From the NCBI GenBank assembly GCA_021797675.1, contig JAJZZH010000111.1:1-57159 (forward strand): a stretch of DNA of 57,159 bases, in the 5' to 3' direction. Position 1 is the first letter of the stretch. Each line of letters opens with the position of its first letter. Shown here piece after piece: positions 1 through 57,159 of the stretch. The notes beneath the pieces were generated by a model that searched no databases, was not told where the DNA came from, and saw only the letters and a program-made list of their open reading frames with translations. The position numbers and the translations under genes are program-made. The stretch is from Bacillota bacterium. Its GTDB lineage: Bacteria > Bacillota > Sulfobacillia > Sulfobacillales > Sulfobacillaceae.

Positions 1-55
1 GCGTTTCCGGATGGACACCCAGTGCTTTCGCAGCCTTGCCAATATTCACTAGCAT
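1..55 (-). CDS. IS607-like serine recombinase TnpA, N-terminus only (cut by window edge)
   Basis: Reading leftwards from an ATG at 53-55, the first 18 codons give MLVNIGKAAKALGVHPET, and the frame then runs off the window. This is the MerR-like helix-turn-helix opening typical of IS607-family TnpA recombinases, where an 'IGxAAxxLGVxxxTLRRW' stretch precedes the serine recombinase domain. A MerR-type regulator starts in a similar way, and so little is visible that the two cannot be separated. A TATAAT lies only 6 nt before the ATG, so the transcript may be almost leaderless. Confidence 0.45.
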   Translation of the reverse strand, partial: MLVNIGKAAKALGVHPET

Positions 56-61
56 ACCCAT

Positions 62-67
62 ATTATA
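62..67 (-). promoter_or_regulatory. Possible -10 box of the left-edge recombinase gene
   Basis: A perfect TATAAT on the minus strand ends 6 nt before the ATG at 53-55. The nearest -35-like hexamer, TGTACA at 83-88, leaves a short 15-nt spacer, so only the -10 is convincing. AAGGTG just upstream could instead be a ribosome binding site. Confidence 0.3.
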
Positions 68-136
68 CACCTTATGATGCGATGTACATAGATATCATGT
101 GATTTGTTTTAGCAGTTATTTACCCCAACCGGAGCG

Positions 137-1684
137 CTACGAAGGCGCTTCCGGGGGCCTGCGATGGGTGGGATCCTGGGGAGAGGTCAGGGGTGGCCGC
201 ATGACCTTCACATTGAGGGGTTTTCGCATCAATGCGGACAAGAAGAACGAACTTGACCATGGCCAGAGCGGCCAGAGGTAACTCACGCCGAACGACCGCG
301 TGTTGGCCAATATGGCCAGAGGAATCAATATCCCTAACCAGAATCCCGTCCAGGGGAGATAAACTACCGCCCCCACCCCAGTGGCAATCAATAAGAATGC
401 GCGCAACACGCGGATCGCCATACCAAAATCGATATCGGGGGCGGAAAATGTCCCCACCGCCGCCACGACCACGTAAATCATGACCTGTGCATCCAACAGC
501 TTTGCCTTTATGGCCACGCTGCCCATGAGCACCGCGCCAAAGAACCCCATAGACTGCCCTAGCGGATTCGGGGCGAAGATGAGCGCCAGTCGCAACAGAT
601 CCACCCCGATCTCGGTGGCCACGAGCTGCCAAAAAATAGGGATCTCGTGAATTTGGGGACTAACCAGAATATTCCACCCAGGCCCCAAGGCAGTGTGGCT
701 CGCCAGCATGGCATACCATAGCGGCGGACCCACCCAGGAGAAGAGCATGCCGAGAAAGCGCACCCATTTCAGATAGGATCCGATGAGCACGTCCTCATGA
801 TATTCCTCCACCGACTGCAAGAATGAAAACACGGTGACGGGCAGAATGAGCGCGTTGGGGGACGTATCGATGATGACCAGGACATGACCCTCACTGAGAT
901 GTTCGGCCGCTACATCGGGCCGTTCGGTGAACCGAGTCACCGGAAACGGGTTCCACCATGGTTTTTTGACGATCCATTCCTGCAAAGCCTTTTCGGACAT
1001 GGTCAGAACATCGACGTCAATGGCTTGGATTCTCCGCCGTACCTCGTCGACCAGACGGGCATTAGCGATATCCTTGATGAAAATCAGGGCAATATCCGCC
1101 TTGGAGCGCCGCCCCGCTTCGTGAATTTCTATCCGCAAATTCGGGTCGCGCAGTCGGCGCCGAATCATAACCGTATTGAAAATCATGGTTTCCACAAATC
1201 CGTCGTGCGGGCCGCGCAGCACGCGTTCCAGGGAGGGCTCCGCGGGATTGCGATCCGGATACTTGCGGACATCCATGATCACGGTGTGGCTGACTCCGTC
1301 GACCAGCAGTGCGCACGGTCCGGCCAGGATTTGCTCCGCCGTCTTGCTCAATTCTGTTTGTGCCGTCAATTCGATAAAGGGGATTTGGCGATTGAGCAAT
1401 TCCGTCAGACCGGCATTTTCCGCCGCGCCTTCCGGCGTTTGCAGAAATTGCTCCATGATGAGGGTAAGGTCGGTTTGCGAAACAAACGAGTCGAGATAGA
1501 CCAGCGCGGCGCGTTTTTGGCCAATCTTAAATTCCCGGACGATCAAATCAAAGGTTTCCTGGTAGCCGAGATATTGTTTCAGCCAGGTCAGATTATTATC
1601 GATGTCGGCGCTGACCGCCACCGTGCCCACCCGAGCTTTGCCCCGCTGCGTGTAGTGCACGTGGGCAAGTACCCGCTTATGCAT
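137..1684 (-). CDS. spoVAF: Spore germination GerA-family protein SpoVAF
   Basis: A 515-residue GerA-family membrane protein, close to the usual length of SpoVAF (about 490). The N-terminal half is the soluble GerA domain. From roughly residue 290 onward there are several hydrophobic membrane segments, ending in a basic, proline-rich tail. It is the last gene of the spoVA run, 18 nt after spoVAEA, which favours SpoVAF over a free-standing GerAA receptor subunit. SpoVAF is associated with germinant receptors and the SpoVA channel in the spore inner membrane; that role is taken from the family. The ATG has a GAGGAGA ribosome site 8 nt upstream. Confidence 0.88.
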   Translation of the reverse strand: MHKRVLAHVHYTQRGKARVGTVAVSADIDNNLTWLKQYLGYQETFDLIVREFKIGQKRAALVYLDSFVSQTDLTLIMEQFLQTPEGAAENAGLTELLNRQIPFIELTAQTELSKTAEQILAGPCALLVDGVSHTVIMDVRKYPDRNPAEPSLERVLRGPHDGFVETMIFNTVMIRRRLRDPNLRIEIHEAGRRSKADIALIFIKDIANARLVDEVRRRIQAIDVDVLTMSEKALQEWIVKKPWWNPFPVTRFTERPDVAAEHLSEGHVLVIIDTSPNALILPVTVFSFLQSVEEYHEDVLIGSYLKWVRFLGMLFSWVGPPLWYAMLASHTALGPGWNILVSPQIHEIPIFWQLVATEIGVDLLRLALIFAPNPLGQSMGFFGAVLMGSVAIKAKLLDAQVMIYVVVAAVGTFSAPDIDFGMAIRVLRAFLLIATGVGAVVYLPWTGFWLGILIPLAILANTRSFGVSYLWPLWPWSSSFFLSALMRKPLNVKVMRPPLTSPQDPTHRRPPEAPS

Positions 1685-1702
1685 GGCTCCGTTCTCCTCT
1701 GT

Positions 1703-2299
1703 TCAGCTGTCGTGGGAGACCGCAGTCCCCGGTGCTGCCGGGGTTTTGGGATCGAGAATCGCGCGCAAGGCCCGGAGGGTCACCGGCGACCCGTGCGCAG
1801 CCCCGTCGCTGCCCTCCATTTTCCCTGGGTCCCCGAGGCCGACCACCGGTATCTCGGAAAATTTGCGCAAAACATCGACCGTGTCTCCCCGCAATACCCT
1901 GCCGTCAACCTGTCCGCGCTTGTTCACGGCCTGCCGCACCGTCCTTTGCCGGTTGTCGACCGAAAGATCCGGAACCACTCCGGCAACCCCGCGGGTATCG
2001 GCGGCCACCGCGATGACTCCCCGCACCTCAAGTTGGTCGGAGGCCAAGATTGCGGCGAGATCCCGCTCTCCCTTACCCGTTCCCGCTTCTCCGCGATCAT
2101 CCACCATGGCCACCACGGGCGTTTGAGCATCCTCCCCCGCGGCCAAAATGGCGTCGATCAGTGGCTGTCCGCTGATGGGCGTAGGATTGCCCCGAGTGGC
2201 CTTCACCACCTTCAATCCGATCTCCTGACACGCGGCGTGAATCCCCCGGTATGCCGTCGTGTCGCCGTCGGTAACCACGATCACCTGTTGCTTGGACAC
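1703..2299 (-). CDS. spoVAEA: Stage V sporulation protein AEA
   Basis: A soluble protein of 198 residues matching SpoVAEA (about 200). It opens with a nucleotide-binding-like 'VIVVTDGDTTAY' strand and has a Toprim-like 'VVAMVDDRGEAG' acidic motif. SpoVAEA belongs to the SpoVA set that moves Ca-dipicolinate in and out of the spore. Start choice: an ATG at 2315-2317 lies upstream of, and an ATG at 2303-2305 lies directly against, the AGGAGGG ribosome site, whereas the GTG at 2297-2299 is 6 nt after it. The GTG is preferred. If the far ATG were used the protein would be 204 residues. Confidence 0.85.
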   Translation of the reverse strand: MSKQQVIVVTDGDTTAYRGIHAACQEIGLKVVKATRGNPTPISGQPLIDAILAAGEDAQTPVVAMVDDRGEAGTGKGERDLAAILASDQLEVRGVIAVAADTRGVAGVVPDLSVDNRQRTVRQAVNKRGQVDGRVLRGDTVDVLRKFSEIPVVGLGDPGKMEGSDGAAHGSPVTLRALRAILDPKTPAAPGTAVSHDS

Positions 2300-2320
2300 C
2301 CGCATCCCTCCTTGCATGGC

Positions 2321-2671
2321 TTAAGCCTTGGGTCGAAAAGCCAACGCCGCGGCCAGTCCGAACAGCAGCGCCGCCTTGACTCCGCCGGCGGCAGCCGTAA
2401 ACCCTCCGGTGAACAGGCCCCAAACCCCTTTTTCCTGGACAGCCTGGTCAATGCCTTTCACCAACACGTAGCCGAACCCGGGCAGGGGCACCGTGGCACC
2501 GGCGCCGGCGGCCTCCACCAACTTGCCGTAGACCCCCAGGCCACCCGCCACCGCTCCCAGCACGACGAACAATACCACCGTTTTAGCGGGCGTGAGCTTC
2601 AAGGCGTCCATCACCAGTTGCGCGAGCGCACACATGAGACCTCCGACCAAAAACGCCCAGACAAACATCAT
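2321..2671 (-). CDS. spoVAEB: Stage V sporulation protein AEB
   Basis: A small integral membrane protein (116 residues) with about three or four hydrophobic helices, matching the SpoVAE/SpoVAEB family. The N-terminal 'VWAFLVGGLMCALAQLV' is also echoed in the paralogue SpoVAC encoded two genes upstream. It is a core subunit of the SpoVA channel for dipicolinic acid in the spore inner membrane. The ATG overlaps the stop of spoVAD by 4 bases, so translation is probably coupled. The downstream gene spoVAEA follows after a short gap. Confidence 0.9.
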   Translation of the reverse strand: MMFVWAFLVGGLMCALAQLVMDALKLTPAKTVVLFVVLGAVAGGLGVYGKLVEAAGAGATVPLPGFGYVLVKGIDQAVQEKGVWGLFTGGFTAAAGGVKAALLFGLAAALAFRPKA

Positions 2672-3693
2672 GGCGAGTCACCATGCCGACTGAAGGACAC
2701 CGCATGGGCGATGGCGGGGATGCTTTCTCCCTGTTGAGACGAGGTCGGCGAGAACAGCGCGCCGGTGGCCGCCAACAAGATCCGACGCCATCGCCCCGTT
2801 CGCAAGTGACGGTACAGATATCCGCTAAAGACGCTCGCCGCGCACCCGGCTCCCGACCCGCCGTTGTGTACGTCCTGGCGCTCGATGTCATACAGCAAAT
2901 GACCGCAGTCCTCCAGGTTGGTGCCGAGATCGAAGTGATATTCCGTATGCGCCAAATGGGCCGCCAATTTCATGCCAAACACCCCCAAGTCCCCGGTTAC
3001 GATGGCGTCGTAGGCCTCCACCGCCTCCCCGAGTGCGTCTAGGTGGCGCTGGATGGTATCCACCGCGGCCGGCGCCATGGCGCTGGCCATGTCGTTGGCA
3101 TCTTTCGATCCCCAGTCAACGACCCGGCCGAAGGTGACGGCGTCAACGACCACTGGGGTGGGCTCTGCCACTAACAGCACGGCACCCGCGGCGGTAGCGG
3201 TCCAGGATGCCGTGGGAGTTCGCTGGTAGCCGAGTTCCAGCGGAAAGCGAAACTGACGTTCGGCGGTCAAGTGATGGCTCGATGCCGCCACCAACACGGT
3301 GCGCGGTCCCTTCCGACCGACTGTGGATGCCCCCACCGCCAACGCCTCGGTAAAGCTCGCGCAAGCGGAAAATAGGCCCACCAAGGGACGTTGATGGCGC
3401 CGTCCTTCAAAATCGGTCGCAATCAGCTGGTCCATTAAGTCTCCACCGATGACCAGGTCAACGTCTGACCAGGCGCGAGACGCCTTGGCCAGCGCCGTGT
3501 CCTGAGTTTGGGCGAGCAGGGCCTGCTCCGCCTTTTCGAATGACGAGAAGGCCTCGCCCTCATCCCGCCACACCACATCAAAATACTGGCCTAGCGGGCC
3601 CTCTCCTTCTTTGCGGCCGACACAGGCGGCCGTCTCCGCAATGTAGGCTTCGGCCGTGCGATAGCTAGCCTCGCCAATCTGCTCAGCAATCAT
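2668..3693 (-). CDS. spoVAD: Stage V sporulation protein AD
   Basis: A 341-residue thiolase-fold protein of the SpoVAD family. Visible family landmarks are 'IGGDLMDQLIATDF', 'GLFSACASFTEAL' (the position of the ketosynthase cysteine) and 'VTGDLGVFGMKL'. SpoVAD binds dipicolinic acid directly and is peripheral to the spore inner membrane; it is not a working condensing enzyme. It sits between spoVAC (1-base junction at 3693) and spoVAEB (4-base overlap), the order seen in Bacillus and Clostridia. Expression from sigma-G in the forespore is expected from the family; no promoter could be pinned down. Confidence 0.92.
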   Translation of the reverse strand: MIAEQIGEASYRTAEAYIAETAACVGRKEGEGPLGQYFDVVWRDEGEAFSSFEKAEQALLAQTQDTALAKASRAWSDVDLVIGGDLMDQLIATDFEGRRHQRPLVGLFSACASFTEALAVGASTVGRKGPRTVLVAASSHHLTAERQFRFPLELGYQRTPTASWTATAAGAVLLVAEPTPVVVDAVTFGRVVDWGSKDANDMASAMAPAAVDTIQRHLDALGEAVEAYDAIVTGDLGVFGMKLAAHLAHTEYHFDLGTNLEDCGHLLYDIERQDVHNGGSGAGCAASVFSGYLYRHLRTGRWRRILLAATGALFSPTSSQQGESIPAIAHAVSFSRHGDSP

Positions 3694-4157
3694 CAGCCAA
3701 TCCCCAGCCCATATCTAATCGCACCCATCACAAACGCCGTGGCCATGCCATAGACCAGTACCGGCCCGGCCAGCGTAAACAACTTGGCACCGACGCCCAT
3801 AATCAGTCCTTCAGCACGGTACTCCATGGCGGGTGCGACCATGGCGTTGGCGAATCCGGTAATCGGCAGCGTTCCGCCCATACCGCCGAGCTCAACGATT
3901 CGGTCATACCACCCGAGCCCCGTGAACAGCGCCCCCAAGCCCACCAGCACGATGGACGTGGGGGTGGCCGCTCGGTTTCCCGTCAATCCCGCCTGTTGAA
4001 ATCCCCAGGTAATTCCCTGGCCCAATAATGCAATCATCCCGCCCACAACAAATGCCCACCACACGTTGTGGATGACCGCCGGTTTGGGTCGTATACGATC
4101 TGCGTAGGCGTGATACCGTTGAATCCGAGGGGCTTGGCCCCGAACTTCGGCACCCAT
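3693..4157 (-). CDS. spoVAC: Stage V sporulation protein AC
   Basis: A membrane protein of 154 residues with the SpoVAC profile. A short polar N-terminus is followed by 'WWAFVVGGMIALLGQGI', then three more hydrophobic segments, including 'GLGALFTGLGWYDRIVELGG' and a C-terminal helix. SpoVAC is a pore-forming, mechanosensitive-like subunit of the dipicolinate channel. The start is the ATG at 4155-4157, behind a GACGAGG site. A longer in-frame extension to 4277 would add about 40 residues of non-conserved, charged sequence and run through the 4216-4244 hairpin and into the dodecin gene, so it was rejected. Confidence 0.9.
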   Translation of the reverse strand: MGAEVRGQAPRIQRYHAYADRIRPKPAVIHNVWWAFVVGGMIALLGQGITWGFQQAGLTGNRAATPTSIVLVGLGALFTGLGWYDRIVELGGMGGTLPITGFANAMVAPAMEYRAEGLIMGVGAKLFTLAGPVLVYGMATAFVMGAIRYGLGIG

Positions 4158-4215
4158 ATGACCTCGTCCCCTATTCGCTTCACTTTGGATTGGCAACGCT
4201 GCAATTGCCGGAAAT

Positions 4216-4244
4216 CCAACGAGGGAGAGATTTTCCCTCGTTGG
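4216..4244 (-). terminator. Perfect hairpin between dodecin and spoVAC
   Basis: An 11-bp perfect inverted repeat (4216-4226 with 4234-4244, arms CCAACGAGGGA / TCCCTCGTTGG) with a 7-nt loop starts one base after the dodecin stop codon. On the minus strand no T-run follows, so it may be an attenuator or mRNA-processing and stability element separating spoIIA-dodecin from spoVAC rather than a strong intrinsic terminator. Confidence 0.5.
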
Positions 4245-4245
4245 C

Positions 4246-4461
4246 CTATCGCCGATTCGGGTCGACGCCAAAGGCAATCTTGACGTCCACCTTGTATTCG
4301 TTCACCTTGCCATTGGCCACGGTTGCGGTCCAATTGGTCACCTCGACGCCCGTAATGTTGTCCACGGTTTTGTTGGCCTCCTGCACCGCATCTTCTACGG
4401 CGTGTTGCCAACTGGTCGGAGATTCCCCGACGAGTTCGATCACCTTGGCTACCCTGCCCAT
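4246..4461 (-). CDS. Dodecin family flavin-binding protein
   Basis: A 71-residue protein matching the dodecin fold: short strand 'MGRVAKVIELVGESP', helix 'WQHAVEDAVQEANKTV', then strands 'ITGVEVTNWTATV' and 'VNEYKVDVKIAFGVD'. Dodecins form hollow 12-mers that store flavins or related cofactors; the tryptophan in 'VTNWTATV' is at the position that stacks on the isoalloxazine ring. The start at 4459-4461 follows a strong AAAGGGAGG site with 8-nt spacing; the longer frame to 4569 is not conserved-looking. It lies 91 nt downstream of sigF and upstream of spoVAC, an odd place for this gene. A role in spores is only inferred from position. Confidence 0.88.
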   Translation of the reverse strand: MGRVAKVIELVGESPTSWQHAVEDAVQEANKTVDNITGVEVTNWTATVANGKVNEYKVDVKIAFGVDPNRR

Positions 4462-4552
4462 AAAAAAACCTCCCTTTCCCTTCCGCCCCGCGGAGGGTCC
4501 AGGAGTATTATGGTCCGACACGGTCGTTTTCACTCCCTCAGAACTTTCGCTG

Positions 4553-5299
4553 TCAGTCCCTCTCCTCAAGGGCGGAGCGGAGGCGGTCCAGGGCCCGCCG
4601 TTCTAGGCGCGAGACCTGCACCTGCGAAACGCCCAGCCGGTCGGCGACCTCCATTTGGGTTCGGCCTTCCACAAAGCGCGCCTTCAGGATATATTGCTCG
4701 CGACTGTCCAGGTGACCAAACGCTTCGTTCAACGCGAGTTGCTCAAGCCAGTCATTTTCCGTTTTGGGATCTCGAATACTGTCCTCTAGGCGGCTTTCGG
4801 CACCCGCCGACGTCTCCATGACCTGGTTCAGCGAAGAGACGGGCCGAGACGCCTCCAACGCCTCGGTGATGTCCGCCACATCGACCGCGAGTTCCTTGGC
4901 AATTTCTACCGCCGTTGGGTCCCGACTCAAACTTTGGGCGAGGCGCAGGCGAGCTTGATCCACCTTCATGGCCAGTTCACGCAGCGAGCGCGCCACCCGA
5001 ATAGGCTGGTCGTCGCGCAAGGATCGGCGGATTTCTCCCATGATCAGGGGCACCGCATAGGTGGAGAACTTAAGACCGCGCTCAGGATCAAACCGATCAA
5101 TCGCCTTTAACAGACCGATGGACCCGACTTGGAACAAATCATCAATATCATAACCTCGGCCTTGAAACCGATGCACGATGTGCCAAACGAGGTTCCAGTG
5201 GCGTCTGACCAATTCGTCGCGGGCTGGCCGATCGCCAGATCTCGCCTGCTGGTAAAGGGAGTTCGCGTCGGCCGCGTCCCAACCCTGGTCACTGGGCAT
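4553..5299 (-). CDS. sigF: RNA polymerase sporulation sigma factor SigF
   Basis: A 248-residue group-3 sigma factor. Region 2 is seen in 'DIDDLFQVGSIGLLKAIDRF' and 'FSTYAVPLIMGEIRRSLRDD', region 3 in 'ELAMKVDQARLRLAQ', and the region 4.2 helix-turn-helix in 'RTQMEVADRLGVSQVQVSRL'. SigF is the first forespore-specific sigma factor, held inactive by SpoIIAB until SpoIIAA releases it. It is the third gene of the spoIIAA-spoIIAB-sigF operon, overlapping spoIIAB by 11 bases, which fits stoichiometric coupled synthesis. Confidence 0.95.
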   Translation of the reverse strand: MPSDQGWDAADANSLYQQARSGDRPARDELVRRHWNLVWHIVHRFQGRGYDIDDLFQVGSIGLLKAIDRFDPERGLKFSTYAVPLIMGEIRRSLRDDQPIRVARSLRELAMKVDQARLRLAQSLSRDPTAVEIAKELAVDVADITEALEASRPVSSLNQVMETSAGAESRLEDSIRDPKTENDWLEQLALNEAFGHLDSREQYILKARFVEGRTQMEVADRLGVSQVQVSRLERRALDRLRSALEERD

Positions 5300-5741
5300 C
5301 TTGCGTCAACGCCTCCGGTCTTCCGGGTTTCCGTGACATCTCCACCCGAGTCCCCCGGCGGAGTTGCGAGCGTACCGTGACCTGATGCATGAACGACTCC
5401 ATAAAGACAAATCCCAGTCCCATCCGTTCCGGATCGGAAGAAAACGCCGGCTGGCGAGCAAGTTCAACGTCGCGGATACCGACTCCCCAATCCTCGACCG
5501 CGACCAGGAAGTCGCCATCCGCGATTTGGCATTCCACCAGAATCCATCCGTCTCGGCGGCCGGGATACCCGTGAATCACCGCGTTGGACACCGCCTCCGA
5601 GACGGCCACCTTGATTTCCTCCAGCTCACTCAGCGAAAATCCCGCCTGGGCAGCCATGTGAGCGACGGCCAAGCGGGTCAGTCCCACGTTTTCCGGCACG
5701 GACAGGCACCGTAATTCGAAATGATTTGTCATATTGGCCAT
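5289..5741 (-). CDS. spoIIAB: Anti-sigma F factor SpoIIAB (serine kinase)
   Basis: A 150-residue GHKL-type kinase of the RsbW/SpoIIAB family. The N box is 'EAVSNAVIHGYPG', the G1 box 'VEDWGVGI', and the G2-like segment 'ERMGLGFVFMESFMHQV'. SpoIIAB binds and silences SigF and phosphorylates SpoIIAA on serine. It lies 18 nt after spoIIAA and overlaps sigF by 11 bases. The ATG at 5741 gives the usual family length; a strong ribosome site (AAAGGAGCGC) precedes it. Confidence 0.95.
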   Translation of the reverse strand: MANMTNHFELRCLSVPENVGLTRLAVAHMAAQAGFSLSELEEIKVAVSEAVSNAVIHGYPGRRDGWILVECQIADGDFLVAVEDWGVGIRDVELARQPAFSSDPERMGLGFVFMESFMHQVTVRSQLRRGTRVEMSRKPGRPEALTQDAQ

Positions 5742-5759
5742 CGATGTTGCGCTCCTTTC

Positions 5760-6107
5760 TCACCCCGAAGCAGAGTCGGTCACCGGCGGTTGGGGACGCG
5801 CGTCAACCACCGGCATTATCGAAGGAATCCCGGCTACTTCCAAAACGGTACGCACCGCCGGCCGGACTCCTACCAGGCTAAGTTCCCGTCCCGCGCTGTG
5901 CAGTCGCCGATAGCGGCCCAAGATCACGCCCAGGCCGGAGCTGTCGACGAAACCAACCTCACCCAGATCGAGGACGACCTGCTGCAGGGGATAATGTCCC
6001 AATAATTCGTCGAGGGCCGCGGTCAATGCCTTGGCGGTCGTCAGATCGAGGTCGCCGTTTAAGGCCAGTACCAAGCGCTGGCCGTCCAGCATGTGGATTA
6101 TCGTCAT
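5760..6107 (-). CDS. spoIIAA: Anti-sigma F factor antagonist SpoIIAA
   Basis: A STAS-domain protein of 115 residues. The signature 'VGFVDSSGLGVILGRYR' carries the regulatory serine, most likely Ser57. When unphosphorylated it binds SpoIIAB and frees SigF; SpoIIE, not in this window, removes the phosphate. First gene of the spoIIA operon. Upstream lies a 344-nt gap rather than dacF directly: in Bacillus dacF abuts this operon, while here a DksA-like gene sits between them. A Spo0A~P/sigma-H promoter would be expected in the gap, but no convincing match was found. Confidence 0.94.
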   Translation of the reverse strand: MTIIHMLDGQRLVLALNGDLDLTTAKALTAALDELLGHYPLQQVVLDLGEVGFVDSSGLGVILGRYRRLHSAGRELSLVGVRPAVRTVLEVAGIPSIMPVVDARPQPPVTDSASG

Positions 6108-6451
6108 GGTTGTTGGTCGTCCCCTTTATCGATTGGTTACCGAAAAGTTCTGGACAACCCCATGATACTGCCTGCGGCCGGCAAAAAAAGGGGAGAGGCG
6201 CGGCCGCCGTCGGTCAATATTCGGCAGACTTCCGCTCGGTTCGCTGCGTCTTGCTCAACCGGCAGGAGTGAACCGGGCCATGAGCGGGCAACCGGCTTCG
6301 TCAACCCACCAAGGCACGGGTTCGAGGCATCCGCCACGTAGAAGGTGAGCGGGTCGGTGCCCCCGGGGGAGACCTCTAGGGGCGATCCCCTCCCGGCGAC
6401 GTCCTGACCCGCGCCCGCCGGTTCGTTTGACGTTACCGTATCGCGCGGATG
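6108..6451 (-). other. Intergenic region upstream of spoIIAA
   Basis: No coding frame here looks real. The minus strand holds a run of seven T (plus-strand A run at 6183-6189) just after a GC-rich GGCGGCCGCGCC segment (6197-6208), possibly the terminator of the DksA-like gene. The promoter for spoIIA should lie between about 6110 and 6180, but I could not assign sigma-H boxes with confidence. Confidence 0.4.
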
Positions 6452-6805
6452 CTAGGGAAGATTGACATGTTCTGCGCATGACAGACAACACGCTGCTTCC
6501 GGCTCGGCCTCCAGCCGGGCTGGCTCAATCGCCGCCCCGCAGCGGTCACAGCGGCCATAGCTGCCTTGGTCGATTTTGGCCAATGCACGCCCGACGTCGT
6601 CTCGCCGGCGCCGGAGATGGCGCACCAGCCCCATGTCGAGTTCTCGATTCGCCGTGATGGTGCCGAGGTCCCCGGGATGGTTGTCGTATGCGCTCAACTC
6701 TTGGCTGGACCCGGTCTCGGTGGAACGCAACCGATTCTCCAGCCGGGCCAGTTCCGCGCTCAGGCGATGATGAAGACGTTTCAGGCGTACTTGACCTTGA
6801 AGCAT
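6452..6805 (-). CDS. DksA/TraR-family C4 zinc-finger protein (YteA-like)
   Basis: A protein of 117 residues: an N-terminal coiled coil ('VRLKRLHHRLSAELARLEN'), a central 'TANRELDMGLVRHLRRRRDD' helix and a C-terminal zinc finger with cysteines in 'RCDRCGAAI' and 'CLSCAEH'. The organisation is that of Bacillus YteA/YocK-type DksA homologues. DksA proteins enter the RNA polymerase secondary channel; whether this one does is unknown. The ATG at 6805 sits behind GAGGAGG. The frame extends upstream to 6973 and into the dacF gene, but that part lacks family features. Placed between dacF and spoIIAA. Confidence 0.8.
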   Translation of the reverse strand: MLQGQVRLKRLHHRLSAELARLENRLRSTETGSSQELSAYDNHPGDLGTITANRELDMGLVRHLRRRRDDVGRALAKIDQGSYGRCDRCGAAIEPARLEAEPEAACCLSCAEHVNLP

Positions 6806-6899
6806 CTCACCGTAGTCCTCCTCGCTTCTGCTTTGGTCAGTCGCCTTCCCCTGCTTCAGGCGACAGTTGGATGGTGCGCACGCCATCCGCTCCAGCCGC

Positions 6900-8078
6900 T
6901 TATCCGACGAGTCTCTGCCAATATCGTATTGCGCGCCCCAGCCAATGGGCGCGCGGCACCCGCGTTGCAGCAACCAGGGTACGACGGCTCACCACCCTCC
7001 CGCCGAGCCGAGCGACAATTTCACCCAGGGGTTTCCCTCGCTCAACGGGAGCGGTAACCGTTTTGACCAGGCGGACGGCAGCCCGCAGATCCTTGGTTTC
7101 CCTCTTGCGCAGCGTCAGATAGAAGCCCCCTGGCACGACCGCCCGAACTGCGCGGACAGCCCCCTGCCGGACGGGTATCCTTCCCAGGGTTTGGTTTGGG
7201 CGCGCTACGCTGACCGTCCCAAAATGCTGGAATCCCCACGTCATCAACGTCTCCGCGTCCGCAAAGCGGATCTTCGAGGTAGGCGCCCCCAACACGACCG
7301 CCAGCATCCGTTCTCCCGCGCGTTGGGCCGTTGCCACCACACAATAACCGGCCTCGCGCGTGTAACCGGTTTTCAGCCCGTCGGCACCGGGATACTGACG
7401 AAGCAGCCGGTTATGGTTGATCAGCCACAAGGTCCCGCCCTTGCCGTTGCGAATGGACCGATCCTCCCATAACGAGGTGTAGTGCAAAAGGCCCGGCACC
7501 CGCAGCGCAGCGCGAGCCAGGATGGCCATATCGCCAGCGGTGGTATGGTGGTCCGGCATATTGAGACCATGGGCGTTGGCAAAGTGCGTATGGCGCATAC
7601 CAAGACGCTCGGCGGTCCGGTTCATCTCGGCAACAAACGCGGGCTCACTACCCCCTAGAAATTCCCCCAAGGCATACGCGGCGTCGTTGGCCGAGCCCAC
7701 CGCGACGGCCTTCAGCAACTGCTCGACGGTCACCATTTCTCCAGGCTCCAGCCAAATCTGCGAGCCGCCGATGCGGTACGCCGCTTCGGAAACCGGCACC
7801 GGCTCATCCAGACGGATTGTCCCCTGCTGCAAGGACTTCAAGGCGAGGAAGAGCGTCATCACTTTGGTCAGCGAGGCCATCGGCAGGGTTAACTCAGCGT
7901 GCTCGGCGTAAAGGACCTGGCCCGAGGCGGGGTCCATCAATTCGACCGCACGGGCCGAAACCGTCGGCGGAGCCGGCCGCACCTCCGCCGCCCAGACCGT
8001 AACGTTGGCGCAGCCAACGACGTACGCGCCGGTGATTGCGCCGGCCACGATGCGAATCCATTTCCCGTTCATCTGCAT
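6900..8078 (-). CDS. dacF: D-alanyl-D-alanine carboxypeptidase (DacF-like, peptidase S11)
   Basis: A penicillin-binding protein of 392 residues with a signal peptide (residues 1-30, hydrophobic 'IVAGAITGAYVVGCANVTVWA'). Active-site motifs are SxxK in 'MASLTKVM' (Ser69, Lys72), 'SAN' in 'VGSANDAAYAL' and KTG in 'GLKTGYT'. It trims D-Ala from peptidoglycan stem peptides. Bacillus dacF lies directly before spoIIA and helps set cortex cross-linking, and synteny here supports that name. A GGGGAGGA site precedes the ATG by 7 nt. The cysteine in the signal region could hint at a lipobox, but the fit is poor. Confidence 0.9.
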   Translation of the reverse strand: MQMNGKWIRIVAGAITGAYVVGCANVTVWAAEVRPAPPTVSARAVELMDPASGQVLYAEHAELTLPMASLTKVMTLFLALKSLQQGTIRLDEPVPVSEAAYRIGGSQIWLEPGEMVTVEQLLKAVAVGSANDAAYALGEFLGGSEPAFVAEMNRTAERLGMRHTHFANAHGLNMPDHHTTAGDMAILARAALRVPGLLHYTSLWEDRSIRNGKGGTLWLINHNRLLRQYPGADGLKTGYTREAGYCVVATAQRAGERMLAVVLGAPTSKIRFADAETLMTWGFQHFGTVSVARPNQTLGRIPVRQGAVRAVRAVVPGGFYLTLRKRETKDLRAAVRLVKTVTAPVERGKPLGEIVARLGGRVVSRRTLVAATRVPRAHWLGRAIRYWQRLVG

Positions 8079-8172
8079 GTCGCATTCCTCCCCGCGTTGA
8101 GGCTAGTGTGAGCGAGGGAGAAACCTTCCATGCATACGGGCGCGAGCGTTTTGACGGCCGGCGCGCACCGCG

Positions 8173-9102
8173 CTAGGCTCGCGGGTGGGCCCGGTCGTAG
8201 ATGGGGCGGATCCGTCGACGATCCACGTGCGTATAGATCTCGGTGGTGGCAATATCTTGGTGTCCGAGCATTTCTTGCACGGAACGCAGGTCCGCGCCAT
8301 TTTCCAGCAGATGGGTGGCAAACGAATGCCTGAGCGCGTGCGGATACACCGCAGTGTTTAAGCCCGCCAGTTCCGCCCGCTGCTTAAGCACTTTCCAAAA
8401 GCCCTGGCGCGTCATCGGATGGCCCCGGTAATTCACGAAAATGACGCCGTGGGCGGCTCCCGCCAGCAGGCGAGGCCGCCCTTCATCCATGTAACGGGCC
8501 AAGGCCGCTTCCGCGGCTCGTCCGATCGGCACGTAGCGTTCTTTGCCGCCTTTGCCGACCGACCGCACCCGCGGCGGGTCGCGCCACCAATCGTTGACCT
8601 CCAGGCCAAGCAATTCGCTAACCCGGAGACCGGCCCCATATAGCACCTCAAGCATCGCTCGGTCTCGCAAGTCAAAGAGGGTTGGACCCTCGCAGGCGGC
8701 CAGTAGCCGCTCGACATCAGCCACCGACAGCACGGTGGGCAGGGACCGCGGACCGCGTGACACCTCCAGCCCCTCGGTTGGATTCGCTGCTTCGGCATCG
8801 GCGGCATCCAAACAAAAGCCAAAGTATGACCGGAGCGCGCAGAGCCGCCGTTCAACCGTGGTGCCTCGCCGACCCAACCTTTGCTCTTCCGCCAAAAACG
8901 CGACCACCGTGGACCGTTGGTCGAGGGCCCGCCCACTCGCCTGGGCAAATTTCCGGTAGGCCAGCAGATCCCGGCGATAGGCGTCCACCGAATTCCGCGC
9001 CAGGTTGCGTTCAATCGCCAGATGGTACAGGTACGCTGTCAATTGATCGTTCCATGCCTGCTCCCAGTTGTCGATGCCGTTCGCCCCCTTGATTGGACCC
9101 AT
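8173..9102 (-). CDS. xerD: Tyrosine recombinase XerD/XerC
   Basis: A 309-residue tyrosine recombinase. The catalytic set is complete: Arg160 (GAGLRVSEL), Lys184 (GKGGKERYVP), His255/Arg258 (HALRHSFATH), His281 (LGHQDIATT) and Tyr290 (EIYTHV). The N-terminal SAM-like core-binding domain covers about residues 15-105. The length fits XerC/XerD, which resolve chromosome dimers at dif. Its position between spoIIM/nudF and dacF matches Bacillus xerD (ripX), hence the symbol; XerC cannot be excluded from sequence alone. It lies 22 nt after ald and may be co-transcribed with it. Confidence 0.9.
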   Translation of the reverse strand: MGPIKGANGIDNWEQAWNDQLTAYLYHLAIERNLARNSVDAYRRDLLAYRKFAQASGRALDQRSTVVAFLAEEQRLGRRGTTVERRLCALRSYFGFCLDAADAEAANPTEGLEVSRGPRSLPTVLSVADVERLLAACEGPTLFDLRDRAMLEVLYGAGLRVSELLGLEVNDWWRDPPRVRSVGKGGKERYVPIGRAAEAALARYMDEGRPRLLAGAAHGVIFVNYRGHPMTRQGFWKVLKQRAELAGLNTAVYPHALRHSFATHLLENGADLRSVQEMLGHQDIATTEIYTHVDRRRIRPIYDRAHPRA

Positions 9103-9124
9103 AGATTCGCCGTCAGTCCCCGCC

Positions 9125-10243
9125 CTAGGCTAACACTGCCTCCACCGGCTCAAACGGCAAGTTGTGCGCTTGGGCCACGGCTTGCAGCGTAACTTTGCCG
9201 CGGTAGACATTCAATCCCCGCGCGAGCGCGCGATCCCGGCGGAGCGCCTCAGTAACCCCGAGTTCGGCCAGCGTCCGCAGATAACCGAGGGTAACATTGG
9301 TCAAAGCGAGCGTCGAAGTGCGTGCCACCGCCCCTGGCATATTGGCCACCGCGTAATGAATCACGCCAAATTTCTCGTAAGTCGGATGCGAATGGGTGGT
9401 CACCCGGTCGACGGTCTCGATGGACCCCCCTTGGTCAATCGCCACATCAACAATTACCGACCCTGGCTGCATGCGCTTGACCATCGCCTCGCTGACCAAA
9501 TGGGGGGCCCGGGCGCCGGGAATCAGGACCGCTCCCACTACCAGGTCCGCCCCCGCCACGGCTTCGCCAATATTATATTCATGAGACATCAACGTCTTAA
9601 TGCGTCCTTGAAAGAGGTCATCCAGCTCCCGCAGACGATGGGCATTAATATCGACAATCGTGACATCGGCGCCCAACCCCAGGGCAATGCGCGCCGCGTT
9701 AACGCCGACAATCCCCCCGCCGATGACGACCACGCGGCCCGGCAGAACGCCGGGGGCTCCCGAAAGCAAGATTCCCCGACCGCCATAAGCTTTTTCCAAA
9801 AATTGTGCCCCAATCTGACTGGCCATCCTGCCGGCGATTTCGCTCATGGGAATCAACAGCGGAAGGCTCCGGTCGTCGGTTTGCACCGTTTCATAGGCCA
9901 CCGCCGCCATGCGTGACTCCAAGATGGCCTTGGTCAGGGCGTATTCAGGGGCCAAATGGAGATAGGTAAAGAGCACTAAGTCTTCGCGGAACCACCCGTA
10001 CTCTTCAGGCAAAGGCTCTTTCACCTTGACAATAATATCCGACTGCTTCCATACGATTTCGGATTGCATCTCAATTCGGGCACCTGCATCGAGGTATTGT
10101 TGGTCGCTGAACCCGCTGCCGACCCCGGCTCCCTGCTCCACCGACACCTGATGCCCATCCTTGGTGAGGGTCAACGCGCCCGCAGGGGTTAGCGCTACCC
10201 GATTCTCGTCGCTTTTCAATTCCTTGGGAACACCAATCCGCAT
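9125..10243 (-). CDS. ald: Alanine dehydrogenase
   Basis: A 372-residue protein with the family N-terminus 'MRIGVPKELKSDENRVALTP', the catalytic-lysine segment 'VKVKEPLPEEY', the H-containing 'FTYLHLAPE', and a Rossmann NAD site 'VVIGGGIVGVNAARIALGLG'. It catalyses the reversible oxidative deamination of L-alanine to pyruvate with NAD. In Bacillus ald is needed for normal sporulation, apparently to feed on alanine. Here it heads a minus-strand unit with xerD. An AAGGAGG site precedes the ATG, and a candidate extended -10 lies about 50 nt upstream. Confidence 0.95.
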   Translation of the reverse strand: MRIGVPKELKSDENRVALTPAGALTLTKDGHQVSVEQGAGVGSGFSDQQYLDAGARIEMQSEIVWKQSDIIVKVKEPLPEEYGWFREDLVLFTYLHLAPEYALTKAILESRMAAVAYETVQTDDRSLPLLIPMSEIAGRMASQIGAQFLEKAYGGRGILLSGAPGVLPGRVVVIGGGIVGVNAARIALGLGADVTIVDINAHRLRELDDLFQGRIKTLMSHEYNIGEAVAGADLVVGAVLIPGARAPHLVSEAMVKRMQPGSVIVDVAIDQGGSIETVDRVTTHSHPTYEKFGVIHYAVANMPGAVARTSTLALTNVTLGYLRTLAELGVTEALRRDRALARGLNVYRGKVTLQAVAQAHNLPFEPVEAVLA

Positions 10244-10290
10244 ACCCCAAGCCTCCTTGTACTTTCCAGATGTCTATACCACGTAACGTC

Positions 10291-10299
10291 ATCATAGCA
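10291..10299 (-). promoter_or_regulatory. Candidate extended -10 promoter of ald
   Basis: On the minus strand the sequence reads TGCTATGAT, an extended -10 (TGnTATGAT). It lies 47 nt upstream of the ald ATG. No good -35 box is seen, as is common for extended -10 promoters. Confidence 0.4.
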
Positions 10300-10728
10300 C
10301 AGGCGGGGACGCTCTTATCGCGAATAGGCTAGGATTTTTTCCGGCTCAGCTCCTTGCCTAGAGATAGCAAGATAGCTTGGTGACGCACACCCCGGGGAGA
10401 GCCGGGAGGGACCAGGACCGTGCCGCCATTCGTTTCTCAGGCCGGGTTCGACCGGCGCTTTTGAAAACGGCCTGGGAGTTGTCTTGGACCGTCTGGGCGG
10501 GGCGCAACCATCCGTTCTGGACGGCGTTAAGCCGGCTGTCATCTATACCCGGACTATGGCTGGACAACCCGGGTGATCCGATGGAGACAATCGTATACCA
10601 CTTTGTCCAACCTCTATCGTATAATGCGAACAGGCCTGTGGACGCCGTTTTTCCTTACCTGATTGCCTTCCATCATGGCGTTTGGCGGGCGAAGTACGCA
10701 CGCGCAATCCTACGTGCGAGGGTTCCTG

Positions 10729-10774
10729 GCACAAGATGGGAAAGGAAGCCTCGCACAAGATGGGAAAGGAAGCC
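10729..10774 (+). repeat. Tandem duplication carrying a ribosome binding site
   Basis: Two identical 22-nt copies (10729-10750 and 10753-10774, each with AAGATGGGAAAGGAAG inside) repeat with a 24-nt period just before the PH-like gene. The second copy supplies the GGAAAGGAAG site for the ATG at 10783. The first copy is a spare site with no start codon in range. Confidence 0.75.
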
Positions 10775-10782
10775 GAATCACG

Positions 10783-11157
10783 ATGGCGACATTGATTCGT
10801 CAGGAAAATGACCTGGTATTGCAATTGTCAACGCTGGAAAAGGCGGAAGCGGTCCACGGGGATATTCGAGTACCGATGACCGCCGTGCGCGCCGTTACCG
10901 TGATCGAGGATGTCATCCATGCCGTGCATGGGTTTAAACTGCCGGGAAGCCGTCTGCCGGGCGTCTTTGCGATGGGAACCTTCGTGTCGAACGAGGGAAA
11001 GACCTTCGCCATGGTCCATCATCAGACACGCCGCGGCCTGAAGATAACCTTCCAGGGGGCTGACTATGACGCGCTCATCGTCGGGGTGCCCGATCCGGAA
11101 GTAGTGCTCACAGGCTTAGGGCTAAATCCTTCGGAAGACCCTCCGGGTCAAAGGTGA
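10783..11157 (+). CDS. Small PH-like (YdjM/bPH-type) hypothetical protein
   Basis: A 124-residue soluble protein. Its pattern, 'GDIRVPMTAVRAVTVIEDV' then 'VHGFKLPGSRLPGVFAMGTF', then 'KTFAMVHHQTRRGLKITFQG' and 'ALIVGVPDPEVV', matches a bacterial PH-like family that is common in Actinobacteria and has no defined role. The start at 10783 follows GGAAAGGAAG with a suitable gap. It is one of the few plus-strand genes among minus-strand operons and stands alone. The assignment rests on remembered family pattern, not on a search. Confidence 0.7.
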   Translation: MATLIRQENDLVLQLSTLEKAEAVHGDIRVPMTAVRAVTVIEDVIHAVHGFKLPGSRLPGVFAMGTFVSNEGKTFAMVHHQTRRGLKITFQGADYDALIVGVPDPEVVLTGLGLNPSEDPPGQR

Positions 11158-11415
11158 GCTTCACAACCGGCTGCGTAATCCGGTCGGCCACGGCCAGGCA
11201 CTCCCAGAATACGGGCGCCGCCAGCTTTCTGGGCAATTTCCACGCCTTGCCGGGCAGAGGAAACGCGCTGCCCGAAGACCTCCGGTTCCAGATTTTGTAC
11301 AGGTGCTTGAGGGCATTTTGCGCAGACTTTCCCCATGGACGCTTGTGGCACCACGATAGGCTTTCACGCGTTTATACGCCTGATGCCCCTCGCGTTTGGA
11401 TATGGCGCCCTGCAT
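11108..11415 (-). pseudogene. Possible frameshifted, unidentified gene
   Basis: Between 11300 and 11415 one minus-strand frame reads protein-like ('KREGHQAYKRVKAYRGATS'). Further left, a different frame does so ('NALKHLYKIWNRRSSG', 'KLPRKLAAPVFWECLAVADR', ending near 11108). The switch suggests one broken gene. Its 3' end would overlap the end of the plus-strand PH-like gene by about 50 bases. I do not recognise a family, and chance open frames in GC-rich DNA remain possible. Confidence 0.25.
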
Positions 11416-11445
11416 CCGGGCGTTAGGGTAGATTATCTAGGTAGA

Positions 11446-11492
11446 GAGAAAAGATGCCGATGCGTCCTGACGGCAAGCCGTCAGCTTTTCTC
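11446..11492 (+). terminator. Hairpin terminator, possibly bidirectional
   Basis: CTGACGG (11467-11473) pairs with CCGTCAG (11478-11484) around a CAAG loop, followed by CTTTTCTC. A flanking GAGAAAAG (11446-11453) can pair with that same T-rich tail. It lies between the convergent PH-like gene (ending 11157) and spoIIM (ending 11570), so it may terminate both directions. Confidence 0.6.
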
Positions 11493-11569
11493 GGTGGTTT
11501 TCTATACCTGAAAAGTTCTCGAGTCGGTCCGCTTTGGTCTGCATACCGGACTCGCACGCTGACTTGCCG

Positions 11570-12214
11570 CTATCGAATCAGATGACTCACGTGCAGCAAG
11601 AGCGGGGATCCGGCCACCTCGACCACCGTCGCCCAGGCCAAGGCCACCGCCAACACGACGCCCATACCGGTGTAGCCGCCAAATGCCGGCCACAGTGAAC
11701 CGCGCGCAATGCCCCGGCGCGACGACAGCAGGCCAACCGAAAACCACAGCGCAAGCGTACCCGCAACGAGGTAGACGGGAACCATAAAGAGATTTTGCAC
11801 CACCACCGTGGCGAGTAGCGTAGCGATGCCCAGCCAATGCACATTCTGGCTAACATAGGCCACGGCAAATCCAATCACAAATCCGCGAAAAAACAGGACG
11901 GCCAGGACCAAGGGGATGCCGGCCACGGAGATTCCCAAGATATACAAGAGTCCCAACACCTTAAGATTTTCGATTAACGCGCGCCGATAGAGCGGGACGA
12001 GCGCCATGGGACCCGTCTCCCAGTGCACCAGTCGCTCCATGGAGGTCAATAGTTGCAGACGCTCGCCCCGATCCAGCACCCCCGTCGCCAACCCACCGAA
12101 GGCTAGGCCCAGCGCAAACACTAAGAGACATAACAGAAAATAGGGTGCATAGCGCGACCAGGAGGATTCCCAGGATCTCCCTCCCTCGCCTCTGGCTGCC
12201 CAGGATGCTGCCAT
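11570..12214 (-). CDS. spoIIM: Stage II sporulation protein M
   Basis: A membrane protein of 214 residues, the usual SpoIIM length. About five hydrophobic helices are visible, starting with 'YFLLCLLVFALGLAFGGLA', and the central 'ALIENLKVLGLLYILGIS' and 'FFRGFVIGFAVAYVS' are typical. SpoIIM forms the DMP complex with SpoIID and SpoIIP that drives membrane migration during engulfment. The start ATG at 12214 follows GGAGGGGG; a frame extension to 12298 is basic and not family-like. Downstream of nudF, as in Bacillus. Confidence 0.92.
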   Translation of the reverse strand: MAASWAARGEGGRSWESSWSRYAPYFLLCLLVFALGLAFGGLATGVLDRGERLQLLTSMERLVHWETGPMALVPLYRRALIENLKVLGLLYILGISVAGIPLVLAVLFFRGFVIGFAVAYVSQNVHWLGIATLLATVVVQNLFMVPVYLVAGTLALWFSVGLLSSRRGIARGSLWPAFGGYTGMGVVLAVALAWATVVEVAGSPLLLHVSHLIR

Positions 12215-12568
12215 AGTGCCCAACCCCCTCCGTCCCAGGCTATGCGCATTGACGCATCCTTTAGACCTCTGCCCATGTTTCACGGTGCCTTTTCTCAACG
12301 CGCATGACCGAAACGGCTGGGGCTCGGCCGCCCTACCCTCATCTCGAATCGAGCATACAAACCAACCCGCCCCACGGAGTGATCCCCAAAAGCCGGGGAG
12401 CCGGCATGGAGAGGCGCTGCGACGCTTGCTTCGTCAATGCGGCATGCGGCCGCATGCCCGCCCCATCACTGACGCTAACCATGCGCAACCGCCATAGGGG
12501 GAGACGCTCCCGCCCTTCCATGCCAGAGCCCGGCGCTCGACACTCCACGTTCTGGCCGGTTCCCGGTG
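12215..12568 (-). other. Gap between nudF and spoIIM, with an 18-bp palindrome
   Basis: About 350 nt with no frame I trust. It contains an 18-bp perfect palindrome (GGCATGCGGCCGCATGCC at 12441-12458) of unknown meaning. A promoter for spoIIM is expected near the right part of the gap (about 12220-12300), but no clear sigma-E boxes were found. Confidence 0.4.
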
Positions 12569-13093
12569 TTAGCCGCTGGGTCGATGGCTCCACCAGAGCA
12601 ACCCGACCAGGGCAATCCCGTTTTGCACACGGCCTTCGGCCAAGGCCACACGAACGTCAGCAGCGCTCCACCACTGCCAGCTGATATCCTCCCCCTCGTC
12701 TGGACGGGCGGGGCGAAGCCGGATGACTCGCGCATGGAAAATATGCACCCGCTCGCTGCTGTAGCCAGGCGTGGGATAAAACGCGCAGACTTGGCGAAAC
12801 CCGTCCGCCTCGATTCCCGTCTCTTCGCCCAACTCCCGCTCGGCAGCAGCCGCCAGCGCCTCGTCAGGGTCGACCTTTCCCGCGGGAAGTTCCCAAATCC
12901 AATCTCCGACCGCCCAGCGATATTGGCGAATAACCGCCACCCGCTGCTGGAACTCCGCGAGCACGGCCACCGCCGGTACCCGTTCCACCACTTCCCGCAT
13001 GGATTCACGGCCGTTAACCGTGACCGGATCCACCCGGACGGAAAGGGTGCGCCCCTGATAAACGGTTTCGCCGGCCCCGCTTCGGATTTCCAC
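12569..13093 (-). CDS. nudF: ADP-ribose pyrophosphatase (Nudix hydrolase)
   Basis: A 174-residue Nudix protein. The Nudix box has the right spacing: 'GKVDPDEALAAAA' followed by 'ERELGEETGI'. The upstream 'AVLAEFQQRVAVIRQYRWAV' strand and downstream 'YPTPGYSSERVHIFHA' are typical of the ADP-ribose pyrophosphatase (NudF/YqkG) group, which hydrolyses ADP-ribose to AMP and ribose-5-phosphate. Its place upstream of spoIIM matches Bacillus. It starts 8 nt after the upstream 249-residue gene, so the two are probably one transcript. Confidence 0.9.
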   Translation of the reverse strand: MEIRSGAGETVYQGRTLSVRVDPVTVNGRESMREVVERVPAVAVLAEFQQRVAVIRQYRWAVGDWIWELPAGKVDPDEALAAAAERELGEETGIEADGFRQVCAFYPTPGYSSERVHIFHARVIRLRPARPDEGEDISWQWWSAADVRVALAEGRVQNGIALVGLLWWSHRPSG

Positions 13094-13101
13094 CGTGCCG
13101 G

Positions 13102-13851
13102 CTACTCGTCGAAATCGGCGCCGGGGTTTCCTGATATCCGACGCAATAAGAGAGGCAACAAGGGATCATCGCTGCGCTCGATGTCCTTGCGAATCATCCA
13201 GCGGTTCACGGCGTCCACCAGTGCCATCGCGGTAGTGCCGGCCGAGTCGCCGGGATCGACCGCCGTGCCCAGCAAAAGCTCCTCCCGACCGTTGGGATTC
13301 ATATAACTGAGCGCGGCCAGGATTACCTGGCGGTGGCTAATTTCAATGTGGCGGATTTCCGTCAGCACCAACCCTCCGCTGAGTTCGGGCAGACCGTTTA
13401 ACGCCTGCACCGCGGCGTTGGCCACGACAAAGATATGTTGGCTGGGAACATACCGTCCCGACCATTCCCCCCGGTAGATAACCCCCTGTTCATCCACGGG
13501 TTCCAGTTCCACCGTGCCACGGGCGTTGCCCTCGATGGTGTCAACGTCCATCGTCACTTCTCGCAACGTCAAGAAATGGCGCGTCTTGATGATGTCGTCG
13601 GTCCGAATCTGGGCCACCGAAATGCGTTTATGGTCGACGTGGATTCCCCATTGGGCTCCGAGGGCGCTTTCCACATCACGCACCACCTGCTTGGCGGTGC
13701 GCTCTAACGTCGTCAAGACGTGTATTTCTTCAATCCCGCCCCAGTCGTTGACGACGATGTTCGCCCGCAAGACCGAGGGCAAGCGTGCAATTAAATCCTC
13801 CATTTGCCGAACGGAATCCTGTCCTACGCTTTCATCATCCATGCCACTCAC
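13102..13851 (-). CDS. Conserved protein of unknown function upstream of nudF
   Basis: A 249-residue soluble protein that I cannot name. The N-terminal part (residues 15-95) alternates strands and helices ('IHVLTTLERTAKQVVRDVES', 'HKRISVAQI'). The C-terminal part repeats an alpha-beta pattern ('GRYVPSQHIFVVANAAVQAL', 'VILAALSY', 'TTAMALVDAVNRWMIRKDIE') that could be a dodecin- or dimerisation-like domain. No signal peptide, membrane helix or metal motif is seen. It begins with GTG (an ATG three codons in is the alternative) and runs 8 nt ahead of nudF, downstream of spo0A and its hairpin. Confidence 0.75.
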   Translation of the reverse strand: MSGMDDESVGQDSVRQMEDLIARLPSVLRANIVVNDWGGIEEIHVLTTLERTAKQVVRDVESALGAQWGIHVDHKRISVAQIRTDDIIKTRHFLTLREVTMDVDTIEGNARGTVELEPVDEQGVIYRGEWSGRYVPSQHIFVVANAAVQALNGLPELSGGLVLTEIRHIEISHRQVILAALSYMNPNGREELLLGTAVDPGDSAGTTAMALVDAVNRWMIRKDIERSDDPLLPLLLRRISGNPGADFDE

Positions 13852-13987
13852 GCGGCGCCAATCCCGAACCTATCAAGAAAAACCCACTCCCTCCCTTGTT
13901 TTGGTGGCGGCTCATTGCCCCTGGCCCTTGAGTATTTCGCGCTCCAACGCCAAATTCCTGTCTCTGCGCCGACCAAAGACCATTAGA

Positions 13988-14014
13988 GGTCCCCGGCTCT
14001 AGCCACCGGGGACC
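13988..14014 (-). terminator. Hairpin downstream of spo0A
   Basis: A perfect 9-bp stem (GGTCCCCGG with CCGGGGACC, 9-nt loop) lies 30 nt after the spo0A stop. On the minus strand it is followed only by TCTAATGG, so it is a weak intrinsic terminator or an mRNA 3' stabiliser. Confidence 0.55.
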
Positions 14015-14043
14015 CCGAAATCGCCGTGTTCTTTCCCCGTCGA

Positions 14044-14832
14044 TCAACTAACCTTCATCTGCATCCGCAATTTGTCCGCCACCATGGCGATAAACTCCGA
14101 GTTGGTGGGCTTACCGCGGTCGCGGCTCACCGTGTGGCCGAAAATGCCGTTAATCATTTCGACATTGCCCCGGGCCCAGGCTACTTCAATAGCGTGACGA
14201 ATCGCCCGTTCCACCCGGCTAGGCGTAGTCTTGTATTTGCTGGCAATCGCCGGGTACAGTTCCTTGGTCACTCCACTCAGCAGGTCGACGCGATGCACCA
14301 CCATTAAAATCGCTTCGCGCAAATACAAGTACCCTTTGATATGCGCCGGAATGCCGATTTCGTGAATGATATTGGTGACTTCCACGTCCAAATGCCGCAC
14401 CGGGACCAAATTCGTCCGGCTTGAGCTCATGTGTTCAGCCGGTTTGTGTTCCGCCGGCCGGCTAGCCGCCAGCTGTCTGACCCGCGCGGCAAGCACGGCC
14501 AAGTTAAACGGCTTCAGGATATAGTAATCAGCACCCAATTCCAAAGCGCGTTGGGTCATGGTCTCCTGACCAAAGGCGGTTAATACAATCACCTTGGGGC
14601 GCTTCGCAATGTCCGCCTCGGCCAGCCGCTCGAGAACGCCGATTCCGTCTAGATGCGGCATAATGATATCCAACACGACAACGTCGACCGGCTTTTCCGC
14701 CAGAACATCCAAGGCCTCGATGCCATGGGACGCCACCCCCGCGACTTCGAGCCCCTCTTCCCCATCTATCGCTTCTTTTAGTAACTCTGCAAATTCTTTG
14801 TTGTCGTCCGCAATTAACACTTTAATTGCCAA
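14044..14832 (-). CDS. spo0A: Sporulation master response regulator Spo0A
   Basis: A 262-residue two-domain regulator. The receiver has acidic residues Asp9/Asp10, phosphorylation site Asp55 ('[13 protein letters not shown]'), Thr85 and Lys107. The C-terminal DNA-binding domain carries the near-invariant Spo0A helix '[20 protein letters not shown]'. When phosphorylated it binds 0A boxes and starts sporulation. The start codon is TTG at 14830-14832, behind AGGGGGA. It follows spoIVB as in Bacillus and Clostridia, with a possible small ORF between them. The C-terminus ends '[11 protein letters not shown]'. Confidence 0.97.
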
Positions 14833-14851
14833 GGCCCGATCCCCCTGTAGG

Positions 14852-15067
14852 TTATGACTGGTAACACTCTTCTACGATTTTCCAATTATTCCTGCTAGGC
14901 GCTATAGAAAAATTGCCCTTTAGTTTTCCTCGAATTTCGACATCACATCTGCAATATCGACCGTCGCCCATGAGGGGAACCGGCGAGCAGACCAGGATTT
15001 CGCCGGTTCGATGCACTTCGACACGAATTATGGGGCCCTGGGTACGAATCCGCGCGAACGATTTCAC
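14852..15067 (-). CDS. Possible small protein coupled to spoIVB
   Basis: An open frame of 71 codons starting with GTG, whose GTGA overlaps the spoIVB stop, and ending 19 nt before spo0A. A longer version from an ATG at 15103 would be 83 residues. It reads like a compact beta-rich protein ('[18 protein letters not shown]', '[18 protein letters not shown]') with three cysteines. AAGGTGG lies only 3 nt before the GTG, a poor spacing. No family recognised. It may also be a leader region of spo0A. Coding status is unproven. Confidence 0.4.
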
Positions 15068-16326
15068 GAACCACCTTGGTGCGCATGCTGATCCATCATC
15101 CATATCGCGTAGCACGCGTACCCGAAGTTCGATCGCCCCACCAACACGTGGGTCACCGCGCCAACCAAGCGTCCGTCTTGCAACAGAGGGCTGCCACTCA
15201 TTCCCTGAACGATCCCCCCCGCCTTGCGCAATAACCTCGGGTCCGTCACTTGAAATAAAATCCCTTTGGTTGCCGGCTGACCCTGAGGGTAAGCTTTGAC
15301 GATGCGAATACGGTAAGATTGCACGGTCGCTCCGCGCAGCACGGTCATCAATTGTGCAGGCCCGTGGTGCACTTCGTCGGGAAGCGCGACGGGTATCGTG
15401 CCAAAATGCTGGCGGGGGACCCTCGTGAGGTGTCCGCGAACGCCAAAGCGCCCGTTTGCGGTGACCCATCCGCGCAGGTTGCTATGGTGGGCCAAAATCC
15501 CGATCTTTTGCCCTGGTCGGTTGCCGCTGGCAGCCAGAATGCCGACAATGTCGGCACCCACGACCCGTCCCTGGGTCACCGGAGCCGGAATGATCGTGAG
15601 TCCGTCGGTTAAACTGTGCCCCAGCGCCGCGAATTGCCGGCTGCCGGGACGCCAGTAGGTTAGGGTACCGACGCCGGCTGCCCCGTCCTGTACGGTGATA
15701 CCCAGCGCATAGGTGTGCCGTTGGGGAGACCAGATCGGGCGAACGGCCAACTCTTGACGGCGGGTGCCCACGACCGTCAGCGCCACCTCATGATGGTGAC
15801 TTCCGGCCGCTTCGATGATGTGGGCCAACTCGCCGACGCTGTCCAGGCGCCGGTGGTCCGCAGCGGTCAACAAATCTCCCGGCCGGATTCCCGCCATCGC
15901 CGCCGGGTCCTTCAGGCGGCCATGCTCGGAGGCCACCGGACTGAGCGCTCGAATGATTAACCCGCGAGTATGTACTAAAATTCCGATAGACTGACCGCCG
16001 GGAACGACAAACAGCGGAGAACTGGCTTTGACCCACGTGGAACCCCACGGAAGCCAGCCGAACAGCCGGAAGTTCAAACGATAACGGCCTGCCGCATCGG
16101 CTTCGAGCGTCCACGCCGGGTGAGTCAACGGGATCCGCCGGTCGACCTTCAGACGAGGGTCCGACGAATAGGCTTGGAGAGGAAGCCAGCGCGACCATGG
16201 TACCACGACTCCACGCCGTGTGGGCACCCACAGTTCCCGGGGCCAGGTATATAAAATGGTGGAAGGGCGCGAACTTCCGAGCAGTACCAACATTCCCGCG
16301 GCGACGATGCTTAACGCCTTTTTCAT
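15064..16326 (-). CDS. spoIVB: SpoIVB serine peptidase (S55)
   Basis: A secreted or membrane-anchored protease of 420 residues. The N-terminus 'MKKALSIVAAGMLVLLGS' is an uncleaved signal-anchor type. A PDZ domain lies near residues 110-195 ('AAMAGIRPGDLLTAADHRRL'), followed by the S55 peptidase domain with the catalytic His in 'FAALGHSLTD' and Ser in 'GMSGSPLLQDGRLVGAVTHV'. SpoIVB is secreted by the forespore and cleaves SpoIVFA, triggering pro-sigma-K processing. The ATG at 16326 has a GGGAGGTGA site; an extension to 16374 is not family-like. Confidence 0.93.
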   Translation of the reverse strand: MKKALSIVAAGMLVLLGSSRPSTILYTWPRELWVPTRRGVVVPWSRWLPLQAYSSDPRLKVDRRIPLTHPAWTLEADAAGRYRLNFRLFGWLPWGSTWVKASSPLFVVPGGQSIGILVHTRGLIIRALSPVASEHGRLKDPAAMAGIRPGDLLTAADHRRLDSVGELAHIIEAAGSHHHEVALTVVGTRRQELAVRPIWSPQRHTYALGITVQDGAAGVGTLTYWRPGSRQFAALGHSLTDGLTIIPAPVTQGRVVGADIVGILAASGNRPGQKIGILAHHSNLRGWVTANGRFGVRGHLTRVPRQHFGTIPVALPDEVHHGPAQLMTVLRGATVQSYRIRIVKAYPQGQPATKGILFQVTDPRLLRKAGGIVQGMSGSPLLQDGRLVGAVTHVLVGRSNFGYACYAIWMMDQHAHQGGS

Positions 16327-16412
16327 CGAGTCACCTCCCTCGTCATTACCTTGCCGAGGCAACGACGGGTTCATCCCCGGTAAACCAGAGAGGAGATGAC
16401 AATCGAGTAAAT

Positions 16413-17465
16413 CTAGTGAAAGTTCAAAATGCCCGCGACGATGGCTTGCGAAGCGTTGGGCCGCGCCCAGCGCGCTTGGCTCTCAAGCATGTTCCGCCGA
16501 CCTGGCGAATCGACTAATAATGGGGTTAGGGCCGCCTGAAGACCATGCTCTCCAAGCTCCGCCAAATTATGCGACGTCAAACGGTCGCGGTTGACTTCCT
16601 CTTGACCGGCAATCCAATGGGTTAAGACCCAGGGGACTTGGACCTGACAAACTTCGGCAGCAGTCACTCCGCCGGGTTTGCCCACAACCGCTCGGCTAGC
16701 ACACAGCAGTTCCGGCATATCTTCAACGTATCCGGCAATCGTCACGTGGCCAGGCCAGGCCTGCTGACTGAGTTTCCAGCGCAGGCGCTCGTTTTGGCCG
16801 CACACCGCCAATATCGGCACATCGAGTGGAACCAGTTCTCGCAGAATGTGAAAATACGGTCCAATGCCCAATCCTCCGCCTAACACCACGATCGGCCCGT
16901 CGAACAGTCTGGCAAACTCCAGCGCATCATCATGAAAAATCGAACGAATGGGAATTCCCGTGTGCCAAATAATTTCCGGCGGACATCCCAGACGCACGAG
17001 GTCGTCCCGTTGTTCGGGCAACCACACCGAATACGCGTCGGCATCCGGCTCCCACCAAAATTGATGGGCACTGAGATCGGTGAGCACGCCCATCACGCGC
17101 AGATTCGGATGGCGTGCCTTAAGCGCCGACCAGGCAGTCAGCGCAAAGGGATGGGTAGCCACCACCCAGTCTGGGGCATACTTCACAAAGACCTCCTCCA
17201 GGACCTTCAGACCGATGGTCCGCCAGCGCTGTCGATGCCGATTCCACATAAAGGTGGCCTGATCGCCCAGGCGATACACGGCGGAGAACAGCTCAGGAAC
17301 GTAACGCACAGAAAAAAAATATCCCGCCGTGTCCAGACGCGACGGTCCCGCCAAATGATGCGAAAAATATACGTCAATGCCGGCCCCGCCCATTGCCTCC
17401 GCCAATGCCCGGGCGGCGATATCGTGACCGGTGCCGATGGGTAAACTAGCTATCATCACGCGCAT
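16413..17465 (-). CDS. MGDG-synthase-like glycosyltransferase (GT28)
   Basis: A 350-residue GT-B glycosyltransferase. The N-terminus 'MRVMIASLPIGTGHDIAARA' matches the MGDG-synthase N-terminal domain (the stretch that binds lipid acceptor). The donor site is seen in 'PIVVLGGGLGIGP' and the 'VGKPGGVTAAEVC' loop. It probably transfers a sugar from a UDP-sugar to diacylglycerol or a similar lipid, as in UgtP, or acts on a related acceptor; the acceptor is not known. The ATG follows AAGGTGG with 5-nt spacing and overlaps the recN 3' end by 20 bases. Bacillus has no such gene between recN and spoIVB. Confidence 0.82.
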   Translation of the reverse strand: MRVMIASLPIGTGHDIAARALAEAMGGAGIDVYFSHHLAGPSRLDTAGYFFSVRYVPELFSAVYRLGDQATFMWNRHRQRWRTIGLKVLEEVFVKYAPDWVVATHPFALTAWSALKARHPNLRVMGVLTDLSAHQFWWEPDADAYSVWLPEQRDDLVRLGCPPEIIWHTGIPIRSIFHDDALEFARLFDGPIVVLGGGLGIGPYFHILRELVPLDVPILAVCGQNERLRWKLSQQAWPGHVTIAGYVEDMPELLCASRAVVGKPGGVTAAEVCQVQVPWVLTHWIAGQEEVNRDRLTSHNLAELGEHGLQAALTPLLVDSPGRRNMLESQARWARPNASQAIVAGILNFH

Positions 17466-19164
17466 AGGGTCCACCTTTTCGAGGGATCTGGAAGGTTTCC
17501 GCGGCGGATGCGTCGATATCGCCGCTGAGCAGTCGGCGGGCATGGCTCAGCGCCGTGGGGTCAAGGCTGCCGCTGAGCATGCGAGCCACTTCGCGCACCC
17601 GGTCCTCGCCAACGATGCTGGTCGCCGTAGCCTCGGTGACCCCCTCCCGCTCAGACTTGCTAACCACGTCTTGGTGCTCGGCCCGGCTCGCCACCACTGG
17701 CTGATGGGTAATGGCGATGATTTGTCGGCGCCCCGCCAGCTCGCCCAACAGTTCGGCTACCCGCTTGGCGCTCAGTCCGCCGAGCCCGGTATCGACCTCA
17801 TCCAACAGGAGGCTTCCATCCTCCTCGTCCGAGGCCAGCACAGCCATCGCCAGACCGACCCGCGCCAACTCTCCGCCCGAGGCGGCTTTGGTCAGCGGCG
17901 CTAACTCTTGGCCCCGATTGGCTGAAAACCAGAGAGCAACCGCATCCATCCCGTGGGCACGCGGCTCCCCGGGTTCCACCGCCACCACCACCGACGCCGC
18001 AGGCATCTCCAGTTGTTGCGCCAAATCGGTCAAGGCCGCCGTCGCCGCCTTGGCTCCGGCTCGACGCGCGGCCGAAAGGGCCGCGGCCGCGGTGCGGTAG
18101 CGATCCTCCGCGGTCCTCGCCTCCGCCCTCAGTTGCTCACGGCGAACGGCCAGCATGCGGTAGTCGGCCAAGTCTTGGCGCAGGCGTTCGGCGTAGGCCA
18201 GCACATCATCAAGTTCGGGGCCAAATCGCCGCTTAAGCCGCGCCAAAAGGTCAGACCGTGCTTCTACCGCCGCCTGCGTCGCCGGATCCTGCTCCAGCGC
18301 CTCCCACCAGCGGTACATGGCGTACTTCATGTCGGTCAGCGTTTCCACCACGCCCACGACGTCATCGTATAAAGGACCCAGGCGGTGGTCCAGCGCGGCC
18401 ATTTGCTGAAGATGCTGGCTCAGCTGCCGCACCCGGGCCAGCGCACCGCCGTCGGCCTCCTCGTCGATCAATGCCGCAGCCGCCCGGTAGTCGGCTTGGA
18501 GATGGTTTAACGAGCGAAACCGAAGCAGTTGATCCCGCAGGGCTTCATCCTCTCCCGATCGCACCGCCGCATCCTCGATCGTTTGCAGATCTTCCTGCCA
18601 CGTCTTTACCGTCTGCGGGTTGACGTCCTCAGACACTTGTTCCCATTCCCGCTCAATCCGCCGCCACGCTTCATAGGCGACACGCACCTCGCGGCCTAAT
18701 TCCGCAAGGCCCCAAAACCGGTCAAGCCAGTCCGCTCCAGCCTCTACACTCGTCAATCGCGTCACATGCCCCTGGCGCAAGAGGTCCAACAGGAGAGGAA
18801 CGGTCTTTCGAATCACCTGCCGGGGCACCAGCTGACCCTGCAGCCGAAATAGCGACCGGCCGTCTCCGTTGACATCCCGGCGCACGCTCAACCCATCGTC
18901 CGCTTCGATTCCGAATCCCTCACCGATTGCGGCCCACAGCGGGTGTTCGCGCCCGATCTCAAATTCGGCCGCAATTTGCGTGCTCTCGGCAAAGGGTCCC
19001 ATCCGCTGGGTGTCCCAACGCTCCCCCAAGAGCGCCACCAAACCCTCCAGCAACTGAGATTTGCCTGCCCCCGACTCACCGGTGATGGCCGTAAACCCGT
19101 CGGACCACTCCACCCGGACGTCGCGGAACAATCCATAATTCACGAGCCGCAAGGACCGTAGCAT
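17446..19164 (-). CDS. recN: DNA repair protein RecN
   Basis: A 572-residue SMC-like protein. Walker A is 'GESGAGKSQLLEGLV' near residue 30, the ABC signature is 'ASGGELARVGLAM', and Walker B is 'SLLLDEVDTGLGG'. The middle (residues 150-390) is predicted coiled coil. RecN acts early at double-strand breaks. It lies 16 nt after argR, as in Bacillus (ahrC-recN). The usual first motif is GETGAGKS; the Thr-to-Ser change here is conservative. The C-terminus overlaps the next gene by 20 bases. Confidence 0.95.
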   Translation of the reverse strand: MLRSLRLVNYGLFRDVRVEWSDGFTAITGESGAGKSQLLEGLVALLGERWDTQRMGPFAESTQIAAEFEIGREHPLWAAIGEGFGIEADDGLSVRRDVNGDGRSLFRLQGQLVPRQVIRKTVPLLLDLLRQGHVTRLTSVEAGADWLDRFWGLAELGREVRVAYEAWRRIEREWEQVSEDVNPQTVKTWQEDLQTIEDAAVRSGEDEALRDQLLRFRSLNHLQADYRAAAALIDEEADGGALARVRQLSQHLQQMAALDHRLGPLYDDVVGVVETLTDMKYAMYRWWEALEQDPATQAAVEARSDLLARLKRRFGPELDDVLAYAERLRQDLADYRMLAVRREQLRAEARTAEDRYRTAAAALSAARRAGAKAATAALTDLAQQLEMPAASVVVAVEPGEPRAHGMDAVALWFSANRGQELAPLTKAASGGELARVGLAMAVLASDEEDGSLLLDEVDTGLGGLSAKRVAELLGELAGRRQIIAITHQPVVASRAEHQDVVSKSEREGVTEATATSIVGEDRVREVARMLSGSLDPTALSHARRLLSGDIDASAAETFQIPRKGGPYARDDS

Positions 19165-19180
19165 GACCCCGTTGCCCCCT

Positions 19181-19630
19181 TCACCGCAGGTTTAGCAGGC
19201 GCTCGACAATCGCCGCGGTCGCCTCCCGGGTGCGCGCCACCACCAGCACCGTATTGTCGCCTGCCAACGTCCCCGCCACGTCGTCCCATTCCAGGCGATC
19301 GATGGCTTCCGAAACCACGTTGGCGCCGCCCGCCAAGGTCTTCACTAGTACCAGGTTTTCACTGGCCACGACGTCCACCAGCGCCTCGTGCAACAACCGC
19401 CGCAATCGGTCCCCCGCGCCGGCCTCCGCCTCCGGGGGCAAGCCATAACGGTGCCCGTCGCGGTACGGTACCTTAATCAAGCCCAATTCTTTGATGTCCC
19501 GGGACACCGTGGCTTGCGTAGCCATCACGCCCCGTTCCGCCAAGCGCTGGGTCAATTCCTCCTGGGTTTCGACAGCGTACTGTTGGATGAGATCTTGGAT
19601 CAGCCGCTGACGCTGAGTCTTGTCGTAGCG
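19181..19630 (-). CDS. argR: Arginine repressor ArgR/AhrC
   Basis: A 149-residue arginine-responsive repressor. The N-terminal winged helix includes 'QATVSRDIKELGLIKV'. The C-terminal hexamerisation and arginine-binding domain includes 'GTLAGDNTVLVVARTREAT' with the GDN-type acidic contact. It represses arginine synthesis and activates catabolism in Bacilli. The start ATG at 19630 follows GGAGGAAAGG; an earlier in-frame ATG at 19654 would include that ribosome site, so it was not used. It starts 5 nt after nadK ends. Confidence 0.93.
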   Translation of the reverse strand, partial: RYDKTQRQRLIQDLIQQYAVETQEELTQRLAERGVMATQATVSRDIKELGLIKVPYRDGHRYGLPPEAEAGAGDRLRRLLHEALVDVVASENLVLVKTLAGGANVVSEAIDRLEWDDVAGTLAGDNTVLVVARTREATAAIVERLLNLR

Positions 19631-19635
19631 CATGT

Positions 19636-20490
19636 CTAATGCCCTTTCCTCCATCCGCGCAAAACATGAAAGAAGCTCCAGCCCGGACGCCGCATCAAAC
19701 TCACCGAGCGGTCACTCACGGCGACCCGAATCTCGTCGCCGTCTTCGAGGGGAAACCCCTCTTGTCCGTCGACGGTCAACAGGGTGTCGCGATGCATGGC
19801 TCGAACCCGAATTTTGACCGTCTGGGTAGCGTCAATCACCACCGAGCGATCGAAAAAAGAGTGCGGACAGATGGGCGTAATGACCAGAACACTTAAATCC
19901 GGCGTCAAAATGGGGCCTCCCGCCGAGAGCGAATACGCCGTCGACCCGGTCGGCGTCGCCACGATGATGCCGTCGGCGGGGTACGTGGTCACGTAGGCCT
20001 CGTTCACAAACGTTTCCAGATTCACCAGGCGGGCAAACGGACCTTTGGTCACCACCATGTCGTTCATCGCCTCATAGCGAACCAGAGCCCGGTCTTGGCG
20101 CACGACCTCGGCCGAGAGCAAGCGCCGCACGTCAAGCTGATAGCCATTGCTCAGAAACAAGGGCAGGGCGGCAAACAAATCGGGGACCTCCACTTCGGTG
20201 AGAAACCCCAGGTGTCCCAGATTCACTCCCAACAGCGGTTTGTTCCACGTCACCAGTCGCTTGGCCGCCAACAACAGGGTACCGTCCCCGCCCAAGACCA
20301 TGATCCAGGCCACGGACGCCATCGTCTCCGCATCGACCCGGCAGCCGAAGGCGCCCAAGTTCAAACGATCCGCCAGCTCCTGGGGCATCGCCGCCGAAAT
20401 CCCCCGCTTGTCAAGCCACCGGATCACTTGCTGGGTCAGGCCGCGCACCGATTCTTTCTCAGGATTCGGCCACAGCAAAATGTCAACCAT
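19636..20490 (-). CDS. nadK: NAD kinase
   Basis: A 284-residue ATP-NAD kinase. The GGDGT motif appears in 'MVLGGDGTLLLAAKRL', the NE/D region in 'RYEAMNDMVVTKG', and the glycine-rich 'ADGIIVATPTGSTAYSLSAG' motif is present. The enzyme makes NADP from NAD. Located between tlyA (8-base overlap) and argR, as in the Bacillus yqfA/ppnK neighbourhood of other Firmicutes. The length is typical. Confidence 0.95.
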   Translation of the reverse strand: MVDILLWPNPEKESVRGLTQQVIRWLDKRGISAAMPQELADRLNLGAFGCRVDAETMASVAWIMVLGGDGTLLLAAKRLVTWNKPLLGVNLGHLGFLTEVEVPDLFAALPLFLSNGYQLDVRRLLSAEVVRQDRALVRYEAMNDMVVTKGPFARLVNLETFVNEAYVTTYPADGIIVATPTGSTAYSLSAGGPILTPDLSVLVITPICPHSFFDRSVVIDATQTVKIRVRAMHRDTLLTVDGQEGFPLEDGDEIRVAVSDRSVSLMRRPGWSFFHVLRGWRKGH

Positions 20491-21286
20491 TGGGGCGTTC
20501 CTCCACCTGCCACGCCTCCTCTACGACGGGTTCGACGGCAATCGGCGCCGATTGCTCAGCCCCCAACAGGGCGAGGAACTCGATGTTGCCGCGCGGCCCT
20601 CGGATCGGCGAAGGGGTCAGCTGTTGCACAAACCACCCGAGGGCCGCCGCCTCTTCCACCACCCGCTGCAAAACATCCCGGTGCACGCGGCGATCCCGAA
20701 CCACGCCCCCTTTGCCGACCGCTTTAGGCCCCGCTTCGAACTGCGGTTTCACCAGGGCGACCAGCAGCCCTTTAGCCTTCACGATCGAGCGCAACGGGCC
20801 CAACAACAGCTTCAGGCCGATGAAGGACGCATCGACCGAGCCGGCGTCAACCGGTTCCCTGCGGTCCAACTGGGCCAGTGACAACCAGCGCGCATTGGTC
20901 CGCTCGAAGACCGCTACCCGCGGATCTTGCCGCAATGTCCAGGCCAATTGCCCATAGCCCACGTCGACCGCGTACACCCGCGAAGCCCCCGCCTGAAGCC
21001 AACAGTCGGTAAATCCTCCCGTCGAGGCGCCAATGTCAACCACCGTCCACGCGGTCGGCTGGAGCTCGAAGACCTTGAGCGCATGCGCCAGCTTGAGACC
21101 CCCACGACTGACATATGGGTTGGGGTCGGCCCGGACCTCGACCCTGGCCTGTTCATCGACGGCTGATCCAGCGCGATCCACCACCTTACCCTCGACCGCC
21201 ACCCGACCGGCCAAAATTAGCGCCTGGGCCCGTGAGCGGCTGTCGGCCAGTCCTCGTTGGACCACCAGCTGGTCGAGGCGCATCAT
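20483..21286 (-). CDS. tlyA: TlyA-family rRNA 2'-O-methyltransferase
   Basis: A 267-residue protein. An N-terminal S4 RNA-binding domain ('MRLDQLVVQRGLADSRSRA', residues 1-60) is joined to an FtsJ-like SAM methyltransferase ('VVDIGASTGGFTDCWLQAGA', 'VYAVDVGYGQLAW'). TlyA (YqxC in Bacillus) methylates ribose in 16S and 23S rRNA, a target of capreomycin resistance in mycobacteria. Two adjacent ATGs (21284-21286, 21281-21283) follow GAGGCAGGGG. It starts 16 nt after dxs ends. Confidence 0.92.
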   Translation of the reverse strand: MMRLDQLVVQRGLADSRSRAQALILAGRVAVEGKVVDRAGSAVDEQARVEVRADPNPYVSRGGLKLAHALKVFELQPTAWTVVDIGASTGGFTDCWLQAGASRVYAVDVGYGQLAWTLRQDPRVAVFERTNARWLSLAQLDRREPVDAGSVDASFIGLKLLLGPLRSIVKAKGLLVALVKPQFEAGPKAVGKGGVVRDRRVHRDVLQRVVEEAAALGWFVQQLTPSPIRGPRGNIEFLALLGAEQSAPIAVEPVVEEAWQVEERPNG

Positions 21287-21302
21287 CCCCTGCCTCGGCG
21301 CG

Positions 21303-23180
21303 TCATGCAGGCTCGCCGGCGTCCTGCAGCCAAGCCACCACCCGGCCAACAATGCCGTCGCGGTCGAGACCGTACTGGGCCAGGTAATGCGCGGGCGGCC
21401 CGTGGTCGACAAACATGTCGGGTAAACCGGCGACACGGACCGGAATTCCGATCCCTTCCCCGGCGGCCCATTCCAAGACCGCGGAGCCAAATCCGCCCGC
21501 CTCGACGTGTTCTTCCAGGGTCAGCAAAGCCTCGGTATGGCGGCTGACCTCGCGGAGCGTCTCCTTGTCCAACGGTTTCACAAATCGGGCGTTCACCACC
21601 CCAATCGACCATCCCATCGCCTCCAGCGCGGTCGCCGCTTCGAGCGCGGTATATACGATAGGCCCGAGCGCTACCAACGTCAGATGCCGCCCTTGGCGAA
21701 TCCATTCCGCCTTTCCCCACGCGAGGGCCGGAATCTCCTTGCTCAGAGCGATCCCCCGCCCGCTTCCCCGCGGATAACGAATGGCAACCGGCCCCGGGCG
21801 ATCCAAGGCGGCGGCCAGCAAGGATCGCAGCTCACTCTCATCCTTGCCCATGGCGATTTCCATATGGGGAATGGGCCGGAGCAGACTGATATCATACACC
21901 CCCTGGTGGGTCGCACCATCCGCGCCCACCAGGCCCGCCCGGTCAATGGCCAAGATGACCGGCAGATTCTGATGACAGATATCGTGGATCACCTGGTCGC
22001 AAGCCCGTTGTAAAAAGGTGCTGTAGACGGCAAACACGGGGCGCATACCGGCCTGCGCGAGACCGGCCGCAAACGTCGCCGCGTGCTGCTCCGCCATCCC
22101 CACGTCATAAAAGCGTTGCGGAAACGCCTTGGCAAATCGGTCCAACTGGGTGCCCTCACCCATGGCCGCCGTAATGGCAACGATTTCGGGACGGCTTTGG
22201 CCGAGCTGCACCAAGGTATCGACCGCCACCTGACTGTAACTCGGGGTCTCCTGACCCTTACGGATTTTCCCGGACGCGACGTCAAACGGGCCCGGCCCGT
22301 GAAAACGCTCGGGCTGGGCCTCGGCCGGCTGATAGCCCCGTCCCTTTTGGGTGATCACATGCACGGCGACGGGGGCATGGATCTCCCGCGCGTTACCCAA
22401 GACACTGGTCAGCGCCGCCAAGTCGTGGCCGTCAACGGGTCCAAAATATTCAAAGCCCAAATCTTCAAACACGTTTTGTGGCACGACCGCATAGCGGATG
22501 AGATCCTTGAGCCGCTCGACACGCCGCCGCAGCGACTCGCCAACCAAGGGCACCGCTTCCAGCACATTTTCGATATCTTGTTTGAGGCGGGCATAGGCGG
22601 GGGCCGACCGCAACTGCGTAAGATAGCGCGAAAAGGCGCCCACGTTGGGGGCAATGGACATCGAATTATCATTGACCACGACCACCATGGCCGTACGCAG
22701 ATGGCCGATTTGGTTCAGTGCCTCCCAGGCCATCCCGGCGGTTAACGCACCGTCACCGACGACGGCCACCACGTGACGCTCACCGCCTTGCAGGTCACGA
22801 GCGATGGCCATGCCCAGTGCCCCCGACAAGGCCGTGCCGCCATGGCCGGCTTCCCACACATCGTACGGACTTTCGCGCCGTTTGAGAAAGCCAGAGATGC
22901 CGCCCAACTGGCGCAGTTCGCCAAATTGGGCAACCCGCCCGGTCACCAGTTTGTGGGCGTAGGCTTGATGGCCGATGTCCCATACCAGCCTATCCTCGGG
23001 CGTGTCATAGACGCGATGCAATGCCAGGGTCAGTTCGACCGCCCCCAGACTGGCGCCGATGTGCCCTCCCGTGGTGGCTGTGGTCTCAATGATTTTCCGC
23101 CGGATCTCCGCGGCGAGTTCAGTCAGCTCGTTGGTGCTGAGATGCTTAAAGTCTTTGGGTGATTGAATCGTCTCCAGCAA
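21303..23180 (-). CDS. dxs: 1-deoxy-D-xylulose-5-phosphate synthase
   Basis: A 625-residue thiamine-diphosphate enzyme. The N-terminal domain holds 'GHQAYAHKLVTGR', the TPP motif 'GDGALTAGMAWEALNQIG' and 'VNDNSMSIAPNVGAF'. The middle domain has the catalytic Glu in 'VGMAEQHAATFAAGLA' and 'DRAGLVGADGATHQGVYD'. It makes DXP from pyruvate and glyceraldehyde-3-phosphate, the entry to the MEP pathway. Immediately upstream lies ispA, as in Bacillus yqiE. Length and motifs are intact. Confidence 0.96.
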   Translation of the reverse strand: MLETIQSPKDFKHLSTNELTELAAEIRRKIIETTATTGGHIGASLGAVELTLALHRVYDTPEDRLVWDIGHQAYAHKLVTGRVAQFGELRQLGGISGFLKRRESPYDVWEAGHGGTALSGALGMAIARDLQGGERHVVAVVGDGALTAGMAWEALNQIGHLRTAMVVVVNDNSMSIAPNVGAFSRYLTQLRSAPAYARLKQDIENVLEAVPLVGESLRRRVERLKDLIRYAVVPQNVFEDLGFEYFGPVDGHDLAALTSVLGNAREIHAPVAVHVITQKGRGYQPAEAQPERFHGPGPFDVASGKIRKGQETPSYSQVAVDTLVQLGQSRPEIVAITAAMGEGTQLDRFAKAFPQRFYDVGMAEQHAATFAAGLAQAGMRPVFAVYSTFLQRACDQVIHDICHQNLPVILAIDRAGLVGADGATHQGVYDISLLRPIPHMEIAMGKDESELRSLLAAALDRPGPVAIRYPRGSGRGIALSKEIPALAWGKAEWIRQGRHLTLVALGPIVYTALEAATALEAMGWSIGVVNARFVKPLDKETLREVSRHTEALLTLEEHVEAGGFGSAVLEWAAGEGIGIPVRVAGLPDMFVDHGPPAHYLAQYGLDRDGIVGRVVAWLQDAGEPA

Positions 23181-23222
23181 CCTATCCCCTCCTCGGATGC
23201 GTCATCGACCCAACGGGCGCCT

Positions 23223-24110
23223 CTAGGCCTTCCGCTCCACCGCTCGGTCCAAGAGTGCCAGCAGGAGGCCGCGCTCGCCGACGTCCTCCCCCAGCGCTTG
23301 CCGCGCCATGTCTTGATGGTATCGGGCCATTTCCCATGAGCGCTCTAATCCCACCAACTTAGGATAGGTCGCTTTGTCCAGGTGAGCGTCCGTTCCCGTG
23401 GACTTGCCCATAACGGCCGCGTCCCCGACTACGTTCAGAATATCATCGACAATTTGAAAGGCCAAACCAAAGTGCCAGGCGAAGCGTTCCAGACGCGCAC
23501 TCGCCGATTCGTTCCCCATCAGCCACGCTGGCAGTTGACACGCTGCCTGAATCAGCGCGCCCGTCTTGGAGGCGTGCACCGCCTCCAGCGCGTCCAGGGC
23601 GACGTCGTGGTGTTCTGCAGCCAGGTCCCCCGCCTGTCCCGCGATGAGTCCGTCGATTCCCGAGGCGTGGGCCAACCGCCGCAGCGCATCCAGGACGTGC
23701 AGCGCCGCAAAGGTCGAATCGACCAGTTCGGCCATTTTGGCAAACGCTTCGTTGAGCAGACCATCGCCTGCCAAAATGGCCACCGCCTCGCCAAACATCT
23801 TGTGATTGGTGGGGCGACCGCGACGCCAATCATCGTCGTCCATCGCCGGCAGATCGTCGTGAATCAGCGAATAGGTGTGAATATACTCGATGGCCAGCGC
23901 TGGCAACCTCAAGCGATCCTCGGCCACGCCCACGTACCGCCCCGCCGCAAGCACAAGCAACGGACGCAGCCGCTTGCCGCCGGCGTTCGCCGAATAGCGC
24001 ATCGCCTCGAGCACGCGCTCCCCGAGTCCAGCGGGACGCTGAAGGTCGTTGGCTATCCACGCGTCCATCTGCCGGTGGTAGCGTTCGAGCCAATGCTCCG
24101 CATCGATCAT
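23223..24110 (-). CDS. ispA: Polyprenyl (farnesyl) diphosphate synthase
   Basis: A 295-residue all-helical prenyltransferase. The first aspartate-rich motif is in 'LIHDDLPAMDDDDWRRG' and the second in 'FQIVDDILNVVGD'. The two extra residues in the first motif fit bacterial FPP synthases. It condenses DMAPP or GPP with IPP. It is encoded between xseB (4-base overlap) and dxs, so MEP-pathway supply and use are linked. The substrate length range is inferred from family and context. Confidence 0.94.
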   Translation of the reverse strand: MIDAEHWLERYHRQMDAWIANDLQRPAGLGERVLEAMRYSANAGGKRLRPLLVLAAGRYVGVAEDRLRLPALAIEYIHTYSLIHDDLPAMDDDDWRRGRPTNHKMFGEAVAILAGDGLLNEAFAKMAELVDSTFAALHVLDALRRLAHASGIDGLIAGQAGDLAAEHHDVALDALEAVHASKTGALIQAACQLPAWLMGNESASARLERFAWHFGLAFQIVDDILNVVGDAAVMGKSTGTDAHLDKATYPKLVGLERSWEMARYHQDMARQALGEDVGERGLLLALLDRAVERKA

Positions 24111-24325
24111 GGCTCGACTCCCGGCTGTTCCGCCTCCAACAGGCGCTCGGCTTGCGACAGCAAGCCATCCGCGGTTCGGCTCAGCTGCTCGGCTTCCCGG
24201 TAAAGCGCAAGACTTTCCGCCAGCGAGACCTGTCCACCTTCCAGTTGACGAACAATCGTCTCCAGTCTTGCCATAACTTCTTCATATAAGAAAATGTCTT
24301 TCAGATTGCCGTCATTTGCTGTCAT
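24107..24325 (-). CDS. xseB: Exodeoxyribonuclease VII small subunit
   Basis: A 72-residue subunit with the helical hairpin typical of XseB ('YEEVMARLETIVRQLEGGQ', 'SLAESLALYREAEQL'). With XseA it forms exonuclease VII, which degrades single-stranded DNA. The ATG at 24325 follows GGAG with 6-nt spacing and lies within the last codons of xseA (14-base overlap); an extension to 24379 is not conserved. The family length is 70-80 residues. Confidence 0.92.
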   Translation of the reverse strand: MTANDGNLKDIFLYEEVMARLETIVRQLEGGQVSLAESLALYREAEQLSRTADGLLSQAERLLEAEQPGVEP

Positions 24326-25547
24326 CGCACGCTCCGTCATCATTCGCATCCTCCACGGCCAACATCCACCGCTTTCCATTATACCAGTGAATTCGGTAGG
24401 ATTGCCCGCGCTCGATATCCGAAAAGCCCATCGGCCGCCCGTCGGCGTCGCTCACGTACGTGTATCCGCGTTCGAGCACGCGGCGGGGATTGAGTCCCGA
24501 CAACTGGACCCCCAAGCGGTCCAAACGATGGCGCTCGGACACCAGCATCCGTTCCATCCGGCGTTCGACCCGCTCGTCAAGACGATCCAATTGCACGCGG
24601 CGTCGTTCCACCAGCGCCCGCGGCTGCGTCAAAATTCCGTGGCTGACCCATCCGGCGATCCGCTCCCGCTCGAACTTCAAGCGTCGGCTGAGCGCCTGCT
24701 GGGCGCGGCGTCTGAGGCCGGTAATTTCTTCCCGGAGCCGCTCTTTTTCCGGCACGGCCAGTTCCGCCGCCGCCGACGGCGTAGCCGCCCGCACATCGGC
24801 AATGAGGTCGCTCAAAGTGGTATCGATCTCGTGACCGACAGCCGAGATCACCGGTACCGGAACCTTCGCTACCGCCCGCACCACGGCCTCGTCGTTGAAG
24901 ACGTTCAAATCTTCGCGAGATCCGCCCCCGCGCCCCAGGATGACCACATCCACCGTTTCCGCCGATACCATCGCCAACGCGTTCACAATCGACGCCGCCG
25001 CCCGCTCCCCCTGAACCAATACCGGGTAGAGCACCACCCGCATCCCGGCAAAGCGACGGCCGATGACGGTTTCGACGTCGTGCCGGGCGGCGCCGCTGGG
25101 GGAGGTGATCAAACCGACCGCCCGCGGCAATCGGGGCAGAGGACGCTTGGGACGCGAGAACAGTCCTTCCGCATCGAGTCGCTGTTTGAGTCGTTCCAGC
25201 GCCAGATATGCGGTGCCTGCTCCCATTTCCTGCATAGCTTGAACATAAATTTGAGTCTGTCCGTCGCGTTCGAAGACGCCGATTCTTCCCCGCACCAAGA
25301 CGGCCATCCCGTCCTGAGGCACAAAGCGCACCTTCATGGTATCCCGCCGAAACATGACCGCCCTCATCTGTGCCTGATCATCTTTCAAGGTGAAGTACCA
25401 GTGTCCGGACGAGTGCCGCTTCACCCCCGACAATTCGCCGGCGATCACCAGGTTCTGCCAGGCGGGCACGGCCTCGATCAGCTCTCTAATCGCGGCGATA
25501 AGGCCCGAGACCGTCCAAGTTTGCTCCCTGACCTTTTTTTCCGCCAT
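24312..25547 (-). CDS. xseA: Exodeoxyribonuclease VII large subunit
   Basis: A 411-residue subunit. The N-terminal OB-fold ('GELSGVKRHSSGHWYFTLKD') is followed by the catalytic domain with 'VGLITSPSGAARHDV', 'ILGRGGGSREDLNVFNDE' and 'VISAVGHEIDTTLSDLIAD', then a long charged coiled coil. XseA-XseB remove single-stranded DNA in mismatch repair and other pathways. It starts 3 nt after folD ends and overlaps xseB. Order folD-xseA-xseB-ispA-dxs as in Bacillus. Confidence 0.95.
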   Translation of the reverse strand: MAEKKVREQTWTVSGLIAAIRELIEAVPAWQNLVIAGELSGVKRHSSGHWYFTLKDDQAQMRAVMFRRDTMKVRFVPQDGMAVLVRGRIGVFERDGQTQIYVQAMQEMGAGTAYLALERLKQRLDAEGLFSRPKRPLPRLPRAVGLITSPSGAARHDVETVIGRRFAGMRVVLYPVLVQGERAAASIVNALAMVSAETVDVVILGRGGGSREDLNVFNDEAVVRAVAKVPVPVISAVGHEIDTTLSDLIADVRAATPSAAAELAVPEKERLREEITGLRRRAQQALSRRLKFERERIAGWVSHGILTQPRALVERRRVQLDRLDERVERRMERMLVSERHRLDRLGVQLSGLNPRRVLERGYTYVSDADGRPMGFSDIERGQSYRIHWYNGKRWMLAVEDANDDGACDDSK

Positions 25548-25550
25548 CCG

Positions 25551-26426
25551 TTATGCGCCTCCGACGTTACACCGCCGCTGATATGCCGCCCACGTATTGT
25601 CCATCAGCCCGGCCACGGTCATCGGCCCGATGCCACCCGGGACCGGCGTCACCCTTCCCGCCACGGCCGCCACATCCGGGTTGACGTCCCCCACGACTTT
25701 ACCGTTCGGCAGGCGGTTGGCCCCGCAATCGATTACCACCGCGCCCGGCTTGACCCAGTCCGCGTCAATTAATCGGGCGGTGCCGGCAGCTACGACGAGA
25801 ATGTCGGCGGTGCGGACAACCGTTTTAGGCTCACGGGTGTTTCGATGAATCAGGGTCACGGTCGCATTCTCCCGATTGAGAAACAGCGCCGCCGGCATCC
25901 CGACAAAGCGGTTGCGGCCCACCACCGCGGCGCTGGCTCCGGCCAGCGTGACCCCATAGTGGTTCAGCAGGTATCCCATCCCCACCACCGTCGAGGAAAG
26001 CCACGCCGCCTCACCGGCCGCCAGCCGGCCCAGATTCGCTGCGGTCAAGCCGTCGACGTCTTTTTCGGGGGTGATCCGCGCTAACACCGCATCCCGCTCA
26101 AGATGATCAGGCAAGGGCAGCTGCACCATCACCCCGTCGATGCTCTCCTCCCTGCTCAAGCGCTCGACGGCCTCCTCCGCCGATTGCTGGGTGACGGTGG
26201 CCGGCAACGCCACCTCGCGACATAAAATCCCTACCGCCTCCGCCGCGACGCGTTTGCGGTACACATACCGTGCCCCCTCGGCCTCGGCGTCGACGCGTAC
26301 GATGGCCAACCGCGGTGCCCGCCCGCCCGCTTGGCAGTGATCGCCAATTTCTCTGCGCAACCGATCTTGCCACCGGCGGGCCGCCTTGCGACCGTCCATG
26401 ATGACGGCGCTGCCGAAGTTTTTCAC
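25551..26426 (-). CDS. folD: Methylenetetrahydrofolate dehydrogenase/cyclohydrolase
   Basis: A 291-residue bifunctional enzyme. The active-site 'YVYRKRVAAEAVGI' (catalytic Lys in the YxxxK motif), 'VQLPLPDHLERDAVL', the NADP loop 'SAAVVGRNRFVGMPAA' and the C-terminal 'VTPVPGGIGPMTVAGLMDNT' are present. It interconverts methylene-, methenyl- and 10-formyl-THF, serving glyA and the glycine cleavage genes at 39-44 kb. A GTG at 26424-26426 with an upstream AAAGGGG fits the family N-terminus better than the more distant start at 26447. Confidence 0.94.
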   Translation of the reverse strand: MKNFGSAVIMDGRKAARRWQDRLRREIGDHCQAGGRAPRLAIVRVDAEAEGARYVYRKRVAAEAVGILCREVALPATVTQQSAEEAVERLSREESIDGVMVQLPLPDHLERDAVLARITPEKDVDGLTAANLGRLAAGEAAWLSSTVVGMGYLLNHYGVTLAGASAAVVGRNRFVGMPAALFLNRENATVTLIHRNTREPKTVVRTADILVVAAGTARLIDADWVKPGAVVIDCGANRLPNGKVVGDVNPDVAAVAGRVTPVPGGIGPMTVAGLMDNTWAAYQRRCNVGGA

Positions 26427-26443
26427 ATCCTCTGGCCCCTTTC

Positions 26444-27400
26444 TCACCCTTCGATGCGGTCCTGGCCAATATAGGCCACCCCGACGGCGTTGTCGCGACA
26501 GAGCTCGGGAGGAGCAAAATATAGCTCCCAGCCGTCCCTAGTCAACAGTCGGCGGCTAAGCCTCTGTTGAATCCGTTGATTGGCTGCGACGCCCCCCACC
26601 AGCAACAGGGGACCGGGGGGGAATTTTGCCGCCAACGCCGCCAGCGCCTCGGCCACGGCCATCTCGACGGCTGCCGCCACCAGAGCAGGATCGTCGCCAC
26701 GCTCGATACGCCGTCTGGCCTCCGCTTCCGGTCCGGAAAAGCTTATCCACCAAGCCCCGTCGTGATAGCGGGGACGGCCGAAGGGCAGCGCCGGGTACCC
26801 CGAATCCTGGGTGGCGATCCGCTCCAAATAAGGACCGGCGGGAAACGGGCCTCCCAGCCGTACGCCAACGCGATCGACGAATTGTCCCGCATAGAGGTCG
26901 TCACTGCCCCCCAGGAAGCGGACCTGAGCCAAGCCGCCAGCCGACCGCCACGTTGCCGACACGAGTTCCGTGGTTCCCCCTGAGGCATGCAAAGCGTAAA
27001 AGCGATCGCGGTACGGTCCGCCCGAGCCCACCATCGCTGCCCGAATGTGGCCCTCCTGATGGGTGGTGGCCATCAATGGGACATTCAAGCCGAGCGCCAG
27101 CACTTCAGCCAGTCGGTGCCCCACCTCAAAGGGCGGCAAGTATGAATCACTTACCGGCCGGGGCCGGGTCGACACCGCCACCGCGGCAAGTTCCGAGACC
27201 GGAATCATCGCGAGCGCCTGCGCGATCAGGCCCGGCAACGCCCTGAGATGAGCGAACACGGCGACCTGGGGCCGAATTCCGCGCTCTCCTTGGGGGACCG
27301 GCACCATTTCCCGCTGCTGGAAGCGGATCCCCTTGGGATCGACCGCCGCTACGGAAGCCGTGTAAGCGCTCGCGTCGATGCCCAAGACCGTCCTCTGCAC
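26444..27400 (-). CDS. TsaD/Kae1-like protein (paralogue), function unknown
   Basis: A 318-residue ASKHA-fold protein of the Kae1/TsaD superfamily, not the standard TsaD. The metal site 'TTHQEGHIRAA' (His114, His118) and the C-terminal acidic 'LCRDNAVGVAYIGQ' are kept, as is 'ALHASGGTTELV' in the nucleotide site. Its N-terminus 'VLGIDASAYTASVAAV' differs from the TsaD 'GIETSCDETS' and the protein is shorter. It lies between nusB and folD, where several Clostridia have such a paralogue. It may bind ATP and metal; its substrate is not known. Confidence 0.82.
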   Translation of the reverse strand: MQRTVLGIDASAYTASVAAVDPKGIRFQQREMVPVPQGERGIRPQVAVFAHLRALPGLIAQALAMIPVSELAAVAVSTRPRPVSDSYLPPFEVGHRLAEVLALGLNVPLMATTHQEGHIRAAMVGSGGPYRDRFYALHASGGTTELVSATWRSAGGLAQVRFLGGSDDLYAGQFVDRVGVRLGGPFPAGPYLERIATQDSGYPALPFGRPRYHDGAWWISFSGPEAEARRRIERGDDPALVAAAVEMAVAEALAALAAKFPPGPLLLVGGVAANQRIQQRLSRRLLTRDGWELYFAPPELCRDNAVGVAYIGQDRIEG

Positions 27401-27402
27401 GG

Positions 27403-27837
27403 CTACGGGGCAGGCTGCGAGCGGTCAAGGTCACCCTCTGGACGGAGCTTTTTGGCCATATTGCCTAACACTCCGTTGATGAAGCGCTTGGCCTCGTCAC
27501 CGCTGCTGTAGGAATCGGCCAATTCCAACGCTTCGGCAATAATGACGGCAATGGGCACCCCCGAATCTCCGGTCAACTCAAAGACGGCCAGCCGCAGAAT
27601 ATTGCGGTCAATGGTCGGCATGCGGCCAACCTTCCATTCAACCGCCACGTCTTCAATCTGGCGGTCAATCGCCGCCCGGCCAGCCAAGACTCCCAGCACC
27701 AAACGCTCTACAAACGCCTGATCCTCCGCGGATTCGCCTTGCGTCGCGCGCTGCGTAAGCTGCCGCGGGTCCGAAGCCGCCAAGTCGTACTCGAACAGCA
27801 CTTGCAAGGCGAGTTCCCGCCCTCGATGCCGAGCCAC
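27403..27837 (-). CDS. nusB: Transcription antitermination protein NusB
   Basis: A helical protein of 144 residues with the NusB pattern: 'RHRGRELALQVLFEYDLA' at the start, 'RNILRLAVFELTG' in the middle and 'AVIIAEALELADSYSSGDE' with 'RFINGVLGNMAKKL' at the end. NusB with NusE binds boxA and helps rRNA antitermination. The start is GTG at 27835-27837, 6 nt after GGGGGAG; upstream residues in the longer frame to 27894 look unrelated. Just downstream of the Asp23-like gene, as Bacillus yqhY-nusB. Confidence 0.93.
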   Translation of the reverse strand: MARHRGRELALQVLFEYDLAASDPRQLTQRATQGESAEDQAFVERLVLGVLAGRAAIDRQIEDVAVEWKVGRMPTIDRNILRLAVFELTGDSGVPIAVIIAEALELADSYSSGDEAKRFINGVLGNMAKKLRPEGDLDRSQPAP

Positions 27838-27859
27838 TTCCGTCTCTCCCCCTTCGCGT

Positions 27860-28261
27860 CTATTCGCGGTCGGCAGACGACTCGCCGAAAACAATTCCCT
27901 GAATATGGATATTCACCGTGTCCACGGCGATAGGGGTCATGTGTTCAACCACCCGCTTTACGCGATTTTGCACCCGGCCGGCCAAATCGGGAATGCGCTG
28001 CCCGAATTCCACCAGCAGATGAAGCTCGAACGACGCCCGTCGGTTCCGAATCTCAAGCCGCACCCCCTTGCTGGAGTGCTTGCGGCCCAGCCGCTCGGTC
28101 AGTCCGCCCACCAAGGTCGTCGTCAGTGCGGCCACTCCCGGCTCTTCCAACGCCGCCATCCCGGCAATCGAAGCAATGACTTCGTCGGGAACCCTGATCG
28201 ACGCGTCGACCGTCAGGGTCGACGTCGTCGTTGGTGTTGTCGTTTCGTTGTCAGCATCCAT
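27860..28261 (-). CDS. Asp23/Gls24-family envelope stress protein (YqhY-like)
   Basis: A 133-residue protein matching the Asp23 domain: 'IRVPDEVIASIAGMAALEEP', 'RLGRKHSSKGVRLEI', 'ASFELHLLVEFGQRIPDL' and 'VQNRVKRVVEHM', with the C-terminal 'VNIHIQGIVF'. The N-terminus is threonine-rich. YqhY sits beside accBC in Bacillus and is linked to acetyl-CoA carboxylase control; here it follows accC after a 92-nt gap. That link is from the family, not this sequence. Confidence 0.88.
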   Translation of the reverse strand: MDADNETTTPTTTSTLTVDASIRVPDEVIASIAGMAALEEPGVAALTTTLVGGLTERLGRKHSSKGVRLEIRNRRASFELHLLVEFGQRIPDLAGRVQNRVKRVVEHMTPIAVDTVNIHIQGIVFGESSADRE

Positions 28262-28353
28262 CGGGCTGCCTCCTTCTCTGAAATCCCTCGCGCGGGACCC
28301 GGAAGGACGGTGGCGCTGGCCATCGTCCAGGGCCCGGTCGACCTCGTTCGCGT

Positions 28354-29700
28354 TTAGGCACCCTTCATTCGTGCGGCCAGGAAGTTGGTGTGGATCTGCC
28401 CAGCGTTAAATTCCGCGTCGTCAAAGAGCTGACGGTGCATGGCAATCGTCGTCTTCACGCCCTCCACCTCAAATTCTTCGAGCGCGCGCTTCATCCGCGC
28501 GATCGCCTCGTCGCGCGTTCGGCCCCACGTAACCAGCTTGGCCAGCAGGGAATCATAAAACGGCTGCACCTGATATCCCTCTCCCACGCCCGAATCCACG
28601 CGCACTCCCGGTCCGCCCGGCTCGCGCCACAGCGTCACCTTCCCCGGACTGGGACGAAATCCCTGATCAGGATCTTCCGCGTTGACCCGGCATTCGATAC
28701 TCCAGCCGTTCATGGCAATCTCGGACTGGGCAACCGTAAGGGGGAGTCCGGCGGCAATGCGAATCTGCTCCTTGACAATGTCCACGCCGGTGACCATTTC
28801 AGTCACCGGATGTTCGACCTGCACCCGCGTATTCATTTCCATGAAATAAAAGTGGCCCGTCTCATCTAACAAAAACTCCACCGTGCCCGCATTCGTATAC
28901 CCTACCGCGCGCGCAGCGCGGATGGCCGCTTGACTCATGCGTTCCCGCAAGTCCGCGTTGACCGCCACCGAGGGTGCCTCCTCGACGACCTTCTGTCGCC
29001 GGCGTTGCAGGGAGGATTCCCGTTCGCCCAGCGACACCACGTTGCCCAGGTGGTCGGCGAGGATCTGGATCTCGATGTGGCGCGGGTTCATCAGATATTT
29101 TTCCAGGTACACGTCACCCTGCCCAAAGGCCGACTTGGCCTCGCGGCTCGCGCGTTCGACGGCCTCGGCCAGCTCCTCTCGGGTCTCCACCACCCGGATT
29201 CCCCGTCCTCCCCCCCCATAGGAGGCCTTGACCAGGATGGGATAGCCAATCGCCTCGGCGGTGTCCAGCGCTTCGTCAATGCCCGTCAGCGCCTCCTCGG
29301 TGCCCGGCACGACCGGGATTCCCGCCTCGTTCATGACCAAACGCGCCTGCGCCTTGATGCCCATGTTTTCGATCGCCTCGGGTGGCGGACCGATGAAGAC
29401 CAGCCCCCATGTTTTGCAGACCGCGGCAAAATGGTGGTTTTCGGACAAGAATCCATAGCCGGGATGAACCGCTTCCGCTCCCGTCTGCACCGCCGCGTTA
29501 ATAATATTGGGAATATTTAGGTAACTCAACGTCGCCGGCGATGGGCCAATGGGAAACGCCTCGTCGGCATAGCGCACATGCAACGCATCCTGGTCCGCCT
29601 CCGAATAGACCGCCACGGTCTTGATACCGAGTTCCCGCGCTGCCCGCATGACCCGAATGGCAATTTCACCCCGATTGGCCACCAAAATCTTTTTAAACAG
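28354..29700 (-). CDS. accC: Biotin carboxylase subunit of acetyl-CoA carboxylase
   Basis: A 448-residue ATP-grasp enzyme. The ATP loop 'YGGGGRGIRVVE' and 'HIEIQILADHLGNVVSLGE', and the active site 'FYFMEMNTRVQVEHPVTEMV', are intact. It carboxylates biotin on AccB with ATP and bicarbonate for fatty acid synthesis. Start: the family N-terminus 'FKKILVANRGEIA' extends 5 codons beyond the TTG at 29683-29685 to a CTG at 29698-29700, right after an in-frame TGA (29701-29703). CTG is therefore the only start that keeps the family ends, though TTG is possible. No accB lies next to it. Confidence 0.93.
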   Translation of the reverse strand: MFKKILVANRGEIAIRVMRAARELGIKTVAVYSEADQDALHVRYADEAFPIGPSPATLSYLNIPNIINAAVQTGAEAVHPGYGFLSENHHFAAVCKTWGLVFIGPPPEAIENMGIKAQARLVMNEAGIPVVPGTEEALTGIDEALDTAEAIGYPILVKASYGGGGRGIRVVETREELAEAVERASREAKSAFGQGDVYLEKYLMNPRHIEIQILADHLGNVVSLGERESSLQRRRQKVVEEAPSVAVNADLRERMSQAAIRAARAVGYTNAGTVEFLLDETGHFYFMEMNTRVQVEHPVTEMVTGVDIVKEQIRIAAGLPLTVAQSEIAMNGWSIECRVNAEDPDQGFRPSPGKVTLWREPGGPGVRVDSGVGEGYQVQPFYDSLLAKLVTWGRTRDEAIARMKRALEEFEVEGVKTTIAMHRQLFDDAEFNAGQIHTNFLAARMKGA

Positions 29701-30246
29701 TCAAATCGCCCCGTTTCCACCAAATCTCCTGCCCTAGGAACGAGCCAGCCCGCCTTGATGCCTAGCCGATCACCGATTATGCCGCGCTCGGGGCGTGCCG
29801 GGACGCCGAATGCGCGCACCCGATCCCGACGTCCCCATCCCCGCCGGTTCCCTGGCGCATCGCGGCGAAACGGCCTTTTGCCCAGTAACCGACGGCTTCG
29901 GGTTCCTGTCCCCAACCCCGCCAGCGATACACCAAGCGACCAACCTTCGTCGGCCGGTGCTCAGCTCATGCCGGTTCCCGCTAGGACGAGCGAAGAGGGC
30001 TGCGCGCGGATCCCTGCGTCGATCGCGGCCCGAGGCGCCTTGCCCCATCCCGCGATGAAGCGGACGCCGCCGCTTCACGGCTCCGCCCAACCAGCGGCGG
30101 GAACGCGGTGAACGTGGTTTTCTTCCTTAGGCATTTTAACCCATGTCGGAGCGTTCCGGCTAGATGGCGGCGCTCCCCGACGCGCACCTCCGGGCGGTGG
30201 GAGCGGACCGTCCCCCCGCCCGGGGACATGGTGACGGATAGGCGGG
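29701..30246 (-). other. Non-coding gap where accB would be expected
   Basis: About 545 nt between spoIIIAH and accC. In Bacillus accB (biotin carboxyl carrier) fills this place. No frame shows the biotin-binding AMKM-type motif or the BCCP fold, and no protein-like frame is seen. It may hold an accC promoter, a terminator for spoIIIA and RNA leader sequence; no known riboswitch class was recognised. Confidence 0.5.
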
Positions 30247-30753
30247 TCACCCTTTCGGAAAAATCACCACGTTTTCCGGCGGGAGGCTAGTCACCTGGGT
30301 GACGGTGTCGGCGATCCGAGCTACTTGGCGAGCGGTCAGGCTTTGTGCGCCGATGACGATATCCGCCCGATTGCCCGAGATCGTCGCGGCGGCGAGCGGA
30401 AACCCATGCGCAGCCAGCAGGCCTTCGATGGACGTCTCCTGCTTCAATTCTCGCTGATCACGCACTAACGTGGTCGCTGCCTCGTTCTTGGCTCGCGTCG
30501 AAAGCCCCGGTTGCTTCAGCAAATTCTGAATTGTCGACACTTCGCGGCTCATCATCTGATCGCGCTGCATACGATAGTTCACAAAGTAGTTTTCCAACCG
30601 CGTAACCCCACCCTGAGCCCCCGTCACGTCGTGCGTTCTGGATTTCGCCACCGGCGTGACCTCCGACGCCGTGCGATGATACACGACATACCCCAACAGG
30701 ACCGCCAAGACGGAGACAAAGGCGACAAAGCGAATGATTTGCGGGCGTTGCAT
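30247..30753 (-). CDS. spoIIIAH: Stage III sporulation protein AH
   Basis: A 168-residue protein with one N-terminal transmembrane helix ('IIRFVAFVSVLAVLLGYVVY') and a C-terminal YscJ/FliF-like ring-building domain ('IEGLLAAHGFPLAAATISGN'). SpoIIIAH in the mother-cell membrane zips to SpoIIQ across the intermembrane space, forming the feeding tube. The start ATG at 30753 follows AGGGAGGAAGAG; the longer frame to 30840 adds unrelated sequence. The gene begins shortly after spoIIIAG ends. Confidence 0.93.
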   Translation of the reverse strand: MQRPQIIRFVAFVSVLAVLLGYVVYHRTASEVTPVAKSRTHDVTGAQGGVTRLENYFVNYRMQRDQMMSREVSTIQNLLKQPGLSTRAKNEAATTLVRDQRELKQETSIEGLLAAHGFPLAAATISGNRADIVIGAQSLTARQVARIADTVTQVTSLPPENVVIFPKG

Positions 30754-30836
30754 AGTCTCTTCCTCCCTTTTCGAATGGATCGCTGGTATGGACGTCCTCG
30801 CCGAGGCGCGGCACCCGCGCTCGGCGTGCAAAACCG

Positions 30837-31331
30837 TCAACTGGGTAAGATTAAGACCTGGTAGGCGGGAATTTGCAGCAAGGTCTCCACCGCATTGGTG
30901 AGCTCGCTCCGCACCACGGGATTTTGCGCCGTCCGAGCGACCACGACGACGCCTTGCACGGCCGGCCCCACCTGATCCAAGGGGACCACGCTTTCTCCGT
31001 TATTGTTTTGGACCAGGATCGGAGACAGCGTCCCCGATACCGAACTGGGCGCGGTAACAAATTGTGACTGAATCGTGCGGCTTAACGTAACCGCCGCTTG
31101 CACTTTGCCGACGTTGGGTATGGCCTCGAGTATGCGCACCAATTGGCCTTCGACCAAAGCCTCCTGGACCTCGAGCGTGGGCGTCGCACCCGTACTGAGC
31201 CGGGTCGCGGGCGGAGGCGAATGCCCGCTGCCAATCACCAAAAGTGCGACGCCGAGTCCTGCCAAGATCGCAATTTGGACGAATTTGCCGCGACCTTGGC
31301 CCCACCAATTGCGCCATCCGTTCGCATTCAT
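30837..31331 (-). CDS. spoIIIAG: Stage III sporulation protein AG
   Basis: A 164-residue protein with a single membrane helix near residues 17-36 ('KFVQIAILAGLGVALLVIGS') followed by a ring-building motif domain ('LVRILEAIPNVGKVQAAVTL', 'VVVVARTAQNPVVRSELTNA', 'LLQIPAYQVLILPS'). SpoIIIAG forms a large ring in the SpoIIIA-SpoIIQ channel. It is somewhat shorter than Bacillus SpoIIIAG (about 230). It follows spoIIIAF by 3 nt. Confidence 0.93.
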   Translation of the reverse strand: MNANGWRNWWGQGRGKFVQIAILAGLGVALLVIGSGHSPPPATRLSTGATPTLEVQEALVEGQLVRILEAIPNVGKVQAAVTLSRTIQSQFVTAPSSVSGTLSPILVQNNNGESVVPLDQVGPAVQGVVVVARTAQNPVVRSELTNAVETLLQIPAYQVLILPS

Positions 31332-31334
31332 GCC

Positions 31335-31817
31335 TCATCTCTCCTCTGCCTTCACCCCGGCGACGGTCGTCATATGGATGCCGACGATACGGGCATCCGA
31401 TCCCAGCGTCACCGTCACCGCCTCATGGGCGGCCGCACGGATCAGCTTGGCGGAGGCCCTAGCCCCCACGCCCACCTCGACCAGATAGCGGTTGCCGCCC
31501 AGGGAGTGGATGGCGCAGGATTGGACCCCGGGGACGGTTTGCACCATCGCCTCCGCTTGCCGGACCTCTTCGCTAGCGATGGCCACTTCCAAAGCAGGGC
31601 CTCGGTTGATCCAATTGAGGGCGGTCATGCCTTGGCTGCCGTTGGCCCACCGCCAGAAGCCAATCAAGGGGCGAATCATGATCAGCAACAGGATCAGTCC
31701 CACCATCAGCCCCGCGTAACGCCGGAGATCGCCTTTGGGTAACACGATGTCCACCAGATTGCCCAGCAGCACAATCACGATCAGCGTCTTGACCCAACCT
31801 CCGACCAAGGCCCACAT
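31335..31817 (-). CDS. spoIIIAF: Stage III sporulation protein AF
   Basis: A 160-residue protein. Two N-terminal membrane helices ('WVKTLIVIVLLGNLVDIVL' and 'AGLMVGLILLLIMIRPLIGF') precede a ring-building domain ('VRQAEAMVQTVPGVQSCAIH', 'LVEVGVGARASAKLIRAAAH'). SpoIIIAF is a component of the same channel complex. The ATG at 31815-31817 shares one base with the spoIIIAE stop (TGATG), so translation is probably coupled. A longer frame to 31907 lies inside spoIIIAE and was rejected. Confidence 0.93.
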   Translation of the reverse strand: MWALVGGWVKTLIVIVLLGNLVDIVLPKGDLRRYAGLMVGLILLLIMIRPLIGFWRWANGSQGMTALNWINRGPALEVAIASEEVRQAEAMVQTVPGVQSCAIHSLGGNRYLVEVGVGARASAKLIRAAAHEAVTVTLGSDARIVGIHMTTVAGVKAEER

Positions 31818-32980
31818 CACGGAATCACCCCGTTCGACGCCGAGAGGACGACCGCGGTGAGCAGGAAAAACATCAGGGCCACCGCGCCACCGACCGCAAT
31901 CAGCCATCCAATCGCCGTCGCCATGACATTTAAGCTTTGGGCTACCCCCTCCACCGCCAACGGCTCGGTGGCGGACGCCGCCACCCGGTAAAGAAACATC
32001 ATGACCAACAGCTTAGCCAGGGGAAAGGTTACGGCGACAATAATGGCTAACGCGCCCACTAGGCTGACCGCATTCTTCAGCAGCAGCGACGATCCCAAGA
32101 TGGTCTCCATCGCGTCCGCGATGGCGTTGCCAATGACCGGGACAAACGTCCCCATCAGGAATTTGCTGCCACGCAGCAACACGCCATCGGCCACCGAGCC
32201 GGCGGCGCCTTCCACCGCCAGCACGGCCAGAAACAATGTCATCAGGCCCCCCAGCATGGTCAGCCCGATTTGTCGGAACAAAAGTCCTAGGTTCTTGAGA
32301 GAAAATCGCGGCAGCCAATAGGCCACCAATTCGACCACAGTCGCCAGCATCATCGCCGGCAGCACCCAGTTCTCCGTCAACACCGCCACGATATTCATCG
32401 TGCCCATCATCAGCGGACCGAAGATGCCGGCTGACGTCATCGCGCCGGAACCCGCCATGAGCACAATCACGGTGGGCATCATGGCTTCCATTAAATGGAC
32501 CAACGACCCTACCATGTGATGCACCAGGCCCAGGGCCACGGCGAACGAGCGCAGACCCACCGTAATAAATGCGGAAAACACCACCCAGCGAGCAATCCGA
32601 ACGACTTCGGAAACTTCCGTGCTCTCGGCCAGGCGTTCCAAGAGGCCTGCCAGTACGGCCAAAATGAACAGAATCCCCAGCACGCGGGCCATTTGGCTAA
32701 AGTCGCCCAAGATCGCATATTCCACGCTCTTGAGCAAGATGGACGGATCGAATGGACTCTTCCGGTGCAGCAAGTCGCTCACGACCTGGCCAACACTGGG
32801 GATCGTCACCGGTGATGGTCGGTTGACCAGACGGTTCAGTTCCTGGGTGAAACCGAAATCATGCAGCGCTCGGAGCTGGGCTTGAGTGTCTTTCGCCACG
32901 CTCGCCGCGCGGGCGAGTTTAGGTGCCGCACCCACCGCTACAAGGGCGGCTAACCCACTTCTCCACGGCCTGGGTTTCAT
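31817..32980 (-). CDS. spoIIIAE: Stage III sporulation protein AE
   Basis: A polytopic membrane protein of 387 residues with a signal-like N-terminus and about seven later membrane helices. The 'FGPLMMGTMNIVAVLTENWV' and 'GTFVPVIGNAIADAMETILG' segments are typical of SpoIIIAE. It is thought to be a core membrane component of the channel. Charged loops such as 'LLHRKSPFDPSILLKSVEYA' are conserved-looking. It lies 14 nt after spoIIIAD. Confidence 0.94.
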   Translation of the reverse strand: MKPRPWRSGLAALVAVGAAPKLARAASVAKDTQAQLRALHDFGFTQELNRLVNRPSPVTIPSVGQVVSDLLHRKSPFDPSILLKSVEYAILGDFSQMARVLGILFILAVLAGLLERLAESTEVSEVVRIARWVVFSAFITVGLRSFAVALGLVHHMVGSLVHLMEAMMPTVIVLMAGSGAMTSAGIFGPLMMGTMNIVAVLTENWVLPAMMLATVVELVAYWLPRFSLKNLGLLFRQIGLTMLGGLMTLFLAVLAVEGAAGSVADGVLLRGSKFLMGTFVPVIGNAIADAMETILGSSLLLKNAVSLVGALAIIVAVTFPLAKLLVMMFLYRVAASATEPLAVEGVAQSLNVMATAIGWLIAVGGAVALMFFLLTAVVLSASNGVIP

Positions 32981-32994
32981 AGCTCCCCTTTCCC

Positions 32995-33387
32995 TTAGGA
33001 CGGAACCAACTTCAGCAAAGCATCCGTCACCGAGGCAATCAACGGCACCGCGAGCAGCAGGATGAAGAGTTTGCCAGCGAGCTCCAAGCGCGCGGCAATC
33101 CCCGATTCTCCGCTGTCATAGGCAATGCGGGCCGCAAAGGTGGTGAGATAGGCGATACCGAGCACTTTGAACAAAAGCCCCAGATACACCCCCGGAATAC
33201 TGGCCAGCACGGCGATCCGGGTGACGTCATTCACCACCTTGATCAAGGGCGCAACCAGGAACAGCAGCATCAGTACGCCGCCGCCGATGCGTACCAGTTC
33301 GGCCCAGTCTCCTCGCTGTTCTTGCATGACAATCACCAAGACCGTGAGCACTAGCCCAATCCCCACGATTTGCACGATTTGCGTCAT
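32995..33387 (-). CDS. spoIIIAD: Stage III sporulation protein AD
   Basis: A membrane protein of 130 residues with about four hydrophobic segments, including 'IVQIVGIGLVLTVLVIVMQE' at the start and 'LFKVLGIAYLTTFAARIAYD' in the middle. The pattern and size match SpoIIIAD, a membrane component of the SpoIIIA complex. The C-terminus ends 'ASVTDALLKLVPS'. It follows spoIIIAC by 12 nt. Confidence 0.92.
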   Translation of the reverse strand: MTQIVQIVGIGLVLTVLVIVMQEQRGDWAELVRIGGGVLMLLFLVAPLIKVVNDVTRIAVLASIPGVYLGLLFKVLGIAYLTTFAARIAYDSGESGIAARLELAGKLFILLLAVPLIASVTDALLKLVPS

Positions 33388-33399
33388 CGATGGCTGCTC

Positions 33400-33597
33400 C
33401 TACAGATTGAACATGGACCGCACCGTTCGGAATAAAACCGCGACCTCCTGCAACACCATCAGAAACCCAATGGCAATGCCGGCTAGCGCCACCAACTGCC
33501 CCCATTCCTTGCGGTCCAGGCGCTCTAACACGGTATAGGCTACGGTGACTAAAATTCCGATCCCGGCCAACTTGAAGATCAGGTCGATATTGGGCAT
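33400..33597 (-). CDS. spoIIIAC: Stage III sporulation protein AC
   Basis: A 65-residue two-helix membrane protein ('IFKLAGIGILVTVAYTVLER', then 'LVALAGIAIGFLMVLQEVAV'), the usual SpoIIIAC size. Its arrangement resembles one half of SpoIIIAD. It belongs to the SpoIIIA channel complex. The ATG at 33597 starts 16 nt after spoIIIAB ends. Confidence 0.92.
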   Translation of the reverse strand: MPNIDLIFKLAGIGILVTVAYTVLERLDRKEWGQLVALAGIAIGFLMVLQEVAVLFRTVRSMFNL

Positions 33598-33613
33598 GGC
33601 TTCACTCCATTGC

Positions 33614-34114
33614 TCACAGCAAAATCACCACCGCGGCCAATCCCGCCAGCGTGCTCAGGGTCTCTAGCATCCGTGCCTTTTTCGTGCACTCTTCGCGGAC
33701 ACCGTCCATGATCTTGGAAAGTTCCCGGCCGCCCGATGCCAAGGCCTGGCTTTGCCACTCCGCCGGAGCGCTGGCCAAGGGTGGAATCAACGCTTGGATC
33801 ACCGCCCGCTCCTCGCCGCCCAATCGGGCATCCTGACTAACCGCCGCACTGGCGGCGTCTTCCAGCGACCCGGAGGTGCTCAGACTGTGCGCCAAGGCGT
33901 CGACTGCGGCCGAGAGCTCGCCGCCGCGGGCTGCCGCGTGAAACGCCTGCACGAACGGGCGCCGGCGAAAGGTCAGCTCCACCTTAATCCGGTCAAGGAA
34001 GGTCATCCATTCGGCAAGACCTTCAATGCGCTGCCGGTACGGTCGAGCCAGCCGGCGCCCCGTCATCAGGGCCGCCAGCAACACCAAAATCGCCCCCAGT
34101 CCGCGCGGGATCAT
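33614..34114 (-). CDS. spoIIIAB: Stage III sporulation protein AB
   Basis: A 166-residue protein related to the GspF membrane platform proteins of type II secretion. A short membrane helix at the N-terminus and another at the C-terminus ('ETLSTLAGLAAVVILL') flank a helical domain with 'FLDRIKVELTFRRRPFVQAF'. The ATG at 34114 overlaps the spoIIIAA stop by 4 bases; an upstream extension to 34297 lies inside spoIIIAA and was rejected. In the SpoIIIA system it partners with SpoIIIAA. Confidence 0.92.
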   Translation of the reverse strand: MIPRGLGAILVLLAALMTGRRLARPYRQRIEGLAEWMTFLDRIKVELTFRRRPFVQAFHAAARGGELSAAVDALAHSLSTSGSLEDAASAAVSQDARLGGEERAVIQALIPPLASAPAEWQSQALASGGRELSKIMDGVREECTKKARMLETLSTLAGLAAVVILL

Positions 34115-35007
34115 GAGCTGGGTTCTCCGGTTCCCCAGCGTTCTACCGCTTCGACCGTACCCGGTCCCGTACGCCGGCTTAAGAGCACCAGGGCGTCGAA
34201 GACGCCGGCCTCCCACAGGCGGTGTATCGCCGCATGCTGGCGCAATGCAGTCAAGGCCCCCAGATGCACCGAGGCGAGCATGCGGACCCCCGCCCACCGG
34301 GCCTTCCAGACCGCCTCAAAATCTTCCGGCATGGCCAATTCGTCCACCACCAGCAATTCCGGCGATAAGGAGCGCAATGCGGCGAGCATCCCTTCGGCCT
34401 TCGGCCATCCGTCCAGCACGTCGCTGTGGCGGCCGACCGGATAGCTTGGACGCCCCTTGACACTGCCCGCGATCTCGCCCCGTTCGTCCACCACCACCGT
34501 AACGTGGCCCGCGTCCGACCAATGGCGCGCCAGTTCGCGAATTAACGTGGTCTTGCCCGCCCGCGGAGGCGACGCCACCAACACCGACAGCGGACCGGAG
34601 GCAGGATGGAGTTTCGCCAAAACCGTCTCCGCGGGCGTCCGAACCGACCGCGCCCGACGAAGGTTCAGCCCCGAGACGTCGCGGACCGTCTCTACCCGCT
34701 CCCCGTTCATCACCGCCCGACCGGCGATGCCCACCCGATGCCCGCCGGGCAAACTGATGTAGCCCTGCCGAATTTCGTCCAAGCGGGAATAAAGGGAATG
34801 GTCGACCAGGCGGAGCAAGAGGTCGTCTAGGTGCTCGGAGGAGGTCACCCGCTTTCCATCCAGTACGCGCCAGCCAAAGCTGCCGTAGAGGACCACCGGC
34901 TGACCGGCGCGAAATCGCACCTCTTCCAGTCCGTCGCGCACGCTATCCGCCTCGGCGGCGATTGCCTCTTGCCACGGACTTGGCAACAACATCCACGGCT
35001 CGATCAT
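34111..35007 (-). CDS. spoIIIAA: Stage III sporulation protein AA (ATPase)
   Basis: A 298-residue ATPase of the secretion-ATPase type. Walker A is 'ASPPRAGKTTLIRELARHW', Walker B 'LSPELLVVDELAMPED', and 'SVHLGALTALRQH' is the sensor region. It powers the SpoIIIA-SpoIIQ channel from the mother cell. Start: two ATGs compete. The one at 35005-35007 has a GGGAGG site 7 nt upstream; the one 6 nt further up is almost against the site and less likely. First gene of the spoIIIA operon. Confidence 0.95.
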   Translation of the reverse strand: MIEPWMLLPSPWQEAIAAEADSVRDGLEEVRFRAGQPVVLYGSFGWRVLDGKRVTSSEHLDDLLLRLVDHSLYSRLDEIRQGYISLPGGHRVGIAGRAVMNGERVETVRDVSGLNLRRARSVRTPAETVLAKLHPASGPLSVLVASPPRAGKTTLIRELARHWSDAGHVTVVVDERGEIAGSVKGRPSYPVGRHSDVLDGWPKAEGMLAALRSLSPELLVVDELAMPEDFEAVWKARWAGVRMLASVHLGALTALRQHAAIHRLWEAGVFDALVLLSRRTGPGTVEAVERWGTGEPSS

Positions 35008-35337
35008 CACCATGCCTCCCTTGCCTGTCGATGCAATCTATGGGACGGGCTCCGCTTGTATGCCAACAAACGGCACATGCTGTTTCGCCACCGGGCAGGT
35101 CCAGGGATCTCACGACGGCGCCCAATCTTCTGGGGGCTCGTCCGGGCGCAGGCATGGGGAAACGGCCGGGCCCGACCTGGATGGACGGACAGACGGGTTC
35201 ATGGCGGTGAATGAGAGCGCGGGACGCGAGGCGGAGGACCGCTTACCGGCCACCATGGAGGCGTCGTCGCAGGCCTGGGTTGCACAATATCCCGACGCCG
35301 TCGCCAAACGCTGGGATGGCGGAACGTTTGCTCTTGG

Positions 35338-35772
35338 TTGCCTCAGCGAACGCCGGAAGAGGGCCTCCCGGTCGCTGAAGCGACCCGCCAGCAGATCGTT
35401 CGCGTCTCCGCCAACCGCCCTATTGGCGTGGCGCGATGCCGCGAGTCTGCAAGCCTGGTGGCGCGCTGCGGAAGCCGCCTGCTGGCTGGCCAAGGAAGCC
35501 GGTGGCAACCGCACCGGCCTGCCCGCCAAAGACACAATGGCGCTGAAATCAGCCTACGGTCCCAGCTCTTCGATGGGACGCCTGCGATCGCTCTGCGAGC
35601 GCCCAGGCCCCCAAGGGCGACGCTCGGTCGCGAAGCCTTGGGGCGACTGCTGGGGCAATACGCTGCCCTGCCGCGGGACGGGGAGCGGGAAGTCGGCGTT
35701 TTCTGCCGGGGCGCCGGAATTCGGGTCGCCCGCCTGATTCGGACGGTTGTCGATTCTGCTTCGAAAATCTAA
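35338..35772 (+). CDS. Uncertain plus-strand ORF upstream of spoIIIAA
   Basis: A 144-codon frame beginning with TTG. Its codons are strongly GC-rich in the third position and the C-terminal half reads protein-like ('GTPAIALRAPRPPRATLGRE', 'ALGRLLGQYAALPRDGE', 'EVGVFCRGAGIRVARLI'). Upstream (from about 35200), another frame looks more protein-like ('AWVAQYPDAVAKRWDGGTF'), so a frameshift or pseudogene is possible. It converges on the hairpin at 35848-35879. No family recognised. It may be chance open frame in GC-rich DNA. Confidence 0.3.
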   Translation: MPQRTPEEGLPVAEATRQQIVRVSANRPIGVARCRESASLVARCGSRLLAGQGSRWQPHRPARQRHNGAEISLRSQLFDGTPAIALRAPRPPRATLGREALGRLLGQYAALPRDGEREVGVFCRGAGIRVARLIRTVVDSASKI

Positions 35773-35847
35773 GGGGGTCGGCCGCTAGTCTAACCGCCCG
35801 GGACCATACTCGCCGAACCATCGCCTGGGCAGTCTGAACGCCAACAA

Positions 35848-35879
35848 GGGCTCCCGCCCCTGTTTCAAGGGGGGAGCCC
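35848..35879 (-). terminator. Terminator-like hairpin after the zinc-ribbon gene
   Basis: GGGCTCCC(G)CCCC pairs with GGGGGGAGCCC around TGTTTCAA. On the minus strand the hairpin lies 40 nt after the zinc-ribbon gene and is followed by TTGTTGG, so it probably ends the long efp-side transcript. It could also stop the plus-strand ORF that faces it. Confidence 0.55.
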
Positions 35880-35918
35880 GTGCCAGTCTATTTGCGTGGT
35901 CCGAGCGACCTGGTCCGG

Positions 35919-36377
35919 TTAGTCGTCTACCTCGCTGCCGTCGTCGTCGTCCATCACCAGGTGATCTTCGTCAGAGTCGAACAGAATGTTGCCACAATGC
36001 GGGCAGGTCAGCTGAATCCCCTCGCGGTCGAATAACTCCCCGTTATAAAAGGAATTGAGCTGACATTGCGGGCATTCGAGCTCAATGTACTCCGCGTCCT
36101 CATCGTCATCGGTTTCTACTTCGGAGAAGTCGTCGTCGTCACCGAGATCATCGTCATCATACACTTCGTCTTCCAACGTAATGAGATCGGAGTCCACTTC
36201 TTCCAGATATTCTTCGAGATCCAACTGGTTTGCGCTGACCTCTTCGACATCCAGCGCCATCTCCCGCAACACGTCGACCATCTCGGCCAGAATCCGGCCT
36301 TGGCGCCCTCCCTCTTGCGCCTGGTAGCGCTCGGTGAGATTTTGAAGATGAGAAATCCTCCGGCGAAGATCTGCCAT
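35919..36377 (-). CDS. Acidic zinc-ribbon protein (CD1247 N-terminal domain family)
   Basis: A 152-residue, very acidic protein. Residues 1-50 form a helical region ('MADLRRRISHLQNLTERYQA') that matches the CD1247 N-terminal family of Clostridia. A long Asp/Glu run (residues 55-95) is followed by a C4 zinc ribbon ('LECPQCQLNSF', 'LTCPHCGNILF') and an acidic tail. A perfect AAAAGGAGGTG site with 6-nt gap fixes the ATG at 36377. It lies about 100 nt after efp. The function of the family is not known. Confidence 0.85.
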   Translation of the reverse strand: MADLRRRISHLQNLTERYQAQEGGRQGRILAEMVDVLREMALDVEEVSANQLDLEEYLEEVDSDLITLEDEVYDDDDLGDDDDFSEVETDDDEDAEYIELECPQCQLNSFYNGELFDREGIQLTCPHCGNILFDSDEDHLVMDDDDGSEVDD

Positions 36378-36478
36378 GGTGCACCTCCTTTTATCACCCA
36401 TCCCTAAACGTTGATAGGGCAATCCCGTAACCTAGGATTCCATGGGTAGTCTCACTTTATCCAACGCGATGGCTCCGC

Positions 36479-37036
36479 CTAACTTCTGCCCAAGTACTGG
36501 CCAGTCCGGGTGTCGACGACAATTTTTTCGCCCACTTCAACAAAAAGTGGCACCTTGACCACCGCTCCGGTTTCCAAGGTGGCCGGCTTGGTCCCTCCCG
36601 TGGCGGTGTCGCCCTTAAACCCGGGATCGGTCTCCGTCACTTCCAAGGTCACGCTATTGGGCAAATCGACCCCGATGCTTGCGCCACGATACATCACCAC
36701 GTAGCATGTTGTGTTCTCCTTGAGGAATTTTACGCCCTCTCCGATGTCCGAGGACCTTAACGCAATTTGGTCAAACGTTTCCGTGTCCATAAAAGTGTAA
36801 TCGTCGTCCATGCTGTACAGGTACTGCATTTCGCGTTTTTCTACGCGGGCCAACGGGATCTTTTCGCCGGCATTGAAGGTTCGGTCAACCACACCGCCGG
36901 TCAGCAGGTTCTTGAGCTTGGTGCGTACGAAGGGCGAACCCTTGCCCGGTTTAACGTGCTGAAATTCCAGCACCTGGTACACCTGTCCGTCCAATTCCAA
37001 AGTTACGCCGTTGCGAAAATCGTTTGAAGAAATCAC
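36479..37036 (-). CDS. efp: Translation elongation factor P
   Basis: A 185-residue EF-P with three OB-like domains. The tip loop carries '[16 protein letters not shown]' with Lys at the modified position, '[20 protein letters not shown]' in the middle and '[11 protein letters not shown]' at the C-terminus. EF-P rescues ribosomes stalled at proline runs. The GTG start (37034-37036) follows AAAGGTTGGG; the longer frame to 37054 would begin within that ribosome site. It follows papP by 34 nt, as in Bacillus. Confidence 0.95.
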
Positions 37037-37070
37037 GTTATCCCAACCTTTCACATCGTCCCCAGCTGGC

Positions 37071-38144
37071 TTAGAGTTCTCTCCACCCTTTATCGGTCTT
37101 CGTCACCCGATTGTAGCCCGCACTGGTAACCACCACCGTATCTTCCAACCGCACGCCGAGGCGGCCAGGCAAATAGATTCCGGGTTCTACCGTCAACACC
37201 ATTCCTTCAGCCAGCGTCCAGTCGGTGGCCGATTTTTGACTCACCCAGGGAGCCTCGTGAACCTCCAAGCCGACTCCGTGCCCCGTGGAATGTCCGAAAA
37301 ACTCTCCGTGGCCGGCATCATTGATGACCGCCCGCGCGGCCGCATCCACGGTTGACGCGGCGACGCCCGGACGGACCTGATCCAGTCCGGCGGCCTGGGC
37401 CAAGCGCACAATTTCATACACGGCGCGGGCCTCCGCGGATGCCTCCCCCATCGCGACGGTTACCGTCTCATCCGAATGGTAGCCGCGCGTGGTGGCACCA
37501 TAGTCAATGGTCAACAGATCGCCGGCTTCGATTCGCCGTCGGCTGGGTTTGCCATGCGGCAAGGAAGCACGCGGGCCGGCAACGGCAATGGTGTCAAACG
37601 AGGGACCGTCGGATCCCAGCCGGCGCATTTGGGCTTCCAGTTCCACGGCAACGTCCCACTCTTGCATGCCGACTCGCACCCGGGCCAGTGTAGCTGCCAA
37701 CGCCTGGGCTGCGATATCCGCCGCTTCGGTCAAAAGCCGCAACTCGTCTTGGTCCTTAATCACCCGGAGGGATTCCACCAGTCCGACCTTAGGCTGCCAC
37801 GCGACTTTCGGGGTTATCGCCTGCAGGTGCTGCCAGTAATCCACCGAGACTTTGTCCGCCTCGAAGCCGACCCGTTCCACCCCCAACTCGAGGACGTGCT
37901 CAGCCACGCTCTGCCAGAGGGCCTCGCGCTGGCGGACCAGGGTGAGATGTGGCGCTTCACGTTCCGCCTGCTCCCAATAGCGAAAATCGGTGATCAGCCA
38001 ACCCTGCTCCGGTCGGACCAGCACGGCCCCCGAGGACCCTGAAAAGCCGCTTACATAACGAACGTTCTCGGCCCCCGTAATCAACATGGCGTCGACATCC
38101 TCGAGGCTGGCCGCCAAGCGGGTCAACCGGGTCTCGTAATTCAT
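37071..38144 (-). CDS. papP: M24 family Xaa-Pro aminopeptidase (PapP/YqhT)
   Basis: A 357-residue metallopeptidase. The creatinase N-domain covers residues 1-130. The catalytic domain holds the five metal ligands: Asp in '[20 protein letters not shown]', His in '[17 protein letters not shown]' and Glu in '[11 protein letters not shown]' and '[11 protein letters not shown]'. It cleaves N-terminal residues before proline. Its ATG overlaps the aroQ stop by 4 bases. Order aroQ-papP-efp matches Bacillus yqhS-yqhT-efp. Confidence 0.93.
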
Positions 38145-38587
38145 GGCTTTTCCCCCGTTCCCCGGGCCAAGATGGCGCGAATGGCCAGCTCGTAGCCGAG
38201 CGGACCCAGCCCGGAAATCTGTCCCGTGGCCACCGGGGCGGTGAGCGACGTGGCGCGAAATGCCTCCCGCGCATACACGTTGCTCAGGTGCACCTCGATC
38301 ACGGGAATACTCAGGACTTTGAGGCAGTCCCGCAAGGCGTAACTCTGGTGAGTCAGCGCCCCCGGATTAATTACCAAGCCCTTACAGCCCCGGTCCTCCA
38401 GGGTTTCGACGAAGTCCAGGATGGCCCCTTCGTGATTCGACTGGTAATACTCTAGTTCCAGCTCCGCGAAGACCTTCGTGAGCCGCCGCCAAATGGCTTC
38501 CCAGCTTTCGCCCCCGTAAATCTCGGGCTCACGGCGTTCCAGCCGCCCCAAGTTGGGGCCGTTCACCACCGCCACGACGTATCCCAT
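38141..38587 (-). CDS. aroQ: Type II 3-dehydroquinate dehydratase
   Basis: A 148-residue enzyme. The N-terminal 'VAVVNGPNLGRLERREPEIY' contains the catalytic region (Arg and Tyr of the flexible lid), 'LVINPGALTHQSYALRDCL' follows, and 'VIEVHLSNVYAREAFR' carries the catalytic His. It makes 3-dehydroshikimate, fed by aroB encoded 6 kb upstream in the same strand. The usual motif is NLNxLGxREP; the 'NLGRLERREP' variation is within family range. It overlaps papP by 4 bases and follows glyA by 2 nt. Confidence 0.94.
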   Translation of the reverse strand: MGYVVAVVNGPNLGRLERREPEIYGGESWEAIWRRLTKVFAELELEYYQSNHEGAILDFVETLEDRGCKGLVINPGALTHQSYALRDCLKVLSIPVIEVHLSNVYAREAFRATSLTAPVATGQISGLGPLGYELAIRAILARGTGEKP

Positions 38588-38589
38588 GG

Positions 38590-39849
38590 CTAAATTCCCG
38601 CCAGGGGAAACGCTTCTGCCAACGTCTGCACGCGCCGCAAGTACGCAAGCGGATCGAAGTCCGCCGGGGCGGTCAAGGCGCCTGCGATGATATCCGCCAA
38701 CGCGTCCATCTCCTCGAGGCCCAGCCCACGGGTGGTCAATTGCGGGGTCCCCAGGCGGATCCCGGATGCTACCGTCGGCTTTTCGGTCTCAAACGGGATG
38801 GTGTTCTTATTGGCCGTAATGCCGATGCTGGCCAATCGGTCCTGCGCCGCCCGACCGGTCAGTCCACTCGCCTTGACGTCGATCAACAGCAGATGGGTAT
38901 CGGTTCCCCCCGCCACCAGCCTGAGCCCGCGTTCCCGCAACCCGTCCGCCAGCCGCTTCGCATTGGCCACCACCCTAGCCTGGTACGCCCGGAATTGGGG
39001 GGTCAACGCTTCCCCGAAGGCCACCGCCTTGCCGGCGATGATGTTCATCAACGGCCCTCCCTGCAAGCCAGGAAAAACAGATTTGTCAATTTTGGTCCCC
39101 CAGCCAGCGGTCGTAATCACAAATCCGCCGCGGGGTCCGCGCAGCGTCTTGTGCGTCGTGGAGGTCACGAAATCGGCTAATCCCACCGGGTTCGGGTGCA
39201 GTCCGGCCGCCACCAGCCCCGCGATATGGGCCATGTCGACCATCAACAGGGCCCCGACTTCCCGGGCAATATCCCGAAAGGCCGTGAAATCCAATGTACG
39301 CGGGTAGGCCGAAGCGCCGGCGACGATGATCGCAGGTTGAAATTCCCGCGCCTGCCGACGGACGGTCTCCATGTCTAATTGTTCCGTTTCGCGGTCGACG
39401 CCATAATGGCGCACGCTGTAGAACTGCCCGGACAGGTTGACCGGACTGCCGTGCGTCAGGTGGCCGCCGTGGCTCAGGTCCATTCCCAGCACGCGGTCGC
39501 CGATTTTGAGCGCGGCAAAGTAGACTGCGGTATTGGCCGAAGCCCCCGAGTGAGGCTGGACATTGACGTGCTCCCCGCCGAACAGCGCGGTAACGCGTTC
39601 TTTGGCCAAAGTCTCCACCACGTCCATATATTCGCATCCGCCATAATAGCGCTTGCCCGGATAGCCTTCTGCATATTTGTCGGTCATGATCGAGCCCACT
39701 GCTTGGCGCACCGCGGCCGACGTCCAGTTTTCCGACGCGATCATTTCCAAATGGCCAGCCTGCCGACGCGCTTCGCCCAAAATCGCCGAATAGACCTCGG
39801 GATCGGTATCCCGGAGCTGGCCCAACGGATCCTCGATAGTATGGATCAT
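38590..39849 (-). CDS. glyA: Serine hydroxymethyltransferase
   Basis: A 419-residue PLP enzyme. The N-terminal '[20 protein letters not shown]', the '[19 protein letters not shown]' loop and the PLP lysine in '[18 protein letters not shown]' identify SHMT. It converts serine and THF to glycine and methylene-THF, working with the glycine cleavage system encoded just upstream and with FolD. An AAGAGGAGG site precedes the ATG at 39849; a longer frame to 39951 is not family-like. It sits between gcvPB and aroQ. Confidence 0.95.
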
Positions 39850-39914
39850 TTTGTCCTCCTCTTGTGTTCCTCGTGTGCTCGTCTCGGGTGGCTTCATCCG
39901 CAGGCAACAACCCG

Positions 39915-41387
39915 CTACGGCCGCGCTGGTCCGGCCTCCCCGGCCCGCCAAACCAGTTGGGGATGACGGGCGGCTTCGGCCTCGTTGAGCCGCCCAACCA
40001 CGGTCTGTTCCGGGGCTCGCTTCAGCGCGGACAGGTCGCTGCCGATCTCCGCGTCGATGCGCCGCATCGCCTCAGCAAACTGCTCCAACGTCTCTTTGGA
40101 CTCGGTTTCGGTCGGTTCGACCATCATGGCCTCTTCTACCACCAACGGAAAATACACGGTAGGAGGATAGAATCCGTGATCAATCAGACGCTTGGCGACG
40201 TCCAGGGCTCGCGCCCCGCGACGCTTTTGCTCGGCCAGACTAAGAACGAACTCATGCTTGACGGGCCCCGGAAAGGCTGGCTGATAGATGGGCTGCAATA
40301 ACGATAACAGATAATTGGCGTTCAAGACGGCCATTTCCGCCACCGATGCCAAGCCGTCTCTGCCTTGCGTCAACAGATAGGCCATGGCGCGGATCAACAC
40401 CCCAACATTTCCATAATAAGACCGCACCTTGCCAATGGACAAGGGACCACGATCGACCCAGTGCCAGCCCCCGTCAGCCTTGGCCAACTTCGGGGTGGGC
40501 AAGAAGGGTTCCAGCGCTGCCCTCACACAGACGGGGCCGGCCCCGGGCCCGCCGCCACCGTGAGGGGTGGAGAAGGTTTTGTGCAAATTGAGATGGACGA
40601 CGTCGAACCCCATGTCGCCCGGCCGCACCTTGCCTAAAATGGCGTTGGCGTTGGCACCGTCGTAATACAAAAGGCCTCCTGCTTGGTGAACGACGTGCGC
40701 AATCTCCAGAATATCCTGCTCAAAGAGGCCGAGCGTATTGGGGTTGGTCAACATTAGGCCGGCCAAGCGCGCGTCTGCGAGTTCCCGCAACGCCCCCAGA
40801 TCCACCATACCCCGCCGATCGGAAGGAACGACTTTGACGGTGAATCCCGCCATGGTCGCCGTCGCCGGGTTGGTTCCGTGCGCCGAATCGGGAATGAGCA
40901 CGACCGCCCGTTCCGATTGTCCGGTGTGGTGCATGAAGGCCTTGACGACCAGCATGCCGGTCAACTCGCCGTGCGCTCCGGCAGCGGGCTGCAGGGTGGT
41001 GGCCTCCATCCCGGTCAGGATCTCCAGCCAGCGCTCCAGTTCTGCCAATAGGCTCAACAATCCTTGGACGCTTTCCTCCGGCTGCAAGGGGTGCAGGCGG
41101 GCGAATCCCGGCAGCGAAGCCGCCCAATCATTGACTTTGGGGTTGTATTTCATGGTGCAGGATCCCAGCGGGTAAAACCCGCTGTCGACGCCGTAATTCC
41201 ATTGCGATAGGGCGGTATAGTGCCGCACCACGTCCATCTCCGACACTTCCGGTAGGATCGGCGGCTGCCGCCGCACCAGTTCGGCCGGCAAGATGGATTC
41301 GACCGCCACCGGAGGCACGTCCGTCTGGGCAATCTCCACCCCGCGCCGCCCAGGCCGCGACTGTTCGAAAATCAACGGGACATCCAC
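39915..41387 (-). CDS. gcvPB: Glycine dehydrogenase (decarboxylating) subunit 2
   Basis: A 490-residue PLP-dependent subunit of the P-protein. The PLP lysine is in '[20 protein letters not shown]', and '[15 protein letters not shown]' is typical. With GcvPA it decarboxylates glycine and loads the lipoyl arm of GcvH. A GTG at 41385-41387 lies 5 nt after AAGGAGGTG and overlaps gcvPA by 16 bases. The frame to 41483 extends inside gcvPA and was rejected. Two-subunit P-protein is the Firmicutes arrangement. Confidence 0.95.
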
Positions 41388-42691
41388 GCCCGCACCTCCT
41401 TCGCCAGACGGTCGATCTCCTCCCGGGTCCTGCGCTCCGTCACCGCGAGTTGCCAGCACCCCGCCCAATCGGAATCCCAGCACCCCAAATCGGCTCCCCC
41501 CAGGATGCCCCGGTCGAACAGCCAGCGGTTCAAATCCGCCACCGGGCCGGGCACTTTCACGGCAAATTCATAGAGCACGGGTCCTGGCTGGGCGGGGGTG
41601 ATCCCGTCTATGGCCAGCAACTGGTCCCGGAGATAGTGGGCCTTGTTCACCGAAAGCTGGGCAATGTCGCGCAACCCGTACGGACCCACCAGGGACAAGT
41701 AGATGGCTGCCCGCAATGCATTCAGCGAATGATTCGAGCACACGTTGGAGACGGCCTTTTCCCGGCGGATATGCTGCTCACGGGCCTGCAAGGTCAACAC
41801 CAGGCCTCGGCGCCCGCGATCATCGTAGGCTATCCCCACTAACCGGCCCGGCATGCGCCGAATGAGCGGGTCCTGTACGGCAAAAAAGCCCAAACCGGGT
41901 CCACCGTAGTGCGGGGAATTGCCGAGTGCCTGGCCCTCGCCTACGGCGATGTCGGCCCCGAGTGCACCCGGGGGAGTCAGCAACGCCAGCGCCACCGGGT
42001 CACAATAGGATACCGCCAACCCGCCCTGAGCGTGGGCGGCTTCAATCGCCCGCGGGAGTTCCTCCACGCTGCCCATCACGTCGGGATAGGGCCAAATCAG
42101 CGCCGCGGATTCCTCGAGCCCGACCGATCGGGGATGGTCCTCGGTGATCACGGCCCCGCCGTGACCGCGAACGTAGGTGGCCACCACCTGGCGGACTTCC
42201 GGGTGCAGGGTTTTGGCCAGGGCCACCGTCCGCCGGCCGGTATAGGCCATGGCCAGCAGCGCGGCTTCGGCTGCCGACGAAGCCCCGTCATATAAGGAAG
42301 CCTGGGCAGCAGCCATGGCCGTCAACGAGGCAATCATCGTCTGGTACTCGAAGATGGCGGCCAGCGTTCCCTGCGAAAGTTCGGCCTGATAGGGCGTGTA
42401 GGCGGTGGCAAATTCGCCCCGGCTGGAAAGCGCGTCGACGGCATAAGGGACGTAGCGGTCATAGTAGCCAAAGCCCAGAAAGGATACCCAATCGTCCAGC
42501 GACCGATTCTCGCTCGCTTTGTGCGCCATGACGTCCATAAGTTCCCACTCGCTGAGGCCTGACGGCAAATTCAACGGTTGCTTGAGCCGGGCCACCGGGG
42601 GAATGTCGTCAAAGAGCGCATCGACCCGGTCGATGCAGAGCCTCGCCAGCATGGCCTCGCGATCGGCCGACGTGTGGGGCAGATACGCCAA
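41372..42691 (-). CDS. gcvPA: Glycine dehydrogenase (decarboxylating) subunit 1
   Basis: A 439-residue subunit resembling the N-terminal half of P-protein. 'YLPHTSADREAMLARLCID', 'TPYQAELSQGTLAAIFEYQT' and 'NICSNHSLNAL'-like 'SNVCSNHSLNALRAAIYLS' are family landmarks. It lacks the PLP lysine, which is in GcvPB. The start codon is TTG (42689-42691), 5 nt after GGAG, directly after the gcvH stop. It overlaps gcvPB by 16 bases. Confidence 0.94.
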   Translation of the reverse strand: MAYLPHTSADREAMLARLCIDRVDALFDDIPPVARLKQPLNLPSGLSEWELMDVMAHKASENRSLDDWVSFLGFGYYDRYVPYAVDALSSRGEFATAYTPYQAELSQGTLAAIFEYQTMIASLTAMAAAQASLYDGASSAAEAALLAMAYTGRRTVALAKTLHPEVRQVVATYVRGHGGAVITEDHPRSVGLEESAALIWPYPDVMGSVEELPRAIEAAHAQGGLAVSYCDPVALALLTPPGALGADIAVGEGQALGNSPHYGGPGLGFFAVQDPLIRRMPGRLVGIAYDDRGRRGLVLTLQAREQHIRREKAVSNVCSNHSLNALRAAIYLSLVGPYGLRDIAQLSVNKAHYLRDQLLAIDGITPAQPGPVLYEFAVKVPGPVADLNRWLFDRGILGGADLGCWDSDWAGCWQLAVTERRTREEIDRLAKEVRAWMSR

Positions 42692-43072
42692 TTACGCTCC
42701 CCCTTTGCCTTCGCCCACCTGTTGCCGATATTGGTCGGCGCTCAACAAATCCTCGGCCAGCTTTTCCGTCCGCAGGCGGACAATCCATCCTTGCCCGTAG
42801 GGATCTTCATTAATCAACTCGGGGTGATCAGACAATTGGTCGTTCACCGCCTCCACCACGCCTTCGGCAGGACTATATAAATCCGATACGGATTTCACCG
42901 ACTCCACCACGCCAAAGGTATCCCCTATTTGTAGCTGATTCCCCACGGCCGGCAGATCCACGAAGACCACATCGCCTAACGCGTCCTGGGCGTAATCGGT
43001 AATGCCGACCCGACCCTGGCCGTCAATCCATTCGTGCTCTGCCGTGTATTGTCGATCGGTCGGAAACTTCAT
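42692..43072 (-). CDS. gcvH: Glycine cleavage system H protein
   Basis: A 126-residue lipoyl carrier. The lipoylated lysine is Lys60 in 'GVVESVKSVSDLYSP', within the hybrid beta-barrel 'HEWIDGQGRVGITDYAQD' to 'DPYGQGWIVRL'. It shuttles the aminomethyl group between P, T and L proteins. It lies between gcvT (46-nt gap) and gcvPA, sharing one transcript. L-protein (lpd) is not in the window. The start ATG follows AGGAGGAGCG. Confidence 0.96.
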   Translation of the reverse strand: MKFPTDRQYTAEHEWIDGQGRVGITDYAQDALGDVVFVDLPAVGNQLQIGDTFGVVESVKSVSDLYSPAEGVVEAVNDQLSDHPELINEDPYGQGWIVRLRTEKLAEDLLSADQYRQQVGEGKGGA

Positions 43073-43118
43073 GGTTTACGCTCCTCCTTCGTACTCCAGC
43101 TTGTCGAAGTTTTAGATG

Positions 43119-44234
43119 CTAACCGGGTGACCGGCCTCCCCGCGACCGCCGGTAAAACGGGAGCGGCACCACCCGCCCCGGAACCCGTTTCCCACGGATA
43201 GCCACCCAAAGCGTGGTGTCTGGCTGAGCCCGTTCAGCCGCCACCAAGGCCATCGCCACCGGCCGCCGAAGCGCCGGGGCGTAGCTGCCCGAGGTCACCC
43301 GCCCCACTTCAATCTCCGCTTCCGAATCCGCCAAGACGGGATACCCCGAGCGGGCGATCGCCCCGCCTTCCTCCATCCTTAACCCGATCAACTGCCGCTT
43401 GGGCCCTGCGGCCAGTTGGCGCAGCAAAGGCTCCTGACCAATAAACTGCTGATCGGGGCGCGTACGAATGAACGGCCGGAGCCCCGCCTCAACAGGCGAA
43501 ATGTCCGTGGCCAACTCATGCCCGTAAAGCGGCAACCCAGCTTCCAGGCGCAGAGTGTCACGGGCCCCCAACCCAATGGGCTTAATCTCCCGGGCAGCCA
43601 ACACCTCCCACACCTCCAGGGCATCCTCGGCGGCCGTGTAGATTTCCACCCCGTCTTCCCCCGTGTAGCCGGTGCGGGAGATCAACGTGGGCCGGCCTGC
43701 AATGCCAAACGCCGTACTGAAGCGAAACCGGGCCAATTCGGCCACGCCCGGACCCACCAAGTCCTTCATCAAGTCCATGGCCTGGGGGCCTTGCACCGCA
43801 ATCAGGGCTAGCGCATCGCTGAGGTCCGTGAGCCGCACCGCCCCGCCTTCACGTCCTCGCTGCTGATTGAGCCAAGCCCAGTCGTCCTTCCGGCGGGCGG
43901 CATTGACGACTAGCATAAACTCGGCGGCGGCGCGGCGGTAGACCACCAGATCATCCAGCGTGCCGCCGTCTTCTTGACACATGGCGCCATAGGCCGCCTG
44001 ACCCACCGCGAGCCGGCCCGGGCGATGGGTGGTCACCCGGTCCACAAAGTCGGCCGCTCCGGGTCCCGTCACCAAAAACTGTCCCATATGGGATACGTCA
44101 AACATCCCCACCTGAGTTCGCACGGCGTGATGCTCGTCTAAAATCCCCGTATATTCGAGGGGCATCACATAACCCCCGAACTCCACCATTTTCGCCTCGT
44201 GCTGGCGATGCCAGGCGGTTAAGGGTGTTTCCAA
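43119..44234 (-). CDS. gcvT: Aminomethyltransferase (glycine cleavage T protein)
   Basis: A 371-residue THF-dependent enzyme. 'MVEFGGYVMPLEYTG', 'GMFDVSHMGQFLVTGPGAAD' and 'ISRTGYTGEDGVEIYT' are classic GcvT features. It releases ammonia and makes methylene-THF from the aminomethyl group on GcvH. The start is TTG at 44232-44234, 5 nt after GGGAGGG; a longer frame to 44357 overlaps aroB and was rejected. It follows aroB by 17 nt with no glycine riboswitch in between. Confidence 0.95.
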   Translation of the reverse strand: METPLTAWHRQHEAKMVEFGGYVMPLEYTGILDEHHAVRTQVGMFDVSHMGQFLVTGPGAADFVDRVTTHRPGRLAVGQAAYGAMCQEDGGTLDDLVVYRRAAAEFMLVVNAARRKDDWAWLNQQRGREGGAVRLTDLSDALALIAVQGPQAMDLMKDLVGPGVAELARFRFSTAFGIAGRPTLISRTGYTGEDGVEIYTAAEDALEVWEVLAAREIKPIGLGARDTLRLEAGLPLYGHELATDISPVEAGLRPFIRTRPDQQFIGQEPLLRQLAAGPKRQLIGLRMEEGGAIARSGYPVLADSEAEIEVGRVTSGSYAPALRRPVAMALVAAERAQPDTTLWVAIRGKRVPGRVVPLPFYRRSRGGRSPG

Positions 44235-44251
44235 CGCGTTCCCTCCCGTGG

Positions 44252-45361
44252 TCAAGCTTTGTGTTCCCGGGCTAACCGGCGAAGTCCCTCGGCCACCATG
44301 CCGGCGGGCACGTCGCGCACCACGCGAGGTTGGCCCGGCTCCTTTAGCAATACCCATTGCAAGCCAAACTGCCGCGCCTTCTTGTCGCGCAACAACACGG
44401 GTTCCAACGCGTCATAGCGGAGTTCCGGGAGCGCGATGTCGAGTTCCCAGCGCCTAAGCCAGCTGTCCACGGTAAGCCGCACTCCAGGATCGAGCCCGAG
44501 CATCTGCTCTGACAAGTAGAGCGCAAGACGCGACCCCATGGCCACCGCCTGCCCGTGGCTGAAATGGCCGTAGCCCGCCATCTGCTCGATGGCATGGGCC
44601 AGCGTGTGGCCAAAATTCAAGAACATCCGCTCCCCGCGCTCTTCCAGGTCGCGGTTGACGATGTCGATCTTGATCTCCGCCGTGCGGGCGATAATCCATC
44701 GCCATTCGTCGTTCATCGTCCCGATAGGCGGCGCGCCTTGGCTGAGCCGCTGCCAAAGCGGCCCCCCCTCGATTAGTGCCGACTTGACAATTTCTCCCAG
44801 ACCCGTTCGCCATTCGCGCAGCGGAAGCGTTGCTAAGACGTCAGGACTAATATAGACCAACCGGGGCAAATGAAATGCGCCCACCAGGTTCTTGCCCTCT
44901 GCCAGATTCACCGCCACCTTGCCGCCGATGGCGGCGTCGACCTGGGCCAACAGCGTGGTGGGCACCGCAATCCAGCGCACGCCCCGCAAGTAAGAAGCCG
45001 CAGCATAGCCGCCGAGATCCGTCAGCACGCCGCCACCTACGGCCAATACCCAGGCATCACGCGTTACCTGCGTCTGCGCCATGGCGGTATATAGACCGCT
45101 CAACGACTCCAGACACTTGACCGATTCGCTGACCTGCATCGGATGGCGGCCCAGCACCCGCACGCCGCGGCCTGCGAGGGCATGGTCAATATGCTCCGCC
45201 ACGCCCTCGACCGATCGATCGTAAATCATCCAGACCACGCCGTCGTGTTCCGCCACCCAGGCTCCCAGCGCGTCCCAGCCCGAGTCGGCGACCCAGACTT
45301 CGCCCCGGTCACTCCGCGCACTCTCCAATGTATATACTGCGGATACCTTATTCATCGGCAC
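44252..45361 (-). CDS. aroB: 3-dehydroquinate synthase
   Basis: A 369-residue NAD- and metal-dependent enzyme. 'VLAVGGGVLTDLGGYAAASY', 'AVPTTLLAQVDAAIGGKVAV' and the metal-binding 'LNFGHTLAHAIEQM' and 'GHFSHGQAVAMG' are present. It makes 3-dehydroquinate from DAHP. It overlaps aroK by 14 bases if the GTG at 45361 is used; an ATG two codons in (45353-45355) is an alternative, both near GGGGG. It feeds aroQ, aroE, aroK and aroC encoded in the same run. Confidence 0.95.
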   Translation of the reverse strand: MPMNKVSAVYTLESARSDRGEVWVADSGWDALGAWVAEHDGVVWMIYDRSVEGVAEHIDHALAGRGVRVLGRHPMQVSESVKCLESLSGLYTAMAQTQVTRDAWVLAVGGGVLTDLGGYAAASYLRGVRWIAVPTTLLAQVDAAIGGKVAVNLAEGKNLVGAFHLPRLVYISPDVLATLPLREWRTGLGEIVKSALIEGGPLWQRLSQGAPPIGTMNDEWRWIIARTAEIKIDIVNRDLEERGERMFLNFGHTLAHAIEQMAGYGHFSHGQAVAMGSRLALYLSEQMLGLDPGVRLTVDSWLRRWELDIALPELRYDALEPVLLRDKKARQFGLQWVLLKEPGQPRVVRDVPAGMVAEGLRRLAREHKA

Positions 45362-45878
45362 TTTGCCCCCATCCGGCCCTTAGCCAGCGTGCGATCTCTG
45401 CCGCCGCGTCAGGCGGCTCCTTGGCGGCATCGACCCGGAATTGGCTGAGCCGTTGATACAGCGGTTTCCTCTGCTCGAACAGACGGCGAAACTCGCCGAT
45501 CCTCCGGCCCGCCGCCAGCGGCCGGTCGCTGCCCTCGATCCTGGCCCACATCGTTTCCACCGACGCGTCCAGCCACACCACGGGAAAGGGCCGCATGATT
45601 CCGTGATTGGCCTCGGTGGTGACGGCCCCTCCCCCGAGCGCCACCACCGAGGCCTGCTCCTTTTCCAACTCCTCGGCCAGCGCCGCGTGCTCCCACTGCC
45701 GAAAAGCGGCTTCCCCAAACTGGTGAAAGAGGTCGGCCACCGATTGCCCGCGCTGGCGAACGATGACGGCGTCGAGATCACAAAACTGCCAGCCCAAAAT
45801 CGCCGCCAGAGCGGCGCCGACACTCGTCTTACCCGCTCCCATCATTCCCGTCAACAACACGTGCCGCTTAGAATTCAT
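45348..45878 (-). CDS. aroK: Shikimate kinase
   Basis: A P-loop kinase of 176 residues. Walker A is 'LTGMMGAGKTSVGAALA'; 'FCDLDAVIVRQRGQSVADLF' binds shikimate and 'VVALGGGAVTTEANHGIM' is the conserved GGG loop; 'GSDRPLAAGRR' is the lid. It phosphorylates shikimate. The ATG at 45878 (or 45884, two codons earlier) overlaps aroC by 11 or 17 bases; neither has a strong ribosome site, so coupled translation is likely. Confidence 0.94.
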   Translation of the reverse strand: MNSKRHVLLTGMMGAGKTSVGAALAAILGWQFCDLDAVIVRQRGQSVADLFHQFGEAAFRQWEHAALAEELEKEQASVVALGGGAVTTEANHGIMRPFPVVWLDASVETMWARIEGSDRPLAAGRRIGEFRRLFEQRKPLYQRLSQFRVDAAKEPPDAAAEIARWLRAGWGQSADE

Positions 45879-47031
45879 GGACATAGGTCTGCCAGCGCCG
45901 CACACGCTCACGGATTTCGTCCAGGCTGTCACCGCCAAATTTATCCAGCATATGGTCCGCCAGCACGTGCATCACCATCGCCTCAGCCACCACCGCGGCC
46001 GCCGGAACGGCCGTCACGTCCGACCGCTCAACCTGAGCCAAAAAGGGTTCTTTGGAGCGAATATCGAACGAACCCAGGGGCGTCATTAACGTGGACAGCG
46101 GCTTCATGGCAGCTCGCACGACGAGCGGCATGCCGGTAGTCATTCCGCCCTCCAGTCCACCGGCCCGGTTCGATGCCCGGGTAAATCCCTGTTCGGGGTC
46201 CCACCAAATTGGATCGTGAACCAGCGAGCCCGGAGTCTCGGTCTGTGCAAACCCTGAGCCTACTTCGACGGCCTTAAAAGCTTGAATGGAGAGCAAGGCG
46301 GCGCCCAGCCCGGCTTCCAGGCGACGGGCCCAGTGCACATAGCTGCCCAGCCCGACCGGCAGACCGAAGGCTAGAATTTCGACGACGCCGCCCAAGGTAT
46401 CCCCGCTGCCTTTGGCTTCATCGATGGCGGCGATCATTTGCGGCTCGATGCCGCGGTCGACGACGCGCACGGGTGAATCTTCCGATCGGCGGACTTCTTC
46501 CAACGTGTAGTCGCGGCGTTCACATTCGACCGCCCCAATCCGTATCACGTGCGCCCCAATTTCAACTCCCAGCGCGCGCAAAAACGCCCGCGCTACCGCG
46601 CCCAAGGCCACCCGCATGGTCGTTTCGCGCGCCGATGCCCGCTCGAGGACATTGCGCAAGTCGCGATGGCCGTATTTTATGCCCCCCACCAAATCCGCGT
46701 GCCCCGGCCGCGGGCGCGTCACTTCGCGATCGGATGGCGCCGGATCGGGCGCCATCGTGTCTTTCCAGTTTTCATAGTCACGATTCTTGACCAGCAGGGC
46801 AATGGGAGAGCCTAGACTCAACCCGTGCCGGACTCCGCCCCAGATTTCCGCCTGGTCGCGCTCGATGGCCATTCTGCCGCCGCGTCCATACCCCTTTTGC
46901 CGGCGTGCCAAATCGGCGTTGATGGCCTCTCGGCTGATCGGGATTCCCGCCGGAACCCCCTCGACGATGCCGATGAGACCCGGTCCGTGCGATTCCCCCG
47001 CCGTATACCATCGCCAACTGCCCATTCGCAT
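45868..47031 (-). CDS. aroC: Chorismate synthase
   Basis: A 387-residue flavin-dependent enzyme. The N-terminal 'YTAGESHGPGLIGIVEGVPA', 'GVRHGLSLGSPIALLVKNRD', 'TRPRPGHADLVGGIKYGHRD' and 'ERASARETTMRVA' are diagnostic. It makes chorismate from EPSP using reduced FMN. It follows the A24 peptidase gene by 28 nt and overlaps aroK. A dodecin elsewhere in the window could buffer flavins, but no link is shown. Confidence 0.96.
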   Translation of the reverse strand: MRMGSWRWYTAGESHGPGLIGIVEGVPAGIPISREAINADLARRQKGYGRGGRMAIERDQAEIWGGVRHGLSLGSPIALLVKNRDYENWKDTMAPDPAPSDREVTRPRPGHADLVGGIKYGHRDLRNVLERASARETTMRVALGAVARAFLRALGVEIGAHVIRIGAVECERRDYTLEEVRRSEDSPVRVVDRGIEPQMIAAIDEAKGSGDTLGGVVEILAFGLPVGLGSYVHWARRLEAGLGAALLSIQAFKAVEVGSGFAQTETPGSLVHDPIWWDPEQGFTRASNRAGGLEGGMTTGMPLVVRAAMKPLSTLMTPLGSFDIRSKEPFLAQVERSDVTAVPAAAVVAEAMVMHVLADHMLDKFGGDSLDEIRERVRRWQTYVHEF

Positions 47032-47059
47032 CCCTCCCCATTTTGATGACGACTTCGCT

Positions 47060-47695
47060 CTAGTGCCAAAGGTGTGCTGCAGGTGCCAGCCACGCCAAAA
47101 AACCGCCGGCCGCCAAAAACGGTCCTAGCGCAAAGCGCCGCCGCGGGCGCCGAACCAGCATGCTAGCCAGCGCGTACAGCCCCGCTGACCAAGCTCCCAG
47201 GCTCAAGGCCCAAAACCCGCTTTGCCATCCCAGTGCCGTTCCCACCGCCCCGGAAAATTTAGCATCGCCCATCCCCAAGCCCCCCCGGGAAAATCGGGAG
47301 ATCAAGGCAAAACTAATGCCGATCACGGCTCCGGCGACGAGATGGCCGATGACATGGTGCCCCCGGACCCAGGTCCACCCGGCGCCAGCCACCATGCTGG
47401 CCAGTACCAAGCGATTGGGAATCACCTGCTCCCTGAGGTCGATCACGGCGACCGACAGCCAGAGCACGGCGATGGCGGATCCGGCGGCCTGCCCGGCAAC
47501 TTCGCCCCCCCCGCTGAGGCCGTGAACCATGGGTTTCGCGCTGGCCAAAAGGGCTACCGTCCCCCATACCGCTCCCCCCACCAACCCCGACGCGGCAAGA
47601 CGCGAACCGCGGGTCCATGGCCTGGTTCCGCCCAACCAGGGGGCCCCAACGGCCCACAAGACGGCCAGCCCAGCTGCCCACCATCCAGGATTCAT
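47060..47695 (-). CDS. A24 prepilin peptidase-like membrane protease
   Basis: A 211-residue membrane protein with about six helices and the two A24 aspartates: 'AVIDLREQVIPNRLVLAS' and 'GGLGMGDAKFSGAVG' (GxGD). This is the peptidase half of PilD/TadV; the cysteine-rich N-terminal methylase domain of full PilD is absent. It would cleave leader peptides of type IV pilins or competence pseudopilins. Its ATG shares one base with the aroE stop (TGATG). No pilin gene is in the window. Its position among aro genes is striking, but operon carry-over rather than shared function is likely. Confidence 0.9.
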   Translation of the reverse strand: MNPGWWAAGLAVLWAVGAPWLGGTRPWTRGSRLAASGLVGGAVWGTVALLASAKPMVHGLSGGGEVAGQAAGSAIAVLWLSVAVIDLREQVIPNRLVLASMVAGAGWTWVRGHHVIGHLVAGAVIGISFALISRFSRGGLGMGDAKFSGAVGTALGWQSGFWALSLGAWSAGLYALASMLVRRPRRRFALGPFLAAGGFLAWLAPAAHLWH

Positions 47696-48471
47696 CAGAC
47701 ATCCAGCGCGTTGGTCATCGGCTCTTCCGGCCCCATCCGACCGAACCAGACCTGCCACGCCCAGCGCGCTTGCCCGACCAACAATCCGATCCCGTCCACC
47801 ACGGGGCAACCCAGTGCCGTCGCTCGGGCGATCAACGGCGTACGCCGGGGATGATAGACCCAGTCCACGACCACCGTCTCCCCGGCCACCAGGTAGGGCA
47901 AGATTGGCCAATCTGGCTCGCCATGCTGGCCCAGCGGGGTTGCGTTGACAACCACGGCCCATTCGGCTGGCCGATTTAGCGCGGTCAGAGCTGTCCAAGC
48001 ACAGCCCGGCCAAGCAATCTCGCGCCGGGATGCCACGGTAACCTCGCAGCCGAGATCCTTGAGCGCGACCACGCTGCCGCGCGCGACCCCACCCGCCCCA
48101 ACGACCAAGGCGCGTCGGCTAGGGCGTCTGGCGAGCAGGCTCTCCAGGGCGTCAATCAAGGCCCGCACGTCGGTATTGTCGCCGTACCACCCCTCGGCTC
48201 GATAGGCAATCGTATTGGCGGCTCGAGCGGCCTCGGCCCATGGACTCACCGCGTCCAAATAGGCAAACACCGTCTCCTTCAGCGGACGGGTGAGGTTGAC
48301 CCCCTGGCCCCCCAACCTCCTGAACGCTTCGAGCGCCGTCAACAGCCGGCCGGGCCTCACCTCGACGGCAATATAGGCGGCGTCCATCCCCTCCTCGGCA
48401 AACGCCGAATTATGAATGCGCGGCGAAAGAGAATGACCTATCGGAGACCCGAAGACAGCATAAAGTCCCAT
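47695..48471 (-). CDS. aroE: Shikimate dehydrogenase
   Basis: A 258-residue NADP enzyme. The substrate domain holds 'YAVFGSPIGHSLSPRIHNSA' and the catalytic lysine in 'VNLTRPLKETVFAYLD'. The NADP domain has 'ALVVGAGGVARGSVVAL' and 'VVNATPLGQHGEPDWPI'. It reduces 3-dehydroshikimate to shikimate. It appears to head the long aro-gcv-efp run, 45 nt after yqeG ends; its last codon overlaps the A24 peptidase start. Confidence 0.94.
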   Translation of the reverse strand: MGLYAVFGSPIGHSLSPRIHNSAFAEEGMDAAYIAVEVRPGRLLTALEAFRRLGGQGVNLTRPLKETVFAYLDAVSPWAEAARAANTIAYRAEGWYGDNTDVRALIDALESLLARRPSRRALVVGAGGVARGSVVALKDLGCEVTVASRREIAWPGCAWTALTALNRPAEWAVVVNATPLGQHGEPDWPILPYLVAGETVVVDWVYHPRRTPLIARATALGCPVVDGIGLLVGQARWAWQVWFGRMGPEEPMTNALDV

Positions 48472-48516
48472 CGCAAGCGGGCAATCCTTTCCGTTCGGTG
48501 ATGAATACCCCGAGCC

Positions 48517-49047
48517 TTAACGGCGGCGGGGTGCGGACGGCTTACCCCGGACGCCAATCCGCTCGGGCCTGGTTACCACCATATGTTCGATACGGCGCAC
48601 CAGGCGGGTCGTAAAAAACTCTCGGTCCTCCAGGGGATGCACCAAAATCGTGTAGAGGCCGAGGCGATTCCCTCCCAAAATATCCGTGAACACCTGATCG
48701 CCGATTACGGCCGTGTTGGACGGTTGGGTTCGCATCAGCGCCATCGCCTGCCAAAACCCGCGCCGTCGCGGCTTGGCGGCCTTGGAAATACCCGGCACGC
48801 CAACGTGACGGGAGAACTCCTCCACCCGCGCGCTCAAGTTATTGGACACGATGCACAGCCGAAACCCCTGGCTTTTCGCAGTGGCCAGCCAGTGCAGCAA
48901 TTGCTCCGACGCGTCGGGCCGATTATAGCCGACCAGCGTGTTGTCCAAATCGACGATGATGCCTTGAATCCCGCGTTGGGTCAAGCGCTTGAAGTCGAGT
49001 TCGTACACCGAACGCAAAAACAGGGCGGGTCGCAAAACGTTTAACAC
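48517..49047 (-). CDS. yqeG: YqeG family HAD IIIA-type phosphatase
   Basis: A 176-residue HAD hydrolase. Motif I is 'GIIVDLDNTLVGYN' (nucleophile Asp), motif II 'LCIVSNNLSARVEEF', motif III 'AAKPRRRGFWQAM' and motif IV 'AVIGDQVFTDILGGNRLGL'. YqeG proteins often lie upstream of aroE, as here. The substrate is unknown. A GTG at 49045-49047 follows GGAGGTGG; the longer frame to 49122 is not conserved. The C-terminus is basic. Confidence 0.92.
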   Translation of the reverse strand: MLNVLRPALFLRSVYELDFKRLTQRGIQGIIVDLDNTLVGYNRPDASEQLLHWLATAKSQGFRLCIVSNNLSARVEEFSRHVGVPGISKAAKPRRRGFWQAMALMRTQPSNTAVIGDQVFTDILGGNRLGLYTILVHPLEDREFFTTRLVRRIEHMVVTRPERIGVRGKPSAPRRR

Positions 49048-49463
49048 GAGCCACCTCCGATCGCCTTCCCTTTTCCAGTATAACAAGCCCACCGCACTTC
49101 GTCTGTATCCTGGCATCTCCACCGCGGGCTATCTTTAGGATGCGGGTCCCCCTAACCGGTGCGATCCCTTTCGCGCTAGGAGCATTGCGGGCTTGGCGGG
49201 CCCTCGAAATGCATCCGACGCAGGGTACCATGGCCAGCGGTTTACCAAATTGGGCCCAGGCCGAGGGTAGCCGGATGACGGGTGAAATTGAAATTCGTGG
49301 TACCCTGGGCAACCCACTCCTTCGATTGCGCGGCACAGCGCTAATCGGAAAGCCTTGATTCCTTTTTCCTTTTTCCTTTTTCCTTTTTCCTTGGTCCCGA
49401 GCTCCCGATGACTCGCTCCGGTTGCCCATCATCCCCCAGCCATGATCCGAAAAGACGAGCCCA
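49048..49463. other. Divergent intergenic region between yqeG and suf
   Basis: The yqeG promoter should lie near the left end. A plus-strand frame (49140-49358, 72 codons) has a protein-like tail ('GEIEIRGTLGNPLLRLRGTA') but no ribosome site, so I did not call it. It ends just before a 7-bp tandem repeat. Confidence 0.4.
49359..49392 (+). repeat. Tandem TTCCTTT repeat
   Basis: Almost five copies (34 nt) of a 7-base pyrimidine unit, TTCCTTT, sit 72 nt before the suf -35 box. Length variation by slippage is possible. No gene spans it. Confidence 0.85.
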
Positions 49464-49491
49464 TTGACATTTGCGCAGGCTGGGCTAAACT
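49464..49491 (+). promoter_or_regulatory. Sigma-A-like promoter of the suf operon
   Basis: A perfect TTGACA (49464-49469) is followed after 16 nt by TAAACT (49486-49491; four of six -10 bases match). A start point near 49498 would give a 56-nt leader to sufC, containing the IscR-like site. Confidence 0.65.
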
Positions 49492-49501
49492 AAGCATAAC
49501 G

Positions 49502-49526
49502 ATTCCTTACTAAAACAGTCGGATTT
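49502..49526 (+). promoter_or_regulatory. IscR-like operator and palindrome before sufC
   Basis: The core ACTAAAACAGTCGG (49509-49522) matches the type 1 IscR half-site arrangement ACTRWWWYAGTCRR exactly, and 21 of 25 positions fit the full remembered consensus. It lies just downstream of the predicted start point, a good place for repression. An overlapping perfect 14-bp palindrome, CGGATTTAAATCCG, lies at 49520-49533. An Rrf2-type Fe-S regulator (IscR/SufR-like) is the natural candidate; none is encoded in this window. Confidence 0.5.
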
Positions 49527-49553
49527 AAATCCGGCACGTCAGGAGGTTCCATA

Positions 49554-50321
49554 ATGGCAACACCGGTCTTGGTGGTTGACGATCTGCATGTTGCGGTTGA
49601 CGGCAAGGAAATTCTCAAGGGTGTCAACCTGACGGTCCACGGGAACGAGGTTCATGCCGTCATGGGCCCTAACGGCACCGGCAAGACCTCGCTGGCCCAA
49701 ACGCTGATGGGTCATCCGCGATACGTCGTTACCCAGGGCCAAATCACGCTAGACGGGCAGGATCTATTGGCGATGCGTGTCGATCAGCGGGCACGGGCCG
49801 GCCTTTTTTTGGCCATGCAGTATCCGAGCGAGATTTCTGGCGTCACCACGGCCAATTTTCTGCGTACGGCGATCAATGCGCGGCGGCAGGGCAATGCGGT
49901 TGGTTTGAAGGTGTTTAGGGACGAATTAGAAGAAGCGATGGATCTCCTCCAGATGGATCACCAATTCGCTAACCGCTATGTTAACGAAGGTTTTTCTGGC
50001 GGAGAAAAAAAGCGCAACGAGCTTTTACAACTCTTGCTGCTGAAACCTCGGATTGCCATCCTGGATGAAATTGACTCGGGACTCGATATCGACGCGGTCA
50101 AAGTGGTGGCTCAGGGGCTCAAGTCGATGGTCGGCCCAGAGTTCGGCGCCTTGGTGATCACCCATTACCAACGCATTTTGAATTACGTGCGGCCTCAATT
50201 CGTCCACATCATGGTTGACGGTCGCATTGTGAAATCGGGAGACTACCATCTGGCCGAAGAATTGGATGCCAAGGGCTACGACTGGGTACGCGCCGCCGAA
50301 ACCATTTCGGGAGGTGCGTGA
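49554..50321 (+). CDS. sufC: Fe-S cluster assembly ATPase SufC
   Basis: A 255-residue ABC ATPase. Walker A is 'VMGPNGTGKTSLAQTLMGH', the signature 'GFSGGEKKRNELLQLLLLKP' and Walker B 'IAILDEIDSGLDIDAVKVV'. SufC with SufB and SufD forms the scaffold on which Fe-S clusters are built. A full AGGAGG site precedes the ATG by 7 nt. It heads the sufCDSUB order found in Bacillus; its stop overlaps sufD by 4 bases. Confidence 0.97.
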   Translation: MATPVLVVDDLHVAVDGKEILKGVNLTVHGNEVHAVMGPNGTGKTSLAQTLMGHPRYVVTQGQITLDGQDLLAMRVDQRARAGLFLAMQYPSEISGVTTANFLRTAINARRQGNAVGLKVFRDELEEAMDLLQMDHQFANRYVNEGFSGGEKKRNELLQLLLLKPRIAILDEIDSGLDIDAVKVVAQGLKSMVGPEFGALVITHYQRILNYVRPQFVHIMVDGRIVKSGDYHLAEELDAKGYDWVRAAETISGGA

Positions 50322-51622
50322 TGGCACTGTCTTCCCAAACGCTTACGGTTACCCCGGAGAACGTGGCAAACCATCTTCGGGACCAGTTTGCCTCGGATCC
50401 CGAATGGCTGCTGGCACGCCGCAGGGAGGCCATGGCGGCATATTTTGCCCTGCCCGTCCCCACCCGGGAGCGCACCGCCTTCAATGCCGATCGTTCCGGG
50501 GCTATCACGGGCTTTGAAAGCGCTCCGGTGCCCGCTGACCTTCCCCTGCCCGTCCCGGAAACCCGGGGCGGGGTATTGAGCATGGCCCACGACCGGGTCC
50601 TCGTCACGCGCCAGCCAGCTGCGCTGGCGCGGGAAGGCGTCATCCTCACCGATCTTCGGTCTGCGTGCCGCATGCAGCCAGAACTCGTCGCGCCGCACCT
50701 GGGCTCGGTGATCGATGCCGCCCACGACAAATCTCAGGCGCTGAATGCTGGTTGGTGGCACAACGGGGGGTTTCTCTATGTTCCTGCGGGAGTGCGCGTG
50801 GCCGATCCCGTCATCTGGTTGCATTACCACTTGCCGGACCAGCCGGGATTTTTCCCGCGCTCCCTGATTGTCCTGGAAGAAGACAGCGAGGTCGTCCTCA
50901 TTGATTATTACAGCGAAGGGGAGAACGGATCCGCTCCGGTTTCCCGCACGCTGGCCGCGATGACGGTGGAAGTGAAGCTCGGCTCGGGCGCCCGTCTGCA
51001 CTATGGCTCGATCGAGCAGCTGTCGGAGACCACCGATGCCTTTGTGCACCGCTCCGCGCTCGCCGGTGCCCATTCGGCCATCTTTTGGAACGTGGGAGTG
51101 TTTGGCGCTGGCGTAGAAATTTCCCGACAATCCACGCGACTCGTTGAACCAGGCGCTGAGAACCATAGTGTCAGCGTGTTCTTCGGATCAGGACGCCAAC
51201 ACCACGACATCGACGTGGTGAGTATCCATGATGCCCCCCACACCGTCAGTACGATGGTCGGCAAAGGGGTGATGAAGGGGCGTGCTCAGAGCGTGTTCAC
51301 GGGTATCACCGAGATCCGGCGCGGGGCACGGGGCAGTAATGCCCGCCAGCGTGAACAAACCTTGATGTTGTCTGACGACGCTCGGGCCGATGCGATCCCT
51401 TCGCTGCTGATTGACGAAAACGACGTTTTTGCCGCACATTCGGCCAGCGCTGGACCGATCGACCAGGCTGCCCTGTTCTACCTCATGGCACGCGGACTGA
51501 GTGAAGAGGCGGCCGTTCGGATGATCGTGCAGGGGTTTTTGGCTCCCGTAATCGATAATATTTCCATCGATGACTTGCGCCAGCAAGTATGGGTTGCGGT
51601 AGAACGGAAGGTGAGCGAATGA
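50318..51622 (+). CDS. sufD: Fe-S cluster assembly protein SufD
   Basis: A 434-residue SufB/SufD-family protein with the right-handed beta-helix core. 'NGGFLYVPAGVRVADPVIWL', 'IVLEEDSEVVLIDYYS' and 'LMLSDDARADAIPSLLIDEN' are typical, as is the C-terminal helix 'ARGLSEEAAVRMIVQGFLAP'. It lacks the cysteine and glutamate features of SufB and is placed directly after sufC, so SufD is the better call. Its stop overlaps sufS (ATGA). Confidence 0.94.
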   Translation: MMALSSQTLTVTPENVANHLRDQFASDPEWLLARRREAMAAYFALPVPTRERTAFNADRSGAITGFESAPVPADLPLPVPETRGGVLSMAHDRVLVTRQPAALAREGVILTDLRSACRMQPELVAPHLGSVIDAAHDKSQALNAGWWHNGGFLYVPAGVRVADPVIWLHYHLPDQPGFFPRSLIVLEEDSEVVLIDYYSEGENGSAPVSRTLAAMTVEVKLGSGARLHYGSIEQLSETTDAFVHRSALAGAHSAIFWNVGVFGAGVEISRQSTRLVEPGAENHSVSVFFGSGRQHHDIDVVSIHDAPHTVSTMVGKGVMKGRAQSVFTGITEIRRGARGSNARQREQTLMLSDDARADAIPSLLIDENDVFAAHSASAGPIDQAALFYLMARGLSEEAAVRMIVQGFLAPVIDNISIDDLRQQVWVAVERKVSE

Positions 51623-52842
51623 CCACGACGGTAACTCAGTATCAGGCGGATTTTCCCATTTTGGGCCGCCAAATTCATGGCCACCGACTGGTGTATTTGG
51701 ACTCGGCGGCCACCTCGCAGAAACCCAGAGCCGTGCTGGATGCCGAATTCGAGTACTATCGGCATTCGAACGCCAATATTCTGCGCAGCGTTCACACCTT
51801 GGCCGAAGAGTCGACTGAAGCCTATGAAGCCACGCGTCGGGAGGTTGCCCGCTTTATTGGCGCTCCGCGGCCCGAAGAGGTCATCTTCACCCGCGGCACG
51901 ACCGAGAGCCTTAACCTGGTCGCCCGAGGATGGGGCGATGCCCATCTAGAGGCCGGAGACGTGGTCGTGGTAACGCTTTTGGAACACCATTCCAACCTCA
52001 TTCCATGGCAGCAGCTCGTCCGCCGCAAGGGCGCCGAACTGCGCTATATCGAACTCAATGCCGACGGCACCTTGTCGATGGAATCGGCCGAGCGGGCAAT
52101 CGATGAGCGCACCAAGGTGGTGGCCGTGACCCAGACCTCGAATGTGTTGGGGACGATCCCCCCGATTGCGACCTTGGCCGAGCTCGCCCACCGGGTGGGC
52201 GCGATTTTGGTCGTCGACGGCGCCCAGTCGGTGCCCCATCAGCTGATAGACGTCGTCAGGTTGGGAGCCGACTTCTTGGCCTTTTCTGGCCACAAAATGT
52301 ACGGACCGACCGGCGTCGGGGTGTTATGGGGGCGGATGAACCATCTGGAAAGCATGGACCCCGTGCTCTACGGGGGTGAAATGATAGGCCTGGTGGAACG
52401 CGACCACGCAACCTGGGCGGACATTCCTCAGCGTTTCGAGGGCGGAACACCCAACATCGCGGGGGTGGTGGGTCTTCGCTCCGCGATCCACTATTTGGAG
52501 CAGGTGGGGCTGACCACTGTGGAAACCCATGAACGGGCGTTGGCCGAGATGGCGTACCACCGGCTCCAGAATATGCCCGGCGTGACCGTCTACGGCCCTT
52601 CCCGCGACCGAGGCGCGCTGGTCGCCTTTAACGTAGACGGTATCCATCCGCACGACTTGGCGCAGGCGCTCGACGCGGAAGGCGTTGCGATCCGGGCAGG
52701 ACATCACTGTGCCCAGCCGCTGATGCAGTGGCTGGGGGTGACGGCCACCGCGCGGGCCAGTTTCGGGCTTTACAATGACGAAAACGACGTCGAGGCCCTG
52801 GAAACCGCCATCCATCGTGCGCAGAGGTATTTTCAGCGATGA
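51619..52842 (+). CDS. sufS: Cysteine desulfurase SufS
   Basis: A 407-residue group II NifS enzyme. The PLP lysine is in 'LAFSGHKMYGPTGVGVLWGR' and the sulfur-accepting cysteine in 'IRAGHHCAQPLMQWLGV'. It takes sulfur from cysteine and passes it to SufU. The ATG at 51619 overlaps the sufD stop by 4 bases; an upstream frame from 51589 is inside sufD. The 3' end overlaps sufU by 4 bases. Four tightly coupled genes fit one complex. Confidence 0.96.
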   Translation: MTTTVTQYQADFPILGRQIHGHRLVYLDSAATSQKPRAVLDAEFEYYRHSNANILRSVHTLAEESTEAYEATRREVARFIGAPRPEEVIFTRGTTESLNLVARGWGDAHLEAGDVVVVTLLEHHSNLIPWQQLVRRKGAELRYIELNADGTLSMESAERAIDERTKVVAVTQTSNVLGTIPPIATLAELAHRVGAILVVDGAQSVPHQLIDVVRLGADFLAFSGHKMYGPTGVGVLWGRMNHLESMDPVLYGGEMIGLVERDHATWADIPQRFEGGTPNIAGVVGLRSAIHYLEQVGLTTVETHERALAEMAYHRLQNMPGVTVYGPSRDRGALVAFNVDGIHPHDLAQALDAEGVAIRAGHHCAQPLMQWLGVTATARASFGLYNDENDVEALETAIHRAQRYFQR

Positions 52843-53273
52843 ATCTCGACGACATGTACCGCGAAACGATTTTGGACCATAACCAGATGCCCCGCAACAA
52901 GGGAACGTTGGCTCGCCCCACGCATACCGTTGGGCTGTTGAATCCAACCTGCGGCGACAGCATTCGGATCGATGTATTGATTGAGGACGGGAAAGTCGCC
53001 GATATTCGGTTCGACGGGCAGGGGTGCGCGATTAGCATGGCGTCGGCCTCGATGCTGACTCAAGCCGTCAAAGGTCGCACAGTGGACGAGGCGCTAAACC
53101 TCGCCCGGGATTTCAAGCAATTTTTGCTGGGCCAAGATCCGAACCGCGACCTGGGGGAATTAGCCGCCCTCGAAGGGGTTTCTCACTTTCCAAGCCGCGT
53201 GAAGTGCGCAACGCTCGCGCACAACGCGTTGCAAAAGGCGCTCAGCGAAGGCGGAGGAGAGCCGCCAAGGTAG
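52839..53273 (+). CDS. sufU: Fe-S cluster assembly sulfurtransferase SufU
   Basis: A 144-residue IscU-like zinc protein. The three conserved cysteines are in 'LNPTCGDSIRIDVLI', 'FDGQGCAISMASASML' and 'RVKCATLAHNALQKAL'. SufU takes persulfide sulfur from SufS; in Gram-positives it is a zinc-dependent sulfurtransferase rather than a scaffold. The insertion between the second and third cysteines fits SufU and not IscU. It ends 57 nt before sufB. Confidence 0.95.
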   Translation: MNLDDMYRETILDHNQMPRNKGTLARPTHTVGLLNPTCGDSIRIDVLIEDGKVADIRFDGQGCAISMASASMLTQAVKGRTVDEALNLARDFKQFLLGQDPNRDLGELAALEGVSHFPSRVKCATLAHNALQKALSEGGGEPPR

Positions 53274-53330
53274 CTCTCTTCTACGACAGCGGGCGGGGTA
53301 AACCGGCCCATCCGATGTGAAGGAGGTATT

Positions 53331-54737
53331 GTGCTGATGGCAGTCAACAATCCGATGGTGACGGACGACTATGCGTATGGATTTAACGACGGTGATGTGG
53401 GCGTCCTGAAATTCGGCCAAGGGCTCACACGGCAGACGGTTGAGGATATTTCACGGATTAAGCAGGAGCCGAAGTGGATGCTCGACTTTCGGCTGCACGC
53501 CCTCGACGTATTTGCGAAGAAACCGATGCCGCGCTGGGGAGCGGATCTAAGCGGACTCGATTTCAACAAAATCGTGTACTACGTCAAGCCTTCGGAAAAT
53601 CAGGGCCGTACCTGGGACGAGGTGCCGCAAACCATCAAGGACACCTTTGAACGACTGGGCATTCCTGAGGCTGAACGGAAGTTCCTAGCCGGAGTTTCGG
53701 CCCAATACGAGTCAGAGGTCGTCTACCACAGCCTCCACCAAGATTTGACGGAAAAGGGCATTATCTTTCTGGACACCGATTCTGCGGTGCGCGAATACCC
53801 GGAACTGGTGCGAGAGTATTTCGGCACCATCATCCCCCCTGAAGACAACAAATTTGCCGCCCTGAATTCGGCGGTATGGTCGGGCGGGTCTTTTGTGTAC
53901 ATTCCCCCGGGAGTCACCAGTCCGATTCCGCTGCAAGCCTATTTCCGGATTAACTCCGAGAATATGGGCCAATTCGAACGCACGTTGATCATCGCTGACG
54001 AGAATTCCTTCGGCCATTACGTCGAGGGTTGCACCGCGCCCACCTACAACAGTGAATCCCTGCACTCGGCCGTGGTAGAAATCATCGTCAAGGCGGGAGC
54101 TCGCATGCGTTATACGACGGTGCAGAATTGGGCCTCCAATGTATACAATTTGGTGACCAAACGCGCCGTTGCGTACCGGGACGCGACGATGGAGTGGGTC
54201 GACGGCAATATCGGGTCCAAGAAGACGATGAAATATCCGTCCGTTTACCTGTTGGAAGAGGGAGCGCGGGGGATGGTGCTGTCCATAGCGGTAGCTGGAC
54301 GCGGCCAGCACCAGGACACCGGAGCCAAAATGATTCACGCAGCGCCCCACACGACCTCAACCATCGTATCCAAGTCCATCAGCCAGCACGGCGGCAAGAC
54401 GACCTATCGCGGGCTGATCCACCTGGCGCCCAATGCCGAAGGATCCAAGTCCAACGTCAAGTGCGATACCTTGATCTTGGACGACGAGTCCGCTTCGGAC
54501 ACCGTTCCCCACAACGAAGTCGAGACGGCACAGGCCATCATGGAACATGAGGCAACCGTGACCAAAGTCAGCGAAGAGCAACTCTTCTATCTCACGTCTC
54601 GCGGGCTGAACGAAGAGGAGGCAACGCGCTTGATCGTTATGGGATTCATCGAACCCTTTACGCGCGAGTTGCCGATGGAATTTGCCGTCGAGATGAATCG
54701 CTTGATTAAGTTCGAGATGGAAGGGGCGATTGGCTAA
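53331..54737 (+). CDS. sufB: Fe-S cluster assembly protein SufB
   Basis: A 468-residue scaffold. '[19 protein letters not shown]', '[20 protein letters not shown]', '[20 protein letters not shown]' (with the conserved Cys) and '[20 protein letters not shown]' are diagnostic. It binds SufC and SufD to build the cluster. AAGGAGG lies 4 nt before a GTG (53331) and 10 nt before an ATG (53337); either may be used. It is separated from sufU by its own ribosome site and a 57-nt gap. Confidence 0.96.
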
Positions 54738-54740
54738 ATC

Positions 54741-55058
54741 GTGGCCAAATGGGTGTTGGCGACCACTTTGGATCGCCTAGTTGAGGGGATGCCCCGCTTG
54801 GTGCGGGTTGGCGGCGATGACATTGCGGTGTTTCGCGTGGGTGATGAAGTGCACGCCATCGACGACCTCTGCTCGCACGCTGAGGCATCGCTTAGCGAAG
54901 GAGAACAACGAGGCTATACGATTACCTGCCCACAGCACGGGGGTAAATTTGATATTCGCACCGGCCGGGCGACCCGTTTCCCCGCCGTCTCTCCAGTGCG
55001 ATCCTACCCGGTTCGGGTAGAGGGCAACGACGTGTTGATTGACACCGGAGCCTCGTAA
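54741..55058 (+). CDS. Rieske-type [2Fe-2S] ferredoxin
   Basis: A small soluble Rieske protein of 105 residues. The cluster ligands are Cys44/His46 in 'IDDLCSHAEASLSEG' and Cys63/His66 in 'ITCPQHGGKFDIRTG'. The N-terminus resembles NirD/BphF-type ferredoxins. It starts with GTG 3 nt after sufB and ends the suf operon, so it is probably a client of, or electron donor to, the Suf system; the partner oxygenase or reductase is unknown. Confidence 0.9.
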   Translation: MAKWVLATTLDRLVEGMPRLVRVGGDDIAVFRVGDEVHAIDDLCSHAEASLSEGEQRGYTITCPQHGGKFDIRTGRATRFPAVSPVRSYPVRVEGNDVLIDTGAS

Positions 55059-55071
55059 CCACGAAAGACGC

Positions 55072-55096
55072 GCGCCCGTACCCACGGGCGCTTCGT
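55072..55096 (+). terminator. Terminator of the suf operon
   Basis: A GCGCCCGT / ACGGGCGC 8-bp stem with a 4-nt loop lies 14 nt after the Rieske stop and is followed by TTCGTTTGCT. ACGAA upstream can extend the stem with TTCGT. It marks the end of the collinear housekeeping part. Confidence 0.75.
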
Positions 55097-55244
55097 TTGC
55101 TCTCGTGCCAACGGGAATCAGCCCTCCGGTACGATCATCGAACCTTGGGCGGCTGTGCCACCGTCCGGTGGATCGGGGAGTCGTGGATAAGCATCCGAGT
55201 CCTGACTCATGACACACCCGCGCATTGCATCATTTAGAAATTGA
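55097..55244. other. Unassigned stretch left of the TnpB remnant
   Basis: No trusted gene. It contains a 6-bp inverted repeat (CCACCG/CGGTGG around 55157-55172). A minus-strand frame (55118-55303) is open but has no recognisable family. Confidence 0.4.
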
Positions 55245-55484
55245 GCGTTTGCGGTTAGACTCTCGCCAAACACTCGCCAGCATGGCCGTTTAATCGAACC
55301 CATACGTCTTGAATCGGGCGTACAGGACGAAAAGCAAACACCTCAGCGGAAGGTGTTGTCCATGAAAGTCGTTTTGAGCCGTCTCCGTGGCGGAAATGTT
55401 GTAGCATCCATGAAACGCGGATGCGAGAGTTCGGCAGAAGGATGGACAACAAAGAGTCCCGGGATTTTACCCGTGGGAGATTCA
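55245..55484 (+). mobile_element. IS200/IS605-type TnpB 3' remnant with omegaRNA-like structure
   Basis: After a stop at 55242-55244, a frame reads like the proline- and arginine-rich tail that follows the zinc finger of some TnpB proteins ('RLIEPIRLESGVQDEKQTP'). The same DNA folds into three hairpins: 55337-55357 (7-bp), 55404-55424 (6-bp) and 55457-55478 (TCCCGGG with CCC-GT-GGGA), the last resembling the right end of IS605-family elements. The nuclease domains are absent, so only the 3' scar is left. The call rests on pattern memory. Confidence 0.4.
55337..55484 (+). ncRNA. Candidate omegaRNA-like structured segment
   Basis: Three consecutive hairpins with GC-rich stems overlap the end of the TnpB-like tail, where omegaRNAs of TnpB systems are normally encoded. 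The right-end hairpin ends near 55484. No left end or intact TnpB is nearby, so any activity would need another nuclease. Transcription is not shown. Confidence 0.3.
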
Positions 55485-55661
55485 GCCCGGGGTGCATGTA
55501 AAGACCAACGCCACAAAGACCTCGAATCGTTAACGATTCGCATTACCGCGGAGGACATGGATCAGTTGAAACATCTCGCCGAGGAGTATGGAGTCGGACA
55601 TACCACGATCGCACAGATCCATCGAGAACTCAACGATCTGCGTCCTCTCGCCAATCATTGA
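55353..55661 (+). pseudogene. RHH (CopG-like) antitoxin fragment fused to TnpB tail
   Basis: From about 55515 the same frame changes to a ribbon-helix-helix domain: 'KDLESLTIRITAEDMDQL' then 'AEEYGVGHTTIAQ', typical of CopG/BrnA-type antitoxins. The part before it (ILPVGDSARGACK) comes from the TnpB scar, so the original 5' end of the antitoxin gene seems to have been replaced. The composite has 102 codons from an upstream start, or fewer from an inner ATG (55557). Its C-terminus 'IHRELNDLRPLANH' is short. Partner toxin: the PIN remnant at 56236. Confidence 0.5.
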
Positions 55662-55755
55662 CCTGCAGAGGATAGGCCCTCGTGGACTGGTGAAGTCTGG
55701 CCCACGGCCCAACCGACGACCATTCACCGCGAAAATTTGGCGCCGAATGTGGGTT

Positions 55756-56145
55756 TTAACGGATATTGGTTTCGTCAATGAATTCCAACTGCTTGGATAG
55801 CGTCTTCCTAACGGGGCAGTTCGTCACCTTCTTTAATACCGCCCGTTTGCTCTCCTCATCAAGCTGACCTTCGATATCAATTTGATATTTGAAAATACTC
55901 TTCGCCGGGTCACTTCTATCCAATTCAACGTGAACCGTGACCGTCTCATACGCTAGATTCATAGAGTTGAGCACCATTCTCGTTGTGATATTCAAACACG
56001 AAGCGAAGCCAGCTTCAATAAGGTCATGTGGTCTGAAATACTTCCCACTCCCTCCGTTACTTTCGGTAGTGTCCGAATAAATTTGGTCCATGCGATTAGA
56101 CACTCTTGTAACATATGCGTCTGTGTTGCCTGTTGAAACAATCAA
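55756..56145 (-). CDS. OsmC/Ohr-family protein
   Basis: A 129-residue OsmC-fold protein. The two redox cysteines are Cys50 in 'FRPHDLIEAGFASCLNIT' and Cys110 in 'KKVTNCPVRKTLS'. OsmC proteins reduce peroxides, often organic ones. TTG start (56143-56145) with a GGAGGGG site 7 nt upstream. Base composition is clearly more AT-rich than the surrounding genes, which suggests recent transfer. It lies between two fragments of a toxin-antitoxin region on the other strand. Confidence 0.85.
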   Translation of the reverse strand: MIVSTGNTDAYVTRVSNRMDQIYSDTTESNGGSGKYFRPHDLIEAGFASCLNITTRMVLNSMNLAYETVTVHVELDRSDPAKSIFKYQIDIEGQLDEESKRAVLKKVTNCPVRKTLSKQLEFIDETNIR

Positions 56146-56235
56146 TTGGTTTCCCCTCCGCTTTAGGTCGATTTACGTTATTGTTACGCCGTGGGTAATA
56201 CGTTGGCAAATACCAAATTACTATCCTGGATATAG

Positions 56236-56559
56236 AGTCAATCTATTTGCCATGCGGACGGTCATACCATTCCTGCACTTTCCTGCCCGATAGTCCCCGA
56301 GCTCATCCCGCCACGTTTCTATGAGCGCGCCGAGTCCATCGCTCGACGGAGGATTCCGCGGGACCCGGACTGGCCAACAATAGCCTTGGCAATCGTTTTG
56401 AATGCGGGGATTCTGGCGGGTGATCAGGATTTAAAGGTTGCAGTTGCAGTTGCCCGCCATGGACCGTTGAAACCCTACTTCAGGCAATTAAGAGTGACTC
56501 TCGAGGGTACCCTAGAAGTGTACCGGCGTATCCCGGAAACATTGGGGCGGCCCAGGTAA
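56236..56559 (+). pseudogene. PIN-domain toxin remnant (5' truncated)
   Basis: An open frame of 107 codons after a stop at 56233-56235, with no start codon. The middle reads 'RRRIPRDPDWPTIALAIVLN' and 'GILAGDQDLKVAV', matching the C-terminal half of PIN-domain proteins (RDPDDWPxxALAL ... WTxDxDF). One residue is missing in the DPDDWP motif and the strand after it is unlike the family. The N-terminal Asp of the active site is lost. It was probably the toxin partner of the RHH fragment at 55515. Confidence 0.55.
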
Positions 56560-56794
56560 GTGGTATCAGGGGCTTTCGGCGGCTGGCTTTTGTCCACCGC
56601 TGCCGCACCTCTGGCGCTCTCCCCAAGCAGCCGTCTGCACCGTCTCCCTCAACCGCGAGGCCGACATCTGCGTGTATGACCACGTCGATGCCGAGGTCCG
56701 CGGGGTACATCGGCTCGGCGCTCTTTGCGGGGGCGGGTCAGACGATAGCCACTCTCATGGATTTGACCCGGGAATGCACACGGCCTCCGCCTAG

Positions 56795-56983
56795 AACTGG
56801 TCGTCAAACGGCGGACGGTCAGAAGCAACGATTGCAGTAGTGGTCAACCCATCCAAGCGGCCCGAATCCGTCTTAGACCCAGCCCTCGTGGCCCGCCGCC
56901 GCATTGACCGCTGGTTCCCGGACACTCACACCAGCAGAATCATCCCTGATTTGCATGCGATCCTCGGCCCTTCCTCCTGGTGA
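56795..56983 (+). pseudogene. Diacylglycerol kinase-like N-terminal fragment
   Basis: An open frame without a good start reads 'ATIAVVVNPSKRPESV', 'ALVARRRIDRWFPDTHTS', then stops. The 'IAVVVNPSK' strand and following helix are the start of the diacylglycerol kinase / YegS catalytic domain. The nucleotide loop (GGDGT) that should follow is absent, so this is a broken fragment. It ends 176 nt before the window edge. Confidence 0.4.
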
Positions 56984-57042
56984 CGCCCTTTTGTTCTGCC
57001 GAGGGTCCAGACAGTGAGTCGCGGCGGCTTTCGCGCCTTCTG

Positions 57043-57117
57043 TCAAACGTCATTTAATTTTACCGGGGTTGCGTCAAAGAATTGCCCCACCTGAGAATCT
57101 TCAGCTAGGTCCATCAT
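57043..57117 (-). other. Short leaderless-like ORF near right edge
   Basis: A 24-codon minus-strand frame (starting MMDLAEDSQVGQFF) begins inside the -10 box of a good promoter (57113-57140). It may be a truncated gene or a chance frame; no family recognised. Confidence 0.25.
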
Positions 57118-57140
57118 AGAAGGTTGGTTCCGATTGTCAA
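57113..57140 (-). promoter_or_regulatory. Sigma-A-like promoter near right edge
   Basis: On the minus strand TTGACA (57135-57140) and TATGAT (57113-57118) are separated by 16 nt, close to the consensus. It reads leftwards towards the gene fragments. It could be the outward promoter of an insertion sequence lying beyond the window. Confidence 0.55.
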
Positions 57141-57159
57141 GAGAATTTTTTAGGCCTTT

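What the first reader, a model, noticed from the sequence alone, without database searches (positions are those of the whole stretch)
55245..55661. TnpB/omegaRNA scar fused in frame to an antitoxin fragment
The tail of an IS200/IS605 TnpB with its structured 3' end continues without a stop into an RHH antitoxin domain. The element seems to have inserted in or near the antitoxin start, then lost its body. A leftover omegaRNA-like RNA could act with a TnpB made elsewhere.
Basis: inference. Interest (0 to 1): 0.55.

Follow-up and report, generated by a model that had tools for sequence, protein, structure and literature searches.

The report
Decayed IS605 transposon tail beside pseudogene
This is the leftover tail end of an ordinary bacterial jumping gene, stuck inside a broken fragment of an antitoxin gene; it is real but most likely dead, and not a working fusion or RNA system.

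Summary
Positions 55222-55485 are the last 264 nt of an IS200/IS605-family element: 23 codons plus stop of tnpB (TAA 55291-55293), then the structured right end, ending at TTCAG|55486. A complete relative is 2245 nt and 79% identical over the shared stretch. A covariance model from seven copies finds the same RNA just 3' of tnpB in 10 of 10 named Bacillaceae loci it had not seen, and its stems covary: this is the omegaRNA/right end. It abuts a CopG-type (BrnT/BrnA-like) antitoxin remnant.

The "in-frame fusion" is wrong: tnpB stops before the RNA and lies in another frame; the 102-aa ORF starts inside the right end. Against an intact relative, the antitoxin piece lacks its N-terminal part, carries a one-base frameshift and a six-base deletion, and has no toxin beside it.

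Action in trans is not supported: no close TnpB in this assembly, no second good guide target, no promoter-like site, a weakened fold. It is most likely an inert, ordinary scar, with printed precedent for tnpB-tail-plus-right-end remnants.

The parts
55222..55293 (+). Last 23 codons and stop (TAA 55291-55293) of a tnpB gene; the rest of tnpB, tnpA and the left end are missing
   Evidence: tblastn of L044 TnpB residues 498-520, 74% identity, E 3.7e-5; the DNA match of the 2245-nt parent element begins at 55222
55294..55485 (+). IS605-type right end and omegaRNA scaffold; model R1 matches 55303-55485; ends GATTCAG
   Evidence: (R1 187.5 bits; the window is one of the seven training rows)
55486..55503 (+). 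Position where the guide would begin; it is antitoxin-remnant DNA. One further site in the genome with up to 3 mismatches (it has 3); the reversed control pattern also gives 1
55489..55661 (+). CopG/RHH antitoxin pseudogene fragment; 1-nt deletion near 55503-55512 and 6-nt deletion between 55617 and 55618 relative to intact L078
   Evidence: family from the intact relatives (PF12441)
55353..55661 (+). 102-aa ORF that starts in the right end and runs into the antitoxin remnant; a chance ORF, not a TnpB fusion
55072..55091 (+). Terminator-like hairpin after the sufB/Rieske genes, which would reduce read-through into the scar (consensus match only)
54741..55058 (+). Rieske-type ferredoxin gene; the alignment with the same-genus genome ends with it

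Best explanation
An IS605-type element (left end, Y1 tnpA, tnpB, right end carrying the omegaRNA scaffold) once inserted into the antitoxin gene of a BrnT/BrnA-like toxin-antitoxin pair. A later deletion removed the left end, tnpA, almost all of tnpB, the toxin and the start of the antitoxin. What is left is the last 264 nt of the element joined to a decaying antitoxin fragment. The tail cannot move by itself (no left end, no transposase) and very probably does nothing; the 102-aa reading frame across the junction is accidental. Shown: identity and boundaries of the tail, right boundary of the element, disabling changes in the antitoxin piece, absence in the same-genus genome examined. Inferred: order of events and lack of function.
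For: The parent element L047 is 2245 nt from TTAC| to TTCAG|, with a Y1 transposase (PF01797, E 2e-39) and a 520-aa TnpB. Its last 260 nt match window 55222-55485 at 79% and nothing else of it matches nearby. R1 finds the same RNA 3' of tnpB on the same strand in 16 of 29 TnpB loci fetched by protein alone (L048-L076; E <= 0.05; 15 distinct places), in 0 of 37 other IS loci given (L005-L042 without L023), and in 10 of 10 named Bacillaceae loci (E <= 3.4e-7). 18 of 23 pairs show changes on both sides; 92.8% of cells pair against 67.0% in shuffles and at most 55.4% when slid. After the boundary the next base is G10 T10 A7 C4 in 31 other copies. The predicted TnpB matches TnpB-omegaRNA structures first (8h1j, 8iaz; mean pLDDT only 65.5). 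Antitoxin decay. No toxin remnant: best tblastn E 0.87. Same-genus G001 aligns at 84% up to the end of the Rieske gene and not beyond.
Against: The window copy still reaches 187.5 bits against R1, although it is one of R1's training rows. Most paired positions are kept, so retained RNA function cannot be ruled out by sequence. The insertion-then-deletion order is not observed directly; no empty site at this locus with an intact antitoxin was found. The frameshift rests on one draft assembly.
Confidence: 0.9

Rival explanations
1. The scar is a working stand-alone omegaRNA: transcribed, loaded into a TnpB made elsewhere in the genome, and directed by guide DNA taken from the antitoxin remnant.
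For: The genome carries other TnpB loci (28 PF07282 matches) and other TnpB-less copies of this right end (L002, L003, L004). The scaffold is largely intact.
Against: The closest TnpB of this clade in the assembly is 34% identical, and its own right end scores only 9.1 bits with R1. No second good guide target. No promoter-like site, a terminator-like hairpin upstream. The window fold is z -1.09 while two relatives are -3.66 and -4.22.
Confidence: 0.05
2. The 102-aa ORF is a real, selected fusion protein with a new N-terminus read from the right end and an RHH DNA-binding C-terminus.
For: The ORF is open for 102 codons and keeps much of the RHH motif.
Against: It starts with GTG inside a covarying non-coding RNA; its first segment is not TnpB in any family search. 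The RHH piece lost two residues of its second helix and its own N-terminal part, and Pfam finds no family above cut-off in it. A 135-nt stretch stays open by chance in 42% of samples. Outside the window's own genome, searches find the two halves only in different genomes.
Confidence: 0.03
3. Contig misassembly joined an IS605 right end to an unrelated antitoxin fragment.
For: The genome is a draft of 242 contigs with repeated IS ends, seven of them at or near contig ends.
Against: The junction is inside a 57-kb contig, the right-end copy is unique (next best 90% over 112 nt), and the boundary is exactly TTCAG as in other copies.
Confidence: 0.03

Closest known systems
PATE-like IS605 remnant in Halanaerobium hydrogeniformans (PMC7290912, passages and section 3.8 read)
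   Same: A few dozen nt of the 3' end of tnpB plus a whole right end, no tnpA (there: last 58 nt of tnpB plus a 160-nt right end; here: last 72 nt plus 192 nt)
   Different: That element keeps 28 nt of left end and so might still move; here the left end is gone and the flank is an antitoxin pseudogene
ISDra2 TnpB reRNA/omegaRNA (PMC8612924, abstract and passages read)
   Same: RNA from the 3' end of tnpB and the right end, followed by about 16 nt of flanking DNA as guide
   Different: Here tnpB and tnpA are missing; the RNA family has no Rfam match in the searches made
PATEs and terminal-only IS605 transposons of Haloquadratum (PMC3119063, passages read)
   Same: Core deletions that leave only ends or short C-terminal remnants of the transposase genes
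   Different: Archaeal elements; repeat-mediated deletion was proposed from strain comparison there, not shown here
BrnT/BrnA-type toxin-antitoxin pair with CopG antitoxin (PF12441)
   Same: The intact relative L078 has a 98-aa BrnT-like gene (30.7 bits, cut-off 34.5) and a 94-aa antitoxin (33.1 bits, cut-off 28)
   Different: In the window only a frameshifted C-terminal piece remains and no toxin

Membership tests
IS200/IS605 insertion sequence (IS605 group) | Y1 (HUH) tnpA | tested here: not met
   Absent in the window (best tblastn E 0.10); present in the parent L047. The window holds a remnant, not an element.
IS200/IS605 insertion sequence (IS605 group) | tnpB gene | tested here: not met
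   Only the last 23 codons remain
IS200/IS605 insertion sequence (IS605 group) | Right end with hairpin and fixed terminal bases | tested here: met
   TTCAG at 55481-55485, flank base free to vary in 31 other copies; terminal hairpin pairs kept
IS200/IS605 insertion sequence (IS605 group) | Left end directly 3' of a short target such as TTAC | tested here: not met
   No left-end match in the window near the scar; TTAC precedes the left end in L047, L003 and L045
TnpB omegaRNA (reRNA) | Conserved, covarying structured RNA overlapping or following the 3' end of tnpB | tested here: met
TnpB omegaRNA (reRNA) | Transcribed and bound by a cognate TnpB | not testable with these tools
   No expression data; no close TnpB in the assembly
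CopG/BrnA antitoxin (PF12441) | Pfam match above cut-off | tested here: not met
   Window fragments: PF12441 not listed at E <= 1; the intact relatives L078 and L079 pass
CopG/BrnA antitoxin (PF12441) | Adjacent cognate toxin gene | tested here: not met
   Best tblastn of the L078 toxin in the whole window E 0.87
TnpB RNA-guided nuclease (parent protein, L044/L121) | RuvC acidic residues | tested here: met
   D258, E366, D466 invariant in 10 sequences; assignment to RuvC I-III by position and recalled motifs. NCBIfam guided_TnpB 75.2 bits, below its cut-off of 100
TnpB RNA-guided nuclease (parent protein, L044/L121) | C-terminal zinc ribbon with four cysteines (recalled) | tested here: not met
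   0 or 1 Cys between aligned residues 430 and 466 in 10 sequences

The most novel reading that the evidence does not exclude
TnpB-less copies of this omegaRNA (the window scar, and better the 274-nt left-end-plus-omegaRNA element L003 just upstream of gltX) are a pool of stand-alone guides that a TnpB supplied in trans uses to hold or regulate their sites.
Probability: 0.05. Interest if true: 0.55.

Novelty: new member of a known kind. Interest (0 to 1): 0.13.

Why it matters
It matters little by itself: it is a clean example of how an IS605 element decays to its guide-RNA end. What is reusable is the covariance model of an omegaRNA family that matched no Rfam entry here, shared by TnpBs of the window's family and of Bacillaceae, and the observation that this TnpB clade lacks the zinc-ribbon cysteines while keeping the RuvC residues. 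Those make the clade easy to test for RNA-guided cutting.

Tried and rejected
In-frame TnpB-antitoxin fusion: rejected on frame and stop codon. Minus-strand ORFs over the same stretch: no family match. Rfam: nothing at gathering score in the window, only two chance-level matches at E <= 10, nothing in nine related loci. Toxin remnant in the window: none. Second guide target: one site with 3 mismatches, as many as the reversed control pattern gave. The C95 copy of the L003 left end was followed up in the hope of an autonomous partner in this genome: the match stops after about 95 nt and unrelated DNA follows. PDB by sequence: only chance matches; by predicted fold, TnpB and Cas12f, with a low-confidence model. 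In one search I gave wrong coordinates for L045; one search replaced it. In one search the last TnpB row printed (L131) was translated in a broken frame and was not used. L023 was left out because it overlaps L021. Paper searches; passages or one section read.

Full report
What is there. The window is contig C98 of a 4.06-Mb draft genome of 242 contigs. Upstream of the finding lie sufB (TIGR01980, 722.7 bits) and a Rieske-type ferredoxin gene, downstream an OsmC-like gene on the minus strand (54.6 bits). BLAST of 55225-55700 against 41 genomes, the window's own included, found 4 with matches. The best outside its own is G024, 79% over 257 nt, and there the match is the end of a complete IS605-type element.

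The parent. In L047 the element runs 2245 nt from directly after TTAC to TTCAG. It has a left end with a palindrome (sequence), a Y1 transposase (PF01797, E 2e-39), a 520-aa TnpB-like protein and the structured right end. The TnpB scores 75.2 bits with NCBIfam guided_TnpB, below the cut-off of 100, and only E 0.018 with Pfam OrfB_IS605. Its predicted fold (mean pLDDT 65.5) hits TnpB-omegaRNA complexes first (8h1j E 6.9e-8, 8iaz E 2.3e-7). Relatives at 45-48% identity are found in Parageobacillus, Anoxybacillus, Texcoconibacillus and Salsuginibacillus (10 loci besides the query's own).

The scar. Of the parent only the last 260 nt match the window, at 55222-55485, and nothing else of it lies nearby. 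55222-55290 encodes ALHHLEIERLRLDSRQTLASMAV, the TnpB C-terminus; its relatives end in SMG plus one residue. TAA follows at 55291-55293. From there to 55485 is the right end.

Is the structured right end real? A model (R1, 172 positions, 23 pairs) was built from seven copies, window included. Scanning 34 family genomes, 17 have matches at E <= 0.01. Among 73 loci given, 16 of the 29 TnpB-clade loci L048-L076, fetched by protein only, have a match at E <= 0.05, in every case 3' of tnpB on the same strand (L072 has a second, partial match at its edge). Two of the 16 are the same place and one (L065) is a 25-nt piece. None of the 37 other IS loci (L005-L042 without L023) reaches E 0.05. In the 10 named Bacillaceae loci, not used for the model, 10 of 10 match, at E 5.4e-16 to 3.4e-7. 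On 23 matches 18 of 23 pairs have changes on both sides and 92.8% of cells pair; shuffles give 67.0%, slid structures 37.6-55.4%. That alignment was fitted to the model, which favours it. RNAalifold on the same alignment, free to choose, predicts 16 pairs, 13 with two-sided changes. On the first seven copies alone the covariation term was not favourable (1 of 23 pairs), so the support comes from the wider set.

Boundary. In 31 other copies taken at the end of the model match the next base is G10 T10 A7 C4, while the ending TTCAG is nearly constant (exceptions L045, L004, L058 and L071). So the element ends at 55485, and a guide, if any, would start at 55486, at the antitoxin remnant. That matches the printed layout of reRNA/omegaRNA (PMC8612924, passages; PMC10278001, passages).

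The antitoxin. 34 family genomes were searched with the RHH fragment; 4 have a match, the window's own included. The best other, G047 (76%), is a 94-aa CopG antitoxin (PF12441, 33.1 bits, cut-off 28) just after a 98-aa BrnT-like gene (30.7 bits, cut-off 34.5). Alignment shows that the window lacks the first part, has one base fewer in the stretch after GGGGTGC, and lacks six bases in the second helix. No toxin is left anywhere in the window (best E 0.87). So the piece is a pseudogene, with the caveat that a one-base indel in a draft can be an error.

The fusion. The tnpB frame (55222) and the ORF frame (55353) differ by 131 nt, not a multiple of three, and tnpB has stopped before the RNA. The ORF's first part is right-end sequence read as if coding. 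An open 135-nt stretch occurs in 42% of sampled stretches. The claim of an in-frame fusion fails.

Age and setting. The same-genus genome G001 aligns at 84% through sufB and the Rieske gene and stops there; no element and no antitoxin follow in the stretch held. The scar sits in a lineage-specific stretch, as far as this one comparison shows.

Could it act? G000 has many TnpB relatives (28 PF07282 matches), but of this clade the best is 34% identical (a 36% partial match also exists on C115), and that locus's right end gives 9.1 bits. Window guide 55486-55503: one further site in the genome with up to 3 mismatches, equal to the reversed control. No promoter-like site and a terminator-like hairpin at 55072-55091. 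The window's core fold has z -1.09 (30 of 200 shuffles as good), L044 -3.66, L003 -4.22, L004 -1.77. All this fits decay. It does not exclude a residual role; none of these tests is decisive alone.

Known kind. Remnants made of a tnpB tail plus right end are described: a piece of about 271 nt with 28 nt of left end, the last 58 nt of tnpB and a 160-nt right end (PMC7290912, section 3.8), and core-deleted IS605 elements in Haloquadratum (PMC3119063, passages). My paper searches for Sulfobacillus with TnpB (0 papers) and Anoxybacillus with TnpB (1 paper, listing only) found no description of this clade in that library; most subscription journals are not in it.

Noticed in passing
L044/L121 and L122-L130 (TnpB clade): A TnpB clade with three putative RuvC acidic residues (D258, E366, D466) invariant but 0-1 cysteines where the zinc ribbon should be, and a shared SMG-type C-terminus; L044 lies below the NCBIfam and Pfam cut-offs.
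   Followed up: partly
L003 1501-1774 (-), G000:C213: A 274-nt element with left end (after TTAC) and omegaRNA but no tnpA or tnpB, ending 12 nt upstream of the gltX start codon; an 83% identical copy is in another genus (L045, G010).
   Followed up: partly
L046 1504-1741: A truncated copy of the right end abuts two 31-nt CRISPR-like repeats (90% alike, 67 nt apart), near genes that look like type III CRISPR proteins (judged by eye).
   Followed up: no
G000 C7, C27, C35, C113, C128, C159, C121 (L112-L118): Seven near-identical right ends of a second, related IS605-type element sit at or near contig ends, each followed by different DNA: probably a recently active multi-copy element collapsed in the assembly.
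   Followed up: partly
L152 1501-1599 (G000:C95): A solitary left end (88% to that of L003) whose match stops after about 95 nt and is followed by unrelated DNA that includes a transposase-like ORF (judged by eye).
   Followed up: partly
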